A DNA stretch of 64,000 bases, from the NCBI RefSeq assembly GCF_000718555.1, contig NZ_JOAN01000029.1:39275-103274 (forward strand), in the 5' to 3' direction. The translations under genes were made by a program, and so were the position numbers. The notes under the pieces are model-generated. The model did not search any database. It was not told where the DNA came from and worked only from the letters and a program-made list of their open reading frames with translations. Numbering within the stretch: position 1 is the stretch's first letter; every line of letters starts with the position of its first letter. Below, piece by piece: positions 1 to 64,000 of the stretch. The DNA is from Micromonospora chokoriensis (GTDB lineage Bacteria > Actinomycetota > Actinomycetes > Mycobacteriales > Micromonosporaceae).

Positions 1-681
1 GCAGCCGGCCGCCTGGCAGAGCGCGATTCCCGCCGCGAAGTGGACGTCGTGCCGCAGGTGGTGGCGGTCCGTCACGTACGCGGCGCGGCGACCGGCAGCG
101 ACCCAGGCCACGGCCAGGGTGGTGGAGACCACGCGGGGGCGGAACTGTTCGATGAAGCTCTCGTCCGCGAGCAGGCGGGCGGCAAGGAACACGTTCTTGT
201 TGGGGAATGGCGGGTCGAGATTGACGTCGACGAGCGTCGACTCGGCCGACGGGACGAGTCGCTCGTCCGTCCCCGCGCGCCGGACGTACGCGGCGATGCT
301 GTCGGTCCAGAACACCTCGTCGGCGAACGGGTCCGCCGAGGCCCCCACGACGACGTCCGGCCCGTTGCGCAGAGCGACGTTGACCGAGGCCAGCATGGTC
401 CGGGCGGCAAAGTTCAACGTGCCGCAGAGCGGGTCGACCAGCCACGTGCGCTCGCTGTCGCCCGTACCCGTGTGCCCGCTCTCCTCGGCCACCACGGCGT
501 CGTCCGGACGTGCCGCGCGTAGGACGTCGAGGATGGCCTGCTCGGCCTCGACGTCGGCGGCGGTGGCGAAGTCGCCGGCGGTCTTCATGATGCGCGTCAG
601 TGCTGATCCGTACCGGGAGCGGACGACTGCGGCTCCAGCTTGCGCCGCCTCGACGGCCAGCGCATGGTCTGTGATCGACAT
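1..681 (-). CDS. Inositol monophosphatase-family protein, 3' end cut by window edge
   Basis: This gene reads from an ATG at 681 to the window edge, giving 227 residues of a family usually near 260. Members are metal-dependent sugar or inositol phosphatases. Recognisable landmarks are AEESG (first metal site), WLVDPLCGT (normally DPLDGT) and, near the edge, HDVHFAAG in place of WDVAAG. The second aspartate of the DPLDGT metal motif is a cysteine here, so catalysis may be altered or lost. The start overlaps the stop of the upstream gene in a TGATG arrangement, which suggests translational coupling to that secreted protein. The family call is solid; the substrate is unknown and activity is doubtful because of the cysteine. 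Confidence 0.8.
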   Translation of the reverse strand, partial: MSITDHALAVEAAQAGAAVVRSRYGSALTRIMKTAGDFATAADVEAEQAILDVLRAARPDDAVVAEESGHTGTGDSERTWLVDPLCGTLNFAARTMLASVNVALRNGPDVVVGASADPFADEVFWTDSIAAYVRRAGTDERLVPSAESTLVDVNLDPPFPNKNVFLAARLLADESFIEQFRPRVVSTTLAVAWVAAGRRAAYVTDRHHLRHDVHFAAGIALCQAAGC

Positions 682-2111
682 CAGCAGTCGCAGTCCGGCG
701 GCACGATGTAGAAGTAGACGCTCCCGTTGCTCGCCTGGTACGTGGTGTTGCCACTCCAGGTGAATTCGTACTGGAACTGCGGGTAGGTGCTGGCGTCCAC
801 GGTCGGTGGCGAGTCGCGGTAGGAGAAGGTGCCGTCCTCGGCGGTGGTCACCCTCGGCAGGTCGACCGACGAGCCGTCCGGGCCGATCCGCCGCACGGTC
901 AGCCGTAGCTTCGCGCCGATCGACTCCGCGTTGCCGTCGGTGACCCTGCCCTCGATGACCGCCTGCTGGCCGTTGAGGAGGGTGCGGTCGGGCGACGTGG
1001 CCTCGATGCCGGACGGCTGTTTCTGCACGGTGCCGGTGATGGTGCTGGTAGTTCTGCGGTGGGTGGAGTTGCCGCCCCACGTCACGGTGTAGGTCACCTG
1101 ACCGGTCCTGCTCACGGTGTCGTCGAAGCCGAAGCCGCAGGAGGCGTCGGTGGTGACGCTCGGCAGTTGCTGCTCGGCACCGCCGTTGATCCGCCGGCTC
1201 AGGTGGACCACGGTCGGGCCCACGCAGGAGCCGACGTCGTAGGTCACGGCACCGGTGACCCGGAACGCCAACCCGAGGTACGCCGGGTCCGCCACCTGCC
1301 CCGCGATGTGCGAATCCGGCGACGACACGGTGATCTCGTGGCTGGCGGACGACGCCGCGTACACCGAATCACCGTGCCAGCTGACGGTGTAGACGTGTCG
1401 GCCGCCCTGGGTGGGCGTGTCGAGGACGGTGAAGGCCCCCCGGCTGTCGGTGGTGACGTTGGACAATTGCTGCACGGCACCGTCGAGGCGGTTGTTCCAG
1501 ATGGTCCGGGTGACCGCCAGCGTCTGGGGCTGCGCGGGGGCCTCACCGTCGAGGCCCAGCGTGCCGGCGAGTGACAGTTGCCTGCCGTCCCTGCCGTTCG
1601 TCGGCCCGTCGAGGGTGAGCGTCGCGGCGCGGCCGGCGACCTGGACGGTCACTGAGGCGGTGCTGCCCTGGTAGTTCTCGGTCGGAAACCAGTAGGCGTC
1701 GTAGCGGAGGGGGCCGCTCAGCGGAGGAACGTCGGTGAGGGTGAAGGTGCCGTCGACCGCGGTGGTGGTGGTGAGCGTGGTCCAGGTTTCGTCCGGCACG
1801 ACGCGGTTGACCGCCACCTCCTGCACCCCCGGATCGGTGCCGTCTTCCAGGGTGAGCTGACCGGTGATGGTGATCGGGTCGAGGGCCGTCGCGGAGGCGG
1901 GTGCGGCCAGGGTGATGGCCGACGTGGGCAGCGTCGGGTCATCGACCGCCCCGGCCACCCCGACGGCAGCGGCTGGCCGGGCCTCGGTGGCGGTGGCCGG
2001 CCCGGCCACGCTGACCGCGCCGGCGGCGACCAGGGTCACTGCGGCGGTCGCCCCGGCAATCTGGCGCGGTAGTGCGGCGCGGACCCGTGCGGAAGCTGAT
2101 CGGTACGACAT
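681..2111 (-). CDS. Secreted protein with repeated Ig-like (beta-sandwich) domains
   Basis: This 476-residue protein starts with an arginine-containing signal sequence and a hydrophobic stretch ending near AGPATATEA, so it should be exported. The mature part is four or five repeats of about 85-95 residues. Each has a similar plan: TTVTTDSRGAF-like strands, a YTVSW or FTWSGNTTY motif, and a closing ITV strand. This is typical of bacterial Ig-like repeats found in adhesins and cell-surface proteins. No catalytic motif and no wall anchor is visible, and the protein ends in PPDCDC. Its stop overlaps the start of the phosphatase-like gene. The function is unknown; binding or a structural surface role is inferred from the fold only. 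Confidence 0.7.
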   Translation of the reverse strand: MSYRSASARVRAALPRQIAGATAAVTLVAAGAVSVAGPATATEARPAAAVGVAGAVDDPTLPTSAITLAAPASATALDPITITGQLTLEDGTDPGVQEVAVNRVVPDETWTTLTTTTAVDGTFTLTDVPPLSGPLRYDAYWFPTENYQGSTASVTVQVAGRAATLTLDGPTNGRDGRQLSLAGTLGLDGEAPAQPQTLAVTRTIWNNRLDGAVQQLSNVTTDSRGAFTVLDTPTQGGRHVYTVSWHGDSVYAASSASHEITVSSPDSHIAGQVADPAYLGLAFRVTGAVTYDVGSCVGPTVVHLSRRINGGAEQQLPSVTTDASCGFGFDDTVSRTGQVTYTVTWGGNSTHRRTTSTITGTVQKQPSGIEATSPDRTLLNGQQAVIEGRVTDGNAESIGAKLRLTVRRIGPDGSSVDLPRVTTAEDGTFSYRDSPPTVDASTYPQFQYEFTWSGNTTYQASNGSVYFYIVPPDCDC

Positions 2112-2201
2112 GGTCCCCCTGTCTGGAGCGACACGGCATCGCTCCGAGCGGGATGATGACCGGCCCCTCCGACAGGAATCGACCCCACTGCGCCGGCTGG
2201 C

Positions 2202-2221
2202 TCGACATCCTCACATGTCGA
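2202..2221. promoter_or_regulatory. Inverted repeat upstream of the Ig-repeat gene
   Basis: Two perfect 7-nt arms, TCGACAT and ATGTCGA, are separated by 6 nt and lie about 90 bp upstream of the secreted-protein start at 2111. The size and position suit a transcription-factor site, but no regulator is identified. Confidence 0.3.
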
Positions 2222-2288
2222 TAAATGCGACACCGTCATAGGCCCCGTCCGGATCCCTGCGGTGGCGGTATGGACGCAGTGGGGAGGG

Positions 2289-2735
2289 TCAGGAGACCGC
2301 GGCCCGCACCAGCTCGGTGATCTTCTTTTCCACTGCTGAGCTCCACTGCCGCAACGCGTACGCCACCGGCCAGAGGTCCCCGTCATCAAGGTTGGCCGCG
2401 TCCTGGAAGCCCAGGGTCGAGTACCGGTAGTTGAACTTGCCGGAGTCCTGGAAGAAGACGACGATCTTGCCGTCCTCGTTCGCGTAGGCGGGCATCCCGT
2501 ACCAGGTCTTCGGCGTCAGAGCCGGGGCGGCGGCGGTCACCGTCACGTGCACGCGCTCGGCCAGCGCGCGGTCCTCCGGCTCCATCTGCGCGATCCGGTC
2601 GAGGACCGCTTGCAGCCCATCCGCCTTCTTGGCACCCTTCTTGCCCTCGGCGCGAAGCTCGTCGGCGCGCTCCTTCATCGCGGCCCGCTCCTGCGGGCTG
2701 AAGCCATCGGACCCGTTCGTGGTCTTCGCGGACAT
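2289..2735 (-). CDS. DUF1801 (YdhG-like) domain protein
   Basis: This 148-residue cytoplasmic protein has a charged N-terminal helix (ERAAMKERADELRAEGKK) and then a DUF1801/YdhG-type fold. The family landmarks are the central TPKTWYGMPAYAN segment and VVFFQDSGKFNYRYSTLGF. Related proteins are small monomers, some described as iron-chaperone-like or stress-related, with no agreed reaction. A purine-rich stretch, GAGGGAG, precedes the ATG by about 8 nt. It appears to be transcribed alone, with about 180 bp on each side. The family is clear; the function is not. Confidence 0.75.
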   Translation of the reverse strand: MSAKTTNGSDGFSPQERAAMKERADELRAEGKKGAKKADGLQAVLDRIAQMEPEDRALAERVHVTVTAAAPALTPKTWYGMPAYANEDGKIVVFFQDSGKFNYRYSTLGFQDAANLDDGDLWPVAYALRQWSSAVEKKITELVRAAVS

Positions 2736-2918
2736 TTTCGGGCTCCCTCTCGTCGTCCAGGTGCGGCGTGCAACCGTTCACCTGGGGAAAGGCTAGGCCG
2801 GACGGCGCTGGAAGGGCTTCTCGATTCCTGATCGGTTCGCAAGTCGGACAATAGGTGGCGGGCGAGACCGACCGGGCCTGCCCGGTGGCGCCAGTAAAGG
2901 GGGAGACGGCCAGGACCG

Positions 2919-3626
2919 TCAGCTGCCAGTCGTGCTCCGGGCGGCGGTGATGATCCGTCCCCGCTCCGACTCGCCGAAGCGGTCGAGCATGGCGCGCACC
3001 TCGTCGGCGCTCACGTTGGCGCCGAACAACTCGCTGCCCGGTTCGAGGCGTACCCCCTCGGCCAGCGGCCCGGCGACGACCGGGTCGAAGCCGAGCGCGT
3101 CCACGAGGGCCGCGACCTCGGTGAGATCGGCGCTGTCGTCGCCGGCGATCGCGATGGCCTTGCGGTCGGTCGTCCCCGCCGGTCGCGCCTCGTCCTCCAG
3201 ATCGTGATAGCCCATGTGGTTGAACGCCTTGACCACGCGCGAGCCGGACAGGAACGCCTGGACGATCTCGCTCGACGAGGTACGCGGGTCGGTGAGGTCG
3301 GCGCGAATGCCGTCGATCTCCCACCAGTAGTTCATGGCGTCGACGACCAGCTTGCCGCGCAGCGCCTCGGCGGGAACGCTGCGGTACTTGCCCAGTGGTA
3401 GGGCGAGGATGACGATGTCGGCGTCGGCCGCCGCGTCGACCGCGGTGGTGGCCTGTGCCCCCGGGGCGAGGACCTCGACGGTGAGGGCGATCTTCGCCGG
3501 GTCGCCGGAGCCGGCGACCCGCACCCGGTAGCCGGCGGCGACGGCGAGCCGGGCGAGCACCGTGCCCACCTTGCCGGCCCCGAGGACACCGAGGGTCGCA
3601 GGCCGGCTGCGGTCGTTGACGTTCAT
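2919..3626 (-). CDS. NADPH-dependent F420 reductase-type dehydrogenase
   Basis: This 235-residue protein has an N-terminal Rossmann motif, [10 protein letters not shown] (residues 12-21), followed by VRVAGSGDP and [13 protein letters not shown]. These are typical of the F420:NADP oxidoreductase (NPF) family, which moves hydride between NADP(H) and deazaflavin F420. It is the last gene of an apparent three-gene operon and starts 28 bp after the second luciferase-like monooxygenase gene, with AAAGGGA as ribosome site. The context suggests it recycles a reduced cofactor for the two monooxygenases, or that all three act on one redox substrate. Some members of this family act on substrates other than F420, so the cofactor is inferred. 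Confidence 0.75.
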
Positions 3627-3654
3627 GTCGTCCCTTTCGATACTGACGGTCTGA

Positions 3655-4683
3655 TCAGGCCAGCAGGTCGCGGACCATGGGGATCACCTTCGAGCCGTAC
3701 AGCTCCACGGCGCGCATGCGGGCGCTCACCGGTTGCGCTCCGGCCGAGTAGATGAGGTCGAACCGGCCGACGCCGAGGCTGCGGATCGCCCGGGCCATTC
3801 GGCGGGCCACGGTCTCCGGTGCGCCGATGTAGAGCGAGCCGTTCTCCACCTCGGAGTCGAACTCCTGACGGCGGATCGGTGGCCAACCCCGCAGCGCGCC
3901 GATCCGGTTGCGCATGACGCGGTAGTGCGGCCAGTACACCTCCTTGGCCTCCTCGTCGGTGTCGGCGATGAAGCCCGGAGAGTGCATTCCCACCGGGTGC
4001 GCGGTCGTACCGAGTTGCTCGGCGGCCCGGCGATAGAGGTCCATGTAGGGTGCGAAGCGCTCGGGTGCGCCGCCAATGATGGCGAGCATGAGCGGGAGCC
4101 CGTACTTGGCGGTCCGCACGACCGACTGCGGTGAGCCACCCACGCCGACCCAGGTGGAGAGGTGACCGGACTCGGTCTTCGGGAAGACATCGGCGTTTTC
4201 CAACGGGGCACGTAGGGTGCCGCTCCAGGTGACCGGCTTCTCGTCCAGCAACTGCGCGAACAGTTCGATCTTCTCCTCGAACAGCGTGTCGTAGTCGCGC
4301 AGGTCGTATCCGAAGAGCGGGAACGACTCGGTGAACGAGCCGCGACCGAGGATGACCTCGGCCCGGCCGTGCGAGAGCGCGTCCACGGTGGCGAAGCGCT
4401 GGAACACCCGTACCGGGTCGTCCGAGCTCAGCACGGTCACGCCGGAGGCCAACCGGATCCGTGCGGTGCGGGTGGCGATTCCGGCCAGCACCGTCTCCGG
4501 CGTCGAGACCGAGTACTCCGGCCGGTGGTGCTCGCCCAGCGCGATGACATCGACCCCGAGCTGGTCGGCGAGCACCGCCTCGTCGACGACCTGCCGGATG
4601 GCCGCCGCGTGGGAGACGAGCTTGCCAGCGTCGTCCTCCGGTACGTCGCCGAACGTGTCCAGGCCGAACAGGAGATCAGACAT
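3655..4683 (-). CDS. LLM-class flavin-dependent oxidoreductase (second of pair)
   Basis: This 342-residue protein belongs to the bacterial luciferase-like monooxygenase family, TIM barrels that use FMN or F420. Landmarks include [13 protein letters not shown] at the N-terminus, [30 protein letters not shown] and [16 protein letters not shown]. The ATG at 4683 is chosen because it has AAGGAG 8-9 nt upstream; a longer in-frame reading adds 16 basic residues of no family likeness. Its start overlaps the end of the upstream paralogue by 8 nt, so the two are probably translated together. The substrate is unknown. Confidence 0.85.
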
Positions 4684-5725
4684 GGTGGGGCTCCTTCGCC
4701 AACAGCTCCCGGACCCGCGGCGCGACCTCACTGCCCAGCAGTTCGATGGTGCGCGCGCGAGCCTCGCGGGGCAGGTGCATGATGTCGTACTTCAGGTCGA
4801 AGCGGCTCAGCCGCAGGTCGCGAGCGACCGTGGCGATCTTGCGCGCCACCGTCTCGGGTGATCCGACGAAGAGCGCCCCGTGGTCGATTTCGGCCTCGTA
4901 GCGCGCGCGGTCCGGTTTGTAGAAGCCGCGTTCCGCGGCAAGGGCCGCCGCGACCGGCTGCCAGTATCGCCACCACGTCTCCACCGCCTCCTCGTCGGTG
5001 TCCGCGACAAGGCCGAGAGAGTGCTGCCCGATTGGCTGCGGGGTATGCCCGAACTGTTCGAGCGCCTTGGTGTAGAGCTCGACGTGGCCGGCGAAGCGCT
5101 GGGGACGCCCGCCGATGATCGCGAGCATGAGCGGAAGTCCGTGCCGGGCGGCGCGGGTCACCGAACTCGGGCTCCCCCCGACGCCGATCCAGGTCGGGAT
5201 CCCACCGGGCTGCATCCGGGGGTGCAGGCGCTGCCCGGTCAGAGGGCTTCGCACCGTGCCGGACCAGGTGACCGGTTCGTCCTGCTGAAGCCGCAGGAAG
5301 AGGTCCAGCTTCTCCTCGAACAACCGCTCGTAGTCGGCCAGGTCGTAACCGAACAGCGGGAACGACTCGGTCGCCGATGCGCGTCCGAGGACGATCTGCG
5401 CGCGGCCGTTGGAGACGGCGTCGAGGGTGGCGAACTCGTGGTAGAGCCGTACCGGGTCGTTGGTGCTGAGCACGGTGACCGAGGTGCCGAGGCGAATCCG
5501 CTCGGTCGCCGTCGCGGCCGCCGCCAGCAACACGGGCGTCGCCGAGTCGTTGTGACCCTCGCGGTAGTGCTCACCGACGCTGAACACGTCGATCCCGGCC
5601 GACTCGGCGAGCCGTGCCTCGTCCACCAGTAGTCGTACGGTCTCGGCGTCGCTCAGGACCCGGTCGCCGTCGGTGGCCACCTCCCCGAACGAGTTGAGCC
5701 CCAGCTCGAAGTCTGCAGCTGCCAT
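4676..5725 (-). CDS. LLM-class flavin-dependent oxidoreductase (first of pair)
   Basis: This 349-residue luciferase-like monooxygenase is a close paralogue of the next gene. They share [53 protein letters not shown] and the segment WIGVGGSPSSV. The start at 5725 is supported by a GAGGAGGAG ribosome site. The gene is first in the operon and faces the MarR gene across a 107-bp gap holding two palindromes, so MarR control is likely. Pairs like this may form a heterodimer as LuxA/LuxB do, or may be two enzymes of overlapping specificity. The sequence does not decide between these. Confidence 0.85.
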   Translation of the reverse strand: MAAADFELGLNSFGEVATDGDRVLSDAETVRLLVDEARLAESAGIDVFSVGEHYREGHNDSATPVLLAAAATATERIRLGTSVTVLSTNDPVRLYHEFATLDAVSNGRAQIVLGRASATESFPLFGYDLADYERLFEEKLDLFLRLQQDEPVTWSGTVRSPLTGQRLHPRMQPGGIPTWIGVGGSPSSVTRAARHGLPLMLAIIGGRPQRFAGHVELYTKALEQFGHTPQPIGQHSLGLVADTDEEAVETWWRYWQPVAAALAAERGFYKPDRARYEAEIDHGALFVGSPETVARKIATVARDLRLSRFDLKYDIMHLPREARARTIELLGSEVAPRVRELLAKEPHHV

Positions 5726-5775
5726 CGTCTCCTCCTCGGTGCGCTCATCCGGTGGCCGCAGAAGCGACCTACCAG

Positions 5776-5817
5776 TTGACATGTCAATGATGCTAACTTG
5801 GCGATTGACGCGTCAAT
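5776..5817. promoter_or_regulatory. Twin palindromic operators of the divergent MarR / monooxygenase promoters
   Basis: Two perfect palindromes are present: TTGACATGTCAA at 5776-5787 and ATTGACGCGTCAAT at 5804-5817. Both share the form TTGACNNGTCAA. Their centres are 29 bp apart, close to three helical turns, so two dimers could bind on the same face. The pair sits between the divergent starts at 5725 and 5833, where a MarR protein would control both itself and the operon. Confidence 0.7.
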
Positions 5818-5832
5818 TCCCGGGAGGATGAG

Positions 5833-6324
5833 ATGACGGAGGCCACACCCGATCGGCGGGGAGGGCGCCAACTCCCGACCGCCGACGAGCTACGCATCTG
5901 GCGGGACTTCATCGAGACCACGGCAGCGCTCGGCTCCCGGCTCGAGTCCCGCCTGCAGAGCGACTCCTCGCTCTCGACGGGGGACTACGCCGTGCTCCTC
6001 GCCCTCAGCGAGGCGCAGGGGCAGGCGATGCGGTCATCCGAGCTCGCGTCGCACATCGGGTGGGAGCGGAGCCGGCTCTCGCACCACCTCGGGCGGATGG
6101 AGCGGCGCGGCCTCATTCGCCGCCAGGAGTGCGCGACAGTTCCCCGTGGGGCGGAGGTGCTGCTCACCGCGGCCGGAGCCGAGGCGTTCAAGGGGGCCAC
6201 CTTTCCGCACCTGCGCGCCATCCGAGAACTCTTCGTCGACGCCCTCACTCCGGATCAGGTCGTCGCGGCGGGCGAGATCGCCACGGCACTGAGCGCGCAC
6301 CTCGACGCGCTGCGCGCGGAGTGA
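5833..6324 (+). CDS. MarR-family transcriptional regulator
   Basis: This 163-residue protein has the MarR winged helix. It shows ELRIWRDFIETTAALGSRLE as the N-terminal dimer helix, SSELASHIGWERSRLSHHLGR as the recognition helix-turn-helix, and MERRGLIRRQECATVPRG as the wing. MarR proteins are dimeric repressors relieved by small aromatic or oxidised ligands. It is divergent from the monooxygenase operon, with paired TTGACNNGTCAA palindromes in between, and GGGAGGATGAG precedes the ATG. It probably represses itself and the neighbouring redox operon. A short GC-rich hairpin (6328-6342) follows its stop and may be a weak terminator. Confidence 0.88.
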   Translation: MTEATPDRRGGRQLPTADELRIWRDFIETTAALGSRLESRLQSDSSLSTGDYAVLLALSEAQGQAMRSSELASHIGWERSRLSHHLGRMERRGLIRRQECATVPRGAEVLLTAAGAEAFKGATFPHLRAIRELFVDALTPDQVVAAGEIATALSAHLDALRAE

Positions 6325-6479
6325 AGCGCGGGGGCGCCCCGCCAATGTCGCATCTATAACGGGGAGTGCCCAGACGATTGCCGAGAGCTACATCCGGGTG
6401 GTCCAATCCTCCAGAAAGCCGCCACTCCGCCTGCCCGGCGAGGGATGGCGACGGCTGCGCCGCCCGGGAGGTATAGCCC

Positions 6480-8453
6480 ATGAGCGAGACCGCCACCGCA
6501 GAGGCCCACCGCGTTGCACCAGGCAAGCCTCGCCCTGGGCGCACGGAGTCGGTGCTGCCGGAGTTGCGGGAGATGTGGTGGGAGACGGGTGTGCGGGCAC
6601 GAGCGGAGGCCGGCGTCTTCGCCGTGTTCGCGGAGCTGCCCAGGCTCGTCTGGACCGCCCTCGGTATCAGTTGGCGCGCGGACCGACTCCGTACCGGCGT
6701 GGTGGGTGCGGCGACGGTCGGCGCGGGGGTGATGGCGGCCTTCGGCCTGTTGGCCACGCAGCGGGTGCTTGTGGAGCTGTTCGCCGGCGGGCCGACCGCG
6801 GACAAGGTGCGGGCGGCGCTACCCGCGCTGGCCGTGCTGGCAGCGACGGTAGCGCTCCGAGCGGGGATGGGCATCGCCACCGGGTACGCGCAGAACGGGT
6901 TGACGCCTCGGGTCAGCCGCGAGGTGGAGCGGGGCCTGTTCGAGGTGTCGACGGCGGTCCGGTTGGAGGCGTTCGACGCCGACGCGTTCGCCGATGACAT
7001 GGAACGCGCCTCGCGCGGCACCGAGTCGACCATCGGGCTGGTGCAGGCGTCGATGAACCTGCTCGCCGGTCTGGCCGGGCTGCTCGCCGTGGCGGCGGCC
7101 GTCGTCATCATCCATCCGCTGCTGCTGCTGGCGCTGCTGGTCGCCACGGTGCCCAACGCGTGGGCGTCGTTGCGGGCCGGGCATCTGCGGTACCAGACGT
7201 ACACCGCCGGGTCGGTGCGCCGACGTCGACTGTGGTTGCTGCACAAGCTGATGGCCGAACGAGCCTCCGCCCCGGAGTTGCGCTCGTACGGGCTGCGCCG
7301 GTTCCTGCTCGACCAGTACGACCGGGTGATGCAGGTGGAGACGGACATCCAGCTCGCCCTGGCCCGCCGCGTCACCACGACCACCACGGTCGGCGCGATC
7401 ATCGGTGGCCTCGCCACCGGCACCGTCTACGCCCTACTCGGGCTGCTGCTCCTGGACGGGCAGATCCCGCTAGCCGCCGCGGCGACCTGCGTCATCGCGG
7501 TGCAGTCCGCGCAACGGTCGCTGTCCATAGCCACCTTTCAGGTCGACCACGTCTACACCGAGGGGCAGCACTTCGGCGACTACACCGGCTTCATGACCCG
7601 CGCCGACGCCTACCTACCGGCCACCACCGGACCCGTGGCCGCCGCCGGCCCGGAACGGCTACGGGAGTTGACCGTCCGGGAGGTAAGTCTGCGCTACCCC
7701 GACCGGGACACCCCTGCCGTCGACGGCGTCACGTTGACGATCACCGCCGGGCAGACTGTCGCGTTCGTCGGCGAGAACGGCTCTGGCAAGACGACCCTGG
7801 CCGCGATGATCGCCAGCCTCCGCGCTCCGAGCGAGGGCAGCATCGAGTGGAACGGCCGACCGTTGTCGGACTGCGACGTCGACGGGCTGCGGGCCCGGAT
7901 CGCGGTGGTGACGCAGGAATACCACAAGTGGCCGTTCACCGCGGCCACGAACATCGCCATCGGCGACGTCGACAGCGAGGCCCGGCAGGATCGCATCGAG
8001 GCCGCCGCCGGCCGCGCGGTCGCCCACGACATGATCAACGAACTTCCGCACGGGTACGAGACGCTGCTCGACCGGACCTTCGCCCGAGGCCAGGACCTCT
8101 CCGGTGGGCAGTGGCAGCGGATCACGGCAGCCCGGGGGTTCCTGCGCGACGCCGAGCTGCTGATCATGGACGAGCCGTCCTCCGCGCTCGACCCCCGCGC
8201 CGAGGACGCCCTGTTCCAGACCATTCGGGACCGGCGTGGCCGAGCCACCACGATCCTCATCACGCACCGGCTCGCGAACGTCCGGCACGCCGACCGGATC
8301 TTCGTCCTGCACCACGGCCGGCTCGTCGAGGCCGGCACGCACACCGACCTCGTCGCCACCGGCGGCCGGTACGCCGAACTCTTCGCGCTCCAGGCCGCCG
8401 GCTACGACGCGAATCTGGCGGGGGGCCACCAGCCCGCCCCAACCGCGCAATGA
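6480..8453 (+). CDS. ABC exporter, fused membrane and ATPase domains
   Basis: This 657-residue half-transporter has an N-terminal membrane domain with several hydrophobic segments (about residues 75-380) and a C-terminal ATPase. The nucleotide-binding motifs are complete: Walker A GENGSGKTT near 431, signature LSGGQWQR near 540, Walker B LLIMDEPSSALD near 560, and the switch histidine in THRLANV. This architecture is that of type I exporters, which move lipids, drugs or peptides out of the cell as dimers. GGGAGG lies 8 nt before the ATG. There are no biosynthetic genes, peptidase domain or partner half-transporter beside it, so the substrate is open and a homodimer is likely. Confidence 0.88.
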   Translation: MSETATAEAHRVAPGKPRPGRTESVLPELREMWWETGVRARAEAGVFAVFAELPRLVWTALGISWRADRLRTGVVGAATVGAGVMAAFGLLATQRVLVELFAGGPTADKVRAALPALAVLAATVALRAGMGIATGYAQNGLTPRVSREVERGLFEVSTAVRLEAFDADAFADDMERASRGTESTIGLVQASMNLLAGLAGLLAVAAAVVIIHPLLLLALLVATVPNAWASLRAGHLRYQTYTAGSVRRRRLWLLHKLMAERASAPELRSYGLRRFLLDQYDRVMQVETDIQLALARRVTTTTTVGAIIGGLATGTVYALLGLLLLDGQIPLAAAATCVIAVQSAQRSLSIATFQVDHVYTEGQHFGDYTGFMTRADAYLPATTGPVAAAGPERLRELTVREVSLRYPDRDTPAVDGVTLTITAGQTVAFVGENGSGKTTLAAMIASLRAPSEGSIEWNGRPLSDCDVDGLRARIAVVTQEYHKWPFTAATNIAIGDVDSEARQDRIEAAAGRAVAHDMINELPHGYETLLDRTFARGQDLSGGQWQRITAARGFLRDAELLIMDEPSSALDPRAEDALFQTIRDRRGRATTILITHRLANVRHADRIFVLHHGRLVEAGTHTDLVATGGRYAELFALQAAGYDANLAGGHQPAPTAQ

Positions 8454-8605
8454 AGACCCTCGCCGGCACCTGTGTCTCGCCGGCAGGCCGGTCAATACGG
8501 CTCTGACCTGCGGTTTTGTCAGATCCGAGCAGTGGCGTTCGGGGTCTGTGAGTGGTACGACTGATGCATTGGACCGCGTGGTGCGGGGTCAGTAGGAGGT
8601 GGCGG

Positions 8606-8719
8606 ATGCGTCTTACGAGCACCATGCCCCGGCGGCGCCCCTTCCAGCAGACGGCCACGGTGATCCCGCCCGAGTGCGGAATCGGAGTCGTGTCCTCGTG
8701 GCCAACGGGTTCACAATGA
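8606..8719 (+). CDS. Small ORF of 37 codons, coupled to the next gene
   Basis: This short ORF begins MRLTSTMPRRRPF and ends WPTGSQ, 37 residues in all. It has the best ribosome site in the area, AGGAGG at 8594-8599, six nt before the ATG. Its stop overlaps the next start in an ATGA arrangement (8716-8719). The following gene has no good ribosome site of its own, so the small ORF may exist to deliver ribosomes to it. The N-terminal part is basic and there is no membrane segment. I recognise no family. The case rests on the ribosome site and the overlap. Confidence 0.5.
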   Translation: MRLTSTMPRRRPFQQTATVIPPECGIGVVSSWPTGSQ

Positions 8720-9099
8720 CAAGCCCGGAAGACACCGGGGAGAAGGCGGCCGCCTACGCCCGTGGCGTCGACGCGGGCCGGATCGAGCAGCGTCTACTGG
8801 GGCACGATGAGCACCTGCGAAAGATCAATGGCTCGATCGACTCGATGACACAGGCGCTCGGGTCGCTCACCGAGGAGCTACGCGCCAACGTCACCCTGCT
8901 CAGCAGCAACGTGGCCGCAGACCGCCGGGACACCACTGAGCGAGCGAAGATCGCGGCGGTGCGGGTCGAGGAGGCGGGCATCGTCGAGTCCCAGAGGACG
9001 GTCCGCTGGACGACCTGGCAGCGGTGGTTCGCCGTCGTCGGCGCGATCGTCCTGGTCGTGAACTTCGGCCTGGGTCTCTACCTCGCGTTCAGCCGTTGA
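8716..9099 (+). CDS. C-terminally membrane-anchored helical protein, unknown function
   Basis: This 127-residue protein is mostly hydrophilic helix (residues 1-95, including HDEHLRKINGSIDSMTQALG and TEELRANVTLLSSNVAADR). It ends in a single transmembrane segment, WFAVVGAIVLVVNFGLGLYL, followed by only four residues. This is a tail-anchored layout with a probable coiled-coil in the cytoplasm. The start at 8716 overlaps the stop of the preceding small ORF. A longer GTG reading from 8599 is possible but places the start one base after the AGGAG. The stop overlaps the end of the converging nitroreductase gene by 11 bp. No family is recognised. Confidence 0.65.
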   Translation: MTSPEDTGEKAAAYARGVDAGRIEQRLLGHDEHLRKINGSIDSMTQALGSLTEELRANVTLLSSNVAADRRDTTERAKIAAVRVEEAGIVESQRTVRWTTWQRWFAVVGAIVLVVNFGLGLYLAFSR

Positions 9100-9559
9100 C
9101 CGGTTCCAGCACCACCACTGTGGTCTCGGACGATCGTCGCGCCGCGTGGGCGTCGAAGTTCTTGTCGGCCTCGCGCCAGCGTGGCCACAGGCGCGATCGC
9201 TCGTCGTCGGTGGCGGCACGACCGTGGACCTGCCGCCGCCCGTCGACCAGATCGACGAACGCGTCGGGACGAGCCTGGAGGTTGAGCCACCAGGCGGGCT
9301 GGCCCTCCCCCCACCCGTTCATCGCCACGGCGACCAGGTTCGGACCATCCTCGAAGTACGCGAGAATGACGCCGCGTTGCTGGCCGGTGCGGCGCCCGAT
9401 CGTGGTCAGCCGCAGCGTGCCCCAGCGGTTCTCGCGCGGTCGCCACAACCCGACCCGGCCGCCAGAGGTTCGGTACAGGCCCCGGTGCACCGACCAGGCC
9501 AGTCGGATGAACCACCGTGGCGGAAGCCACGGCGCCTTCGTCTCCGGACCATCCGACAT
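9089..9559 (-). CDS. Deazaflavin (F420)-dependent nitroreductase-family protein
   Basis: This 156-residue protein has the split beta-barrel of the Ddn family, named for the mycobacterial F420-dependent nitroreductase. Typical features are RLTTIGRRTGQQRGV for cofactor phosphate contact, ILAYFEDGPNLVAVAMNGW and PAWWLNLQARPDAFV. Members bind reduced F420 and reduce quinones or nitro compounds. The start at 9559 is supported by GGGAGG with a 5-nt gap; the earlier ATG at 9574 is less likely. It converges on the tail-anchored protein gene, so it is transcribed separately. The physiological substrate is unknown. Confidence 0.85.
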   Translation of the reverse strand: MSDGPETKAPWLPPRWFIRLAWSVHRGLYRTSGGRVGLWRPRENRWGTLRLTTIGRRTGQQRGVILAYFEDGPNLVAVAMNGWGEGQPAWWLNLQARPDAFVDLVDGRRQVHGRAATDDERSRLWPRWREADKNFDAHAARRSSETTVVVLEPVNG

Positions 9560-9618
9560 GAGGACCTCCCGCATTGACTACTGCTGATGGCGCTCCGCCT
9601 TGGCGACAAGTATGAGGG

Positions 9619-10374
9619 CTAGCGCCGCCAGGCGTCGATGGCGCGTACGCCGTCACGCACGACCCGGTCCAGGATGGCGGGGTTGCCGCTGGTGCCCTCC
9701 CACCCCTGGTCGTCGAAGACGGTGACCACGGTGTCGACGCGGGCCACGGCGATCTGGCTGGTCGCGGTGCCGCCGGTGCGCTCGCCGTTCAGGCTTGTCT
9801 CGGGCCAGGTCCGGGTCAGCAGCAGCGTGTCGTCGCCGACGCTGGGCAGGGCCTGGCTCTTGACGGTGACGCGGTTTCCGGACTGGTCGTACGAGGGGCA
9901 CGCCTGAACTGCGGTGCGGAGACGGCCCAGGTAATCCGAAGCGCCGTCGCCGTCGAAGGTGAAGATGGTCTGGTGGATCATTCCCTGCGGCACGTTGCTG
10001 GAGGGCTCGCCGGCCTTCTGGTAGGTGACGGTCATCGCGGCGCTCGCGGTGACCTGCCGGCCGCCGGTGCCGAACTCGTTGCCACACAGCTTCGGCAGCG
10101 CCTCCTCGACGGGCGTCGTCCGTCGCGGAGACTTCCGTAGCTCGGCGGGCAACTCGACGAAGGCTGAGGTCGGGATGGTCACCTGGGCGGTGGCGCTCGG
10201 CGATGGTGGGTCTGTCGGGGGCGCTGACACCGACGTGGTGGTCGGTGCGGTGGTCGCCGGGGCCGAGCCGGGCGGATCCTCGGTAGCGGTGCAGGCAGCG
10301 ACCAGTGCGATGGTGCCGAGCAGCGCGAGTGCGCGTCGCGTACGGGCCATCGGCCGTGGTGTGTATCGGCTCAT
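9619..10374 (-). CDS. Secreted lipoprotein, unknown sensor-like domain
   Basis: This 251-residue protein has a basic N-terminus, a hydrophobic core and a lipobox LVAAC with the modified cysteine at residue 28. It should be attached to the outer face of the membrane. A Pro/Thr/Ser-rich linker (about 30-70) precedes a globular domain of roughly 170 residues with CGNEFGTGGRQV, MTVTYQKAGEP and a closing DGVRAIDAWRR. The overall plan resembles PknH-type extracellular sensor domains and related actinobacterial lipoproteins, but this is a fold impression only. The start at 10374 has AGGGG at a suitable distance. It is divergent from the argS unit. Confidence 0.65.
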   Translation of the reverse strand: MSRYTPRPMARTRRALALLGTIALVAACTATEDPPGSAPATTAPTTTSVSAPPTDPPSPSATAQVTIPTSAFVELPAELRKSPRRTTPVEEALPKLCGNEFGTGGRQVTASAAMTVTYQKAGEPSSNVPQGMIHQTIFTFDGDGASDYLGRLRTAVQACPSYDQSGNRVTVKSQALPSVGDDTLLLTRTWPETSLNGERTGGTATSQIAVARVDTVVTVFDDQGWEGTSGNPAILDRVVRDGVRAIDAWRR

Positions 10375-10494
10375 CATCACCCCTCGTCTATCCTCGGGCA
10401 GTTCCCTGCGCGGCGTCGACCGAAACGACCACGCCGCAGACGTCGACCGGGCCACCGCAAGCGAATCGACGTGTCGTCGCACCGGCCGGGCCGC

Positions 10495-10507
10495 TATGCT
10501 GCCCCGC
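10495..10507 (+). promoter_or_regulatory. -10 box for a leaderless argS leader transcript
   Basis: TATGCT at 10495-10500 is followed by exactly 7 nt and then the ATG of the leader ORF. That is the classic spacing for transcription starting on the initiation codon, common in actinobacteria. No convincing -35 box is seen. Confidence 0.5.
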
Positions 10508-10600
10508 ATGACCAGCGTGATCGCTCAGTGCACCGGACTGTCGTGTGACGTCCCGGTCGGTGCACAGCGACGCCGGCGATCCGTCGCCCGCCCGCGCTGA
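10508..10600 (+). CDS. Arginine-rich leader peptide upstream of argS
   Basis: This 30-codon ORF begins MTSVIAQCTG and ends RRRRSVARPR. Six of the last ten codons are arginine, including four in a row (CGA CGC CGG CGA). It lacks a ribosome site but has a TATGCT -10 box 7 nt before the ATG, so it is probably translated from a leaderless mRNA. Twelve nt after its stop comes a perfect 10-bp hairpin, and 122 nt after it the argS start. This is the layout of ribosome-mediated attenuation, in which slow decoding of arginine codons reports low charged tRNA-Arg. The peptide itself probably has no other role. Confidence 0.65.
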   Translation: MTSVIAQCTGLSCDVPVGAQRRRRSVARPR

Positions 10601-10611
10601 CCTGATTTCTG

Positions 10612-10637
10612 CGACCGGCGGATCGAGCCGCCGGTCG
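10612..10637 (+). terminator. Candidate attenuator hairpin between leader and argS
   Basis: The arms CGACCGGCGG (10612-10621) and CCGCCGGTCG (10628-10637) pair perfectly around a 6-nt loop and are followed by TTTGCTGG. An alternative pairing exists: 10577-10583 (CGATCCG, inside the arginine codon run) with 10619-10625 (CGGATCG), plus TCGC at 10584-10587 with GCGA at 10611-10614. This would open the hairpin, as an antiterminator does. The U-tract is short, so termination strength is uncertain. Confidence 0.55.
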
Positions 10638-10722
10638 TTTGCTGGTCGTCCTCGGTCCGCCCGTATCTCCCCTGGCAAACGGCTCGCGTGACGGCGCGGG
10701 TCCGAGCGAGAACGGCGTACTC

Positions 10723-12441
10723 ATGGATCTTGAAAAGTTGTTGTCCGACCGGCTGGCGCCGGCGTTCGCGGCGGTGGCCGGCGGCCCGGTCGACCCGCTC
10801 GTGCGGCGGTCTGGGCGCGCGGACTTCCAATCCGACGCGGCGCTGGCGCTGGCCCAGCGGCTCGGCCGCCCGCCGCGGGACATCGCCACCGCGGTGCTGG
10901 CGCACGCGGTGCTCGACGACGTCGGGGTGTCGGCGGAGGTTTCCGGGCCGGGGTTCATCAATCTGACCGTTGCCGACCGGGCCCTGGCCGACCTGGTCGC
11001 CGGGCTGGCCGGCGACGCCCGGCTCGGCGTGCCGTCGACGGTTACCCCGCAGACCGTGGTGGTCGACTATTCGGCGCCGAACGTGGCGAAGGAGATGCAT
11101 GTCGGGCATCTCCGTTCCACTGTCATCGGCGACGCGGCGGTGCGGCTGCTGGACTGGCTCGGGCACCGGGTGGTGCGGGTCAACCACCTGGGTGACTGGG
11201 GGACACCGTTCGGCATGCTGATCGAGCACCTGGTCGACCTCGGTGAGGCCGAGGCCGCGCAGAATCTGTCGATGGGAGACCTGGACTCCTTCTACCGGGC
11301 GGCCCGGGTGAAGTTCGACGCCGACGAGGCGTTCCGGGAACGGTCCCGGCTGCGGGTGGTCGCGTTGCAGAGCGGCGACGAGCGGACCCGGCGGTTGTGG
11401 CGGTTGCTGGTGACGCAGTCCGAGCGGTACTTCCTGACCGTGTACGACCTGCTCGACGTGACGTTGTCCGGGGACGACTTTCGGGGCGAGAGCGCCTACA
11501 ACGACCTGCTCGCGGGCGTCGTCGACGATCTGGGCCGGTTGGGGCTGCTGCTGCCCAGCGGTGGTGCCGACTGCGTCTTCCCGCCCGGGTTCAGCGGCCG
11601 GGACGGCGAGCCGTTGCCGCTGATCGTGCGCAAGAGCGACGGCGGGTACGGCTACCCGGCCACCGACCTGGCCGCGTTGCGGCAGCGCGTCGGCGAGTGG
11701 GGAGCGACCCGGCTGTTGTACGTCGTCGGCCTACCGCAGCGGCAGCACTTCGCGATGGTGTTCGCCGTCGCCCAGGCGGCTGGTTGGCTCAGCCCGCCGG
11801 CCCAGGCTGAGCACCTGGGCTTCGGGTCGATCCTCGGCGACGACGGGCGGATGTTGCGCAGCCGGGCCGGTGAGTCGGTGAAGCTGGTCGGGCTCCTGGA
11901 GGAGGCGGTCGCCCGCGCCACCGACCTGGCCCGCAGGAGAAACCCGGACCTGGACGCCGAGGCCGCCGACGAGATCGGCCGCGCGGTGGGCATCGGCGCG
12001 ATCAAGTACGCCGACCTGTCCGTCGACCGGACCAAGGACTACGTCCTGGACTGGGAACGGATGCTCGCGCTGGATGGCAACACCGCGCCTTACCTCCAGT
12101 ACGCGTACGCCCGGATTCGGTCGGTGCTGCGGCGGGCCGGGGCCGCACCGCGGCCGGACACACCAATCGTGTTCGCGCAGCCGGTGGAGCGGGCACTGAC
12201 GATCGAGCTGCTCGGCTTCGGCCCAGTGGTCGGTGCGGTGGAGCGGAGTCTCGAACTCCATCAACTCGCCAGCTACCTGCACCGGCTCGCGACCGCGTTC
12301 AACGCGTTCTACGAGCGCTGCCCGGTGTTGCGGGCCCCGGACGAGCTGCGGGAGAGCCGGCTGCTGCTGGCCGAGCTGACCGCCCGGACCCTGCGGCAGG
12401 GGCTGCACCTGCTCGGCATCCGAACGCTTGAGCGGATGTGA
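10723..12441 (+). CDS. argS: Arginyl-tRNA synthetase
   Basis: This class I synthetase charges tRNA-Arg with arginine using ATP. At 572 residues it fits ArgRS length. The N-terminal additional domain (about 1-100) is followed by the catalytic motif VAKEMHVGHLRSTVIGD (HIGH-type, near 126), NHLGDWGTPFGML, and KSDGGYGYPATDLAAL. The C-terminal anticodon domain contains YLQYAYARIRSVLRRAG. The KMSKS position reads MLRSRAG near 377; ArgRS is known to vary here, but this version lacks the usual lysine. The ATG at 10723 is the first that matches the family N-terminus. The gene is preceded by the arginine-rich leader and hairpin. It ends 20 bp from the converging ArsR gene. Confidence 0.93.
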   Translation: MDLEKLLSDRLAPAFAAVAGGPVDPLVRRSGRADFQSDAALALAQRLGRPPRDIATAVLAHAVLDDVGVSAEVSGPGFINLTVADRALADLVAGLAGDARLGVPSTVTPQTVVVDYSAPNVAKEMHVGHLRSTVIGDAAVRLLDWLGHRVVRVNHLGDWGTPFGMLIEHLVDLGEAEAAQNLSMGDLDSFYRAARVKFDADEAFRERSRLRVVALQSGDERTRRLWRLLVTQSERYFLTVYDLLDVTLSGDDFRGESAYNDLLAGVVDDLGRLGLLLPSGGADCVFPPGFSGRDGEPLPLIVRKSDGGYGYPATDLAALRQRVGEWGATRLLYVVGLPQRQHFAMVFAVAQAAGWLSPPAQAEHLGFGSILGDDGRMLRSRAGESVKLVGLLEEAVARATDLARRRNPDLDAEAADEIGRAVGIGAIKYADLSVDRTKDYVLDWERMLALDGNTAPYLQYAYARIRSVLRRAGAAPRPDTPIVFAQPVERALTIELLGFGPVVGAVERSLELHQLASYLHRLATAFNAFYERCPVLRAPDELRESRLLLAELTARTLRQGLHLLGIRTLERM

Positions 12442-12461
12442 CGAGCCAGTGTCCCGCCCGG

Positions 12462-12833
12462 TCAGCGGGCCTTCTTCGTCGCCCGCTTCCGGGGCGGCGT
12501 CAACAGGTCGGCGATCTGCGCGATCGCGGCGGGCACCAGGCGGTAGTACGCCCAGACCCCGCGCTTGTCGCGTTCGAGCAGGCCGGCCTCGGTGAGGATC
12601 CGAAGGTGATGACTCACCGTCGGTTGGGAGAGGTTGAGCGACGAGGTGAGGTCACTTACCGACGCCTCACCTTCCGGCGCGGACTGGATCAGGCTGAGCA
12701 GCCGGAGTCGCGCCGGATCGGCGAAGGCCTTCAGCACCCCCGCTAGCCGCTCGGCATCGGCCCGCTTGATGGGATCGCCGGTCAGCGGCGAGATCGCAGG
12801 CATGGCAGTTTTCGCAGTTCCCACGCCTGCCAT
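12462..12833 (-). CDS. ArsR/SmtB-family transcriptional regulator
   Basis: This is a small winged-helix repressor of about 123 residues. It has the ArsR pattern LAGVLKAFADPARLRLLSLI, SVSDLTSSLNLSQPTVSHHLRIL as the helix-turn-helix, and RDKRGVWAYYRLVP as the wing. The family responds mainly to metals or redox signals. No CxC motif of the arsenic type is visible, so the ligand is not predicted. The start is uncertain: ATG at 12833 and ATG at 12803 are both possible, and neither has a good ribosome site. ATGGCAG and CTGCCAT form an inverted repeat over 12801-12833, across the two starts, possibly an autoregulatory site. It has no obvious target gene beside it. Confidence 0.82.
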   Translation of the reverse strand: MAGVGTAKTAMPAISPLTGDPIKRADAERLAGVLKAFADPARLRLLSLIQSAPEGEASVSDLTSSLNLSQPTVSHHLRILTEAGLLERDKRGVWAYYRLVPAAIAQIADLLTPPRKRATKKAR

Positions 12834-12939
12834 AGTGACACCAACACCATCAATAAAGCGGCAGAACCGGCACCAGTACCCCAATGGCGTCCGGATCGGG
12901 CCGTGTGGAGCGTTACGAGACTCCACACGGCCCGGTGCG

Positions 12940-14133
12940 TCAGCGGCGGGGCTTCGGCGCGAGGCGCGGCAGGACGTACGGCGGTCCTGCGAAGATCAGG
13001 TCGGACTTCAGCTCCTGGTATGCGCGCTTGGGCTGGTAGTTCTCGTCGTAGATGGTGGCCAGGCCCTCCGGCGGGTCGTCGAACCAGCCCGGCACCCAGG
13101 AATGCCTGTCACTGAAACCCCAGACCGTGTACGACAGGCAGCTCCGCACGGCGAGGCACGCCTTCATCAGCACGCTGAAGTTGGCGGCCGACGCCTGGAG
13201 CCGGGGATTGATCTCCTCCGAGTTGCCCGCCTGGACGCCTGCTGTCATCTGGCTGCGGACGTCGACCTCGGTGAACGCGGTCGCGACGCCGAGCCCGCTG
13301 AACTTCTTCAGCGCGGCGGTCACCTGGAGGGTGTCGAAGTTGCCGTACTGGGTGCCGAGGTGGCCCTGGGAGCCGACGCCGTCGATCGGGACGCCCTGGG
13401 CGCGCAGGCCCTTGGTCATGTCGTACACGAACTGGGTCTTGTCGTCCGCCGGGTTGCCGGAGCCGAACGCCTCGATGTTGTAGTCGTTGTAGAAGAGCAG
13501 TGCCTTGGGGTCGGCGGCCCGCGCCCAGCGGAACGCGTCGGCGATGTAGCCGGGCCCGAGGTTCTGCGCCCAGAAGCCCTTGTAGTGCAGGGTCGACGGG
13601 GTGTCCCACGGGTCGCTGACCGCCTCGTTGACCACGTCCCACTGCCAGATCTTGCCCTGGTAGCGCTTGACGACGGTGGTGATGTGTTTGCGCAGCAGCT
13701 CGCGCAGCTCCTGCTTGCTGATGGAGCCGTCGGCGACGCCACTGGTCAGCCAGCCGGGTAGTTGGTTGTGCCAGACCAGCACGTGGCCGCGCACGCTCTG
13801 CCGGTTGCGCTTGGCGAAGTCGACGAGCTGGTCGGCCGGCGCCCAGTTGTAGGTGCCGCGGGTGGGCTCCAGGCTCTCCCACTTCATCGCGTTCTCCGCG
13901 GTGACCGAGGAAAACTCGGAGGACGCCAGCGTGCGGTACTGCGGGTCGCTGGCGTCGTTGAGGGCATCAATGCTCACGGCGGTGCCGACGTGCAGGCCGT
14001 GGCGTAGGCCGAGGGTGGCGAGGCTCTGCGCCGTGGGGTCGTACGGCCGGCTCGCGGTGGCCGGCACCGTGTTCAACGCCGCAATGGTCGCGACGGCGAC
14101 CACGCCGACGGTCGTCCACTGTCTCAGCTTCAT
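12940..14133 (-). CDS. Secreted GH10 endo-1,4-beta-xylanase
   Basis: This 397-residue enzyme has a signal peptide ending about ATAS (residue 28) and a single GH10 barrel that hydrolyses internal xylan bonds. The acid/base glutamate is E170 in WQWDVVNEAVSD and the nucleophile is E289 in ATAFTEVDVR. Substrate-binding signatures SVTAENAMKWE, RGHVLVWHNQLPGW and GVGSQGHLG are intact. There is no carbohydrate-binding module, unlike many streptomycete xylanases; a short basic tail ends the protein. It stands alone about 17 kb from the arabinose genes, but both suit plant hemicellulose use. Upstream palindromes at 14280-14340 suggest substrate-responsive repression. Confidence 0.93.
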   Translation of the reverse strand: MKLRQWTTVGVVAVATIAALNTVPATASRPYDPTAQSLATLGLRHGLHVGTAVSIDALNDASDPQYRTLASSEFSSVTAENAMKWESLEPTRGTYNWAPADQLVDFAKRNRQSVRGHVLVWHNQLPGWLTSGVADGSISKQELRELLRKHITTVVKRYQGKIWQWDVVNEAVSDPWDTPSTLHYKGFWAQNLGPGYIADAFRWARAADPKALLFYNDYNIEAFGSGNPADDKTQFVYDMTKGLRAQGVPIDGVGSQGHLGTQYGNFDTLQVTAALKKFSGLGVATAFTEVDVRSQMTAGVQAGNSEEINPRLQASAANFSVLMKACLAVRSCLSYTVWGFSDRHSWVPGWFDDPPEGLATIYDENYQPKRAYQELKSDLIFAGPPYVLPRLAPKPRR

Positions 14134-14279
14134 CTGCGTTCCCTTCCGTTTTCATAGACAACTATCGATCTTGAAGCGCAGGGTGCGGTGCTGACAGGTG
14201 GAGCAGGGGGTCGGTAATCGGTAACCGGAAACTTGCTCGAAACGTTAAGGCGGTCGATGTCGGGACGTCAACCGTCAAC

Positions 14280-14340
14280 ATTTCCGGAAATTGGTCGTAT
14301 GACCTGCGGAGCCTCAATCGGCTTGCCATCGAAACTTTCG
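14280..14340 (-). promoter_or_regulatory. Palindromes upstream of the xylanase gene
   Basis: ATTTCCGGAAAT (14280-14291) is a perfect 12-bp palindrome, and CGAAACTTTCG (14330-14340) is a dyad with one central base. The second fits the CGAAANTTTCG pattern reported upstream of streptomycete xylanase genes. They lie about 150-210 bp upstream of the xylanase start and downstream of the preceding gene's stop. Confidence 0.55.
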
Positions 14341-14368
14341 GGTGCCGGCAATCTCGCCAGCCGTCGGG

Positions 14369-14848
14369 CTACTGGTCGTACCGACGGGTGACGCCGGCGG
14401 TCAACTCCGCGGTGGCGATCATGCGCGCGACCTCGATGGGCGGCGAGCGGAGTTCACTGGCCACGACCTCGAAGGGGTCGACCACGCCGGATCCGGCCAC
14501 GGGCCGGTCGACGGCGAGCACGTAACGGAAGCCTCTGGGCGAGTTTGGTGCCTCCCGGACGGCCCAACTCGCCGCGTGATTGGTGATCATGAACTCCGCG
14601 AGGAACGACGCGAGGTCGGTGTGCAGGGTGACCCAGTCGTCCTGAGTGAACTCGTTGAGCGGAAGCTCCGACAGGTATGCCCGCAGGTACGGCACCAGCG
14701 CGATCGGGTCGCCGGTGAGCGCCTCAGCGGGAGCGTTCGTTTCCTTTGCGAACTCTTGGAAACTCTGATGAGAGTCACCCGCCCAGGTCGGCAGCTCGTC
14801 GTGCGCCTGAGCCATGCCGTTGTTGCTCATTGTGCTTTCGTCATTCAC
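14369..14848 (-). CDS. Hypothetical protein of about 159 residues
   Basis: This acidic, soluble protein (begins MNDESTMSNNGMAQAHDELP) has no signal peptide or membrane segment. Recognisable but uninformative stretches are TQDDWVTLHTDLASFLAEFM and RGFRYVLAVDRPVAGSGVVDPF. The start could be the ATG at 14848 or the one at 14830, and neither has a strong ribosome site. It lies 14 bp downstream of the PIG-L deacetylase gene in the same direction and may be cotranscribed with it. The codon bias is like its neighbours, which supports it as a real gene. I do not recognise the family. Confidence 0.6.
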   Translation of the reverse strand: MNDESTMSNNGMAQAHDELPTWAGDSHQSFQEFAKETNAPAEALTGDPIALVPYLRAYLSELPLNEFTQDDWVTLHTDLASFLAEFMITNHAASWAVREAPNSPRGFRYVLAVDRPVAGSGVVDPFEVVASELRSPPIEVARMIATAELTAGVTRRYDQ

Positions 14849-14862
14849 TTAGCCCGGACCGG

Positions 14863-15684
14863 TCAGCGCAGGCCGGCGAAGAGGTCGTCCTCGGGCGTCG
14901 GCGCGCCGGTCCGGTCACGGACCCGGAGGAAGGTCTCCATGCCCATCAGCTCGGTGAACCGCTCCTGGCCCAGTTGCAGGAAGAAGATGTTCTCGGTCTG
15001 ACTGGCGTGCGTGGCCAGCGCGGCGAACTTCTGCGCGCCGTACTTGCTGGTGTCGACCCAGGTGGTGATCTCGTCGTCGGGTAGGCCGAGCTGCGGCTCC
15101 GCCGCGTCCGGCTCGGCCCACTCGACGCCGAGCTCCTTCATGATCCGGCCGAACTCCGCGAACGCCGTACGCGGCACCGTGGTCCAGTAGACCTTCGCCG
15201 GGACGTCCGTCTGCTCGACGGCGGCCATCGTGATCCGGTGGGCCTGGATGTGGTCCGGGTGGCCGTAGAAACCGTTCTCGTCGTACGTGACGATCACGTC
15301 CGGCTGGTACTGCCGGATCAGGTCCGCGAGCCGGGCCGCCGCCTCCGCCAGCGGCGTCGTCCAGAACGCGCCGGGCAGATCGTTTGTCGGCCAGCCCATC
15401 ATCCCGGAGTCGGCGTAGCCGAGGGTCTCCAGGTGGGTGACGTTCAGCGTCGCGCAGCTGGCCTCCAACTCGGCCTGGCGCATCGCCACGACGGCGGCCG
15501 GGTCGTGCCCCTCATCACCCGGCTTGACCCCACCCGGGCCGTCCCCACATCGCCCGTCGGTGCAGGTCACCAGCACGGTCGTGACCCCCTCGGCGGCATA
15601 GCGGGCCAGGACGCCGCCGGTGCTCGTCGCCTCGTCGTCGGGGTGGGCGTGCACCGCCATCAGGGTCAGAGGTCGCTCAGCCAT
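14863..15684 (-). CDS. PIG-L / LmbE-family deacetylase, mycothiol-conjugate-amidase-like
   Basis: This 273-residue zinc hydrolase carries the family metal motif AVHAHPDDEATSTGG at residues 10-24 and the second ligand region YGHPDHIQAH. Actinobacterial members include MshB (deacetylates GlcNAc-inositol in mycothiol synthesis) and Mca (cleaves mycothiol S-conjugates during detoxification). The C-terminal part with WTTVPRTAFAEF and the length are closer to Mca/MshB than to glycopeptide deacetylases, but I cannot separate the two by eye. The hypothetical gene at 14369 follows 14 bp later. The enzyme is cytoplasmic. Confidence 0.8.
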   Translation of the reverse strand: MAERPLTLMAVHAHPDDEATSTGGVLARYAAEGVTTVLVTCTDGRCGDGPGGVKPGDEGHDPAAVVAMRQAELEASCATLNVTHLETLGYADSGMMGWPTNDLPGAFWTTPLAEAAARLADLIRQYQPDVIVTYDENGFYGHPDHIQAHRITMAAVEQTDVPAKVYWTTVPRTAFAEFGRIMKELGVEWAEPDAAEPQLGLPDDEITTWVDTSKYGAQKFAALATHASQTENIFFLQLGQERFTELMGMETFLRVRDRTGAPTPEDDLFAGLR

Positions 15685-15882
15685 GCCAACACCCTACGGC
15701 CACCCGGCGACGGCTCCGCCCTGACCGCCATCGGTCTCCACCGCCAGCAGCGGGAGCGGCATCCTACCCAGTTCGGCATCCGTCGAGCGGTCCTTGTCTG
15801 AACGGTGATCAGCCTTCTGACAGGTCGCTAGATTCAGGCGTGATCAGCACATCCGCGCGGGTCCGGACGCAGGGAGAAGTCG

Positions 15883-16788
15883 ATGGCGAGGGCCGCTGCC
15901 GGGTTCACTGACCTGCGACAGGTCGAGGCCGGCCTGCTGAACGTCGGGTACGTCGACGCGGGGCCGCCCGCCGGGGACGCGGTGATCCTCCTGCACGGGT
16001 GGCCGTACGACATCCACAGCTTCGCCGACGTCGTACCGCTGCTCACCGCCGCCGGTCACCGGGTCGTCGTCCCGTACCTGCGGGGCTACGGCACGACCCG
16101 GTTCCTCTCCGACGACACCTTGCGAAACGGCGAGCCGGCGGCCATGGGGCTCGACCTCATCGCCCTGATGGACGCCTTGAAGATCGACACCGCGAAGCTC
16201 GCCGGGTTCGACTGGGGCGCGCGGACGGCCGATGTCGTCGCGGCGCTGTGGCCCGAGCGCTGCCGCGGGTTGGTCTCGGTCAGCGGCTACCTGATCGACG
16301 GCCAGAAATCGGGCACGGTGCCGTTGCCGCCGAAGGCGGAGTTCGCGTGGTGGTACCAGTACTACTTCGCCACCGAGCGTGGCCGGGAAGGCTACGACAA
16401 GAACCGGCGCGACTTCGCCAGGCTGATCTGGCACACCGCGTCCCCCAAGTGGACGTTCGACGACGCGACGTTCGACCGCAGCGCGGCGGCGTTCGACAAC
16501 CCCGACCACGTCGACATCGTCATCCACAACTACCGCTGGCGGCTGGCCCTCGCCGACGGTGAGCCGCAGTACGCCGAGATCGAGGAGCGTCTGGCCGCGA
16601 AGCCGAAGATCACCGTGCCCAGCATCTCCCTGGAGGGGGACGCCAACGGTGCGCCGCACCTGGAGCCCACCGTCTACGGCAAGCAGTTCGCCGGGCCGTA
16701 CGAGCATCGGACCGTCGGGGGCGGTGTCGGGCACAACCTGCCGCAGGAGGCGCCGCAGGCCTTCGCGGACGCGGTGCTGGAAGTCTGA
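15883..16788 (+). CDS. Alpha/beta-hydrolase, epoxide-hydrolase-like
   Basis: This 301-residue enzyme shows the oxyanion motif LLHGWPYDIHSF, the nucleophile elbow LAGFDWGARTAD, and the catalytic histidine in GVGHNLPQEAP. The nucleophile position is aspartate, not serine. In this superfamily that points to epoxide hydrolases or haloalkane dehalogenases, which form an ester intermediate with Asp. The cap region is rich in Trp and Tyr (FAWWYQYYFATERG). GGGAGAAG precedes the ATG. It stands alone and ends 4 bp from the converging prfH gene. The substrate is unknown. Confidence 0.8.
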   Translation: MARAAAGFTDLRQVEAGLLNVGYVDAGPPAGDAVILLHGWPYDIHSFADVVPLLTAAGHRVVVPYLRGYGTTRFLSDDTLRNGEPAAMGLDLIALMDALKIDTAKLAGFDWGARTADVVAALWPERCRGLVSVSGYLIDGQKSGTVPLPPKAEFAWWYQYYFATERGREGYDKNRRDFARLIWHTASPKWTFDDATFDRSAAAFDNPDHVDIVIHNYRWRLALADGEPQYAEIEERLAAKPKITVPSISLEGDANGAPHLEPTVYGKQFAGPYEHRTVGGGVGHNLPQEAPQAFADAVLEV

Positions 16789-16792
16789 CTCG

Positions 16793-17422
16793 CTAGCCTC
16801 CCGGCCGCCGGGGCGCTGGGCGTTCCACCCGCACCGGATCGCCGCGAACGAGCCCGTCGTGGATGCGCCACCGGGCGGTGGTGACGGCACGTTGGGCCGC
16901 CTCGTCGCCGCGCTCGACGCGTTGGCGCAGCAGACGCAGGGCGATCCCGCGGTTGAGACTGAGCTGCCGCTCCTCATCCACCACGACGACGATGCCCGAC
17001 GGGCGGTGCGTCGCGCGTACCGCCGTGCTGGCCTTGTTCCGGTGCTGACCACCCGGACCGCCGGTGCGGCAGGCGACGATGTCGACGTCCGACTCGCGGA
17101 ACGTCGTCGGCTGCGCGTCGCGTTGGGGTGGCTGGGCGGTGACGTACCAGTTCTTTCGGCCGGTGCTCGGCCGGTACGGGCTGGGGGCCTGCCAGCACAG
17201 CGTCCCGGTCCACGAGGCGGCGAACGCGTCGGCGTCGACGCCAGAGATCCGGATGAGCACCGACCGGTAGGTGCCGGAGCGGTCACCGGGCACCGACTGA
17301 ACCTGCTCGATCGTCAGACCTCGGCGGGCGCCCTCGTCGATCAGGCGGCGCAGCAGCTGACTCAGGGCCCAGGCGCACTCCTGCGGCCCACGCCCGGCCG
17401 ACAGCAGCAGAAGCACGCTCAC
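16793..17422 (-). CDS. prfH: Peptide chain release factor-like protein PrfH
   Basis: This 209-residue class I release-factor homologue keeps the peptidyl-hydrolysis loop TGGPGGQHRNK (GGQ at 124-126) but lacks the full codon-recognition region of RF1 and RF2. This is the signature of PrfH. In other bacteria PrfH acts on ribosomes whose 16S rRNA decoding centre has been cut, releasing the peptide so that RtcB2 can religate the RNA. Here its ATG overlaps the stop of the rtcB-like gene by 4 nt, the standard rtcB2-prfH pairing. The arginine-rich tail (ERPAPRRPGG) may contact rRNA. Function is inferred from the family and the pairing. Confidence 0.9.
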   Translation of the reverse strand: MSVLLLLSAGRGPQECAWALSQLLRRLIDEGARRGLTIEQVQSVPGDRSGTYRSVLIRISGVDADAFAASWTGTLCWQAPSPYRPSTGRKNWYVTAQPPQRDAQPTTFRESDVDIVACRTGGPGGQHRNKASTAVRATHRPSGIVVVVDEERQLSLNRGIALRLLRQRVERGDEAAQRAVTTARWRIHDGLVRGDPVRVERPAPRRPGG

Positions 17423-18606
17423 GACCGGCCTCTCCTGCCGCGCTGGTTCCGCCGGTCCGGTCGTGCGGCGGACCCGAGGTCGGGTGTCTTGTAGGTGACC
17501 AGGGGCGTCGTGCTGACCACAGGCGTGGCCAGGTGGTGCTCGAAGAGGTCGGCGATCACCTGCTCGATGCGCTTGTACGCGCCGGGCGCCTCCTCGAAGA
17601 GCAGCTGACGATCACCGCACACCACAAGCGACCCCACCGGGGTACGCCTCAACTCCTCGACCGTGTGCTTGGCCCGGCCCCGCCGCAGGGCGTCGGCGCG
17701 CGACATCTTGCGGCCAGCGCCATGCGCCACGGAATGGTTGGCGTCCGGCCCGGCGTGCGCGGCCACCAGGTAGGACGCCGTTCCCCGGGTGCCGGCGATG
17801 AGGACATCCCGGCCGTCACCCGGTGCCGCGCCCTTGCGGTGCAGGTAGACCCCGTCCCGGACCTCGACCAGGTTGTGGCACTGGTCGACGATCGGCGCGG
17901 CTGGCTCGGCCCCCAACGCGTGCGCGACCCGAGCGGCCAGCACCCGGCGGTTGAGCGACCCCCAGCGCACGGCGTCGTCGTGCATGGCGAGGTAGGCGGC
18001 GGGGTCGGGGGCTGCCCCGGCGCCGTGGACCTCGGTGTGTGCCCGCAGGATCCGCTCGCCCAGACCCCGGGAACCGCTGTGCACGATGAGCACGAGATCG
18101 CCCGCGTCGATCCCGAGCCGGCTCGCGTGACCCACGTCGAAGATGGTGTCGACGCGGGCCAGCTCCACGAAGTGGTTGCCCCGGCCGACGGTTCCGAGGC
18201 CGTCCAGGTGACCGGCCGGGACGTCGCCGTCGACAGCGGCCCAGGCGGGGTCGTCGGCATCCCGTACCGGGTCGAGCGCCTGGTCGAGGTCGGGGAACCG
18301 GGCGGCGAGGCGTTCCGGTACGGCCCGCTTGAGCCGGATCGGAAACACCGCGATGCCGCAGCCGATATCGGAGCCCACCAGGAACGGGTAGAGCACTGTC
18401 GACGCCATGGCTGCGCCGATCGGCGCGCCCTTGCCGGGATGCAGGTCCGGCATCGCGGCGACGTGCCGCATCCCGGGCAGGGCGGCGACCTGCTGGCACT
18501 GCGCGAGCGCGTCGGACTCGATCCAACTCGCGGGGGAGGCGAACACCGTGACGGTGGCCGGGGTGGACGAGGGCAGGGTCTCCCGAGGGAGGTGGTGCTG
18601 GGACAA
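17419..18606 (-). CDS. RtcB-family RNA ligase (RtcB2 type) paired with prfH
   Basis: This 395-residue GTP-dependent RNA ligase joins 2',3'-cyclic-phosphate and 5'-OH RNA ends. Core motifs are present: DLHPGKG (54-60), GSDIGCG (78-84, metal cysteine), GNHF (143-146), HSGSRGLG (from 176), and HGAGRKMSR with the guanylated histidine at 295. It is shorter than tRNA-splicing RtcB, as RtcB2 proteins often are. Initiation appears to be at a TTG (18606) with a weak AAGTGAG site. It overlaps prfH by 4 nt. The pair is expected to repair cleaved ribosomes, for example after ribotoxin attack. Confidence 0.9.
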
Positions 18607-18776
18607 GAGGGGCTCACTTCACGCTGAGGACGAGGGACGGACGGCGTCACGACCCCCGGGAGGCGTCACCGGGGGCGCGGAGCTCAGGTGGTGTCCGTCA
18701 GTACGTCATGGACGTCACTCTGGCCGAGCACGTCGCGCGCGACAACCGATTTTCCTTCGCGACGTACGCTGCCGCG

Positions 18777-19307
18777 ATGAGCGCACCGCGTCGCATCCTG
18801 GTCTACGGGGTGTACGGCTCCGGCAAGTCCACCCTTTCGGCGCGGTTGGCCGAGCATCTCGGGCTGCCCTGGTATCCGGTGGACGATCTGCTCTGGCAGC
18901 CGGGCTGGGTCGAGGTGCCGGTCGCGCAGCAGCGCAGTCGGATCGAGGAGATCTGTCGACGGGACCGTTGGATCATCGACGGGGCGTACCACGGCTGGCG
19001 GGACGTCCCGTTGGCCCGCGCCGACCTGGTCGTCGGCCTGGACTATCCACGGTGGTGCTCCTTCGGTCGGTTGCTCCGTCGTACCGTCCGCCGGGTCGCG
19101 ACGGGCGAGGTGATCTGCAACGGCAACCGCGAGTCGCTGAGCAGTGTGCTTTCCCCGGACTCGATCCTGGTGTGGCATGTTGGCGCGTTCGGCCGGGCTC
19201 GGCGGCGGATGCGGGCCTGGCAGGCCGACCCGTCCGGGCCGCCCGTGGTGTTACTGCGTTCCCCGGCGGACCTGGACGTCTGGCTGACCGGGCTGCCCCG
19301 CGGGTAA
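18777..19307 (+). CDS. P-loop NTPase, adenylate-kinase-like
   Basis: This 176-residue protein has a Walker A motif near the N-terminus, [20 protein letters not shown], followed by [12 protein letters not shown] and [12 protein letters not shown]. This pattern is seen in small kinases annotated as topology-modulation or adenylate-kinase-related proteins. The C-terminal third is basic with a lid-like RRRMRAW region. The start at 18777 fits the family and lies 6 nt after TACGCT, a plausible -10 for a leaderless message; an ATG at 18708 would add 23 residues. It is divergent from rtcB2. The phosphate acceptor is unknown. Confidence 0.75.
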
Positions 19308-19353
19308 GGCCCGGGGCGGCGGATGACTGGCGGACGGTCGAGGGCGTACCCGA

Positions 19354-19426
19354 CGTCGGCCCGCTCCCTCGTGGGGAGCGGGCCGACGACGTCGGATGGC
19401 CCGGCCGGCAGTGCGCCGGCCGGGCC
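19354..19426. terminator. Two tandem hairpins between convergent genes
   Basis: A 15-bp perfect stem (19354-19368 with 19374-19388, loop TCGTG) is followed by a 12-bp perfect stem (19398-19409 with 19415-19426, loop AGTGC). They fill the gap between the kinase-like gene (+) and the true 3' end of the wall-anchored protein gene (-). Both are symmetric enough to act in either direction. Confidence 0.7.
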
Positions 19427-19431
19427 GTCGA

Positions 19432-19769
19432 TCAGGACTCCAGGCGTCGACGCCGCGCGAGGAAGAACGCGACCGCGCCGAGTACGACCATCGCGCTTCC
19501 GACGCCGGTCATCGCCGGAACCACACCGCCACCGGTCACCGGCAGGATGGGGTGCTTGCCGCCCGGTCCACCGGGTCGACCAGATGGTCCAGCGGGTCCA
19601 GATGGTCCAGCGGGTCCAGCGGGTCCAGCGGGTCCGGACGGGCCAGGTGCGCCGGGGCTACCGGGTGCGCCAGGCGCTCCGGGGCTACCGGGTGCTCCGG
19701 GGCTACCGGGTGCTCCGGGGCTACCGGGTGCTCCGGGGCTACCGGGTGCTCCGGGGCTACCGGGTGCGG
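19432..19769 (-). other. Out-of-frame collagen-like stalk and LPVTG wall anchor of the ice-binding-like gene
   Basis: In the frame shifted from the DUF3494 reading, this segment encodes uninterrupted Gly-X-Y triplets (GSPGAP repeats, then [11 protein letters not shown]). They are followed by [12 protein letters not shown], a hydrophobic helix ([14 protein letters not shown]), the tail RRRRLES and a TGA at 19432-19434. LPxTG, helix and arginine tail together form a sortase signal, so this is coding sequence belonging to the upstream domain. The two frames must be joined somewhere between about 19770 and 19540. An indel of 2 extra bases (or 1 missing) at 19761-19770 would restore a perfect Gly-X-Y register. 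Confidence 0.75.
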
Positions 19770-20525
19770 TCCGGGCGGGCCGCTCGGCGCGGCGCAGACC
19801 GGTGCGCTGATGACGTTGGTGTCCAGGGTGACGGCGGCGGTTCGGGCCAGCGCGCGGCCCTGGAGGGTCGCGCCTGTGGCCAGCGTGATCGCTGCCTGGG
19901 CCATGATGGTGCCCACGAAGGTGGTGCCCGTGCCGATCGTCGCCGAGCTACCGATCTTCCAGAACACGTTGCAGGCCGAAGCCCCGTTGGTCAGGATGAC
20001 GCTGCTGTTCGACGCCGTCGTCAGCGAGGAGTCGACCTGGAAGATGAACACCGACGATGGGTCGCCCTGACCGTTGAGCGTCAACGCCCCGGTCAGCTGG
20101 GCGGCGCCGATCCGGTAGACGCCTTCGTTGAGCGTGTTGCCGCCCAACTCCGCCGGGAGGTTGGTGAACGGGGTCCGGCCGGCGGCGTCGTTGAAGGCGA
20201 TGGTCAGGTCGCTCTGCGCTTGCAGAGCGACCGCGTCGCCGAGGTGCACCTCGCCACCGATGGTCGCCGTTCCGAAGCCGGCCGCGGTGTTTCCGGGGAA
20301 TCGCCCGAGACTTTGAGCCAGGAAGCTGGGGCCGGTGTTGGTGGGCTCCGCCCCGGCCAGGACGGAGAAGTCAGCCGCCGTCCCCAGATTGACCGGTGCT
20401 TCCTGCGCGTTGGCGGCGGTCGAGCTGAAGAGCAGCAGACTGGCCGCCACCGTGGCGGCGGCGCCAGCCGCGAGCGCCGGCAGGACCGCCCGCCGCCGGA
20501 GCCGAAACTTGGGTTTAGCTGTCAC
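19536..20525 (-). CDS. DUF3494 ice-binding-like secreted protein, frame broken before its wall anchor
   Basis: As read, this is 329 residues starting at a GTG with GGAGG upstream. A signal peptide (about 1-40, ending TAANAQ) leads into a DUF3494 beta-solenoid: [74 protein letters not shown]. The fold is known from ice-binding and adhesion proteins. After residue about 250 the reading becomes PVAPEH repeats and then DPLDPLDH repeats, ending at STPSCR with no anchor. The expected collagen-like stalk and LPVTG sorting signal follow in another frame down to 19432. This is either a sequencing or assembly indel, a recent mutation, or recoding. Confidence 0.8.
19676..19765. repeat. Five perfect 18-bp tandem repeats
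   Basis: The unit GCTCCGGGGCTACCGGGT (plus-strand orientation) occurs five times without a mismatch. On the coding strand it encodes GSPGAP in the collagen frame or PVAPEH in the other frame; the third frame contains a TAG. The upstream boundary of the array coincides with the likely frameshift at 19761-19770. Confidence 0.9.
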
Positions 20526-20769
20526 AGAACACCCTCCGTGGGTACTACTCGCAGGAGACGTCTCGCGAGCCGCGTCCTGCGCGATACGGCCTGTATGGCG
20601 CCGATGAGCGCGGTGACTACCACATCACGCCGGGTGTTCATATGTGGCCAAAACGAGACAATAGGCAAAGTTCGTCTATGTGAATTGGACTGAGCTTCGC
20701 GTTCTTGTTTGACGGTTTCGCGGGGACCTGGCAGCGCACGCGGCCGGGGCAGCCGAGCGGCTTTCGGCC

Positions 20770-21423
20770 CTACTGCTGAACCGTCCGGGCCGGTTTGGTC
20801 GCGCGTCCCAGGACGCAGGGCGAGGAGGGGCTGTTGCTGGTGGCCGGGAACCGGAACCGGCGCAGCTCGTCCAGCTGGAAGCCCGCAGATCTGATGGCGG
20901 CGACGGTGTCACGGTTGGTGTGGCAGCCGGCGAACAGCTTCGGCCAGAGCGTGGCGTCGACGAGTCGTTGGGCGCGGCGCAGACCGCTGGCCTCCTCGGC
21001 GGCGACGTGCTCGAAGAAACGCACCTGGCCGCCAGCGTGCAGCACACGGCTGATCTCGGCCAACGCGCTCGCCTGATCGGGCACGGTACACAGCACCAAC
21101 GCGACCACGGCCACGTCGAGCTCGCCGTCCCCGGCGGGCAGCGCTTGGGCCAGACCGTCGACGACAGTGACTGGAACCGGCGCGGTTGACGCGGCCCGCT
21201 CGGCAGCGGCGCGCAGACGCCGCTCCGGTTCGACCGCGAGGACGTGGGTCACCCCCGGCGGATAGTGGGAGAACATTCGCCCGTTGCCCGCACCGATCTC
21301 GATCACCCGGCCGGACAGGCCGGCGACCAGGTCCCGTCGGAACGCGGCCGTGCCGGCACGGTCCATGGCGACGCTGAGCCGCTCGTACACCCGGGCGAAG
21401 ACGGGGTGGGACACGGTGGCCAC
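20770..21423 (-). CDS. Class I SAM-dependent methyltransferase
   Basis: This protein of about 217 residues has motif I VIEIGAGNGRMFSHYPPG, an acidic residue after strand 2 (LAVEPERRLRAAAE), and motif II/III ELDVAVVALVLCTVPDQ with RVLHAGGQVRFFEHV. The family methylates small molecules or lipids; similar proteins are called type 11 methyltransferases. The GTG start at 21423 is preferred because AGGAGG lies 5 nt upstream; an ATG at 21471 would add 16 residues. It is divergent from the NmrA-like gene and upstream of the DUF3494 gene in the same direction, 244 bp away. The substrate is unknown. Confidence 0.82.
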   Translation of the reverse strand: MATVSHPVFARVYERLSVAMDRAGTAAFRRDLVAGLSGRVIEIGAGNGRMFSHYPPGVTHVLAVEPERRLRAAAERAASTAPVPVTVVDGLAQALPAGDGELDVAVVALVLCTVPDQASALAEISRVLHAGGQVRFFEHVAAEEASGLRRAQRLVDATLWPKLFAGCHTNRDTVAAIRSAGFQLDELRRFRFPATSNSPSSPCVLGRATKPARTVQQ

Positions 21424-21542
21424 GTCGACCTCCTGATCTCCGTTGAACTGCTCTGCCCGATTGTCCTGCATCCGCGCACGCTTTCCGTCTTACTGATTGG
21501 CAGCACGATTCAACCGAGTGCAGACAGGACGTGGTTCGGGAT

Positions 21543-22298
21543 ATGAAGATCGTCGTCATCGGAGGCAGCGGCCTCATCGGCTCCAAGCTGGTGAAGAGGC
21601 TCGGCGACCAGGGCCACGAGGCGGTGCCGGCATCGCCGAAGACCGGCGTCAACACGTTGACCGGCGAGGGAGTGGCCGATGCGCTCACCGGCGCGGAGGT
21701 CGTCGTCGACGTGTCGAACTCACCGTCGTTCGAGGACGCCGCCGTGCTGGAATTCTTCGAGACGTCCACCCGGACGCTCCTCGCCGCCGCCTCGGACGCC
21801 GGGGTCCGCCACTACGTGGCGCTCTCCATCGTGGGGTGCGACCGGATCCCGGACAGCGGATACATGCGCGCGAAGGTCGCCCAGGAGAAGCTCATCGTCG
21901 CGTCCGGGGTGCCGTACTCGGTGGTGCACGCCACCCAGTTCTTCGAGTTCCTCCAGGGCATCATCGACGCCGCCACGGACGGCGACACCGTGCACCTCGC
22001 GCCGGTGCTCATCCAGCCGATGGCCGCGGACGACGTGGCAGCCGCGGTGGCTGAGGTCGTGCTCAGCGCGCCGATGAACGCCGTGGTCGAGGTCGCCGGC
22101 CCGGAGCAGTTCCGCCTCGACGAACTGGGCCGATCCCTGCTCGCGGACCAGCAGGACCGTCGTTCGGTGGTGGCCGACCCCGACGCCCGGTACTTCGGCG
22201 CCAAGCTGGGCGAACGCTCGCTCGTCCCCGCCGACGGGGCCCGCATCGCCGGCACCAGCCTGGACGACTGGCGTACGCGGGCGAGTCGGGGAAGGTGA
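21543..22298 (+). CDS. NmrA-like / atypical SDR NAD(P)-binding protein
   Basis: This protein of about 251 residues opens with MKIVVIGGSGLIGSKLVKRL, a Rossmann GGxGxxG motif, followed by VVVDVSNSPSFEDAAVLEFF and HYVALSIVGCDRIPDSGYMRAK. The YMRAK segment sits where atypical SDRs carry a tyrosine and lysine. Members bind NAD(P) and act as reductases or redox sensors. The ATG at 21543 is chosen since the Rossmann strand begins directly; a GTG at 21531 is possible. It is divergent from the methyltransferase. No substrate is suggested by the context. Confidence 0.82.
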   Translation: MKIVVIGGSGLIGSKLVKRLGDQGHEAVPASPKTGVNTLTGEGVADALTGAEVVVDVSNSPSFEDAAVLEFFETSTRTLLAAASDAGVRHYVALSIVGCDRIPDSGYMRAKVAQEKLIVASGVPYSVVHATQFFEFLQGIIDAATDGDTVHLAPVLIQPMAADDVAAAVAEVVLSAPMNAVVEVAGPEQFRLDELGRSLLADQQDRRSVVADPDARYFGAKLGERSLVPADGARIAGTSLDDWRTRASRGR

Positions 22299-22307
22299 GC
22301 CGGCCCG

Positions 22308-24539
22308 TTACCTCGGCGTTGCGGGCGGGTCGGTCCGCCCGTCGAGGCGCTGCACCAACTCCCGTACGACCTCGATGAACGGCTCATCGGACTCGTCCGG
22401 CCAGTGCCCGTGGATGGGTGGAGCGACGCTGTCACCGGGTGGCGTCACCACGTCGCGTGGATCCCGCTGTCGGCGATCCACCCTGGCGACCGGGTCGCCG
22501 GTGGTGGCCGGTGCGGGGGACGGACGCGGGGAGAAGAGCCAGCCGCCGATGGGGTCGGTGTCGCGCCACAGGTTCACCCAGCGCCAACCCACCCGACGGC
22601 CGATCTCGTGCAGTACGGCGTCGTCGACGTAGGCGGGGAAGAGCCGAGCGTAGAGGCGGCGCAGCGGTGACCCGTGGGTGAGCAGGGCGACGCGGTCGCC
22701 GACCTGCGGCGGCAACTGGAGCACCGTGGCGGCGAGCAGGACCGAGCCGTGGCTGTGCCCGGTGAGCAGCACGGCGTCGCCACGCTCGACGAGGTACGTG
22801 ATCCGGCGGGCCAACTCCGGCACGGCCCGCTCGGAGTAGCAGGGCGGCGCGAACGGGTGGGCGGCCCGGGGCCAGAAGGTGCCGAGGTCCCAGAGGACGC
22901 CGATGTGTCGACGGAACGGCACAGTCCGGTACGCGAAGATGCCGGCGACGATCAGCCCGAGGATGACCGCCGCGATCACCCAGCTGCCGAACGCGATGCC
23001 GAACGTGACCGCCTCCGCCGGCAACCTCGCGTTCCGCTCGATGACGTCGCCGGGGAACTGCCCCAGCAGGCCGACGGTGGTGGTGGCCGTGGCGAGTCCG
23101 GCGAGACAGCCGTAGAGCACGGCCAGTGGCACCAGTTTCTCGGCGAAGCGGGCACGGGCAATCGCGTCGCGGACCTGCCGCAGGCGGGGCTCGGCCTCGG
23201 CCGGCGGGTTCGGAAAGTCGCGCGCGACGATCGCCGCCGCGGCCCGACGCCGACCTCGGCGGGAGAGCAGGACGACGAGGCCGGCGACGATCACGGTGAC
23301 CAGCAGCGCGCGGAGGAAGCCGTAGATCGCCCAGGTGTAGGCCCGGGGCGGGCCGGCGGCGATGCCCTCCCCGGTCGGCACGTCGCGGTCCAGGAAGTCC
23401 GCCACGCGGTAGACCAGCTCGGCGGAGTACGCCACCGCCATGCTGATCCCGGTGGCCGCGACCACGAGAGCGCCCAGCCCGAACAGCGGGGTGGCGCCCC
23501 GCTCTCCGCGTCGGTGGCAGAGCAGCACCACGCCGAGGGCGGCCAGCAGCGTCGTCTGGGCGACGAACAGGCCGGCCAGGGTCGTGTCGTAGCCGGGTAG
23601 GCCGTGCCCCTCCGGCCATGGCTGCGAGCTGGTCAGCACGTGCGCCACGACGACCACGGTCAGGATGATGGCCGCCGTCCGGAGCGTGCGGGTCACCCCG
23701 TCGAGCCGCTTGTTGCCGGCGTCCCGGTCGATCAGCGGCGGCGTGCAGAGCAGCACCACGCAGCCCGTCAGGATCACCCCCGTGATCGCGGTCAGCGCGA
23801 TCGTGGCGGCCGAGGCGCTGTTCGCGGCGCGGGCCAGGAGCAGAACGAGGTCAAGCGTCGCGAAGGCGGCAGCGACGTGGATGGCGCGCAACCGGCCCAC
23901 CAGAGGCTCCGCGTCCCACTGACCGACCGTGCCGAGCCGAGACGTGGAGCTGCCCTGATCGGGTGCGCGAAACGCCTCGAACGTCCGCCCCGGGCGGCAG
24001 CTGATCCGCCAGATCAGGCCGGTGGCGGCGGCTGGGACCAGCGCGAGCACCGCCAGCCGCGCACCGACCGGCCGTCCACCCAGCCAGGACAACCAGCTGC
24101 GTCCGGCCAGGCAGTCGGGCGAGGCCAGGCACTTCCAGCCCACGAGGTCCAGGGCGACACCGGCGATGGCGAGTACGTACAGCACGGTGAGCGTGAGCGC
24201 CAGCACCCGGCACAGGGACTTGACCACCGCCTCGGTGCCAGGATTCGCCGGCCGCATCCAGATCGCCACGTTGGCCAGCATGAAGGGGAGCAGGAAGACC
24301 ACCGCCAGGGTGCGGGCCACGGTCCCGGAGGGCAGGTCACCCCAGCGGTACGCCTCCAGCGTCACCCCGCGCACCCCGCCGGTGTCCGAGCACCGGCAGC
24401 GCGGCCGGTAGAACCCTCCACTGCGATCGCCGGCGACCTGCCCGGTCTGTTGCAGGTCCAGCACCTGTGCGGCGCTCGCGCCGGAGACTCCGTGCACCCG
24501 TAGCTCCACGACGTCGCCGGAGTCGTCCGGCCCGCTCAA
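22308..24539 (-). CDS. Polytopic membrane protein with C-terminal serine-hydrolase-like domain
   Basis: This 743-residue protein has about 11 predicted membrane segments between residues 80 and 560, with a charged cytoplasmic loop (RRGRRRAAAAIVARDFPNPP). After the last helix comes a soluble domain with LTGHSHGSVLLAATVLQLP, a GxSxG-type nucleophile elbow, and VALLTHGSPLRRLYARLFPAY. The N-terminus, VVELRVHGVSGASA, resembles the first strand and oxyanion region of the same fold, so the hydrolase may be assembled from both ends around the membrane core. The start is a TTG at 24539. I do not recognise a characterised family; lipase or esterase activity at the membrane is an inference. Confidence 0.7.
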   Translation of the reverse strand: MSGPDDSGDVVELRVHGVSGASAAQVLDLQQTGQVAGDRSGGFYRPRCRCSDTGGVRGVTLEAYRWGDLPSGTVARTLAVVFLLPFMLANVAIWMRPANPGTEAVVKSLCRVLALTLTVLYVLAIAGVALDLVGWKCLASPDCLAGRSWLSWLGGRPVGARLAVLALVPAAATGLIWRISCRPGRTFEAFRAPDQGSSTSRLGTVGQWDAEPLVGRLRAIHVAAAFATLDLVLLLARAANSASAATIALTAITGVILTGCVVLLCTPPLIDRDAGNKRLDGVTRTLRTAAIILTVVVVAHVLTSSQPWPEGHGLPGYDTTLAGLFVAQTTLLAALGVVLLCHRRGERGATPLFGLGALVVAATGISMAVAYSAELVYRVADFLDRDVPTGEGIAAGPPRAYTWAIYGFLRALLVTVIVAGLVVLLSRRGRRRAAAAIVARDFPNPPAEAEPRLRQVRDAIARARFAEKLVPLAVLYGCLAGLATATTTVGLLGQFPGDVIERNARLPAEAVTFGIAFGSWVIAAVILGLIVAGIFAYRTVPFRRHIGVLWDLGTFWPRAAHPFAPPCYSERAVPELARRITYLVERGDAVLLTGHSHGSVLLAATVLQLPPQVGDRVALLTHGSPLRRLYARLFPAYVDDAVLHEIGRRVGWRWVNLWRDTDPIGGWLFSPRPSPAPATTGDPVARVDRRQRDPRDVVTPPGDSVAPPIHGHWPDESDEPFIEVVRELVQRLDGRTDPPATPR

Positions 24540-24691
24540 CCGCGCTGATCCATCCGACGTCCCCCCGAGGCGTCTCGCAGCCCTTGCCCCGCGGCCCAGC
24601 CCCGCCGTCGAATGCCGGGGCCGACGACTGCGATGACGGCAGAGCGCGGTCTACCCGAACCGAACGGCCTCAATCGCGGTGGGCGGGGACG

Positions 24692-25660
24692 CTACCGCCC
24701 CGGCGGGACCCGACCGGCAGTCGCCGTCGGTTCGCGTGCGTCGGACTGGGTGGATCTCGCCAGCTGTGTGCGGTAGGCGCGGGGCGACAGACCGGTGGCG
24801 CGTTTGAAGGCCACGCTGAGGGCGCTCTCCGAGCCGTAGCCGACGGCTTGGGCGATGGTGGCGACGGTGTCGGAACCGCGCCGGATGCGGTCCGCCGCGA
24901 GTTCGATCCGCCACCCGGTCAGATATTCCAGGGGACCCACGCCGACAACCTTCTTGAAGCGGGCCGCCAGTGTCGACCGGGAGACGGCGGCCGCCCGGGC
25001 GACCTCGTCCACCGTCCACGGATGTGCCGGTCGCGCGTGCATCGCGCGGAGCGCGGGGGCGACCACCGGGTCGGCGAGGCCGGCCAGCCAGCCGGAGGTG
25101 AGCCGGGTGTCGCGCGACAGATGCAGCCGCAGGACCCGGATCAGCAGGACGAGCGCCAGGTGCTCGGCGACGAGGTTGGAGCCGAGCCGTGTCTGTCGCA
25201 GCTCGGCGTCGATCTCACCGAGGGCCCACTGGATGGTGTCGGCCTCCGGGGTGTCGGCGGGCACGTGGATGACTGGCGGGAGGCTGTCCAGTAGGAGGCC
25301 GCGCGCCCGTTCGCCCAGGGAGAACGCGCCGCCGATGAGAAACACGTCGTCGCCGTCGCCGACGTGCGCCACGCCATCGGCGGCGGCGAAGATCGGGTAC
25401 GCGGGTTCGACCGGCACATCGGGGTCGCTGAAGAGGGTGTACGCCGCTGGGCGGGTCAGCAGAAAGCAGTCCCCCTCGCCGAGATTGATCGGCTCGGCGT
25501 GGCCCTCGACCCGCAGCGAGCATCGACCGCGCCGGACGGCGTTGAACTTGGCTCCGGCCGGTGGGTCGAAACCGACGGCCCAGCGCCCGCCCCCGACCAG
25601 GCCGGCGGAGACGTGGCTCGTCGCGCCGAGTAAGGCCAGGACGTCCTCCAGCGGATCCAT
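24692..25660 (-). CDS. AraC-family regulator with cupin domain
   Basis: This 322-residue protein has an N-terminal cupin-like ligand domain (FNAVRRGRCSLRVEG, EGDCFLLTRPAAYTL). It is followed by a C-terminal double helix-turn-helix with TVDEVARAAAVSRSTLAARFKK and the AraC signature GYGSESALSVAFKRATGLSPRAYR. The first helix-turn-helix is followed by GVGPLEYLTGWRIELAADRIRRG. The cupin type usually senses a small aldehyde, aromatic or redox ligand. It is divergent from the SDR gene at 25747, which is its likely target, with 8-nt direct repeats between them. Start ATG 25660 has AGAGG upstream. Confidence 0.88.
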   Translation of the reverse strand: MDPLEDVLALLGATSHVSAGLVGGGRWAVGFDPPAGAKFNAVRRGRCSLRVEGHAEPINLGEGDCFLLTRPAAYTLFSDPDVPVEPAYPIFAAADGVAHVGDGDDVFLIGGAFSLGERARGLLLDSLPPVIHVPADTPEADTIQWALGEIDAELRQTRLGSNLVAEHLALVLLIRVLRLHLSRDTRLTSGWLAGLADPVVAPALRAMHARPAHPWTVDEVARAAAVSRSTLAARFKKVVGVGPLEYLTGWRIELAADRIRRGSDTVATIAQAVGYGSESALSVAFKRATGLSPRAYRTQLARSTQSDAREPTATAGRVPPGR

Positions 25661-25696
25661 CACCCCACCTCTTCTGGACGCTCACGAAAGTATGAA

Positions 25697-25747
25697 GGAC
25701 TTCAGGCTATAGGCAGTCCGAGTCGTGTGTTCGTAGCCTGGACTTCA
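25697..25747. promoter_or_regulatory. Direct repeats and leaderless promoter between AraC and SDR genes
   Basis: GGACTTCA occurs at 25697-25704 and again at 25740-25747, 43 bp apart (about four helical turns), on the same strand, as AraC-type sites often do. TAGCCT at 25734-25739 lies 7 nt before the SDR ATG, a good -10 for a leaderless transcript. The second repeat would then cover the transcription start. Confidence 0.4.
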
Positions 25748-26715
25748 TGACAGCGAAGCCGCGCCTCATCACCCCGTTCAACGCCCGCACCACCGCCGCC
25801 GAGATCCTCGATGGTGTCGACCTAACCGGCCGCCGGGTGATCGTCACCGGGGGTGCCTCCGGCATCGGTGTCGAGACGGTGCGCGCGCTGGCCGGGGCCG
25901 GCGCCGAGGTCACCATCGCGACCCGGAATCCCCGAGCGGCCGACGGGCTCATCGCGGAGTTCGCCACGGATGCAACCCGAGGCGTGGTCCGGTCGTCCGC
26001 CCTCGATCTCGCCGACCTGGCGTCGGTCGACGCCTTCGTCGCGGCCTGGCAGGGCCCGCTCGACGTGCTGGTCGCCAACGCCGGGGTCATGGCGATCCCG
26101 TCCCGCCAGCTGACCGCCGAGGGCTGGGAGCTCCAGCTCGCGACGAACCACCTCGGCCACTTCGCGCTGGCCTGTGGGCTGCACGACAACCTGCGGGCCG
26201 CCAGGTCGGCTCGGATAGTGGTGGTCAGCTCCGGCGCACACCTGGCCGCACCGTTCGACTTCGACGACCCACAGTTCGAGCGGCGCCCGTACGACCCGTG
26301 GTCGGCCTACGGCCAGTCGAAGACCGCGGAGGTCCTGCTCGCGGTCGGCATCACCCGCCGATGGGCGAAGGACGGGATCACCGCGAACGCCCTCAACCCC
26401 GGGTACATCTTCACCAACCTTCAGCGGCACATCGACGACGACACCATGCGGGCGATGGGCGCGATGGACGAGGCGGGCAACCTCATCGAGGCGGACTACT
26501 ACAAGAAGCCCGCCCAGGGCGCGTCGACCACCGTGCTGCTGGCCGGATCGCCCCTGCTCGACGGCGTCAGCGGCCGGTACTTCGACGACAACCAGGAGGC
26601 GGAGGTCGTTCCGGGTGGCCCCGATGCGACCGGCGGGGTCGCCGCCCACGCGCTGGACCCGGCCGCTGCCGACCGGCTCTGGGCGTACGCCGAGAAGGCG
26701 CTTGCCGCACGCTGA
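25747..26715 (+). CDS. Short-chain dehydrogenase/reductase
   Basis: This 322-residue classical SDR has the cofactor motif VIVTGGASGIGVETV, LVANAGVMAIPS, the catalytic serine region VVVSSGAH and the catalytic YGQSK. The arginine-containing ATRNPRA after strand 2 suggests NADP(H). The extended C-terminus and NPGYIFTNLQRHID resemble retinol-dehydrogenase-like SDRs. The gene is divergent from the AraC regulator, which probably controls it. The FUSC transporter gene follows 57 bp later and might share the transcript. The substrate is not predictable. Confidence 0.88.
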   Translation: MTAKPRLITPFNARTTAAEILDGVDLTGRRVIVTGGASGIGVETVRALAGAGAEVTIATRNPRAADGLIAEFATDATRGVVRSSALDLADLASVDAFVAAWQGPLDVLVANAGVMAIPSRQLTAEGWELQLATNHLGHFALACGLHDNLRAARSARIVVVSSGAHLAAPFDFDDPQFERRPYDPWSAYGQSKTAEVLLAVGITRRWAKDGITANALNPGYIFTNLQRHIDDDTMRAMGAMDEAGNLIEADYYKKPAQGASTTVLLAGSPLLDGVSGRYFDDNQEAEVVPGGPDATGGVAAHALDPAAADRLWAYAEKALAAR

Positions 26716-26772
26716 GCGTGGCCGGCCCCGGCTGGCGAGGATTGATCCGGTGGTGGCGGGGTAGGTGCCGCC

Positions 26773-27921
26773 ATGGTCGCTGCCGGTCGGCGCGGAGCGG
26801 ACGGGGGCCCTTCGACCGTCGTCCGGCTCTTCGACCGCGTACTGGCCACGTTGCGCGAACGGATCCGTCGGGTACGGACCATCGGCGGTCTCGCCCTACA
26901 GGCTGGCCTGGCCGCGGCGCTGTCCTGGTTCGTGGCGCACTCGCTGTTGCACGTGTCGCAGCCGGTCTTCGCGCCGATCTCCGCTGTCTCGACTCTCGCC
27001 GCGTCCGTCGGTCAGCGGTTGCGTCGCACCATCGAGCTGATCATCGGTGTCACCGTCGGGGTGTTGATCGGCGACCTGCTGCTCCTGGTCATCGGCACCG
27101 GGTGGTGGCAGCTCGCCCTGATCGTCGTGTTGGCGATCGTCGTCGCGTTGTTCCTCGCGGGCAGCGCGGCGGTGGTGATCCAGGCCGGTGCCACGGCGGT
27201 GCTCATCGCCACGCTCAGCCCGGCCGTCCGTGATCTGGAGATCCCCCGGTTCGTGGACGCGCTCGTCGGGGGAGGGGTGGCACTGCTGGTCACCGCAGTG
27301 CTGCTGCCGCTGAACCCGCTGCGGGTGCTCAACCGGGCCGCGCGGCCGGCATTGGATCTTCTCGTGGCCCAGCTCGATGCCACCGCCGAGGCGCTGACCG
27401 AGCGCGACGCCGCTGCGGCCCGTACCGCCCGGGGTGAGCTGCGGCAGAGCGCGGGCCGGTTGAAGGCGTTCGTCGAGGCGACCCAGGGCGCCCGGGAGGC
27501 GAGCACGCTGTCCCCGGTGTACTGGCATCAGCGGCACGGGCCGGTGGGCCGCTACGCGCAGGCGGCGGAGCCGATCGACCGGGCGATGCGCAACAGCGGC
27601 ACCCTGATCCGGCGGTCGGTGACGCTGATCGAGGACGACGAACCGGTGCCGGAGGCACTGCCGAGGGCGGTGGCCGATCTCGCCGAGGCCGTCCGCCTGC
27701 TCCAGCGCCAGTTCGCCGCCGGCACCGAGCCGGATCGGGCACGGGAGCAGGCGCTGCGGGCGGTCCGGACGGCCGGGGACGCCTACCGGGACGGTGTCGG
27801 CTTCTCTGGTGCCGTCGTGGTGGCGCAGGTCCGCACCACCGTCAGCGACCTTTTGGTGGCCTCCGGACTGCGCCAGGAGGATGCGAATCACCTGGTCCGG
27901 GACGCTTTCGGTGATCTCTGA
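26773..27921 (+). CDS. FUSC / aromatic-acid-exporter-family membrane protein
   Basis: This 382-residue protein has about six hydrophobic segments in residues 38-185 (ALQAGLAAALSWFVAHSLL, FAPISAVSTLAASVGQRLRR, IELIIGVTVGVLIGDLLLLV and others). A long cytoplasmic helical region follows (DLLVAQLDATAEALTERDAA). The pattern of paired helices followed by an amphipathic coiled region is that of the FUSC/ArAE family, which exports aromatic acids or stress compounds. It may be cotranscribed with the SDR gene upstream. The cargo is unknown. Confidence 0.75.
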   Translation: MVAAGRRGADGGPSTVVRLFDRVLATLRERIRRVRTIGGLALQAGLAAALSWFVAHSLLHVSQPVFAPISAVSTLAASVGQRLRRTIELIIGVTVGVLIGDLLLLVIGTGWWQLALIVVLAIVVALFLAGSAAVVIQAGATAVLIATLSPAVRDLEIPRFVDALVGGGVALLVTAVLLPLNPLRVLNRAARPALDLLVAQLDATAEALTERDAAAARTARGELRQSAGRLKAFVEATQGAREASTLSPVYWHQRHGPVGRYAQAAEPIDRAMRNSGTLIRRSVTLIEDDEPVPEALPRAVADLAEAVRLLQRQFAAGTEPDRAREQALRAVRTAGDAYRDGVGFSGAVVVAQVRTTVSDLLVASGLRQEDANHLVRDAFGDL

Positions 27922-28013
27922 GAGCCGGTGAGCGGCGGTGGAAACCAGCGTGGTGGCATCAGCTTGAGCCATGACTGTTGCATCCTGAGCCAAAGTGGTG
28001 CCATGATGGTGCC

Positions 28014-28541
28014 ATGGAACTGAGGTCGTACGTCGAGAACCTGCGCAACGAGTTCGCCGTAGCTGCGGAGGGCGTGGACCCGCAGGCCCGGGTGCTGGCC
28101 GAACGGCTCTTCGCGCAGTTGGAGTCGGCCACCCGTCTCACGCTGCTCGAAGCGCTCTCCGACGCGGCCGACGAGATCACCCGTGAGCTCGCACCGGGTT
28201 CGGTGCACGTGCGGTTGCGTGGGCGCGAGCCCGACTTCGTGGTGACGCCGGCCAGCCCGCCGGTCGAGGTGTCGGTCGAGGCCAGCGGCCCGCCGCCGAC
28301 GCTGTCGACGCCGGTGCCCCCGCCCGAGGGTGACGAGGGCGGCACCTCGCGGATCAATCTCCGGCTCCCCGACCACCTGAAGGCCAGCGTCGAGGAGGCC
28401 GCTGGACGCGCCGGGCTCTCGGTCAACGCCTGGCTGGTGCGCGCCGTCGCCGGTGCCGTCGGGGCGGGCGAGACGGAGCGTCGTCCACCCCGCCCGACGG
28501 AGCTGCGCTCTGGCCAGCACTTCACCGGCTGGGCCCGCTAG
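28014..28541 (+). CDS. Ribbon-helix-helix (HicB-like) DNA-binding protein
   Basis: The protein begins at ATG 28014 (175 residues). Its N-terminal half (RSYVENLRNEFAVAAEGVD) is helical and unknown. The C-terminal part, SRINLRLPDHLKASVEEAA and GLSVNAWLVRAVAGAV, is an Arc/MetJ ribbon-helix-helix like that of HicB antitoxins. No toxin gene accompanies it; instead it leads a DUF4097-DrrAB operon, so it is more likely a repressor of that operon. TTGCAT (27978) and CATGAT (28002), 18 bp apart, form a possible promoter placing the transcript start at the ATG. Confidence 0.72.
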   Translation: MELRSYVENLRNEFAVAAEGVDPQARVLAERLFAQLESATRLTLLEALSDAADEITRELAPGSVHVRLRGREPDFVVTPASPPVEVSVEASGPPPTLSTPVPPPEGDEGGTSRINLRLPDHLKASVEEAAGRAGLSVNAWLVRAVAGAVGAGETERRPPRPTELRSGQHFTGWAR

Positions 28542-28614
28542 CTCTCCGTACCCCTCTCTTCGCCACGCCGCTGACCAGCGGTGACCTTCGCCGACCACCT
28601 TTCGGGAGACCACC

Positions 28615-29457
28615 ATGCCTATTTTCGACACACCAGAGCCGATCTCTGTCCAGCTGGAGCTGCCGGTCGGCGATGCCTGGATCGCCGCGAGCGACCGCAC
28701 CGACACGGTGGTGACCGTGCGGCCCCGCGACCCGTCGAGCAAGGCCGACGTGGGCGCCGCCGAGCAGACCACCGTCGAGTACGCCGCGGGGAAACTGCTG
28801 ATCCGGGTGCCGAAGAGCTGGCGCCGCTATGGGTTCGGTCCCGGTCCGTCGGTCGACGTCCTGATCGAGGTGCCGACCGGGTCGCGGCTGCACGCCGAGT
28901 CGTCCTGGGCGGCGTTCCGCGGCGAGGGCCGGCTCGGAGAGTGCCTGATCAAGACCGGGAGTGGCATCCGGCTCGACGAGACCGGCCCGCTGGACATCGA
29001 CAGCAGTCACGGCGACGTCGCCGTGGAGAAGGTCATGGGTTCCGCCCGGGTGAAGGTCTCGTCCGGCAAGGTGCGCCTCGGCGCGGTCGACGGCACCGTA
29101 GAGATCAAGAATTCGTCCGGCGACTGCTGGATCGGCCGCAGCGGCGGTGCCGCCCGGATCAACACGGCCTACGGCGACATCACCGTGGACGCGTCGACGG
29201 CCTCGGTGACGGCCCGCACCGCCTACGGCAACCTCCGGCTGGGTGAGGTCGTCCGGGGGTCGGTCGACCTGCAGACCTCCTACGGCGCGATCGAGGTAGG
29301 CATCCGTCGCGGGACCGCCGCCTGGCTCGACGTCAGTTCCAAGCACGGCCGCGTGCACAACGCGCTGGAGTCGACCGACAGCCCGGCGCAGACCGACGAG
29401 ACGGCCGAGGTTCGGGCGAACACCGCCTACGGCGACATCACGATCCGCCGCGCCTGA
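28615..29457 (+). CDS. DUF4097 beta-strand-repeat protein
   Basis: This 280-residue protein has no signal peptide. It consists of short repeats of DUF4097 type: IDSSHGDVAVEKVMGSARV, VSSGKVRLGAVDGTVEI, NTAYGDITVDASTASV, RTAYGNLRLGEVVRG and a final NTAYGDITIRRA. Each turn ends in a G-D/N-[IL] strand, as in right-handed beta-helices. GGGAGACCACC precedes the ATG. It sits between the ribbon-helix-helix gene and the DrrA ATPase gene, an arrangement common in actinobacteria. Its role is not known; scaffolding or sensing for the transporter is a guess. Confidence 0.8.
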   Translation: MPIFDTPEPISVQLELPVGDAWIAASDRTDTVVTVRPRDPSSKADVGAAEQTTVEYAAGKLLIRVPKSWRRYGFGPGPSVDVLIEVPTGSRLHAESSWAAFRGEGRLGECLIKTGSGIRLDETGPLDIDSSHGDVAVEKVMGSARVKVSSGKVRLGAVDGTVEIKNSSGDCWIGRSGGAARINTAYGDITVDASTASVTARTAYGNLRLGEVVRGSVDLQTSYGAIEVGIRRGTAAWLDVSSKHGRVHNALESTDSPAQTDETAEVRANTAYGDITIRRA

Positions 29458-29489
29458 CAACCCGCACGACGACCACAAATGAGGAGACC

Positions 29490-30463
<974 letters not shown>

Positions 30464-30467
<4 letters not shown>

Positions 30468-31252
30468 GCACCCTCTCCTTCGCCGTCCGCGACTCGAGCA
30501 CCATGCTGCGGCGTAACCTCCTGCACATGCGGCGGTACCCGTCGATGACCCTCCTGCTCATCGGCGTCCCCGTCATCGTCCTGCTGCTCTTCGTCTACGT
30601 CTTCGGTGGCACGCTCGGCGCCGGCCTCGGGCCGACCGGCGACCGCGCCGACTACGCCAACTACGTCACCCCCGGCATCCTGCTCATCACGGTGGTCAGC
30701 GCGGCGCAGGGCACCGCCATCTCGGTCGCGATGGACATGACCGAGGGCATCATCGCCCGGTTTCGGACGATGGCGATCTTCCGACCGTCGGTGCTCACCG
30801 GCCACGTGCTGGGCAGCCTCATCCAGACCATGCTCAGCCTCGCGGCCGTCACCGCCGTGGCGCTGCTCGTCGGGTTCCGGCCCACCGCCAACCTGGTCGA
30901 GTGGCTCGCTGCGGGCGGCGTCCTGGCCATGATCACCTTTGCGCTCACCTGGCTGTCGGTGGCCCTCGGCCTGGTGAGCGACAGTGTCGAGACGGCGAGC
31001 AACCTCCCTATGCCGCTGATCCTCCTGCCGTTCCTCGGCAGCGGCTTCGTCCCCACCGACTCCATGCCGACCCCGGTGCGGTTGTTCGCCGACTACCAGC
31101 CCTTCACACCCGTCATGGAGACCCTTCGCGGCCTGCTCCTCGGCACCGGGATCGGCGCCAACGGGATCATCGCGGTCGCCTGGTGCGCCGTCATCAGCGT
31201 GGCCTGCTTCCTCTGGGCCAAGGCCCTGTACAACCGCAACCGGGCCGCCTGA
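30464..31252 (+). CDS. DrrB-type ABC-2 permease
   Basis: This 262-residue membrane protein has six hydrophobic segments, including MTLLLIGVPVIVLLLFVYVF, TPGILLITVVSAAQGTAISV and ALTWLSVALGLVS. The ABC-2 signature region LILLPFLGSGFVPTDSMP precedes YQPFTPVMETLRGLLLG. It forms the channel for the preceding ATPase, and their ATGA overlap implies coupled synthesis. It is the last gene of the operon before a 555-bp gap leading to the arabinose genes. Confidence 0.9.
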
Positions 31253-31752
31253 CCCGACTGGCGGGGCAGTCCGCCCGCGCGACGAAGAGCCCGCGGCTCG
31301 GCCCAGACAGGGTCGGGCCGTCGGCTCGTGAGGTGGCCGGCGCACGCTCGCCAAGACGTTGAATGTTATCGATAACACGGCAGTGGCGCCCGGCTGGGCG
31401 GCCCGCGCGTCGCCATTCGGGACGCTCGCCGGTGAGCCCGCGCGGTGCCCGGCGGCTGTTGCGCGATCTGCGCGCAGGGGCGGGGCGGCACGGCGATGTT
31501 ATCGCTGCCATCGCCGCCGAGCGACACGCGGTCGTGATCGGACGGTCGATCCGCGGCGTACGGAGTGCTGGACCTGTCGCGCTGCCTGTGGACGGGTGTC
31601 CGGTCGGCAGTCACTCGGCGCGGCAGCCCGCCTCGCGTCGCCTGCCGGCCATGGCTGACGCCGGAATCGAGCGCTTTGCACCGATCCGCTAGGACCCTCC
31701 CGAGTCGGTCCGCCTGCGGTGTTCCGTTACGGAGCTGTTGCGCCTAGATGTC
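31253..31752. other. Long intergenic region between drrB and the araB promoter
   Basis: No gene is supported in this 500 bp. It contains the perfect palindrome at 31364-31377 (listed separately) and a degenerate copy, TGTTATCGCTGCCA, at 31497-31510. A plus-strand ORF of 109 codons at 31363-31692 is arginine-rich, lacks a ribosome site and has no recognisable domain, so it is not accepted. Confidence 0.5.
31364..31377. promoter_or_regulatory. Perfect 14-bp LacI-type palindrome upstream of the arabinose genes
   Basis: TGTTATCGATAACA is a perfect palindrome and matches the TGTKANCGNTMACA sites of the pentose locus. It lies about 390 bp upstream of the araB promoter site, far enough to serve as an auxiliary operator for looping. 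Confidence 0.6.
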
Positions 31753-31802
31753 TTGACGAGGCTGGATGTGAGCGTTAACACTATCCCCGTTAACGGTGGA
31801 GG
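31753..31802 (+). promoter_or_regulatory. araB promoter, LacI-type operator and ribosome site
   Basis: A -35 box TTGACG (31753-31758) and a -10 box TAACAC (31776-31781) are 17 bp apart. The dyad TGTGAGCGTTAACA (31767-31780) lies between them and overlaps the -10. A second palindrome, CCGTTAACGG, follows at 31787-31796. GGAGG at 31798-31802 is the ribosome site for ATG 31808. Repressor binding here would block polymerase directly. Confidence 0.72.
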
Positions 31803-31807
31803 TGAAC

Positions 31808-33487
31808 ATGAACCGTGTGGATGGAGCTGACGACCGGTACGTCGTCGGTGTCGACTACGGCACCCTGTCCGGGCGAGCTCTGGTGGTCCGTGTCGGCGAT
31901 GGTGCCGAGTTGGGGACCGCGGTGCACGAGTACGGCGATGGCGTGATCAGCACGGCGCTGCCGGGAGGTCGATCGCTACCCCCGGACTGGGCCCTGCAGA
32001 ACCCGCAGGACTACCGCGACGTGCTGCGGTACGCCGTCCCGGCGGCAGTGGCCGCCGCGGGGGTTGACCCGGCGGCGGTGGTCGGCATCGGCATCGACTT
32101 CACCGCCTGCACGGTGCTGCCCACGCTCGCCGACGGCACTCCGTTGTGCGAGACGCCCGAGCTGCGCGACCGACCGCACGCCTGGGTCAAGCTGTGGAAG
32201 CACCACGCCGCGCAGCCGCACGCCGACCGGATCAACGCCCTGGCCCACGAGCGGGCCGAGCCGTGGATCGGCCGGTACGGCGGCAAGATCTCTGCCGAGT
32301 GGCAGTACGCCAAGGGCCTGCAGATCCTGGAGGAGGACCCGGAGGTCTACGACCGGGCCGAGCGCTTCATCGAGGCGGCCGACTGGATCGTCTGGCAGCT
32401 CTGCGGCGCCGAGACCCGCAACGTCTGCACGGCCGGCTACAAGGGCATCCTGCAGGACGGTCACTACCCCTCCGAGGGCTTCCTGGCCGCGCTCAACCCC
32501 GACTTCGGCGACTTCGTGTCCAAGCTGGACGGTCCGTTGCTGCCCCTCGGTGCCCGGGCCGGCGCGCTCACCGCCCAGGCCGCCGCGTGGACCGGTTTGC
32601 CGGAGGGGATCGCGGTGGCCGTCGGCAACGTCGACGCGCACGTCACCGCGGCGTCCGCGCAGGCGGTGGAGCCCGGTCGACTCGTCGCCATCATGGGCAC
32701 CTCGACCTGCCACGTCGTCAACGGCGCGCAGGTCGCCGAGGTGGCCGGCATGTGCGGTGTCGTGGATGGCGGCATCAGCCCCGGTGCGTGGGGTTACGAG
32801 GCCGGGCAGAGCGGCGTCGGTGACATCTTCGGTTGGTTCGTGAAGCACGCCGCGCCGGCCGGCATCGACTCACACGTTCGCCTCACCGAACTGGCCGCGA
32901 GCCAGCCCGTCGGCGGGCACGGCCTGATCGCCCTGGACTGGTGGAACGGCAACCGTTCCCTGCTGGTCAACCACGACCTCAGCGGGATGATCGTTGGAAT
33001 GACCCTGGCCACCCGGCCGCAGGACATCTACCGGGCACTGCTGGAGTCCACCGCGTACGGCACGCGGATGATCATCGAGGCGTTCGTCGACGCCGGAGTC
33101 GCGATCAACGACCTGGTGGTCGCCGGTGGTCTCACCTCCAACGCGCTGCTGATGCAGATCTACGCCGACGTGACCAAGCGACCGCTGAACATCATCGCCT
33201 CGGCGCAGGGGCCGGCGCTGGGCTCGGCGATCCACGCCGCTGTCGCCGCCGGCGAGTTCCCCTCGATCCACGAGGCGTCGCAGGCGATGGGCCGGGTGCA
33301 CGAGGCCGTCTACCGACCGGATCCCGAGCGGGCGCGCGCCTACGACGCCCTGTACGCCGAATACCGGGCGTTGCACGACCACTTCGGGCGTGGCGGCAAC
33401 GACGTCATGCTCCGCCTGCGAGCGATCCGCAACGCGGCGGCCGAGACCGCCGCGACGCACGAGGCCCCGTTGGAGGTTGTCGCATGA
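31808..33487 (+). CDS. araB: L-ribulokinase
   Basis: This 559-residue FGGY-family sugar kinase phosphorylates L-ribulose to L-ribulose 5-phosphate. It shows the N-terminal VVGVDYGTLSGRALVV (phosphate loop), the AraB-type EWQYAKGLQILEEDPEVY, GNVDAHVTAASAQAVEPG, IMGTSTCHVV and the C-terminal VVAGGLTSNALLMQIYADV. The length fits AraB rather than xylulokinase (about 480-500). The ATG at 31808 follows GGAGG by 5 nt; a GTG at 31796 is less likely. It begins the arabinose operon, under a promoter with an embedded LacI-type operator, and overlaps araD by 4 nt. Confidence 0.95.
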   Translation: MNRVDGADDRYVVGVDYGTLSGRALVVRVGDGAELGTAVHEYGDGVISTALPGGRSLPPDWALQNPQDYRDVLRYAVPAAVAAAGVDPAAVVGIGIDFTACTVLPTLADGTPLCETPELRDRPHAWVKLWKHHAAQPHADRINALAHERAEPWIGRYGGKISAEWQYAKGLQILEEDPEVYDRAERFIEAADWIVWQLCGAETRNVCTAGYKGILQDGHYPSEGFLAALNPDFGDFVSKLDGPLLPLGARAGALTAQAAAWTGLPEGIAVAVGNVDAHVTAASAQAVEPGRLVAIMGTSTCHVVNGAQVAEVAGMCGVVDGGISPGAWGYEAGQSGVGDIFGWFVKHAAPAGIDSHVRLTELAASQPVGGHGLIALDWWNGNRSLLVNHDLSGMIVGMTLATRPQDIYRALLESTAYGTRMIIEAFVDAGVAINDLVVAGGLTSNALLMQIYADVTKRPLNIIASAQGPALGSAIHAAVAAGEFPSIHEASQAMGRVHEAVYRPDPERARAYDALYAEYRALHDHFGRGGNDVMLRLRAIRNAAAETAATHEAPLEVVA

Positions 33488-34176
33488 GCGCTGAGTCGCA
33501 CCGACAGATCCGCGAGCTGCGCGAGACCGTAGCCCGCCTGCACGCCGAGCTGACCCGGTACAACCTGGTCGCCTGGACCTCCGGCAACGTCTCCGCGCGG
33601 GTCCCAGGTCAGGACCTCATGGTGATCAAGCCGAGCGGGGTGAGCTACGACGACCTCACCGCGGACACGATGGTGGTGTGTGACCTCGACGGCGTTCTCG
33701 TCGAGGGCGACTTCGCCCCGTCCAGCGACACCGCGGCCCACGCCTACGTCTATCGGGCCATGCCCGAGGTCGGTGGGGTCGTGCACACGCACAGCTCATA
33801 CGCGACCGCCTGGGCCGCGTGTGGGGAGTCCATCCCCTGTCACCTCACCGCGCAGGCCGACGAGTTCGGCGGGGAGATCCCGATCGGCCCGTTCGCCCTG
33901 ATCGGTGGCGACGACATCGGCAAGGGCATCGTCGCCACGCTCTCCGGGCACCGCTCACCCGCGGTGCTTATGCAGAACCACGGTGTCTTCACCATCGGCC
34001 GGGACGCCCGCGCGGCGGTGAAGGCCGCGGTCATGTGTGAGGACGTGGCGCGTACGGCGCACCTGGCCCGCGCGCTCGGGCAGCCGGTGCCGATGGCACA
34101 GGCGGACATCGACGCTCTTTATGACCGTTACCAGAACGTCTACGGTCAACAACCAGTCCCACCGGCGGGTTCCTGA
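33484..34176 (+). CDS. araD: L-ribulose-5-phosphate 4-epimerase
   Basis: This 230-residue class II aldolase-family enzyme converts L-ribulose 5-phosphate to D-xylulose 5-phosphate. Zinc ligands and substrate sites are visible in TSGNVSAR, VIKPSGVSYDDL, VVHTHSSYATAWAA (HTH zinc motif) and VLMQNHGVFTIG. The ATG at 33484 overlaps the araB stop in an ATGA. Together with AraA and AraB it completes the bacterial arabinose pathway. The transporter operon follows after 131 bp. Confidence 0.94.
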   Translation: MSAESHRQIRELRETVARLHAELTRYNLVAWTSGNVSARVPGQDLMVIKPSGVSYDDLTADTMVVCDLDGVLVEGDFAPSSDTAAHAYVYRAMPEVGGVVHTHSSYATAWAACGESIPCHLTAQADEFGGEIPIGPFALIGGDDIGKGIVATLSGHRSPAVLMQNHGVFTIGRDARAAVKAAVMCEDVARTAHLARALGQPVPMAQADIDALYDRYQNVYGQQPVPPAGS

Positions 34177-34307
34177 CCGCTTGCCGGCCATGCCGGAACC
34201 CGTCGGTCTGCACCACCGAAGTAGCAGCACGCACCACCCGCGTATGCCGCTTTCTGCACCTCGGCGGTCTGGCGCGGTTACCCACCACACCGAGCCAAGG
34301 AGATCTG

Positions 34308-35312
34308 ATGAGAAAGATGCGATCGCACTCCGCTTCGTGGCGCGCTGCCGCGGCCCTCGCCAGCGTGTTGCTCGTCGGTAGCGTGGCGGCCTGCGGTAAC
34401 AGCGACACCGGCGGCGGCGGCACCAAGGACGACGGCAAGATCACGATGGGCTTCTCCCAGGTCGGTGCGGAGAGCGGGTGGCGTACCGCGAACACCATCT
34501 CGATCAAGGAGGCCGCCACGGCCGCCGGGATCGAGCTGAAGTTCGACGACGCGCAGCAGAAGCAGGAAAACCAGATCAAGGCGATCCGTAACTACATCCA
34601 GCAGAAGGTCGACGTGATCGCCTTCTCGCCGGTGGTCGAGTCCGGGTGGGACACCGTGCTCAAGGAGGCCAAGGACGCCAAGATCCCGGTCATCCTGACC
34701 GACCGCTCGGTCGACTCGGCCGACAAGTCGCTGTACAAGACCTTCCTCGGCTCGGACTTCGTCAAGGAGGGCCGGCTCGCGGGTGAGTGGCTGGTCGAGC
34801 AGAAGAAGACCGCCTCGGGGCCGGTGAACATCGTCGAGCTGCAGGGCAGCACCGGCGCGGCGCCGGCGAACGACCGTAAGAAGGGCTTCGGTGAGGCGAT
34901 CGCCGCCAACCCGAACCTGAAGGTCATCGCCTCGCAGACGGGCGACTTCACCCGGGCCGGCGGTAAGCAGGTCATGGAGCAGTTCCTCAAGGCCAACAAG
35001 CAGATCGACGTGCTGTTCGCGCACAACGACGACATGGGCCTGGGTGCTCTCGAGGCGATCACCGCGGCTGGCAAGGTGCCGGGCAAGGACATCACCATCA
35101 TCACGATCGACGCCGTCAAGGACGGCATGCAGGCGCTCGCCGACGGGAAGTTCAACTTCATCGCGGAGTGCAGCCCGCTGCTCGGCCCGCAGCTGATGGA
35201 CCTGGCCAAGAAGGTCAAGGCCGGCCAGGAGGTGCCTGCTCGGATCGAGACCGAGGAGACCACCTTCACCCAGGCGCAGGCCAAGGAAGCTCTGCCCAAC
35301 CGTAAGTACTGA
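34308..35312 (+). CDS. ytfQ: Sugar ABC transporter substrate-binding lipoprotein (YtfQ-like)
   Basis: This 334-residue lipoprotein has a lipobox SVAAC with the cysteine at 29 and a glycine-rich linker, followed by a periplasmic-binding-protein type I fold. Extended stretches agree with E. coli YtfQ: GFSQVGAESGWRTANT, DDAQQKQENQIKAIRNYI, ILTDRSVDSADKSLY, NIVELQGSTGAAPANDRKKG and LFAHNDDMGLGALEAI. YtfQ binds galactofuranose and, as furanose, arabinose. Placement between araD and araA makes L-arabinose the likely ligand here. A strong hairpin follows the stop, as in other operons where the binding protein is needed in excess. Confidence 0.92.
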   Translation: MRKMRSHSASWRAAAALASVLLVGSVAACGNSDTGGGGTKDDGKITMGFSQVGAESGWRTANTISIKEAATAAGIELKFDDAQQKQENQIKAIRNYIQQKVDVIAFSPVVESGWDTVLKEAKDAKIPVILTDRSVDSADKSLYKTFLGSDFVKEGRLAGEWLVEQKKTASGPVNIVELQGSTGAAPANDRKKGFGEAIAANPNLKVIASQTGDFTRAGGKQVMEQFLKANKQIDVLFAHNDDMGLGALEAITAAGKVPGKDITIITIDAVKDGMQALADGKFNFIAECSPLLGPQLMDLAKKVKAGQEVPARIETEETTFTQAQAKEALPNRKY

Positions 35313-35319
35313 TCGACGA

Positions 35320-35349
35320 CGGGGTCGCCGCGCTAGCGTGGCGGCCCCG
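35320..35349 (+). terminator. Intercistronic hairpin after the ytfQ-like gene
   Basis: The arms 35320-35333 and 35336-35349 can pair over up to 14 positions, with two G-U wobbles; the tip must open because only TA separates the arms. It starts 8 nt after the stop and lacks a U-tract. It is probably a partial attenuator or an mRNA-end stabiliser that raises binding-protein output relative to the ATPase and permeases. Confidence 0.6.
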
Positions 35350-35500
35350 CCGCGTCGCCTCCATACCCGCAACGGACCGGGCTTGGCCCGCGACCACCCC
35401 CGTAGCACGCCCGCCCGAGCGACCCCCAGGGACGACCGGGCGGGCGCTGCGGGCGCGTAGCGGCCTCTCCGTGTCGACAACCCAGAAGAGGTCTGATGGG

Positions 35501-37042
35501 ATGACGGATAGCCGTCCGGTCCTGACGATGACCGGGATCAGCAAGTCCTTCCCCGGGGTGCGCGCACTCCACAACGTCAACTTCCAGCTCTTTCCCGGCG
35601 AGGTGCACGCCCTGATGGGCGAGAACGGTGCCGGCAAGTCGACCCTCATCAAGGTGCTGACCGGTGTCTACGACACCGACGAGGGCACGATCACCCTCGA
35701 CGGCGAGCCTGCCTCCTTCACCGGGCCGATGCAGGCGAACGCCGCCGGGGTGAGCACCGTCTACCAGGAAGTCAACCTCTGCACCAACCTCTCGGTGGCA
35801 GAGAACATCTTCATCGGCCGGGAACCTCGGCTCCTCGGCGCCGTCCGCTGGGGTGAGGTCCGCCGCCGCGCCCGCGCCCTGCTGGCCCGCCTCGACCTCG
35901 ACCTCGACGTCAGCGCGCCGCTCGGCTCGTACTCCCTGGCGATCCAGCAGATGGTCGCCATCGCTCGCGCGATCGACATCAAGGCCCGGGTGCTGATCCT
36001 GGACGAGCCGACGTCGAGCCTCGACGCCGGCGAGGTGGCGCAGCTGTTCCGCATCATGCGGCAACTGCGCGACGAGGGCATCGCCATCCTGTTCGTGACC
36101 CACTTCCTCGACCAGGTCTACGAGATCGCCGACCGGATCACCGTGCTGCGCAACGGCGGGCTCGTCGGTGAGTACCAGACCGCTGAGCTGCCTCAGCTCT
36201 CTCTGGTCGAGAAGATGATCGGCAAGGAGCTCGATGTCCTGGAGGGCATCGAGGAGCACTCCCGACGGGACCTGGCCGCGCTGGAGGAGGGCACCCCCCT
36301 GGTGGCGGTGTCGAACTTCGGTCGGGCCGGCGCGGTCGCGCCGTTCAGCCTCACCATCCACGCCGGCGAGGTGGTGGGCCTGGCCGGCCTGCTGGGCTCG
36401 GGGCGTACCGAGGTCGCCCGGTTGTTGTTCGGCGCCGACCGGACCGACGGTGGTCAGGTCGCGATCGACGGCACGGCGAGCAGCCTGCGCACCCCCGCCC
36501 AGGCCATCGACCACGGCGTGGGTTTCTGTTCGGAGAACCGCCGCGCGGAGGGCATCGTCGCCGACCTGTCGGTCCGCGAGAACATGATCCTGGCCATGCA
36601 GGCGGCCCGCGGCTGGCTGCGGCCCATTCCGCGTCGCCGCCAGGACGAGCTGGTCGACAAGTACGTCAAGGCGCTCAACATCCGGCCCGCGAACCCGGAG
36701 GTGCCGGTACGCAACCTCTCCGGCGGCAACCAGCAGAAGGTGCTGCTGGCCCGGTGGCTGATCACCGAGCCACGACTGCTGATCCTCGACGAGCCGACCC
36801 GGGGCATCGACATCGGCGCGAAGACCGAGATCCAGAAGCTCGTGGCGCAGCTCTCCGACGGGGGCATGGCGGTGCTGTTCATCTCCGCCGAGTTGGAGGA
36901 GGTGCTGCGCCTCAGCCACAAGGTGGCCGTGATGCGCGACCGGCAGATGGTCGCGCAGCTCGCCAACGACGACAGCCTCGACGCCGACCGCATCATGCAG
37001 ACCATCGCCAGCGGATCCCACCGGGAGGAGGCAGACCGATGA
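35501..37042 (+). CDS. ytfR: Sugar ABC transporter ATP-binding protein, duplicated (YtfR-like)
   Basis: This 513-residue protein has two fused ATPase domains. The first has [24 protein letters not shown] and LILDEPTSSLDAGE. The second has the degenerate P-loop GLLGSGRTE together with [15 protein letters not shown] and [16 protein letters not shown]. This one-active-site layout is standard in the CUT2 family (RbsA, AraG, YtfR). The ATG at 35501 has AGAGG upstream; a GTG at 35471 is not favoured. It energises the two following permeases and overlaps the first by 4 nt. Confidence 0.93.
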   Translation: MTDSRPVLTMTGISKSFPGVRALHNVNFQLFPGEVHALMGENGAGKSTLIKVLTGVYDTDEGTITLDGEPASFTGPMQANAAGVSTVYQEVNLCTNLSVAENIFIGREPRLLGAVRWGEVRRRARALLARLDLDLDVSAPLGSYSLAIQQMVAIARAIDIKARVLILDEPTSSLDAGEVAQLFRIMRQLRDEGIAILFVTHFLDQVYEIADRITVLRNGGLVGEYQTAELPQLSLVEKMIGKELDVLEGIEEHSRRDLAALEEGTPLVAVSNFGRAGAVAPFSLTIHAGEVVGLAGLLGSGRTEVARLLFGADRTDGGQVAIDGTASSLRTPAQAIDHGVGFCSENRRAEGIVADLSVRENMILAMQAARGWLRPIPRRRQDELVDKYVKALNIRPANPEVPVRNLSGGNQQKVLLARWLITEPRLLILDEPTRGIDIGAKTEIQKLVAQLSDGGMAVLFISAELEEVLRLSHKVAVMRDRQMVAQLANDDSLDADRIMQTIASGSHREEADR

Positions 37043-38109
37043 ACGACACCATGAGCCGTTACCGGACGATGACCGGTCACCGGCTGTTCTGGCCCGCCGC
37101 CGTGCTGTTCGTCATGCTCGCCGCGAACACGATCTACCGGCCCGGGTTCCTGTCCATCGAGCTCAAGGACGGGCACCTGTACGGCACGCCGATCGACATC
37201 CTGCGGTTGAGCGCGCCGCTGATCCTCGTCGCGCTGGGCATGACCCTGGTCATCTCGACCGGCGGCATCGACCTGTCGGTCGGCTCGCTCTGCGCGATCA
37301 GCGGCGCGATCGCCTGCATGTACATCAGCAAGCAGCCCGACCAGAACAGCGTTGGCGTGGTGGTGACCGCTCTCGCGATGGCGATGGGGGTCTCGCTCGT
37401 GCTCGGCGCCTGGAACGGGGTGCTGGTGGCCGTGATCGGTATTCAACCGATCATCGCCACCCTGATCCTGATGGTCGCCGGTCGGGGTCTCGCCCAGCTG
37501 ATCACCGAGGGCCAGATCATCACCATCAACTCCGAGCCGTACCGGGCGATCGGCCTGGGTCATGCGCTGACCCTGCCGCTGGCCATCTTCATCGCGCTCG
37601 CCGCGGCCCTGCTCGTCGCCGCGTTCACCCGGCGCACCGCGCTCGGCATGATCATCGAATCGGTGGGTGGCAACGCCACGGCCAGCCGGCTCGCCGGCAT
37701 CCGGTCCGGCCGGGTCATCTTCCTGGCGTACGTGATCAGCGCCGCGTGCGCCGCGGTCGCCGGCTTCATGATGACGGCCAACGTCTCCAGCGCCGACGGC
37801 AACGCCGCCGGTCTCTGGGTGGAGCTGGACGCGATCCTCGCGGTCGTCATCGGCGGTACGTCCCTCGCGGGCGGCCGGTTCTTCCTCAGCGGCACGATCA
37901 TCGGTGCGCTGATCATCCAGACCCTGACCACCACGGTGTACGCCATGGACATCTCACCGCAGACGTCGTTGCTGTTCAAAGCGGTCGTCGTCATCGCCGT
38001 CTGCCTCATCCAGGCACCGGCCTTCCGGGCCCGGTTCAGCCGCCGTAGGCGCCACGCTCCGCCGCCCGCCGCCATTGCCGACAAGCCGAAGGAGCAGGTG
38101 CCGGCATGA
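37039..38109 (+). CDS. ytfT: Sugar ABC transporter permease (YtfT-like)
   Basis: This 356-residue RbsC-type permease has about ten membrane segments and the family motif [15 protein letters not shown]. Other landmarks are [36 protein letters not shown] and [19 protein letters not shown] strong GGGAGGAG lies 8 nt before the ATG, which overlaps the ATPase stop. A charged tail ([19 protein letters not shown]) is cytoplasmic. The next permease overlaps by 4 nt. Two different permeases suggest a heterodimeric channel, as in E. coli YtfT/YjfF. Confidence 0.92.
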
Positions 38110-39095
38110 CCACTGGAACGCTTACCGCCGGTCGTGCCCGGTTCCGGCTGCCGAGAAAGCAGATACCGGTCCTGGCGACGCTCGCCCTGCTGCTGGTGAT
38201 GTACGGCATCGGCGTCTCGCAGTACACCGCGTTCTCCAACGTGCAGGTCATCTTCAACGTCTTCATCGACAACGGCTTCCTGCTCGTCGTCGCGGTGGGG
38301 ATGACCTTCGTGATCCTCACCGGCGGCATCGACCTGTCGGTCGGGTCGGTCGTCGCCATGACGGCGATGGTGTCGGCCGCGCTGCTCAAAGACGGTATGC
38401 CGGCGGCGCTGGTGCTGGTGATCGCCCTGCTCATCGGCCCGACGCTCGGCCTGGTGATGGGCTGCATCATCCACTTCTTCGAGATCCAGCCGTTCATCGT
38501 CACGCTCGCCGGGATGTTCTTCGCCCGGGGCATGTGCACGTTCATCTCCGGCGCGTCGATCCCGATCACCGACGGGTTCTGGACCTCGATGTCGCAGGAA
38601 CGGATCGGCAACCCCCAGGGCAACTTCGTGTCGATCAGCGTGCTGATCGCCTTCGCCGTGGTCGTCGTGGCCGCGTACACGCTGGCCTACACCCGGCTGG
38701 GCCGCAACGTGTACGCCATCGGCGGCAACCCGCAGTCGGCGCTGCTGATGGGCCTGCCGGTGGCGCGGACCCGGATCGCCGTCTACACGATCAGTGGTCT
38801 GTGCTCGGCCATCGGCGGGATCCTGCTCTCCTTCTACACTCTCTCCGGCGCGCCGCTGATCGCTGTGGGGATGGAGTTGGACGTCATCGCCGCCGTCGTC
38901 ATCGGTGGCACGGTGCTCACCGGCGGCGCGGGTTACGTCTTCGGCACGGTGCTCGGCGTCCTGGTCCTGGGCGTGATCCAGACCCTCATCACCTTCGACG
39001 GGAGCCTCAACTCCTGGTGGACCAAGATCGTGATTGGCGGTCTGCTCTTCGCGTTCATCCTCCTGCAGCGCCTCATCGGAATTCGTTACAAGTGA
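38106..39095 (+). CDS. yjfF: Sugar ABC transporter permease (YjfF-like)
   Basis: This 329-residue second permease of the same transporter has [56 protein letters not shown] and [17 protein letters not shown]. The first 20 residues are basic, then membrane segments follow to the end. It starts within an ATGA overlap with the previous permease gene. AraA begins 26 bp after its stop, so uptake and catabolism genes share one transcript. Confidence 0.92.
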
Positions 39096-39121
39096 CCGCC
39101 CCTCTCGCGGAAGGCAACCCC

Positions 39122-40624
39122 ATGGCACCACACACAGCACCCGAGATCTGGTTCCTCACCGGCAGCCAAGGCATGTACGGCGAGGAGACGCTCCGCCAGG
39201 TGGCCGAGCAGTCCCGTCAGATCGCGGCCGCGCTCGACGACTCACCGCAGATTCCCGCCCGCGTGGTCTGGAAGCCCGTCCTGACCAACAGCGGCGAGAT
39301 CCTGCAGGTCTGCCGGGATGCCGCCGCTCAGGGCGCTATCGGGGTCATCGCCTGGATGCACACGTTCTCGCCGGCCAAGATGTGGATCTCCGGTCTGGAC
39401 GCGTTGCAGACGCCGCTGCTGCACCTGCACACCCAGGCCAACGTTCTGCTGCCGTGGAACGACATCGACATGGACTTCATGAACCTGAACCAGGCCGCCC
39501 ACGGCGACCGCGAGTTCGGGTACATCCAGACGCGTCTCGGCGTGGCCCGCAAGACGGTGGCCGGGCACGTCAGCGACCCGCGGGTGACCACTCGGGTCGG
39601 GGCGTGGGCGCGTGCCGCGCTGGGCTGGTCGGCGATGCGGTCGCTGCGCCTGGCCCGTTTCGGTGACAACATGCGCGACGTCGCGGTGACCGAGGGCGAC
39701 AAGGTCGAGGCGGAGCTGCGCTTCGGGGTCTCGGTCAACACCTACGGCGTCAACGACCTGGTCGAGGTGGTCGGCGAGGTCACCGACGCGCAGGTGGACG
39801 ACCTGGTCAAGGAGTACGAGGACACCTACCGCATCGTCGGCGAGCTGCTGCCCGGGGGTGAGCGGCACGATTCGCTGCGGTACGCCGCACGCCTGGAGCT
39901 GGGCATGCGCGCCTTCCTGGACGCGGGCGGGTTCCGGGCCTTCACCACCAACTTCGAGGACCTCGGCGGGCTGCGCCAGCTGCCGGGCATCGCCGTGCAG
40001 CGGCTGATGGCGGACGGCTACGGCTTCGGCGGCGAGGGCGACTGGAAGACCTCGGTCCTGGTCCGCACCCTCAAGGCCATGTCGGTGGGCGTGAGCGGCG
40101 GCACGTCGTTCATGGAGGACTACACCTACGACCTCACCCCGGGCAACGAGCTGGTGCTCGGCGCCCACATGCTGGAGGTCTGCCCGACCATCGCCTCCGA
40201 CGTGCCCAACGTGGAGATCCACCCGCTGAGCATCGGTGGGCGGGAGGACCCGATCCGGCTGGTGTTCGACGCCGCGCCCGGTCCGGCGGTGGTGCTCGGG
40301 CTGGCCGACATGGGGGAGCGCTTCCGGCTCGTGGCCAACGAGATCGACGTGGTGTCCCCGCCGCAACCGCTGCGCCGGCTGCCGGTCGCCCGTGCCGTCT
40401 GGCGTCCGCGTCCCGACCTGCCGGTCTCGGCCGAGGCGTGGATCACCGCCGGGGCTCCGCACCACACGGTGCTGTCGCAGGCGGTGGGTGTGGAGGAGCT
40501 GCACGACCTGGCGGAGATGAGCCGTACCGAGCTGGTCGTCATCGACGCTGACACGCAGCCCCGCCGTTTCGCCGACGAGATCCGCTGGAACCAGGCCTAC
40601 TACCGGCTGGCTCGCGGCTTCTGA
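39122..40624 (+). CDS. araA: L-arabinose isomerase
   Basis: This 500-residue enzyme converts L-arabinose to L-ribulose using a divalent metal. Typical AraA signatures are [17 protein letters not shown] at the start, [81 protein letters not shown] and [12 protein letters not shown]. Metal ligands are expected in the NFEDL, MEDYTY and HMLEVCP regions. A GGAAGG site precedes the ATG. It is the last gene of the araBD-transporter-araA unit and is followed by a strong terminator. Confidence 0.96.
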
Positions 40625-40648
40625 TTCGCGCTGCCGGAGCGCCCTGGA

Positions 40649-40694
40649 AACGGGTGGTCCATCCCTGCCTGCGGGCCGGGGTGGGCCACCCGTT
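40649..40694 (+). terminator. Terminator of the araB-to-araA operon
   Basis: A 17-bp stem (40649-40665 with 40678-40694, two G-U pairs, 12-nt loop) begins 24 bp after the araA stop. The flanking AA/TT gives it an A-tract and U-end character. Confidence 0.75.
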
Positions 40695-40736
40695 CGCGTG
40701 CGCGCCAGCAGGGCCACGAGGCGGTTGTGTTACGCC

Positions 40737-40772
40737 TTGACTAACAGCATGTTATCGCTCACAGTTTATAAC
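40737..40772 (+). promoter_or_regulatory. GH43 gene promoter with embedded LacI-type operator
   Basis: TTGACT (40737-40742) is a -35 box followed 7 nt later by TGTTATCGCTCACA (40750-40763). This is the same spacing of -35 to operator as at chvE (7 nt) and araB (8 nt). CACAGT at 40760-40765 occupies the matching -10 place, and TATAAC follows at 40767. The rest of 40695-40962 holds only the second operator at 40864. Confidence 0.65.
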
Positions 40773-40863
40773 CAAGATGGTCGATGTCGTTGGCTGGTCC
40801 GGCCACGCGCGCGTCCTACCCTGCGGTTTCGGCATCTCGTCAGCGCAGCGGTCGGGCGATCGG

Positions 40864-40877
40864 TGTTAGCGATCACA
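40864..40877. promoter_or_regulatory. Second LacI-type operator upstream of GH43
   Basis: TGTTAGCGATCACA fits the locus consensus TGTKANCGNTMACA. Its centre is 114 bp downstream of the promoter operator and 86 bp before the gene start, in the probable 5' untranslated region. Confidence 0.6.
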
Positions 40878-40962
40878 TGGCCGGGCCTGGTCAGCTCGGT
40901 GCCCCGCCCGGTGCCGCGGACGCCGGCCCAGACCGCACGGTTCGCGTCAGCAGAGGAGGATC

Positions 40963-43083
40963 ATGCTTTCCATCGGTCGGGTTCCCCGGGGTGCGCCACG
41001 ACGGCGCGGGTGGCTGTCGAGACTCGCCGTCGCCGCGATGGTGCTGGTGGTCGGTGGCGCGGCTGCGGCGGTGGCCGCGGCGCCCGCGTCAGCGGCAACG
41101 GTCGACACCAGCGCCTGGTACGTGTTGGTGAACCGCAACAGTGGCAAGGCATTGGACGTGTACAACCTGGCCACGAACGACGGCGCGCGGATCACCCAGT
41201 GGACGCGCAACAACGGCAATCAGCAGCAGTGGCAGTTCGTGGACTCCGGAAGCGGCTACTACCGGCTCAAGTCGAGGTTGTCGGGCAAGGTGCTGGACGT
41301 CTCCGGCTTCTCGACCGCCAACGGCGCCAGCATCGTGCAGTGGGCCGACAACAACGGCACCAACCAGCAGTTCCGGTTGGCCGACTCGGACGGCGGTTAC
41401 GTCCGGCTGATCAACCGCAACAGCAACAAGGTGATGGAGGTGCAGAGCGCCTCGACCGCCGACGGTGGAAACATCGTGCAGTACGACGACTGGAACGGCA
41501 CCAACCAGCAGTGGCAGCTCGTTCGCGTCGATGGCGGAGGTAACCCCACGACGCCGCCGCCCACCACGCCGCCCCCGTCGAACGGCACGTACTCGAACCC
41601 GGTCGTCTGGCAGGACTTCGCCGACGTCGACATCATTCGGGTGGACAACGCCTACTACATGTCGGCGTCCACCATGCACTACTCGCCGGGCGCTCCGGTG
41701 CTGCGCTCGTACGACCTGGTCAACTGGGAGTTCGCCGGGCACTCCGTGCCCAAGCTCGACTTCGGGTCGAAGTACGACATGAGCGGTGGCAACGCGTACG
41801 TCGACGGGATCTGGGCGTCGACGTTGAACTACCGGCCGAGCAACCGGACGTACTACTGGGCCGGGTGCATCGACTTCGCGCAGACCCACATCTACACCGC
41901 GTCCGCCGTCGACGGCGCCTGGAGCAAGCACGCCACCATCCCCAACTGCTACTACGACGCCGGCCTGCTGTTCGACGACAACGACACCCCGTACATCGCG
42001 TACGGCAACGGCACCATCAGCGTCGCCCAGCTCTCCGCCGACGGGAAGTCCCAGGTCCGCGCCCAGCAGGTCTACACCACGCCGTCGAGCATCGGAACGC
42101 TTGAGGGCGCCCGCTTCTACAAGCGCAATGGCGCCTACTACATCTGGCTCACCCGCCCGGCCAACGGCCAGTACGTGCTGAAGTCGACGAACGGCCCGTT
42201 CGGCCCGTACGAGCAGCGTCAGGTGCTACTCAACCTGCCCGGCCCGATCTCCGGCGGCGGTGTGCCGCACCAGGGTGGGCTGGTGCAGACCCAGAACGGC
42301 GACTGGTACTACATGTCCTTCGTCGACGCGTACCCCGGTGGTCGGATGCCGGCGATGGCGCCGATCACCTGGACCGGCGACGGCTGGCCGGTGCTGCAGA
42401 CGGTCAACGGCACGTGGGGCTCCTCGTACCCGAAGCCGAACCTGCCCGCGCCGCCCCGGGCGGTCAAGCCGCTCACCGGCACCGACACGTTCGCCGGCAC
42501 CACCCTCGGCCCGCAGTGGGAGTGGAACCACAACCCGGACAACAGCAAGTGGTCGGTCAACAACGGGCTGAACCTGCAGGCCGCCACCGTCACCGGCGAC
42601 CTGTACAAGGCGCGCAACACGCTGACCCACCGCATCCAGGGCCCCACCTCGACCGCGACAATCGAGTTGGACTACTCCACGATGCGCGACGGTGACCGCA
42701 CCGGCCTGGCGGTGCTGCGCAACTCGTCGGCCTGGATCGGAGTGCGACGGGACAACGGATCCACGCGGCTGGTCATGCAGAACGGCCTGACGATGGACGG
42801 CAGCTGGAACACCACAAGCACCGGCAGCGAGGTGGCGAGCACCGCCGTCTCCGGTGGCCGGATCTGGTTGCGTGCCAACGCAGACATCAGACCCGGATCC
42901 GGCCGGCAGGCCCGATTCTCGTACAGCACCGACGGGGTCAACTTCACCTCGTTCGGCAATGCCCTGACGCTGGCGAACAACTGGCAGTTCTTCATGGGCT
43001 ACCGATTCGCCATCTTCAACCACGCGACACAGGCGCTCGGTGGCGCGGTCACCGTGCGGCGGTTCGATCTGACCACGCCGTGA
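40963..43083 (+). CDS. Secreted GH43-family glycosidase with N-terminal ricin-type lectin domain
   Basis: This 706-residue enzyme has a signal peptide (to about APASA, residue 45). It then has a ricin B/CBM13 trefoil with three similar repeats (WYVLVNRNSGKALDV, YYRLKSRLSGKVLDV, YVRLINRNSNKVMEV, each ending NQQ). A Thr/Pro linker (TTPPPTTPPP) leads to a GH43 five-bladed propeller with the catalytic acid/base regions near VWQDFADVDII and TLEGARFYKRNG. A beta-sandwich domain of GH43 C-terminal type (about 505-706) completes it. Such enzymes are beta-xylosidases, alpha-L-arabinofuranosidases or arabinanases. The operators and neighbours favour release of arabinose. Exact specificity cannot be read. 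Confidence 0.9.
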   Translation: MLSIGRVPRGAPRRRGWLSRLAVAAMVLVVGGAAAAVAAAPASAATVDTSAWYVLVNRNSGKALDVYNLATNDGARITQWTRNNGNQQQWQFVDSGSGYYRLKSRLSGKVLDVSGFSTANGASIVQWADNNGTNQQFRLADSDGGYVRLINRNSNKVMEVQSASTADGGNIVQYDDWNGTNQQWQLVRVDGGGNPTTPPPTTPPPSNGTYSNPVVWQDFADVDIIRVDNAYYMSASTMHYSPGAPVLRSYDLVNWEFAGHSVPKLDFGSKYDMSGGNAYVDGIWASTLNYRPSNRTYYWAGCIDFAQTHIYTASAVDGAWSKHATIPNCYYDAGLLFDDNDTPYIAYGNGTISVAQLSADGKSQVRAQQVYTTPSSIGTLEGARFYKRNGAYYIWLTRPANGQYVLKSTNGPFGPYEQRQVLLNLPGPISGGGVPHQGGLVQTQNGDWYYMSFVDAYPGGRMPAMAPITWTGDGWPVLQTVNGTWGSSYPKPNLPAPPRAVKPLTGTDTFAGTTLGPQWEWNHNPDNSKWSVNNGLNLQAATVTGDLYKARNTLTHRIQGPTSTATIELDYSTMRDGDRTGLAVLRNSSAWIGVRRDNGSTRLVMQNGLTMDGSWNTTSTGSEVASTAVSGGRIWLRANADIRPGSGRQARFSYSTDGVNFTSFGNALTLANNWQFFMGYRFAIFNHATQALGGAVTVRRFDLTTP

Positions 43084-43475
43084 CACCAGTCACACCACGA
43101 TCGGTCTGACCGGTGGCGCCGGCAACGCGTGTCCGCCGGCACGCCGAGTCCGCGCCACCGCGTCAGGTCCTCACCGGCCTGCTCCACGCTCTGTTCAGGA
43201 GCGCAGGGCAGGCCGGTGTGGCACGGCGGGCCGGGACCGACACCGGATGGACTGCGTACTCCTGGTGGGCGGCGCGCTGTGCGGCTCCGACGCGTCGCGC
43301 AGTCCCCGCACAGCCATGCCGTGTCCGAGGCCGTTGCTGGCGTAGACTGTCGGCGATCCAGCGCTGGTCACCTGGGATTCAGCACCGGCGTGGTGACTGA
43401 GCGAGGGGGATCGGGCCGGTCCGCTCCAGTCGACGTCGACAGGCTGCGGGCCGGCGATGTAGCGGGGGGAGTGAA
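43084..43475. other. Intergenic region before the LacI regulator
   Basis: No gene is supported in these 392 bp and no copy of the TGTKANCGNTMACA dyad is found, so the regulator gene does not appear to be controlled by the site it probably binds. Some short GCCGGC repeats lie just after the GH43 stop. Confidence 0.4.
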
Positions 43476-44483
43476 ATGGCCGTCCACGGTCCCGCGATGA
43501 CGGACGTTGCTCGTCTCGCCGGTGTCTCCCATCAGACGGTGTCGCGGGTGCTCAACGGGCACCCCAACGTCCGTGAGCAGACCCGGCTTCGGGTGCGGGC
43601 GGCGATCGCCGAACTCGGCTACCGCCCCAATGGCGCGGCACGCGCCCTGGTGACCGGTCGATCACAGGTCATCGGCGTGGTCGCGCAGAACACGACGCTC
43701 TACGGCCCGGCCTCGTTGCTGGCCGCGTTGGAGCAGACCGCCGCCGAAGAGGGCTTCGCGGTGAGTGTCGGCAGCGTACGCAACCTGGACCACCGTTCCA
43801 TCTCGGCGGCCGTGGAGCGGCACCTGTCGCACCGGGTCGCCGGCATCGTGGTCATCGCCCCGGTCGAGTCGGCCGGTGAGGCGCTGGAACGCCTACCCAA
43901 GGATGTCCCGCTGGTCACGGTCGACGGTGACCCGAGCCGGCCGGTGCCGCTGGTGACGGTGGACCAGGTGGCGGGCGCCCGGGCGGCGACGCAACACCTG
44001 CTCGATGCCGGGCACCGCACGGTCTGGCACGTCTCCGGGCCATCGGACTGGTTCGACAGCGTCGGTCGGATCGACGGTTGGCGGCAGGCGCTGCTGGCCG
44101 CTGGGCTGGATCCGCCTCCGCTGATGCCGGGGGACTGGTCTGCGGCGTCCGGTTACCGGTGTGGGCAGATGTTGGCGCGGATGCCGGAGGTAACGGCCGT
44201 CTTCACCGCCAACGACCATCTGGCGCTGGGCGTGCTGCGAGCGTTGCACGAGTTTGGCCGGCGGGTGCCGGACGAGATCAGCGTGGTCGGCTTCGACGAC
44301 GTGCCGGAGGCGGCGTACTTCATTCCGCCGCTGACCACCGTCCGACCGGACTTCGACGCGGTGGCGCGGGCGAGCCTGCAGATGCTGCTGTCCCAGATCG
44401 AGTCGGGCACCGGCGGGGCGCTGCGGCAGACCGTCGCCCCGACCCTGGTCGCCCGCGAGAGTGTCGCCCCACCGCGTCGCTGA
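43476..44483 (+). CDS. LacI-family transcriptional regulator of the pentose locus
   Basis: This 335-residue repressor has an N-terminal helix-turn-helix, MTDVARLAGVSHQTVSRVLNG, and hinge helix GAARALVTGRSQVIGVVAQ. The sugar-binding core of type I fold includes VAGIVVIAPVESAG, DWFDSVGRIDGWRQAL, VTAVFTANDHLALGVLRAL and ISVVGFDDVPEA. GGGGGAG precedes the ATG. Its position between two glycosidase genes, with LacI-style dyads at four neighbouring transcription units, makes it the likely arabinose- or oligosaccharide-sensing repressor of the region. The ligand is inferred from context. Confidence 0.9.
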   Translation: MAVHGPAMTDVARLAGVSHQTVSRVLNGHPNVREQTRLRVRAAIAELGYRPNGAARALVTGRSQVIGVVAQNTTLYGPASLLAALEQTAAEEGFAVSVGSVRNLDHRSISAAVERHLSHRVAGIVVIAPVESAGEALERLPKDVPLVTVDGDPSRPVPLVTVDQVAGARAATQHLLDAGHRTVWHVSGPSDWFDSVGRIDGWRQALLAAGLDPPPLMPGDWSAASGYRCGQMLARMPEVTAVFTANDHLALGVLRALHEFGRRVPDEISVVGFDDVPEAAYFIPPLTTVRPDFDAVARASLQMLLSQIESGTGGALRQTVAPTLVARESVAPPRR

Positions 44484-44713
44484 CGGCCGGCCCAACCAGA
44501 GGGCGTGGGGGGAGGGCCTTAGCCCCGCCGCAGCTCTGCGCCGAGCGGTGTGTGACGCCTCTGGCGGGCGCCAGCCTGCGCTATTTCTCGGCTCCGGTGG
44601 TGATAAGACGCTACTCGATGGGCGCTCTGTTGCCCGCTATCGATGCCCAGCAATGTGGATGACGCGAAGGTATTGAACCTCATGAAATGTCGCCGTAACA
44701 TGATGGGCGTCTC

Positions 44714-44727
44714 TGTTAACGCTAACA
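44714..44727. promoter_or_regulatory. LacI-type operator upstream of the GH27 gene
   Basis: TGTTAACGCTAACA, a near-perfect dyad, lies 75 bp before the GH27 start in the 319-bp gap after lacI. No TTGAC box is found at the spacing seen at the other promoters. The rest of the gap shows no gene. Confidence 0.65.
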
Positions 44728-44802
44728 AAAATTGGCGTCCAACTATCGGCGCACCGATCAAAGATCGTATCCAGGGTCGGGCGCCACCGACAAGGAGGCT
44801 CG

Positions 44803-46458
44803 ATGAACCGCAGCACCCGAGGTCGACGCTGGGGAAGCGTACTGGCGGCCGGCCTACTGCTCGCCGGCACCCTGGTCGCCCTTCGCGCCCCTGCGGCGCA
44901 GGCACTTGACAACGGAGTGGCGCGCACTCCCCCCATGGGTTGGAATTCGTGGAACTCGTTCGGCTGCAACATCAACGAGGCGCTGATCCGGCAGACCGCG
45001 GACGCGATCGTCAGCAGCGGAATGCGGGATCTGGGCTACAACTACGTCGTGGTCGACGACTGCTGGTTCAACCCCAACCGGGACAGCTCCGGCAACATCC
45101 AGGGCGACCCCAGCCGGTTCCCCAGCGGAATGAAGGCGCTCGGTGACTACCTGCACGCCCGCAACCTTAAGTTCGGCATCTACCAGGTGCCGGTCGACAA
45201 GACCTGCGCGCAGTACTTCGGCGCCTACCCTGGCGCCACCGGCAGCCGGGGCCACGAGGTGCAGGACGCGCGCCAGTTCGCCGCCTGGGGCGTCGACTTC
45301 CTCAAGTACGACTGGTGCTCGCCGGAGGGCAGCATCAACGACCAGGTGACCACCTTCGCCAAGATGCGTGACGCGCTGGCCGCCACCGGCCGACCGATCG
45401 TCTACAGCATCAACCCCAACAGCATCCACGCCAAGACCGGCCCGCAGCGCAACTGGGGCGACGTGGCCAACATGTGGCGAACCACCGAGGACATCACCAA
45501 CGCGTGGGACACCGGCCAGAGCAACGGCTACCCGATGGGCATCCAGAACATCATCAACGTGACCGTTCCGCTGGCGTCCTACGCGAGGCCGGGTGGGTTC
45601 AACGATCCCGACATGATGGAGGTCGGTCGCGGTGGCATGAACGACACGGAGATGCGCAGCCACTTCGCGATGTGGGCGATCATGGCGTCTCCGCTGATCG
45701 CCGGCAACGACGTACGGAACATGAACGCCGCGACGCAGACCATCCTCAAGAACGCCAACCTGATCGCGATCAACCAGGACTCGCTCGGGTTGCAGGGTGC
45801 GCAGGTGTCCTTCGACGGCACGCGTCGGGTGCTGGCCAAGCGGCTCGCCAACGGCGACGTTGCCGTCGCCCTGTTCAACCAGGGTGGCTCGACGACGACG
45901 ATCTCGACCACGGCGGCGGCGATCGGCAAGTCCGGCTCGTCGTTCACGCTTGTGGACGCGTGGACCGGTGGCACCAGCTCCAGCAGCGGGACCATCAGCG
46001 CCAGCGTCCCCGCGCACGGCACGGTGGTGTACCGGGTCAGCGGTGGCGGCACGACTCCTCCGACGACCCCGCCGCCGACCACGTCGGGCGCCTTCGCCAG
46101 CGCCGCCTCCGGCCGCTGCCTGGACGTCCCGAACAGCAACACGGCCAACGGCACCCAGCCGGTCATCTGGGACTGCAACGGCGCCGCCAACCAGAACTGG
46201 ACCGTCAACGGTCAGACTCTGCAGGCTCTCGGCAAGTGCCTGGACGCTCCCCTCAACGCCACGGCCGGCGCCAAGGTGCAGATCTGGGACTGCAACGGTG
46301 GGACCAACCAGCAGTGGACCGTCAACGCCAACGGCACGATCAGTGGCACGCAGTCGGGGCTCTGCCTGGACGTCAACGCCAACGGCACGGCCAACGGCAC
46401 CACGGTGATCCTCTGGACCTGCACCGCGGCGGCGAACCAGCGGTGGTCGCGGCGGTAG
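44803..46458 (+). CDS. Secreted GH27 glycosidase with C-terminal ricin-type lectin domain
   Basis: This 551-residue enzyme has a signal peptide (to about AQA, 34) and a GH27 barrel: PPMGWNSWNSFGCNINE, YVVVDDCWFNPNRD, the nucleophile aspartate D170 in FLKYDWCSPEG, and the acid/base region PGGFNDPDMMEVG (D268). A C-terminal beta-domain (to about 410), a TTPPTTPPPTT linker and a CBM13 trefoil with three repeats (SGRCLDV, LGKCLDA, SGLCLDV) follow. GH27 contains alpha-galactosidases and beta-L-arabinopyranosidases of very similar sequence. The DDCW motif favours galactosidase; the arabinose context leaves arabinopyranosidase open. Confidence 0.9.
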   Translation: MNRSTRGRRWGSVLAAGLLLAGTLVALRAPAAQALDNGVARTPPMGWNSWNSFGCNINEALIRQTADAIVSSGMRDLGYNYVVVDDCWFNPNRDSSGNIQGDPSRFPSGMKALGDYLHARNLKFGIYQVPVDKTCAQYFGAYPGATGSRGHEVQDARQFAAWGVDFLKYDWCSPEGSINDQVTTFAKMRDALAATGRPIVYSINPNSIHAKTGPQRNWGDVANMWRTTEDITNAWDTGQSNGYPMGIQNIINVTVPLASYARPGGFNDPDMMEVGRGGMNDTEMRSHFAMWAIMASPLIAGNDVRNMNAATQTILKNANLIAINQDSLGLQGAQVSFDGTRRVLAKRLANGDVAVALFNQGGSTTTISTTAAAIGKSGSSFTLVDAWTGGTSSSSGTISASVPAHGTVVYRVSGGGTTPPTTPPPTTSGAFASAASGRCLDVPNSNTANGTQPVIWDCNGAANQNWTVNGQTLQALGKCLDAPLNATAGAKVQIWDCNGGTNQQWTVNANGTISGTQSGLCLDVNANGTANGTTVILWTCTAAANQRWSRR

Positions 46459-46516
46459 CCGATCGGGTTCGCCGACCGCTCAGGTCACGGCGACCCACCT
46501 GATCCGTGGTCGAGCT

Positions 46517-46552
46517 GGTGCCCGTGGACGACACTCGTCGTCCGCGGGCATC
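46517..46552 (+). terminator. Terminator after the GH27 gene
   Basis: A 16-bp stem (46517-46532 with 46537-46552, two G-U pairs, loop ACTC) lies 58 bp after the stop. The remainder of the 311-bp gap to the chvE-like gene contains its promoter and operator. Confidence 0.7.
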
Positions 46553-46681
46553 GGTCTGTGCGGGGGCACCGACGCGCGCGCAGAGTCGCCGCGTCGTACC
46601 CTTTCGGCGGATCGACCGGATGGCTACGCTCGCCTGGATGCTCCGTTACGAGACCGTGACACCCGTATTTCGGATCAGGTG

Positions 46682-46709
46682 TTGACGCAGTCTATGTGAG
46701 CGCTAACAC
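46682..46709 (+). promoter_or_regulatory. chvE promoter with embedded LacI-type operator
   Basis: TTGACG (46682-46687) and TAACAC (46704-46709), 16 bp apart, enclose TGTGAGCGCTAACA (46695-46708). The run from TGTGAGCG to ACTA is almost the same as at the araB promoter, differing at one base of the operator. This is strong evidence that both operons answer to one repressor. Confidence 0.72.
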
Positions 46710-46769
46710 TACCCGAAAGATGACAGTTGGCCCCGGCAGTCGGCGGGGGAGTCCAGAGAGGAGAAGCCC

Positions 46770-47912
46770 GTGGGCAGGAAATTCCTGGTTGCTCTCGGCG
46801 GCGCGGCACTGGCGCTGAGTTTGGCGGCGTGCAGTGGCGGGGGTGCTGGCAGCGGTGAGAAGACCGGCAGCGAGAAGCCCAGCGAATTGACCATCGGTGT
46901 GTCGATGCCGACCCAGACCTCGGAGCGGTGGATCGCCGACGGCAACGCGGTCAAGTCGAAGCTCGAGGCCAAGGGTTACAAGGTCGACCTCCAGTACGCG
47001 GGCGACGACATCCCCACGCAGTCGCAGCAGGTCGACCAGATGATCACCCAGGGCGCGGATGTCCTGGTCCTCGCGGCGATCGACGGCACCGCGCTCAGCA
47101 GCCAGCTGCAGGCTGCCGCAGCCGCCAAGATCCCGGTCATCTCCTACGACCGGCTGATCCGTGGCAGCAAGGACGTCGACTTCTACGTCAGCTTCGACAA
47201 CTACAAGGTTGGCGTCGCCCAGGGCACCGCGCTGCTCGTCGGCCTCGGCCTGCTGAACAAGGACGGCTCGAAGGGCACGGCCAAGGGGCCGCTGAACGTC
47301 GAGCTGTTCGCGGGGTCGCTGGATGACAACAACACCCAGTACTTCTTCAGCGGCGCGATGGACACGCTGAAGCCGTTCATCGAGAACGGCACGCTTGTCG
47401 TCAAGTCCAAGCAGACCACCCCCGAGCAGGTAGCCACCCTGCGGTGGCAGCAGGAGACCGCGCAGAAGCGGATGGAGAACCTGCTCACCTCCAGCTACAA
47501 CGACGGCTCGAAGGTCGACGGGGTGCTCTCGCCGTACGACGGCATCTCCCGCGGCATCATCACCGCCCTGCAGAACGCCGGCTACGGCAAGGGCGCGAAG
47601 AAGCTCCCGGTGGTGACCGGCCAGGACGCGGAGATCGCCTCGATCAAGCTGATCAACGACGGCGTGCAGAGCTCCACGGTCTTCAAGGACACCCGACTGC
47701 TGGCCGAGCAGGCCGTCAACGCCGCCGAGGCGTTCCTGCAGAAGAAGCAGCCGCAGGCCAACGACACCCAGACCTACAACAACGGTGTCAAGGTCGTCCC
47801 GGCGTACCTGCTGCCGATCGCGACCGTCTACAAGGACGACATCAAGGCGACGCTGATCGACTCCGGCTACTGGACGGCGGAAGAGGTCGCCGCCGGTCAG
47901 GCCAAGAAGTAA
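46770..47912 (+). CDS. chvE: Multiple-monosaccharide ABC transporter binding lipoprotein (ChvE-like)
   Basis: This 380-residue lipoprotein has a lipobox SLAAC (cysteine 21) and a type I binding-protein fold. It agrees with ChvE of Agrobacterium in plan: IGVSMPTQTSERWIADGNAV, QMITQGADVLVLAAIDGTAL, VISYDRLIRGSKDVDFYVSF, LFAGSLDDNNTQYFF and VTGQDAEIASIKLINDG. ChvE binds several aldoses, including arabinose, galactose and xylose. Initiation is at a GTG with GGAG upstream. It is the first gene of an operon whose promoter carries the locus operator, and a strong hairpin follows the stop. Confidence 0.92.
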   Translation: MGRKFLVALGGAALALSLAACSGGGAGSGEKTGSEKPSELTIGVSMPTQTSERWIADGNAVKSKLEAKGYKVDLQYAGDDIPTQSQQVDQMITQGADVLVLAAIDGTALSSQLQAAAAAKIPVISYDRLIRGSKDVDFYVSFDNYKVGVAQGTALLVGLGLLNKDGSKGTAKGPLNVELFAGSLDDNNTQYFFSGAMDTLKPFIENGTLVVKSKQTTPEQVATLRWQQETAQKRMENLLTSSYNDGSKVDGVLSPYDGISRGIITALQNAGYGKGAKKLPVVTGQDAEIASIKLINDGVQSSTVFKDTRLLAEQAVNAAEAFLQKKQPQANDTQTYNNGVKVVPAYLLPIATVYKDDIKATLIDSGYWTAEEVAAGQAKK

Positions 47913-47919
47913 GCCACTC

Positions 47920-47952
47920 GTCGGGCCCGGCGGTCACCGCCGGGCCCGACGC
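47920..47952 (+). terminator. Intercistronic hairpin after the chvE-like gene
   Basis: A perfect 15-bp stem (47920-47934 with 47938-47952) with loop TCA begins 7 nt after the stop and has no U-tract. It matches the position of the hairpin after the ytfQ-like gene and probably sets a high ratio of binding protein to ATPase. Confidence 0.7.
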
Positions 47953-47994
47953 CTGGGCGCGTTCCACGCCCAGACCTGACGGAGGACAGTGACC

Positions 47995-49533
47995 ATGGAC
48001 GACACCATCCTCGAGATGCGTCGCATCACCAAGACCTTCCCCGGCGTGACCGCGCTGGAGGACGTCACCCTCGCAGTGCGCCGCGGGGAGATTCACGCCA
48101 TCTGCGGTGAAAACGGCGCCGGCAAGTCCACCCTGATGAAGGTGCTGTCCGGCGTCTACCCGTCCGGCTCGTACGACGGCGAGATCCTCTTCGACGGCAA
48201 GCCGATGCAGTTCCGTGGCATCCGCGACAGCGAGGCCAACGGCATCGTCATCATCCACCAGGAGCTCGCCCTGGTGCCGTACCTGTCGATCGCGGAGAAC
48301 ATCTTCCTCGGCAACGAGCGGCGCGGCCGCAGCGGGCTCATCGACTGGAACCTGGCCAACGCCGAAGCGGGGAAGCTGCTGGCGTCCGTCGGGCTACACG
48401 AGAACCCGGTCACCCCGGTCATCCAGCTCGGCGTCGGCAAGCAGCAGCTGGTGGAGATCGCCAAGGCGCTCTCGAAGAAGGTTCGCCTGCTCATCTTGGA
48501 CGAGCCGACCGCCGCGCTCAACGACATCGACTCGGCGCACCTGCTCGACCTGTTGCGGGCGCTCAAGGAGCAGGGCATCACCTGCATCATGATCTCGCAC
48601 AAGCTCAACGAGATCACCGCGATCGCCGACTCGACCACGGTCATCCGCGACGGGCGTGCGGTGGAGACCCTCGACATGAGGGCCGACGACGTCAGCCAGC
48701 AGCGGATCATCCGGGGCATGGTCGGCCGCGACCTGGACAGCTTCTACCCCGACCGCGAGTCGTCCCCCGGCGACGAGGTCCTGCGCATCGAGGACTGGAC
48801 GGCGCGGCACCCGGTGCAGGACCGGATGGTCGTCGAGGGCGTCAGCCTGTCCGTCCGCGCCGGTGAGGTCGTCGGCATCGCGGGCCTCATGGGAGCCGGG
48901 CGGACCGAGCTGGCCATGAGCGTGTTCGGTCGGTCCTACGGGCGTGACATCCAGGGCCGCCTCTTCGTTCACGGGCGGGAGGTGCAGGCGCGCACCGTCG
49001 CGGAGGCGATCGACAACGGCATCGCCTACGTCACCGAGGACCGCAAGCGCTACGGCCTCAACCTCATCGACGACGTGCGGCGCAACGTGTCGGCCGCCGC
49101 GTTGGACCGGCTGTCCCGGCTGGGCTGGGTGAACGGCAACGAGGAGATCAAGGTTGCCGAGTCGAGCCGCAAGGAGATGAACATCCGGACGCCCAGCGTC
49201 ATGGCGGTGGTCGGCAAGCTCTCCGGCGGTAACCAGCAGAAGGTCGTGCTGTCGAAGTGGCTCTTCACCGACCCGGATGTGCTGATCCTCGACGAACCCA
49301 CCCGGGGGATCGACGTCGGCGCCAAGTACGAGATCTACACGATCATCAACCGGTTGGTGGCCGCCGGTAAGGCGGTGATCGTCATCTCCTCCGAGCTGCC
49401 GGAGCTGCTCGGAATGTGCGACCGCATCTACACCCTCGCCGCCGGCCGGATCACCGGCGAGATGCCGGTGGCCGAGGCGACTCAGGAGAGCCTCATGGAG
49501 CTGATGACCAAGGACAAGGAGCTCGTCGGATGA
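47995..49533 (+). CDS. mmsA: Multiple-monosaccharide ABC transporter ATP-binding protein (duplicated)
   Basis: This 512-residue protein has two fused ATPase domains. The first has [23 protein letters not shown] and [13 protein letters not shown]. The second has the degenerate GLMGAGRTE with [15 protein letters not shown] and [16 protein letters not shown]. It matches the GguA/MmsA ATPase that works with ChvE. ATG 47995 is chosen because GGAGG lies 9 nt upstream, while the GTG at 47989 is too close. The permease gene overlaps its stop by 4 nt. This subfamily has a linker [19 protein letters not shown] between the domains. Confidence 0.93.
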
Positions 49534-50780
49534 CCAGCATCAAGACCCCTTCGACGGAGCGCCCGACGCCCCCGGACAGCACACCCGCCGCCGCCCTGCA
49601 CAGCGGGACGAGCGACCTGCGGGCGCTGGTGTTGAACAACCTGCGGCAGAGTGGGATCTACGTCGCCCTGGTCGTCATCGTCGCGCTCTTCGCGGTCCTG
49701 ACCGACGGCGTGTTGCTGAGCCCCGGCAACATCACCAACATCGTCCTCCAGTACTCGTACATCCTGGTCCTCGCCATCGGGATGGTCATCCTGATCATCG
49801 GTGGTCACATCGACCTGTCGGTCGGATCGGTCGTCGCGCTGACCGGCGCGGTCTCCGCGGTCCTGGTCATCCAGCAGGGGCACCCCTGGTGGGTCGGCAT
49901 CGTGGCCGCGCTGGTCGTCGGCGTCGCGGTCGGCGCCTGGCACGGGTTCTGGGTGGCGTACGCCGGCATTCCGGCCTTCATTGTGACCCTGGCCGGCATG
50001 CTGCTCTTCCGGGGTCTCACCCTGCGGGTGCTCGACAACATCTCGTTGTCGCCGTTCCCGTCCGAGTACCAGCAGGTCGCGGCGGGCTTCCTCAACGGCC
50101 TGCTCGGCGGCAACGGCTTTGACGCCTTCACGTTGCTGATCGGTGCCATCGCCGTGGCCGGGTACGCGGTCAGCGGCTTCCGCACTCGCGTGGCGCGCAT
50201 CCGCTACCAGCAGCCCGTCGAGTCGTTCCCGCTGTTCGTCGCGCGGGTCGTGCTGGTCGGCGCGGTCCTCATGTACTTCGCCTGGCAGTTGGCGCACGCC
50301 CGAGGGCTGCCGATCGTGCTGATCATCCTGGCGTTCCTGGTGCTGGTCTACGGCCTGCTCACCCGGCGTACCGTCTTCGGTCGTCAGGTCTACGCGATCG
50401 GCGGCAACCTGTCGGCGGCGGCGCTGTCCGGGGTGAAGGTCCGCACCGTCAACTTCTGGATGTTCGTCAACATGGGCTTCCTGGCGGCGGTGGCCGGCGT
50501 CATCTACTCGTCGCGGTCGAACGGTGCCCAGCCCGCCGCCGGCAACATGTTCGAGCTGGACGCGATCGCCGCGGCCTTCATCGGCGGCGCGGCGGTCACC
50601 GGTGGTGTGGGCACCGTGGTGGGCGCGATGGTCGGCGGTCTGATCATGGCGGTGATGAGCAACGGCATGCAGCTGATGGGCATCGACCAGTCGACCCAGT
50701 CGGTGGTGAAGGGCCTCGTCCTGCTGGTCGCGGTCGCCTTCGACGTCTACAACAAGCGTCGCGCCGGCACGGCCCGCTGA
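49530..50780 (+). CDS. mmsB: Multiple-monosaccharide ABC transporter permease
   Basis: This 416-residue RbsC-type permease has more membrane segments than usual, as GguB/MmsB proteins do. Landmarks are [56 protein letters not shown] and [18 protein letters not shown]. The N-terminal 45 residues are polar and cytoplasmic. Only one permease is present, so a homodimer is expected, unlike the ytfT/yjfF pair upstream. The gene ends 17 bp before a very strong bidirectional terminator that separates it from the converging phosphoesterase gene. Confidence 0.92.
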
Positions 50781-50797
50781 CGCTCGACGTTTAGGCA

Positions 50798-50834
50798 GCG
50801 TGGCCCCTGACCGCAGAGCGGTCAGGGGCCACGC
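50798..50834. terminator. Bidirectional terminator, 17-bp perfect stem
   Basis: The arms 50798-50814 and 50818-50834 pair perfectly around loop AGA. It lies between mmsB (+) and the metallophosphoesterase gene (-), which ends at 50840, and can serve both. Confidence 0.85.
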
Positions 50835-50839
50835 GTCGT

Positions 50840-52219
50840 TCAGTGGCAGTTGCCGGTGCCGGTGTCTGTGTAGGTCTGGCCGGCTACTGGTACGAACTGC
50901 CAGTCGTAGCTGTTGGCGTGCAGGGTGAACTTCAGCAGGCCCCACGCCGAGCTGTTGCGCGCCTCGCTGTTTGGCTGGATGGTGCCGAAGCTGTAGTGAC
51001 CGGCACCGCCCATGCCGGCGACGAAGCTGCGCATACCCCGACTGGAGTCGGCGCCACCGGCCGGGTTCATCGGGGCGAACCGCTCGTACACGTGGTTGTG
51101 GCCCCACACCACGACGTCCGCGTTGTAGTCGTAGAGCGCCTGGTACAGCGGACGCGTCGACGTTGACGGCGCGTGGTTGGAGCTGGACGTGAAGAGCGGG
51201 TGGTGCCAGTACGCGAGCGTGCACGGCTTGCTGCTGGCCGCCAGGTCCGCACGCAGCCACTGCTCCTGCGTCGAGCCGGCCGACATGCTGATGTTCGAGT
51301 TCAGCGACACGATGTGCCAGTTGCCGAGGTCGAATGAGTAGTAGCCGCGACCGCTCGGGCCGGCCGTCGTACCGAAGTAGTTGTAGTAGCCGGTCGCGCC
51401 CGAGGTGTTGTAGTCGTGGTTGCCCGGCGACGGGCGGGTACGGGACTTGTGCCGACCCCAGGTGGGCTCGTAGTAGCTGGCGAACTGCGACGCGGTGCCG
51501 CTGTCGTAGACGTTGTCGCCGGTGGTGAAGACCGTCCCCGGGGTGTTGTCGAGCAGCGTCGCGGTGGCGCTGTCGCCGGAGCCCGAGTCGGCGATGTCGC
51601 CGGCGCCGACGAACACCGGGTCCCCCGACGGGGGCGGCGTGGTGGTGCCGGTGGTGACCACCAGCTGCGGCGCGTCCGCGCCACTCTCGCGGGTGTCGTA
51701 GTAGGCGCCGTCACCGCTGGTCGAGGTGGCACCGAAGCTGTACGTGCCGTTGCCGGTGACCGCGGCCGTGACGTCCAGCTCGTACCAGGTGTTGCCGCTG
51801 ACCGCGCCGATCGTGCCGAGCGTGGCCCCGTCGATGGTCGGCTGGTTGTTCCAGGTGGTGCCGGTCTCCGACCAGGTCGTGTTGGACATCCGGCGGAACG
51901 TGCCGCCGGCGTCGCTGCCGCTGTTGCCGCTGATCGTGCGCAGCCGCAGCTTGGCGCTGGTCACCGTGCCGCTGACACCGCTCACGGTGAAGCGCAGGAA
52001 CGAGCGCCGCACCGGCGAGTTGTCGACCACGACCTGCGTGGACGTGCCGTAGTTGGTGGCGGCCGTGTCGCTCTGGACGTAGGTGTCGGCGACCGGCGTG
52101 AACGTCACGCTCGCCGCCGACGCCGCGCCAGCGCCGGTGACGACGACGGCGGCGGTCGCGGCGACGATCACCGCGACCACCCCCAGCGTCACCGACGGAC
52201 GGGGGAAACGAATGTCCAT
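50840..52219 (-). CDS. Secreted metallophosphoesterase with N-terminal beta-sandwich domain
   Basis: This 459-residue protein has a signal peptide (to about ASA, 36). A DNRLRE/CBM96-like beta-sandwich follows (about 37-195: ADTYVQSDTAATNYG, RSFLRFTVSGVSGTVTSAKL, YYDTRESGADAPQLVV). After a Pro-rich linker comes a calcineurin-type domain with metal motifs GAGDIADSG, TTGDNVYDSG, PGNHDY, WHHPLF and WGHNHVYERF. It resembles purple-acid-type phosphatases acting outside the cell. AAGGAG precedes the ATG. It is monocistronic and divergent from the MFS gene. It probably scavenges phosphate; no phosphate-box sequence was identified. Confidence 0.88.
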   Translation of the reverse strand: MDIRFPRPSVTLGVVAVIVAATAAVVVTGAGAASAASVTFTPVADTYVQSDTAATNYGTSTQVVVDNSPVRRSFLRFTVSGVSGTVTSAKLRLRTISGNSGSDAGGTFRRMSNTTWSETGTTWNNQPTIDGATLGTIGAVSGNTWYELDVTAAVTGNGTYSFGATSTSGDGAYYDTRESGADAPQLVVTTGTTTPPPSGDPVFVGAGDIADSGSGDSATATLLDNTPGTVFTTGDNVYDSGTASQFASYYEPTWGRHKSRTRPSPGNHDYNTSGATGYYNYFGTTAGPSGRGYYSFDLGNWHIVSLNSNISMSAGSTQEQWLRADLAASSKPCTLAYWHHPLFTSSSNHAPSTSTRPLYQALYDYNADVVVWGHNHVYERFAPMNPAGGADSSRGMRSFVAGMGGAGHYSFGTIQPNSEARNSSAWGLLKFTLHANSYDWQFVPVAGQTYTDTGTGNCH

Positions 52220-52439
52220 CCAGGACTCCTTACCTCGTGGGAAGAGCGCAAGGAACGTAGGAAGGTCGATGAGCCGGCGGGCGTCGGGCGGGTGAACACT
52301 GCGTCCCGCCAGACGAACACCTCGGTGTTGGGGGTCCGTTCACCAGCGCCTCGCCCGGATGCCACGCCCGGTCCGTTGTGCCTGCTCCACTGAGTACGGA
52401 CGATGGCTGACCGTCAGCCGTCGATCCGAGGAGATGCTC

Positions 52440-53717
52440 GTGTACCTGTCGACCGTCTCCCGGCCGGTCGCCGACTCAGCCGAACCGGGGCCGCGCCGCC
52501 GCTTCGCGTTGGTCAGCGGCAACGTCGTCGCGCTCGGCACGGTCAGTCTGATCACCGACGTGTCGGCCGAGATGGTGGCCGCGGTGCTGCCGCTCTACCT
52601 GGTGCTGGGCCTGCACCTGAGCCCGGTGGCGTTCGGCGTGCTCGACGGCGTCCACACTGGCGCCACCGCGCTGCTGCGAGTCGTCGGTGGCTTCGCCGCC
52701 GACCGGTTCCGGCGGCGCAAACTGATCGCCGGCATCGGGTACACACTCTCGGCGGTCGCGAAGCTCGGCCTGCTGCTCGCCGGCCGCTCGATACCGGCGA
52801 TCGGTGCCGTCATCGCCGTCGACCGGCTCGGCAAGGGTGTGCGGAGCGCGCCGCGCGACGCGCTGATCACCCTCTCCACCCCACCCGAGGCGCTGGGTCG
52901 GGCGTTCGGGGTGCACCGGGCGATGGACAGCGTCGGCGCGTTCCTCGGGCCGCTCGCCGCGTTCGCGGTCCTGCTGGTCGTCGGTCAGTCGTACGACGCG
53001 GTCTTCGTCACCAGCTTCTGCATCGCGGCCCTGGCCGTGGTCGTGCTCGTGCTCTTCGTCCGGGAGCGGTCACCCGGCGAGGCGGTGGACCGGCCGGACG
53101 ACCCGAAGGTCTCCGTCGGCGAGGCGTTCGGCCTGCTGCGCAGCGGGCCCGCCCGGCGGTTGGTGCTGGCCGCCGCGCTGCTCGGGCTGGCCACCATCGG
53201 CGACGGCTTCGTCTACCTGCTGCTGCAACGCCGGGTGGACCTCGGTCTGCGCTGGTTCCCGCTGCTCGCGGTGGGGACCAGCCTGGCCTACCTGCTGCTC
53301 GCCGCCCCGCTCGGCGTCCTCGCCGACCGGATCGGTCGACTGCCAGTGGTGCTCGGCGGCTACACCGCCCTCGGCGCGACGTACCTGCTGCTGGCCGGCC
53401 CGGTCGGCGGGTGGCCGCTGGTCGCCCTGACGCTGACGCTCTACGGCGTCTTCTACGCGGCAACCGACGGCGTGCTCATCGCGCTCGCTGGCCCGGTCCT
53501 GCCGGTGCGCCTGCGGACCACCGGAATCGCGTTGGTGCAGACCGGGCAGGCCCTCGCGTACCTCGTCTCCTCCGTCCTGTTCGGTCTCGCCTGGCAGGCG
53601 TGGGGGCCGGAGAACGCGATCCGCGCGGCGGCCGTGGCCGTCGCCAGCGTCCTGGTCGGCACGCTGTTCCTGCTGGCCTCCCCGTCCCGACCCACCACCC
53701 GGAAGGTGCCCCGATGA
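52440..53717 (+). CDS. MFS transporter
   Basis: This 425-residue protein of the major facilitator superfamily has about 12 membrane segments. The loop 2-3 motif appears as GGFAADRFRRRKLIAGIGY, and the equivalent loop in the second half reads LGVLADRIGRLPVVLGGY. Another conserved part is GKGVRSAPRDALITLSTPPE. The GTG at 52440 is the preferred start, since GAGGAG lies 6 nt upstream; the ATG at 52434 abuts that site. It overlaps the beta-propeller gene by 4 nt, suggesting that the exported protein works with it. The substrate is unknown. Confidence 0.85.
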   Translation: MYLSTVSRPVADSAEPGPRRRFALVSGNVVALGTVSLITDVSAEMVAAVLPLYLVLGLHLSPVAFGVLDGVHTGATALLRVVGGFAADRFRRRKLIAGIGYTLSAVAKLGLLLAGRSIPAIGAVIAVDRLGKGVRSAPRDALITLSTPPEALGRAFGVHRAMDSVGAFLGPLAAFAVLLVVGQSYDAVFVTSFCIAALAVVVLVLFVRERSPGEAVDRPDDPKVSVGEAFGLLRSGPARRLVLAAALLGLATIGDGFVYLLLQRRVDLGLRWFPLLAVGTSLAYLLLAAPLGVLADRIGRLPVVLGGYTALGATYLLLAGPVGGWPLVALTLTLYGVFYAATDGVLIALAGPVLPVRLRTTGIALVQTGQALAYLVSSVLFGLAWQAWGPENAIRAAAVAVASVLVGTLFLLASPSRPTTRKVPR

Positions 53718-54697
53718 CTGCGCTGTCGACCCGAGCGAAGCTCGCCGTGGTGGTCGCCTCGGCCGTGCTGTTGGCCGCGGTGGCGACCGGCTACGCCGCC
53801 ACGGCCGCGCAGGCTCCCCGGACGCCGCCGCCCACCGGCGGCGAGCAGGCGGTCACCCTGACCTCCGGGCCGCGCCTGCTGGCGATCACCGACCGGCACG
53901 TCTCCACCGTCGCCACGACCGACCCCGCCGGGCCGCGCACGGTCGCCGAGCTGGAATGCCTGCGGGTGTACGCGGCGGCCGGCACCGGGGTCTGTCTGAA
54001 GCCGGAGACCGCCTGGTCGTACCAGGTTGTCGTGCTCGACGCGGCGCTGCGCCAGACCCGGGCGGTCAGCGTGCCGGGTCTGCCGAACCGGGCCCGGGTC
54101 TCGGCCTCCGGCCGGATGGTCTCCTGGACGACGTTCGTCGGTGGCGACTCGTACACGTCCAGTGGCTTCTCGACCCGTACCGGGATCCTCGACACCCGCA
54201 CCGGCGCCACGGTGGCGTCGCTCGAAGAGTTCGCGATCACGAAGGACGGCCGCGGCCACCGCAACCCGGACGTCAACTACTGGGGCGTCACCTTCACCGC
54301 TGACGACAACCGCTTCTACGCGACCATGTCGACCGGGGGGAAGAGGTACCTCGTCCGGGGCGACCTCGCGGCCCGGACGGTCGAGACGCTGAAGGAGAAC
54401 GTCGAGTGCCCGTCGCTGTCACCGGACGGAACCCGGCTCGCGTTCAAGGAGGCGCTCGACGCCGACCCGGCGAAGGGCTGGCGATTGTCGGTCCTCGACC
54501 TGGTGACCATGCGGGTCACCGCGACCGCCGAGACCCGCAGCGTCGACGACCAGGCCGCGTGGCTGGACAGCGGAAGACTTGCCTACACGCTGCGCAGGGA
54601 CGACGGCCAGCCCGACGTCTGGAGCGTCCCGGCGGACGGGGCCGGCACGCCGACGCTGGTGATCCCCGGCGCCGAGTCGCCGTCCCCGCTCACCTGA
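53714..54697 (+). CDS. Membrane-anchored or secreted TolB/WD40-like beta-propeller protein
   Basis: This 327-residue protein has an N-terminal hydrophobic segment (AKLAVVVASAVLLAAVATGYAA) that acts as signal or anchor. It is followed by repeated propeller blades: SGPRLLAITDRHVS, RVSASGRMVSWTTFVGG, NYWGVTFTADDNRFYATM, CPSLSPDGTRLAFKEAL and DDQAAWLDSGRLAY. The SPDGTRLAF-type motif is typical of TolB-like blades. Its ATG overlaps the MFS stop (ATGA). No enzyme motif is present; binding or accessory function is inferred. Confidence 0.75.
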   Translation: MTALSTRAKLAVVVASAVLLAAVATGYAATAAQAPRTPPPTGGEQAVTLTSGPRLLAITDRHVSTVATTDPAGPRTVAELECLRVYAAAGTGVCLKPETAWSYQVVVLDAALRQTRAVSVPGLPNRARVSASGRMVSWTTFVGGDSYTSSGFSTRTGILDTRTGATVASLEEFAITKDGRGHRNPDVNYWGVTFTADDNRFYATMSTGGKRYLVRGDLAARTVETLKENVECPSLSPDGTRLAFKEALDADPAKGWRLSVLDLVTMRVTATAETRSVDDQAAWLDSGRLAYTLRRDDGQPDVWSVPADGAGTPTLVIPGAESPSPLT

Positions 54698-54737
54698 CCG
54701 TCGGCCCGATTCGCCGGGCCGAGCACTGACCCCGACG

Positions 54738-54781
54738 CCGCGAGGGGCCACCTCCCGAAGCTGGGAGGTGGCCCCTCGCGG
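54738..54781. terminator. Bidirectional terminator, 19-bp perfect stem
   Basis: The arms 54738-54756 and 54763-54781 pair perfectly around a 6-nt loop. It separates the propeller gene (+) from the membrane-protein gene (-) that ends at 54791. Confidence 0.85.
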
Positions 54782-54790
54782 TTGCCGTCG

Positions 54791-55900
54791 TCAGGCGTCT
54801 GCGGCTGCTTCGGCGTTGGCCGGGCCCTCGCCCGACCAGACGGTGTTGATGACGAGGACGGCGAGCAGGCCGATGCCGGCGTAGAGACCCAACACGGTCA
54901 GCGCGCCGCCGACCGGCGCGTCCGGGAAGTAGAGGCTGTCGCGGATGGCGGTGACTCCGGCGCCGGTGGGCAACGCCTGACCGAAGGCGCGACCGGCGGC
55001 GGGCAGGAACTCCGGCAGGATGCTCGACCCGGAGATGATGACGCCCAGCGCGAAGTAGAGCGTGCCGACGAGAGCGCCGGGTGGCCCGATCAGAGACACG
55101 AACGCGGCCGTCGACCCGGTGATGGCCAGCGAGACCAGCAGGAAGCTGAGGAACAGCGACCATTTCGAGCCCGCGGCGGGGACGCCGAACCAGCCGGCGA
55201 CCATCAGTACGACGGCTGCGGACACGATCGAGTAGAGCACCATCATGGCGACGTGGCTGACGCCGCGCAGCAGCGAACGGCCACCCTTGCTCACCAGCCG
55301 CCCGAGGCCGAGCGCGGCCACGGTGGCACCCAGTGCCAGAGCCTGGATGAGCAGGCCGACGGATCCCCCGCCGCTGTCGGACGCGGGCAGTGGGGCGACG
55401 TCGGTCGTGATCGTCGGTGCGGTCAACTGGTCGACGACGTCGATGGCGACGGGTTGTCCCGAGGCCTTCGCCGCCTCGACCTTCTGGGCCACCTGGTGGT
55501 CGATGACGCTGTCGAAAGTGGTCCGGATGACGTTTGCCGCGGCCGTGCCGGCGGCGCTGGCCACGTACAGGTGTGGTTTCTCGCCGGTGAGGTCCAGGCC
55601 GCCGTAGGCGTCCTTGCGGAGGATCCCGGACCGGATCGCGGCCGCGTCGTCGACGAACGTGACCGAGAAGCTGCCGCCCTGCTCGATCTGCTGCCGGAGG
55701 GCCTCCTGCTGTTGTGCCGGCGCGACAACCGCGACCGGCAGGTCGTGCGGGGCCGGCGCGTGGCCGATGGCGAGGTAGTAGGCGCTCAACGCGATCTGGA
55801 CGAGCGCCCCGACCGCGACCAGGAGCATGGTGGCGTGCCGGAAGCGGCGGAAGTGTGGCCGGTAGACGGAGGCCTCTGCCGGGCTAGGGTCTGCTTGCAT
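54791..55900 (-). CDS. Membrane protein of YhgE/ABC-2 permease-like type
   Basis: This protein of about 369 residues has one N-terminal membrane segment (MLLVAVGALVQIALSAYYLAI) and a large extracytoplasmic domain (about 45-175, with AVVAPAQQQEALRQQIEQG). Five further segments follow, including LLIQALALGATVAALGLG and AAFVSLIGPPGALVGTLYFALGV. This plan matches DUF3533/YhgE-like proteins related to ABC-2 permeases and MmpL-like exporters without a pump domain. The start is uncertain: ATG 55900 or a GTG at 55951, neither with a good ribosome site. It follows the TetR gene in the same direction after 74 bp and is probably regulated by it. Confidence 0.72.
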   Translation of the reverse strand: MQADPSPAEASVYRPHFRRFRHATMLLVAVGALVQIALSAYYLAIGHAPAPHDLPVAVVAPAQQQEALRQQIEQGGSFSVTFVDDAAAIRSGILRKDAYGGLDLTGEKPHLYVASAAGTAAANVIRTTFDSVIDHQVAQKVEAAKASGQPVAIDVVDQLTAPTITTDVAPLPASDSGGGSVGLLIQALALGATVAALGLGRLVSKGGRSLLRGVSHVAMMVLYSIVSAAVVLMVAGWFGVPAAGSKWSLFLSFLLVSLAITGSTAAFVSLIGPPGALVGTLYFALGVIISGSSILPEFLPAAGRAFGQALPTGAGVTAIRDSLYFPDAPVGGALTVLGLYAGIGLLAVLVINTVWSGEGPANAEAAADA

Positions 55901-55974
55901 GATCAACAGCGTTCCCGCTCGGCGCGTCGCTGACAAATCACTCGTCGTCACTGTCGACCGCGCCTTGGCGAAGA

Positions 55975-56541
55975 TCAGCCGAAGAGCAGGTCGAGGTGGG
56001 CATCGAGCGCGCCCAGCGCCTGTTCGGCGGTGTACTGCCCGCCCAGCAGGTAGACACCGAGCCCCTCCATCAGCGCCAGCAGACCGGCCGCGGCGGCGGC
56101 ACCCCGGCCGTCGGGCAGGACGCTGGCGATGAACCCGATGAACTGCGCGGTGTCCTCGTGCAGGCCGGGCGCGGCCGACGGACGCACCGCCGTGTAGGCG
56201 AGGAACGCGAGCGCCACCCGGCCGTCGTCGCGGGTGCTGTCGTCCAACGGCAGCAGCGCGGCGAGCATGGTCCGCAGCAGCAGCCGGGGCGGCGGGTTCT
56301 CGCCCAGCCGCGCCACCGCCTCGGTGACCCGGATCTGGCTGCGTTCGCGCACCACGCTCAACGCGAACGTCATCATCTCGTCCTTGGTCCGGAAGTAGTG
56401 CTGGACCATTCCGGCGGACACGCCGGCCTCGGCCGCCACGTGACGCAGGCTCACGGCCTCCAGGCCCTGGTCCGCGGCGACCCGCATCAGCGCGTCCGCG
56501 ATGGAGGTGCGGCGCTCCTGGTGATCGACCTTCTTGGGCAT
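55975..56541 (-). CDS. TetR-family transcriptional regulator
   Basis: This 188-residue repressor has the N-terminal TetR helix-turn-helix: RRTSIADALMRVAADQGLEA, SLRHVAAEAGVSAGMVQHYF and RTKDEMMTFAL. The C-terminal ligand domain (about 75-188) is helical with RVALAFLAYTAVRPSAAPGL, close to a TetR_C_6-type domain. The following gene, a membrane exporter-like protein, is its probable target. No clear palindrome was found in the 53 bp upstream. The ligand is unknown. Confidence 0.88.
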   Translation of the reverse strand: MPKKVDHQERRTSIADALMRVAADQGLEAVSLRHVAAEAGVSAGMVQHYFRTKDEMMTFALSVVRERSQIRVTEAVARLGENPPPRLLLRTMLAALLPLDDSTRDDGRVALAFLAYTAVRPSAAPGLHEDTAQFIGFIASVLPDGRGAAAAAGLLALMEGLGVYLLGGQYTAEQALGALDAHLDLLFG

Positions 56542-56594
56542 GGCCTCGATCGTTTCACAGTGGGTGACCCGGTCACCCCGCCAGCGGCGGCGGG

Positions 56595-57257
56595 CTACCG
56601 GCTGACGGTGTCGGCGGGGGTGCCCCGCGCGCTGCGCAGCAGGCCGTCCGGGTCATCGGCGTACAGTCGCAGCTCGTTCGTCGGCGCGGACCCACCCTTG
56701 GGCAGGTCGAAGCTCAGCGGACGGCGCAGCAGGACGTCGATGCTCGTCTGACTGCCGACCGCGATGGACACCACCCGACGATCGCCCTCCTGCTCGACCT
56801 GCACCGACCTGCTCGACGGCAGCGAGCGGTAGCGCTTGCGCAGGGCCTCGACGTCCGTCCACGGGATCCAGATGTCGATGCCCGAGCTGAGGCGTACCCG
56901 CAGACCACGGTCCCCGACGACGTGGGGATGGATGGTCATGCTGGCGTACAGGCCGATCATCCAGAGCAGACCCCAGATGCCGAGGCCCAGCACGATCCAG
57001 CGGGCGGGCCGCCACGGCACCACGTGGGTGACGACGACATCGAAGATCGGGATCTCCACGGCGGAGAGGCCGATGAAGATGCCGAGGATCGGCTTGACGA
57101 CGCCGAGGTAGCCGAACGGCTCGTCGCCGGGCCCCAGCGGCAGTGGGCGACGCCGCGCCCACACGTACAGGCTGCGCCACATCGCGGCCTCGGCCTCGGC
57201 AGCACGACGCAGCAGCGGGCCCACCCGAGCGCGGGTCGACGTCTTCGTGTCGGTCAT
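56595..57257 (-). CDS. Membrane protein with two central helices, unknown function
   Basis: This 220-residue protein has a basic N-terminal region (KTSTRARVGPLLRRAAEAE) and two hydrophobic segments (about 50-75, VVKPILGIFIGLSAVEIPIF; about 85-106, WIVLGLGIWGLLWMIGLYAS). A soluble C-terminal domain of beta character follows (RVRLSSGIDIWIPWTDVEAL, VVSIAVGSQTSIDVLLRRPL). The strand pattern after the helices recalls bacterial PH-like domains. It is 28 bp downstream of the phosphotransferase-like gene in the same direction and may be cotranscribed. I do not recognise the family. Confidence 0.6.
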   Translation of the reverse strand: MTDTKTSTRARVGPLLRRAAEAEAAMWRSLYVWARRRPLPLGPGDEPFGYLGVVKPILGIFIGLSAVEIPIFDVVVTHVVPWRPARWIVLGLGIWGLLWMIGLYASMTIHPHVVGDRGLRVRLSSGIDIWIPWTDVEALRKRYRSLPSSRSVQVEQEGDRRVVSIAVGSQTSIDVLLRRPLSFDLPKGGSAPTNELRLYADDPDGLLRSARGTPADTVSR

Positions 57258-57285
57258 GGTCGTCCTTCTTGGTCGGGGGCGACGG

Positions 57286-59721
57286 TCAGTGCAGCGTGAT
57301 GGTTCCGGCGCCGCCGTCCACCGTGACGAGTTGCCCGGTGGAGATGATCCGGGTGGCGTCCGGCACGCAGATGACTGCGGGAATGCCGTACTCCCGCGCC
57401 ACCGTCGGGCCGTGCGCCATGACCGCGCCGGTCTCGGTGATCAGTGCCGCCGCGGTGAGGAACAGCGGGGTCCAGCCGGGGTCCGTGGTCGCGGCCACCA
57501 GGACGTCGCCGGGCTCGACGTGGGCGGTGCCCGGGTCGTGCACCACCCGGGCGGGGCCGGTCACCCGGCCCGCCGACGCACCCACGCCGGCCATGGTCCC
57601 GTCGCCGGCCGGCGCCGCCGGCAGGACGGTCTCGACGTCCGTGCCGTCGGAGAGCAGCGCCACCGGCACCGTCCGACGCCGCAGCTCCCGGCGATGCACC
57701 GCCCGTCGGGCGGTGACGGTGCCGCGCAGATCAACACCCTGGTGTACGGCGGTGTGCACCTCGTCGAGGGTCAGGAACATGACGTCGTCGGGCTGCTCCA
57801 GCAACCCGGAGCCGTGCAGGTCGGCGCCGATGAGCAGCAGTTGGCGGCGCGTCTCGCGCAGCGGGTACAGCCCGGCGAACTTGCCGGCCTCGCGCAGACC
57901 GGCCAACGACCGTGCCCGGCGCAGCAGGAAACCGGCCACCCTGCCCCGCACCGGCCGCCGGCGGCGGGCTCGCGTGGTCAGCTCCCGCAACGCGGTCTCC
58001 GCCGCCGACGCGGCCCGCTGGAAGCGCTGGTCCGGGCCCTGCCGCGGATCGGTGACCCGCAGGTAGTTGGCGACCGCGGCGAAGACCGGCGTGGGGTCCT
58101 CCGCCCAGCGCGGCACCCCGAGGTCGACCTCGGCGACGCCCCGGTGACCGTAGACGTCCAGGAAGGCCGCCATGCCGATCTCGGGCAGCGTCCCGCGCAG
58201 GTGGCGCTCGGCCAACTCGGCCGGCGGGGTGTCGAGGAGGAGTTGACGGTGCTCGCCCGCGCCCTGGGCGAGCCGCCACAGGGCCAGGTCCATCTCGATG
58301 GTGACGTTGTGCGGCATGCCGCCCAGCACGGCGTGGATCTCGTCCGGGCCGGCGACGCCCTTGAGTAGGGCTGTCGGCAGCGCGGCGGCGAGCATCCCCG
58401 CGACGATCGGCCACATGATCGCGTCGGCGCTGTCGTCGGCCTCCTGCGCCTGCACGAAGCGCAGCCGGTCGGCGGCGGTACGCAGGTCGGCGGGGGCGGC
58501 TGACCGTACTCTGATCTGCTCGATCGCCTCGAACATCCGGATCCGCGCGGTCTCGGGACGGGCCAGGGCCCGCAGGATCCCCACCACCGCGCGGCGGGCC
58601 GTCCGCAGCGACGCGGCCCCCTGCGCCCCGCCGCGCCTGGTGTCGCCGCTGGCCGGGGCGAACCGGGGGTCCGCCAGCACGTGCTGCATCACCGCCTGGG
58701 CGCGTGGCCCGAAATCGACCGCGAGGAGCTTCACCAGGCGCTTGCGCGACGACCGGTCGCGGGCGAGGTCGGTCAGGTCGCCGTAGAGGCGGCCGCCGAT
58801 GTCGACGATCTCGACCCGTACGCCGAGCGCGGCGAGCATCGCGGCGATCTGCGTCCGCAGGGTGGACATGCCCATCGGGGTGACCGGTTGCAGCATGCCC
58901 TGGACGTGCCCGAACTCCAGGTAGACGCGGGGGAGGGGCTTCCCGCTGGGCGGTGGGAGGGGGAACAGACTGGTGATGGGCCGGGACTGCAGGAGCCACA
59001 GGCGGTCGTCCGCGTCGATCGCCCACTCGACGTCCTGCGGGCAGCCGAACTGGGCCTGCAACCGCTCGCCGACGGCGCGTAGGCGGGCCAGCTGTGCGGA
59101 CGTCAGGCATCCGGCGTCGTCGCGTGTGACATCGTCGAGCACGTAGTGGTCGACGGCTGTGGCGTCGTTGAGGACGTAGTGGTCGACTGTCGCGGCGCCG
59201 TCCACCACCGTCGTGCCCAGGCCCACAGCGGCGTCGACCGCCATCTCGTCGCGACGCCCGGTCAGCGGGTTCGCGGTGAACAGCACCCCCGCCACGGTGG
59301 GGGTGACCATGCGCTGCACGACGACGGCCATCCGCACCGCCTGATGATCGATCTGGCGGGCCTCGCGGTAGGCGGTCGCGCGGTCGCCGTGCAGCGAGTC
59401 CCAGCACTTTTCGATGGCGGTGATCAGCTCGGCGGTGCCCGTGACGTTGAGGACGCTGTCCTGCTGCCCGGCGAAGCTCGCGTCCGGCAGGTCCTCGGCG
59501 GTGGCGCTGGAGCGCACCGCCACTGGGCCCGCCCCGAGCCGCTCGTACGCGGCGACGACCTCGACCGTGGGGATGACGCCCAGCCGGTGCGCCTCGGTGG
59601 TGACGCAGAACCCGTCGGGGACCTGCTCGCCGTGCCGGATCAGCTCGCCCAGCCCGGCCGCCTTGCCACCGACCAGGTCGGTCATGTCGGCGGTCACCTC
59701 GGACAACGCGATCACGTGCAT
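57286..59721 (-). CDS. PEP-synthase-like / rifampin phosphotransferase (Rph)-family enzyme
   Basis: This 811-residue protein has three parts. An N-terminal ATP-grasp domain carries GGKAAGLGELIR, VPDGFCVTTEAH, VRSSATAEDLPDASFAGQQD and DVEWAIDADDRLWLLQSRP. A central substrate domain spans about residues 320-690. A C-terminal swivelling domain holds the phosphate-carrying histidine, H770, in TGAVMAHGPTVAREYGIPAV. This order matches rifampin phosphotransferase and distinguishes it from true PEP synthase, which has a C-terminal barrel. In Rph, ATP phosphorylates the histidine and then the antibiotic. The central domain cannot be judged for rifampin binding by eye. The ATG at 59721 is the first before the ATP-grasp start. 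Confidence 0.85.
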   Translation of the reverse strand: MHVIALSEVTADMTDLVGGKAAGLGELIRHGEQVPDGFCVTTEAHRLGVIPTVEVVAAYERLGAGPVAVRSSATAEDLPDASFAGQQDSVLNVTGTAELITAIEKCWDSLHGDRATAYREARQIDHQAVRMAVVVQRMVTPTVAGVLFTANPLTGRRDEMAVDAAVGLGTTVVDGAATVDHYVLNDATAVDHYVLDDVTRDDAGCLTSAQLARLRAVGERLQAQFGCPQDVEWAIDADDRLWLLQSRPITSLFPLPPPSGKPLPRVYLEFGHVQGMLQPVTPMGMSTLRTQIAAMLAALGVRVEIVDIGGRLYGDLTDLARDRSSRKRLVKLLAVDFGPRAQAVMQHVLADPRFAPASGDTRRGGAQGAASLRTARRAVVGILRALARPETARIRMFEAIEQIRVRSAAPADLRTAADRLRFVQAQEADDSADAIMWPIVAGMLAAALPTALLKGVAGPDEIHAVLGGMPHNVTIEMDLALWRLAQGAGEHRQLLLDTPPAELAERHLRGTLPEIGMAAFLDVYGHRGVAEVDLGVPRWAEDPTPVFAAVANYLRVTDPRQGPDQRFQRAASAAETALRELTTRARRRRPVRGRVAGFLLRRARSLAGLREAGKFAGLYPLRETRRQLLLIGADLHGSGLLEQPDDVMFLTLDEVHTAVHQGVDLRGTVTARRAVHRRELRRRTVPVALLSDGTDVETVLPAAPAGDGTMAGVGASAGRVTGPARVVHDPGTAHVEPGDVLVAATTDPGWTPLFLTAAALITETGAVMAHGPTVAREYGIPAVICVPDATRIISTGQLVTVDGGAGTITLH

Positions 59722-59737
59722 GGCAGCCCACTCTCGT

Positions 59738-59757
59738 TGCAATACAACTGCATTGCA
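59738..59757. promoter_or_regulatory. TGCAAT inverted repeat upstream of the Rph-like gene
   Basis: TGCAAT (59738-59743) and ATTGCA (59752-59757) form an inverted repeat with an 8-nt spacer, 17 bp upstream of the Rph-like ATG. A further ACTGCAAT occurs near 59784. The segment is more AT-rich than its surroundings. The 19-bp rifamycin-associated element known from rifampin-inducible genes is not seen here. Confidence 0.4.
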
Positions 59758-59841
59758 TCTGACGGTATCTCGTTTGCGATGCGACTGCAATGTCACCGCT
59801 GCGGGGTGCGGCCGGAAGCCGAGGTGTTGTCGGCATCTGCC

Positions 59842-60501
59842 ATGCTCGGGCCGGTGACGACCGGCCGCCCCACCCCCGCCCGCTCCCACCGCCGCCCCCG
59901 ACGCCGTGCCATCCGCGTCGTCCTCGCGCTCGTCGCGGTGGCGGCCGTTCTCGGCGTGGCATTTGTCGCGGTGCCGATGCTGCGACCGGCCGGGCCGCGC
60001 CCGCTCTTCCAGATGCCGGTCTCCTGTGGCGAGACGTGGCAGCTCAGCACCTACCCCGGTCACGACGACTACGACGTCGACTTCTTCCCGATCGAGGGCG
60101 AGACGTGGGGGCGGCCAGTGCTCGCGTCGTACGCCGGCACGGTCACCGTGGCGGGCATCAACGGGTCGCTGGGTGGCCGCACCCCGGAGAACCCGGAGGG
60201 CCCACGGGGGCGTGGCGGCGGTTACTGGGTGAAGATCGACCACGGCGGCAAGTGGGAGACGCAGTACCTGCACATGCTCGAACCGCCCCTGGTCACGGTC
60301 GGTCAGAAGGTCGCCCAGGGTGAGCAGATCGGGCGGCTGGGCAGCACCGGCAACTCCGGCGCGCCGCACCTGCACTACGAGCAGCGGCGTGGCTGGGACA
60401 AGGTCGAGACCCACTTCGACGGTGTCCCGTCGGGCATCACCACCGACGAACGCGAGCAGATCCTCCGGCGGGTGAGCAACAACTGCCCGGCCGTCTCCTG
60501 A
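59842..60501 (+). CDS. Membrane-anchored M23-family peptidase
   Basis: This protein of about 219 residues has a basic start (RSHRRPRRRAIR), one membrane segment (VVLALVAVAAVLGVAFVAVPML) and an extracellular LytM domain. Zinc ligands are expected in GHDDYDVDFFPIEG and in PHLHYEQRRG; the middle part includes YAGTVTVAGINGS, GGYWVKIDHGGKWETQYLHM and GQKVAQGEQIGRLGSTGNSG. M23 enzymes cut peptidoglycan cross-bridges. The start may be ATG 59842 or GTG 59854; CATGCT at 59841-59846, 7 nt before the GTG, would suit a leaderless message. It is divergent from the Rph-like gene. Confidence 0.85.
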   Translation: MLGPVTTGRPTPARSHRRPRRRAIRVVLALVAVAAVLGVAFVAVPMLRPAGPRPLFQMPVSCGETWQLSTYPGHDDYDVDFFPIEGETWGRPVLASYAGTVTVAGINGSLGGRTPENPEGPRGRGGGYWVKIDHGGKWETQYLHMLEPPLVTVGQKVAQGEQIGRLGSTGNSGAPHLHYEQRRGWDKVETHFDGVPSGITTDEREQILRRVSNNCPAVS

Positions 60502-60573
60502 GGACTTCGGTTTGCCCAGCGCGGCTCAGGGCACTGGTTCAGGAGACAGTTCAGACGCAGGGAGGAGTCGGCC

Positions 60574-60804
60574 ATGGTCAAGGGTGACGTCGACACGTAC
60601 CACGAGGACGGGCAGTGGAAGAACAAGCCGGAGGGCCACGAGCGGGCCTCCAGTACGCATGACGTGAAGGCCGACGCGCAGGCCCAGGGCCGCGAGATGG
60701 CGGCCGACCGCGGCGTCGAGCACGTGATCAAGAAGCAGGACGGCACGATCGGGGAGAAGAACACCTACCCCCGCAGTCGTGACCCCCGGGACATCGAGGG
60801 CTGA
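60574..60804 (+). CDS. DUF2188 small protein
   Basis: This 76-residue hydrophilic protein begins MVKGDVDTYHEDGQWKNKPE and contains HDVKADAQAQGREMAADRGV and HVIKKQDGTIGEKNTY. This is the DUF2188 pattern (a W-x-V/N-K strand, an alignment helix, then HxxxKxxGxIxExxTY). Its role is unknown. GGGAGGAG precedes the ATG by a few bases. It is followed 16 bp later by a strong terminator, so it may form its own unit or end that of the M23 gene. Confidence 0.85.
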   Translation: MVKGDVDTYHEDGQWKNKPEGHERASSTHDVKADAQAQGREMAADRGVEHVIKKQDGTIGEKNTYPRSRDPRDIEG

Positions 60805-60820
60805 GCGCTTCCAGCCTCCA

Positions 60821-60861
60821 GCGGACCGACCTCCTCGGCGTGACCGAGGAGGTCGGTCCGC
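60821..60861 (+). terminator. Terminator after the DUF2188 gene
   Basis: A perfect 18-bp stem (60821-60838 with 60844-60861, loop CGTGA) is followed by CTTTGCGC. Confidence 0.8.
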
Positions 60862-60969
60862 CTTTGCGCGCGGTCCAGCATTGAATGAGCTTTACCCCTG
60901 TATGGGAATTATGGGTGTTTTGGGAGGATATATTCCAGATCGGTACTGGAGTGGAAGCTGGGAGTTGGC

Positions 60970-63900
60970 ATGTCGTTCTGGGGCAGGCATCGTCCGGCCA
61001 GCATCGCGGCGCTGATGGTGGCGGTGACCGTGGGCGCTCTCGCGGTCGCACCACGTCCGGCGTCGGCGGCCGGGTCCGTCCTGTTCGACCAGCCGTTCCA
61101 CAACAACACCGCGAACGGCATCGGCGCCGTGGCGGTGCCGGCCGTGCCCGGCCTCCTCGCCACCAACGCCGCCTGCCTGAGCGCGGCGGGCAACTCGACC
61201 ACCGGCCCGCTGCTCAGTTGCACCACCTCCACCGACCCGCAGGGCTCCGGCAAGCTGCGCCTCACCCCCGCCGCCATCACCCGGCAGGGTGGGGTGTTCG
61301 GCGCGGTGAGCGTGCCCACCTCCCAGGGGCTGCACGTCACCTTCAACACCTACCAGTACGGCGGCATCAACCCGGGGGCGGACGGCCTCGCCTTCGTGCT
61401 GGCCGCCGTCGACCCGGCCAACCCGAGACCCCCGTCCACCCTCGGCCAGCCGGGCGGCTCGCTGGGCTACTCGGCGGCGTTCAATGGTGGCTCGGTGGGT
61501 CTGTCCAACGGCTACCTGGGCATCGGGCTCGATGTCTTCGGCAACTTCAGCAACAGCCTCTACCAGGGCACCGGTTGCACGAATCCGCCTTACATCTCGA
61601 CCAACAACACACGGGTCCCCGGCCAGGTGGTGATCCGTGGGCCAGGCCGCAACGGGGTCGGCTACTGCGCGATCAACAGCACCGCCACCAACACGTCGTC
61701 GGCCGCGCTGGCGTTGCGGGCCGCCACCCGCCCCGCCTCCGTGGTGCCGGTCGAGGTGGTCGCCAACACCACCTCGTCGCCGTTCACCACCGACACCGGA
61801 ATCACCGTTCCGGCCGGGGAGTACCGGGTCAGGTTCACCCCGGTCGGCGGCGCGGCACGAACCCTGGCCGGCAGCCTCCCGGTGGTGTCGCCCAGCCTGT
61901 ACCCGTCGCCGACCTGGCTGAGCGCCAACGGCTACCCACGGCAACTCGCCTTCGGCTGGGTGGGCTCGACCGGCTCGGTCACCGACTTCCACGAGGTCGA
62001 CAACGCCCGCGCGGTCAGCTTCAACCCGGTGCCGGACCTGAACGTGTCCCAGACCAGCGCGGTCGGGTCCACCCCGCAACCCGGTGACCCGGTCACCTAC
62101 TCGATCACCGCGGGGGTCGACGCCGGGGCCGCCGAGACGTCGCCGATCTCGGTCACCCAGACCGTGCCCGCCGGTGTCGTGCCGCGCGCCGCGTACGGCT
62201 CCGGCTGGGTCTGCGCCGCACCGTCCGGGCAGAGCATCACCTGCACCAACAGCAACGGTCCGTTCGCCGGCGGCACCTCGCTGCCGCCGATCACCGTCGT
62301 CGCGACAGTCACCGGCACCGGGGTGACGCCGACACTGATCCAGACCACGACGGTGGCGACCTCGTCGTCGATCGACGCGAACCCGGGTTTGTCCACAGCC
62401 ACCACCCCCGTCGTGCCGGCCACCGCACCCAGCGGCGTCACCGTCACCCCGGCTCTGAGCTCGATCTCCGGGGGGATCGCGGTCACCGTCGGCGGCAACA
62501 ACCTCACCGGAGCCACAGCGATCACCATCGGTACGGCCGCCGAGCAGCAGGCCGGCACGTCGGTGCTGCTGGTGCCGTGCACCTCCGGCCCGGCCGCCGG
62601 CTGCTTCACCGTGAACCCGGACGGCACGCTCGGCATCTCCTCCATGCCGGCCCGGTCCAGCCCGGCGACGGTCACCGTCAGCGTCGTCACCAGAGGCTCC
62701 GCCGGGTCGGCGACCTACGTCTACGCGTCCACGCCGGGCACCCCGACCACGCCGACCGCGGTCGCGGGCGTCACAAGCGCCACCGTGAGCTGGACCGCGC
62801 CGGCGAACAACGGCAGCCCGATCACCAGCTACCTGATCACCCCGATCCGCGACGGCGTCACCCAACCGACCCTCACCTTCGACGCCTCCACCACCAGCCG
62901 CACCCTGACCGGGCTGACCGCCGGGGCCTCGTACACCTTCCGGGTGGCGGCGGTGAACACGTTCGGGACCGGCGCGGCCAGCCCGCCCTCGGCGGCGGTG
63001 GTGCCGTACACCCTTCCGGGGGCGCCGACGATCACCTCAGCCACCGCGGGGACCAACGCCGCCGCGGTGAGCTGGACCGCCCCGGCCAACGGGGGTTCGC
63101 CGATCACCGGTTACACAGTGACGCCGTATCTCGGTGCCGTGGCACAGACTCCCCAGGTCTTCAGCGGGACCGCCACGACCCAGATCGTCACCGGGCTGAC
63201 CGCCGGCGCCACCTACACCTTCCGGGTGGCCGCGACGAACGCCGCCGGGACCGGCCCACAGTCGGCGCCCTCCGCATCGGTGACGGTCAACGCCCCACCG
63301 ACACTTACCTTCGCACCGCCCCCGCCCGGCAAGGCGTACGACCCGTACCAGTACCAGCTGACGGTGACCGGTGGCACGGGTCCGTTCGCCTGGTCGGTCA
63401 GCGCCGGGAGCCTGCCCGCCGGGCTGACCCTCGACCCGGTCACCGGTCTACTCTCCGGCACGCCCACGGTGTCCGGGACGTTCCCGTTCACCGTGCGGGT
63501 GACCGACTCGTTCAACCAGTCCGCGACCCGACCGGTCGATCTGGTCATCACCCCGCTCGGTGGGCTCTCCATCACCGTCCCGGCGATCTCCGCACTCGGC
63601 ACGGTCACCTCGGGTACGACCGGCGTCTCGGGCCGACTCGGCCCGGTGACCGTCACCGACGACCGTGGGCCGTTCTCCGGAAACTGGGTCACCGTCGTCT
63701 CCAGCACGAGCTTCACCACGGGTTCCGGCACGGGTGGCGAGACCATCCCCAACAGCAACATCACGTACGCCTCCGGGGCGGCCCTCGCCACCACCGGCGT
63801 CGGATCCTTCCTCCCGCAGCCCGGGGCGGTGCTGAACACCCCGCGTACGGCCGCCGGGTGGTCCGGCCAGGCCGGTGGCCCGAACTCCGCCACCTGGGAC

Positions 63901-63978
63901 CCCACGCTGGTGGTGACGATTCCGTCCGCAGTGGTGGTCGGTGACTACACGGCGGTCGTGACGCACTCCGTCATCTAA
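60970..63978 (+). CDS. Large secreted lectin / Ig / fibronectin-type multidomain protein
   Basis: This 1002-residue exported protein has a signal peptide ending about ASA (34). The domains in order are: an L-type-lectin-like sandwich (about 36-345; GGINPGADGLAFVLAAVDP, LGIGLDVFGNFSNSLY); a DUF11-like domain (354-470); an IPT/TIG-like domain (487-585, SSISGGIAVTVGGNNLTGAT); two fibronectin type III domains (587-683 and 684-774, each with TAGASYTFRVAAVN-like ends); a putative Ig domain (775-860, GLTLDPVTGLLSGTPTVSGT); and a final beta domain with NWVTVVSSTSFTTG. No catalytic motif or wall anchor is present. It is probably a surface adhesin or polysaccharide-binding protein. The stop is TAA. Confidence 0.82.
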   Translation: MSFWGRHRPASIAALMVAVTVGALAVAPRPASAAGSVLFDQPFHNNTANGIGAVAVPAVPGLLATNAACLSAAGNSTTGPLLSCTTSTDPQGSGKLRLTPAAITRQGGVFGAVSVPTSQGLHVTFNTYQYGGINPGADGLAFVLAAVDPANPRPPSTLGQPGGSLGYSAAFNGGSVGLSNGYLGIGLDVFGNFSNSLYQGTGCTNPPYISTNNTRVPGQVVIRGPGRNGVGYCAINSTATNTSSAALALRAATRPASVVPVEVVANTTSSPFTTDTGITVPAGEYRVRFTPVGGAARTLAGSLPVVSPSLYPSPTWLSANGYPRQLAFGWVGSTGSVTDFHEVDNARAVSFNPVPDLNVSQTSAVGSTPQPGDPVTYSITAGVDAGAAETSPISVTQTVPAGVVPRAAYGSGWVCAAPSGQSITCTNSNGPFAGGTSLPPITVVATVTGTGVTPTLIQTTTVATSSSIDANPGLSTATTPVVPATAPSGVTVTPALSSISGGIAVTVGGNNLTGATAITIGTAAEQQAGTSVLLVPCTSGPAAGCFTVNPDGTLGISSMPARSSPATVTVSVVTRGSAGSATYVYASTPGTPTTPTAVAGVTSATVSWTAPANNGSPITSYLITPIRDGVTQPTLTFDASTTSRTLTGLTAGASYTFRVAAVNTFGTGAASPPSAAVVPYTLPGAPTITSATAGTNAAAVSWTAPANGGSPITGYTVTPYLGAVAQTPQVFSGTATTQIVTGLTAGATYTFRVAATNAAGTGPQSAPSASVTVNAPPTLTFAPPPPGKAYDPYQYQLTVTGGTGPFAWSVSAGSLPAGLTLDPVTGLLSGTPTVSGTFPFTVRVTDSFNQSATRPVDLVITPLGGLSITVPAISALGTVTSGTTGVSGRLGPVTVTDDRGPFSGNWVTVVSSTSFTTGSGTGGETIPNSNITYASGAALATTGVGSFLPQPGAVLNTPRTAAGWSGQAGGPNSATWDPTLVVTIPSAVVVGDYTAVVTHSVI

Positions 63979-64000
63979 CCCACCCCCCACCCCCCCACCC

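Follow-up and report, generated by a model that had tools for sequence, protein, structure and literature searches.

An arginine-codon leader and predicted hairpins precede a second gene for arginyl-tRNA synthetase in Micromonospora and many relatives

Why does a short reading frame ending in a cluster of arginine codons lie directly upstream of an arginyl-tRNA synthetase (ArgRS) gene? The locus belongs to a 64,000-nucleotide stretch of Micromonospora chokoriensis DNA (the window; contig NZ_JOAN01000029.1, positions 39,275 to 103,274), in which an initial annotation had proposed ribosome-mediated attenuation of argS. Comparison of upstream sequences indicates that a leader and hairpins precede a second ArgRS gene in Micromonospora and many relatives. 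We consider it likely that this is a conserved arginine-tRNA-charging sensor controlling the gene in cis, i.e., a riboregulator that works through a leader peptide and governs an auxiliary ArgRS. The cell probably makes more of the gene's product when charged arginine tRNA runs low.

The leader and its gene across the family

The leader ORF (10508..10600, forward strand) comprises 30 codons plus TGA and translates as MTSVIAQCTGLSCDVPVGAQRRRRSVARPR. Translation bears out the six arginine codons described in its final ten: the residues occupy positions 21–24, 28, and 30, and are encoded on the forward strand (10568..10597) by CGA CGC CGG CGA (10568–10579), CGC (10589–10591), and CGC (10595–10597). 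A TATGCT −10 box (10495..10500, forward strand) lies, as annotated, 7 nt upstream of the leader ATG, an arrangement of the leaderless type in which the A of the ATG would be the transcription start. Directly 3′ of the leader, on the same strand, is the cognate synthetase gene (10723..12441), which encodes 572 aa, scores 428 bits against TIGR00456 (cutoff 261.65), and contains PF00750, PF05746, and PF03485. Since a canonical argS is found next to lysA elsewhere in the same genome (the canonical type is present in 245 of 250 family genomes), we regard the gene in the window as encoding an auxiliary ArgRS rather than the housekeeping enzyme and refer to it as argS2. The first view of argS needs correction here: this gene is a second copy and not the cell's only source of ArgRS.

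We compared 130 regions upstream of the same argS type, drawn from 129 family genomes; these are 130 of at least 150 listed places (29 loci and the window, then 100 more). An ORF with its own −10-like box (TAnnnT, counted when 6–8 nt upstream of an ATG or GTG start codon) and at least four Arg in its final 14 codons was found in 100 of the 130 regions, the hairpin type described below in 96, and both together in 89. This family-wide comparison across Micromonosporaceae, which the initial annotation had suggested as a check, came out in favor of the leader. The leaderless-type Arg leader was present in 43/46 regions of the window's genus (g1) and 40/41 of g29. In a second locus set, where the upstream regions of 37 of 80 loci were examined, 14 of the 37 carried an Arg leader. 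A broader scan of 168 regions returned some Arg-containing ORF in 140, many of them chance occurrences. There was no Arg leader in L133, and seven relatives lacking the leader (L011, L013–L017, and L055) carry a TAnnnT box 6–8 nt before the argS start itself, so that in these relatives argS seems to be a leaderless gene that escapes this kind of leader control.

Alternative helices and the output of the leader

Helices were compared in 95 unique sequences (56 Micromonospora-type and 39 Actinoplanes-type), obtained from 105 regions with a GGCGG-type hairpin by removing L112 and L146, for which no start was found, and eight duplicates; L129, whose ORF was wrongly assigned by the picker, is likewise outside the 95. 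Consensus folding from whole-region MAFFT alignments was blurred by variable spacers. Two further alignments, of 37 rows (A2) and 42 rows (A3, without L111), were picked by hand to span the diversity, with almost every row taken from the 95.

Within the leader ORF, minimum-free-energy folding predicts a hairpin, H1 (10555..10602, forward strand), in which 10555–10563 pair with 10594–10602 and enclose the Arg run. Region 1:2 pairing, region 2 being the last leader codons, reached p ≤ 0.05 in 17/56 Micromonospora-type and 21/39 Actinoplanes-type sequences. The perfect 10-bp hairpin previously noticed shortly after the leader stop, H2, is present at 10612..10637 on the forward strand (10612–10621 with 10628–10637; loop ATCGAG); it has an extra outer G–U pair (10611–10638), starts 11 nt beyond the stop, and lies 9–16 nt past the stop in 91 of the 95 sequences. 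Among the 37 selected sequences 95.2% of H2 cells were paired and the core pairs were nearly invariant. Both sides had changed in 23 cells, a number reached by none of 500 shuffles, all within the two basal pairs; on two other measures H2 did not exceed shuffles (both-side-changed pairs, 489/500; further pair types, 381/500).

The 5′ arm and loop of H2 also contain region 3 (GGCGGATCGAG, 10617..10627, forward strand), whose alternative partner is a downstream stretch, region 5 (CTCGGTCCGCC, 10651..10661, forward strand). In the 42 rows of A3 this 3:5 pairing occupied 96.4% of cells, four pairs had changed on both sides (as many in 2/500 shuffles), and the covariation score was reached by 0/500, figures that carry a bias favoring 3:5 because the best match of the two regions determined where the segments end. 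Across the 95 sequences a 3:5 match at p ≤ 0.05 was found in 54; the 41 without one include all four g32 sequences, L127, L094, and L199. H2 and 3:5 share bases and are mutually exclusive, and both show both-side changes in the hand-selected rows; comparative sequence thus supports both, while H1 is predicted. The pairing originally suggested as the alternative to the hairpin, between the Arg codons and the H2 5′ arm, does exist in the window (−23.3 kcal/mol), but its class (1:3) beats shuffles in only 7/56 Micromonospora-type and 8/39 Actinoplanes-type sequences and general conservation of this pairing is not supported. It is 3:5, and not the Arg-run pairing, that shows compensatory changes as the alternative to H2.

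How would these helices act on argS2? One answer is classical or Rho-dependent transcription attenuation, in which H2, or untranslated RNA past it, would terminate transcription when the leader is read quickly, and pairing of regions 2 and 3 would serve as antiterminator when a ribosome stalls on the Arg run. The 2:3 complementarity this requires (CGRCCGCC with GGCGG-R-UCG) occurs in the majority of the 37 selected sequences, where its core pairs are nearly invariant; it beats shuffles in 29/56 Micromonospora-type sequences but in only 3/39 of the Actinoplanes type. The regular position of H2 past the stop fits attenuation, as do the Streptomyces attenuators without a uridine run described in the part of PMC8079986 available to us and the use of Rho by the Salmonella speF leader (available part of PMC6386406). 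Against it, none of the 95 sequences has five or more T within 8 nt past H2, a terminator scan of 9500–11500 found none, and the 3:5 helix is left unexplained. The absent U-tract indicates that H2 is not a classical intrinsic terminator, and with the negative scan it leads us to reject H2 as an ordinary terminator. Transcription attenuation, classical or Rho-dependent, is, in our judgment, rather doubtful.

Because the region 5 stretch can also fold beside the argS2 start, occlusion of the ribosome-binding site (RBS) is no less probable than termination as the output. The candidate sequestor hairpin, H3 (10641..10716, forward strand; minimum-free-energy prediction), ends 6 nt before the start codon, and the RBS region is predicted to pair with region 5 rather than with the codon run. 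Median H3 z scores were −2.61 in the 56 Micromonospora-type and −0.99 in the 39 Actinoplanes-type sequences; the window's own H3 was not above shuffles (z −0.59, p 0.26), and the 5:6 pairing alone beat shuffles in only 4/56 and 8/39, respectively. The Shine-Dalgarno sequences of the Micromonospora genes look weak by eye. We lean slightly toward translation initiation, rather than termination, as the main output.

Under the riboregulator reading, a ribosome translating the leaderless ORF would reach the Arg codon cluster and be slowed there when Arg-tRNA charging is low, and its position would bias the choice among the mutually exclusive helices H1, H2, and 3:5. Unless held by region 3, region 5 would fold against the sequence just 5′ of the argS2 start as H3. 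With ample Arg-tRNA, H2 and H3 would form and argS2 would be poorly expressed; with scarce Arg-tRNA, region 3 would capture region 5 and argS2 would be made. This direction draws on physiology and precedent: since region 5 is free with either 2:3 or 3:4 formed, helix reasoning did not settle the sign of regulation. When equilibrium folding was modeled with a block placed on the leader, either at the first Arg pair or at the stop, RBS accessibility barely moved (mean difference −0.015, n = 55; +0.023, n = 39) and H2 was dominant in every modeled state, suggesting that a switch would need kinetics or a helper factor.

Why the arginine codons are kept

The same equilibrium models, in which no ribosome-dependent switch appears, would suit an RNA element that a protein or some other factor binds, with the Arg codons kept only for base pairing and leader translation irrelevant. 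The Arg run is indeed largely conserved at the base level (CGACGCCGG in 32/37 and CGACGCCGGCG in 23/37 A2 rows), and a factor-bound RNA has a precedent at leuA, having been suggested for the LEU element (available part of PMC1262725). The codons themselves argue against this explanation. Arg clusters persist despite differing Arg-run bases or downstream RNA (e.g., L010, L012, L132, and L170), and the Arg run is retained in clades whose downstream RNA differs, including Catellatospora (L012, L018), L150, and L170 of g39. The third bases of the Arg codons vary (codon −8: CGG 27, CGA 15, CGC 1), while beside the run the amino acids at codons −12, −6, −5, and −3 vary among relatives; the codon tables were built only from rows picked by Arg pattern, so that Arg invariance within them is by construction. 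The start codon also remains 6–8 nt past the −10 box even as the N-terminal codons differ. Together these observations make a factor-bound RNA with an untranslated leader unlikely.

All 95 sequences have at least three Arg in the final 14 codons and 87 have at least five; the exact pattern RRRRxxxRxR-stop occurs in 43, and RxxRxxxRR-stop in 21 others. The N-terminus, length, and neighboring codons of the relatives' leaders vary while the Arg-rich end is shared, an outcome in support of the leader reading on the comparison of arginine with flanking codons that had been put forward as a test. Conservation of the ORF and its Arg tail would also be expected of a small Arg-rich peptide functional in its own right, a very improbable explanation given that nothing but the Arg-rich end is kept, with no constraint on the N-terminus or the length, and that the sole strong copy in the window's genome precedes argS2.

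Accidental occurrence of Arg-rich ORFs and of GC hairpins in a GC-rich genome would fit the unremarkable folding energy of the region alone (z −1.46; 17 of 200 shuffles equally good), but a chance origin is refuted by the joint conservation of leader and hairpin in the 89 relatives and can be given virtually no weight. In a background of 310,462 strand-bases, a test for an ORF of 12–45 codons with TAnnnT 6 or 7 nt upstream and at least five Arg in the final 14 codons, followed by an 8-bp hairpin, matched nothing beyond the window's own ORF, and it was positive in 10 of 14 target regions. An RNA model gave E 1e-13 at this locus versus 0.0018 at the genome's next-best place, i.e., one strong copy; it scored 80.1 and 72.6 bits in the two matching genomes of the window's genus, and its matches to 26 others in a class sample of 345 genomes were weak (27.6–36 bits). 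The case rests on conservation, not on a single sequence.

A more specific version of the riboregulator reading is offered tentatively. The leader would be terminator-free and sense Arg-tRNA, the ribosome on the leaderless ORF deciding whether the hairpin loop and arm capture the strand that would otherwise cover the start of argS2. The sensing tail would in some lineages belong to a full-length protein, forming the C-terminus of a second glutamyl-tRNA synthetase whose gene lies just upstream; the short leaders elsewhere are perhaps remnants of that enzyme.

Relation to known leaders and significance

The auxiliary tryptophanyl-tRNA synthetase (TrpRS) of Streptomyces is reportedly a second, antibiotic-resistant enzyme under leader-type attenuation (Vecchione and Sello, 2010). 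argS2 would resemble it as a second synthetase gene under leader-type control, but its leader reads Arg rather than Trp and no intrinsic terminator was found there; we know of no inhibitor or resistance role for the argS2 enzyme. Ribosome-mediated transcriptional attenuation of the Streptomyces gene is named in a title cited in PMC4787780, and TrpRS1 is also tabulated in PMC9437257, in the parts of these papers available to us.

According to the available text of PMC8079986, Streptomyces lividans TK24 has leader peptides before leuS, trpS, alaS, and thrS, those of leuS, trpS, and thrS being leaderless. Like argS2, these genes follow a short ORF with cognate codons, in several cases with no uridine run; the words argS and arginyl do not occur in that paper, and, unlike in that study, the argS2 leader helices were compared across many species. 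An Arg-codon leader, orf34, precedes Salmonella speF, where pausing at low arginine alters RNA structure (available part of PMC6386406). It shares with the argS2 leader consecutive Arg codons in a short ORF, a structure that can cover the next gene's RBS, and the lack of a visible rho-independent terminator, but it belongs to a different phylum, controls ornithine decarboxylase, has its own Shine-Dalgarno sequence, and involves Rho and RNase G in its output. The S. lividans and speF leaders both serve as precedents for the riboregulator reading.

For Actinobacteria, the available part of PMC1262725 assigns candidate attenuators to leuS and trpS and places at leuA the LEU element, which likewise has no terminator and in which the codon run is tied to the RBS; at argS2, by contrast, the hairpin loop and arm have a downstream stretch as their partner. 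Conserved structures upstream of arginine operons were not seen in that survey, as far as its available part goes. The same source reports that mutating candidate regulatory codons of the Streptomyces coelicolor ilvB leader had no effect and that leuA leader mutations had effects inconsistent with classical attenuation, results that count against the riboregulator reading at argS2. It also covers the control of synthetase genes by T-boxes, among them translational ones at actinobacterial ileS. Like a T-box, the argS2 leader would sense tRNA charging to control a synthetase gene, but through a translated ORF; neither a T-box nor any other Rfam family matched 10495–10723 at E up to 5, the nearest being a weak tRNA-Sec match inside argS2.

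Arg-reading leaders are already known from Salmonella speF, but for another gene; we found none before argS in the open-access literature, and subscription papers may hold one. With the leader described here, ArgRS joins the few synthetases whose genes are preceded by a cognate leader peptide; the leader also provides a comparative example of leader-peptide control without a U-tract terminator. Kept across a large actinomycete family, the arrangement predicts when and why these bacteria turn on a spare ArgRS, and it could help to reveal a natural inhibitor of ArgRS, just as the indolmycin-resistant TrpRS did in the case of tryptophan.

An auxiliary arginyl-tRNA synthetase gene and its leader

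The argS gene starting at 10723 encodes a protein that matches TIGR00456 (428 bits in a profile search) and carries the three usual ArgRS domains. A second ArgRS encoded elsewhere in the genome is 29% identical to it, and lysA lies directly 3' of that second gene; argS-lysA is the usual gene order in actinobacteria. Of 250 family genomes sampled, 245 gave a match to the canonical type at E ≤ 1e-100 (232 among the 234 good ones). With a canonical copy also present in its own genome, the window's argS is therefore an auxiliary copy (argS2). An ArsR/SmtB-family regulator gene (12465–12926, minus strand) is convergent with argS2, and 17712–17764 on the minus strand holds a weak, sub-threshold match to the Rfam COG2908 RNA (23.6 bits vs. 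a gathering threshold of 58.7).

Re-reading of the window confirmed the sequence features listed in the initial annotation: a TATGCT box (10495–10500), a 30-codon ORF with its ATG at 10508, its stop at 10598–10600 and the C-terminal end RRRRSVARPR, and a perfect 10-bp hairpin (H2, 10612–10621 paired with 10628–10637), with argS downstream. An Rfam search of 10495–10723 gave no match at E up to 5, and folding of the leader region, judged on the window sequence alone, was not exceptional (z = −1.46).

Conservation of the leader among relatives

The comparison across Micromonosporaceae proposed in the initial annotation drew on 129 family genomes, which supplied 130 regions upstream of argS genes of this type (130 of at least 150 places listed). 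Its expectation held for much of the family: 100 of the 130 regions contained a leader ORF whose start lies 6–8 nt downstream of a TAnnnT box and whose last 14 codons include four or more Arg, among them 43 of 46 regions in the window's genus and 40 of 41 in genus g29. An H2-type hairpin was present in 96 regions, and both parts together in 89. No leader was counted in genera g31 (n = 4), g40 (n = 3) and g44 (n = 4) or in several genera seen once; in genus g16 all five regions had leaders without an H2-type hairpin. In an additional sample (37 of 80 named loci), 14 of the 37 had a leader.

Leader peptides among the relatives include MTSSHAFPTASPDVLFGALRRRRSRDRLR, MHSTFSERRRRLHGRR, MHSINRERRRTTTLRLS and MSSIELRRVLLDRLS, and others end in ERRRIVAAR; only the Arg-rich end is common to them. 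Among 95 unique hairpin-type sequences (56 of Micromonospora type, 39 of Actinoplanes type), 43 end in RRRRxxxRxR-stop and 21 in RxxRxxxRR-stop, and 87 have at least five Arg in the last 14 codons. In rows picked by their Arg pattern, a choice that itself fixes Arg, Arg codons are variable in their third base, and the amino acid differs between rows at codons −12, −6, −5 and −3. The combined ORF test retrieved 10 of 14 targets vs. no other ORF in 310,462 strand-bases of background. Seven loci of Catellatospora type and related (L012, L018, L150, L152, L158, L170, L184) keep the Arg leader (ERRRIVAAR-stop and similar) but have a different RNA after it; visual inspection of several such loci shows a GGCAGC..GCTGCC hairpin that overlaps the stop codon of the leader.

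The RNA model found one strong copy in the window's genome (E = 1e-13; next match E = 0.0018). Under strict filters, strong matches across 345 genomes of the class were confined to two of the window's genus (G000 and G045), with weak matches (27.6–36 bits) in 26 others.

RNA pairings and a candidate mechanism

In 37 selected sequences, 95.2% of H2 cells were paired and 23 cells were changed on both sides, a number reached in 0 of 500 shuffles; these changes were confined to two basal pairs, two other measures did not exceed shuffles, and the core, being invariant, is uninformative. The strongest signal beyond H2 came from a helix between its 5' arm and loop (region 3) and region 5 (window 10617–10627 with 10651–10661). 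In 42 selected sequences, whose segment ends were chosen in a way favouring this pairing, 96.4% of cells pair, four pairs were changed on both sides (one being G-C in 24 and A-U in 18), and no shuffle reached the covariation score. A 3:5 match at p ≤ 0.05 occurred in 54 of the 95 unique sequences and was missing from 41. The helix draws in part on loop bases that H2 leaves unpaired, so the stability of H2 is not enough to account for it.

Pairwise tests at p ≤ 0.05, counted separately for the Micromonospora and Actinoplanes types, gave 36/56 and 29/39 for 3:5, 17/56 and 21/39 for the Arg-codon run with the last leader codons (1:2), 29/56 and 3/39 for those codons with region 3 (2:3), and 4/56 and 8/39 for region 5 with the RBS region (5:6). 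The pairing of the Arg run with the 5' arm (1:3) put forward in the initial annotation was recovered in 7/56 and 8/39 and not in the remaining sequences. The stretch from H2 to argS folded better than shuffles in 41 of 56 Micromonospora-type sequences (p ≤ 0.05; median z −2.61) and weakly in the Actinoplanes type (9 of 39; median z −0.99); the window's own stretch did not (z −0.59). In the predicted folds a median of 10 (Micromonospora type) and 9 (Actinoplanes type) of the 12 nt between −16 and −5 relative to the argS start is paired. GCGTAC occurs within 45 nt upstream of the argS start in 63 of the 95 sequences, and CGTAC in 73 (window 10698–10722 and the equivalent place in relatives).

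Comparative sequence data support the leader with its Arg codons and promoter-like box, together with H2 and the alternative 3:5 helix. In the model we propose, the leader ORF would be translated leaderless, ribosomes would slow at the Arg codons, and the RBS would be occluded through a candidate sequestor hairpin (H3, 10641–10716), so that Arg shortage would derepress argS. In equilibrium folds, blocking the leader at various positions left RBS access almost unchanged; under this model the decision between helices would therefore fall during transcription. Rho-dependent termination is a possible output. The initial annotation's reading of H2 as a terminator-type attenuator became less likely: no U-tract follows the hairpin in the window or in any of the 95 sequences, which argues against simple intrinsic termination, and a scan of 9500–11500 found no terminator. 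We place the argS2 leader among the leader-peptide regulators of actinobacterial synthetase genes, and not with classical terminator attenuators, since the intrinsic terminator that defines the latter was sought and not found.

Leader history and known systems

In seven relatives without the leader (L011, L013–L017, L055), a TAGATT, TAGGTT or TAGGGT box precedes an argS start codon by 6–8 nt, so that these argS genes themselves seem to be leaderless. Visual inspection suggests that L133 (genus g32), which keeps the hairpin, has lost the stretch of the ORF that carries the Arg run, apparently a natural deletion. Mapped on a tree of 38 ArgRS, presence of the leader requires three changes; its well-supported branches are compatible with one origin, and a single change occurred in 0% of 200 bootstrap trees.

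In four genomes (G121, G093, G079, G247) a second gltX lies directly upstream of argS2 (full-length genes at L212 1675–3078 and L214 1453–2856). The G121 product matches TIGR00464, and the other gltX of these genomes are 73–77% identical to the second. Where other loci have the leader, these have the Arg-rich C-terminus of this second gltX (gltX2), whose GRERTLARLRAALDRLS (RERTV in G247) falls at the position of the leader end. The leader ORFs of L127 and L132 have DNA in common with the gltX2 tail (local scores 34 and 28 vs. shuffled maxima of 19.5 and 17.0); ordinary gltX tails also score 27–30, and the leader of the window itself is unremarkable (19.0 vs. 20.5). The short leaders may be gltX2 remnants, or a gltX2 tail may have replaced the leader.

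As excerpted, a survey of Actinobacteria from 2005 placed predicted attenuators at trp operons, trpS and leuS; its predictions further included leader peptides for ilvB and cys, a LEU element for leuA and translational T-boxes for ileS, and it listed none for arginine operons (PMC1262725). RNA-seq of S. lividans found eight leader peptides, among them upstream of leuS, trpS, alaS and thrS, and that study mentions neither argS nor arginyl (PMC8079986). Searches of openly accessible papers yielded nothing relevant on an argS leader, in agreement with the initial annotation, which knew of no described case. The nearest functional precedent for a leader at an auxiliary argS is the Streptomyces auxiliary TrpRS. 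In Salmonella, ribosomes pause at two consecutive Arg codons of the speF leader ORF when arginine is scarce, and the response runs through Rho, RBS occlusion and RNase G (PMC6386406). Arginine reading by a leader is thus already known; a leader that reads arginine for argS appears to be new.
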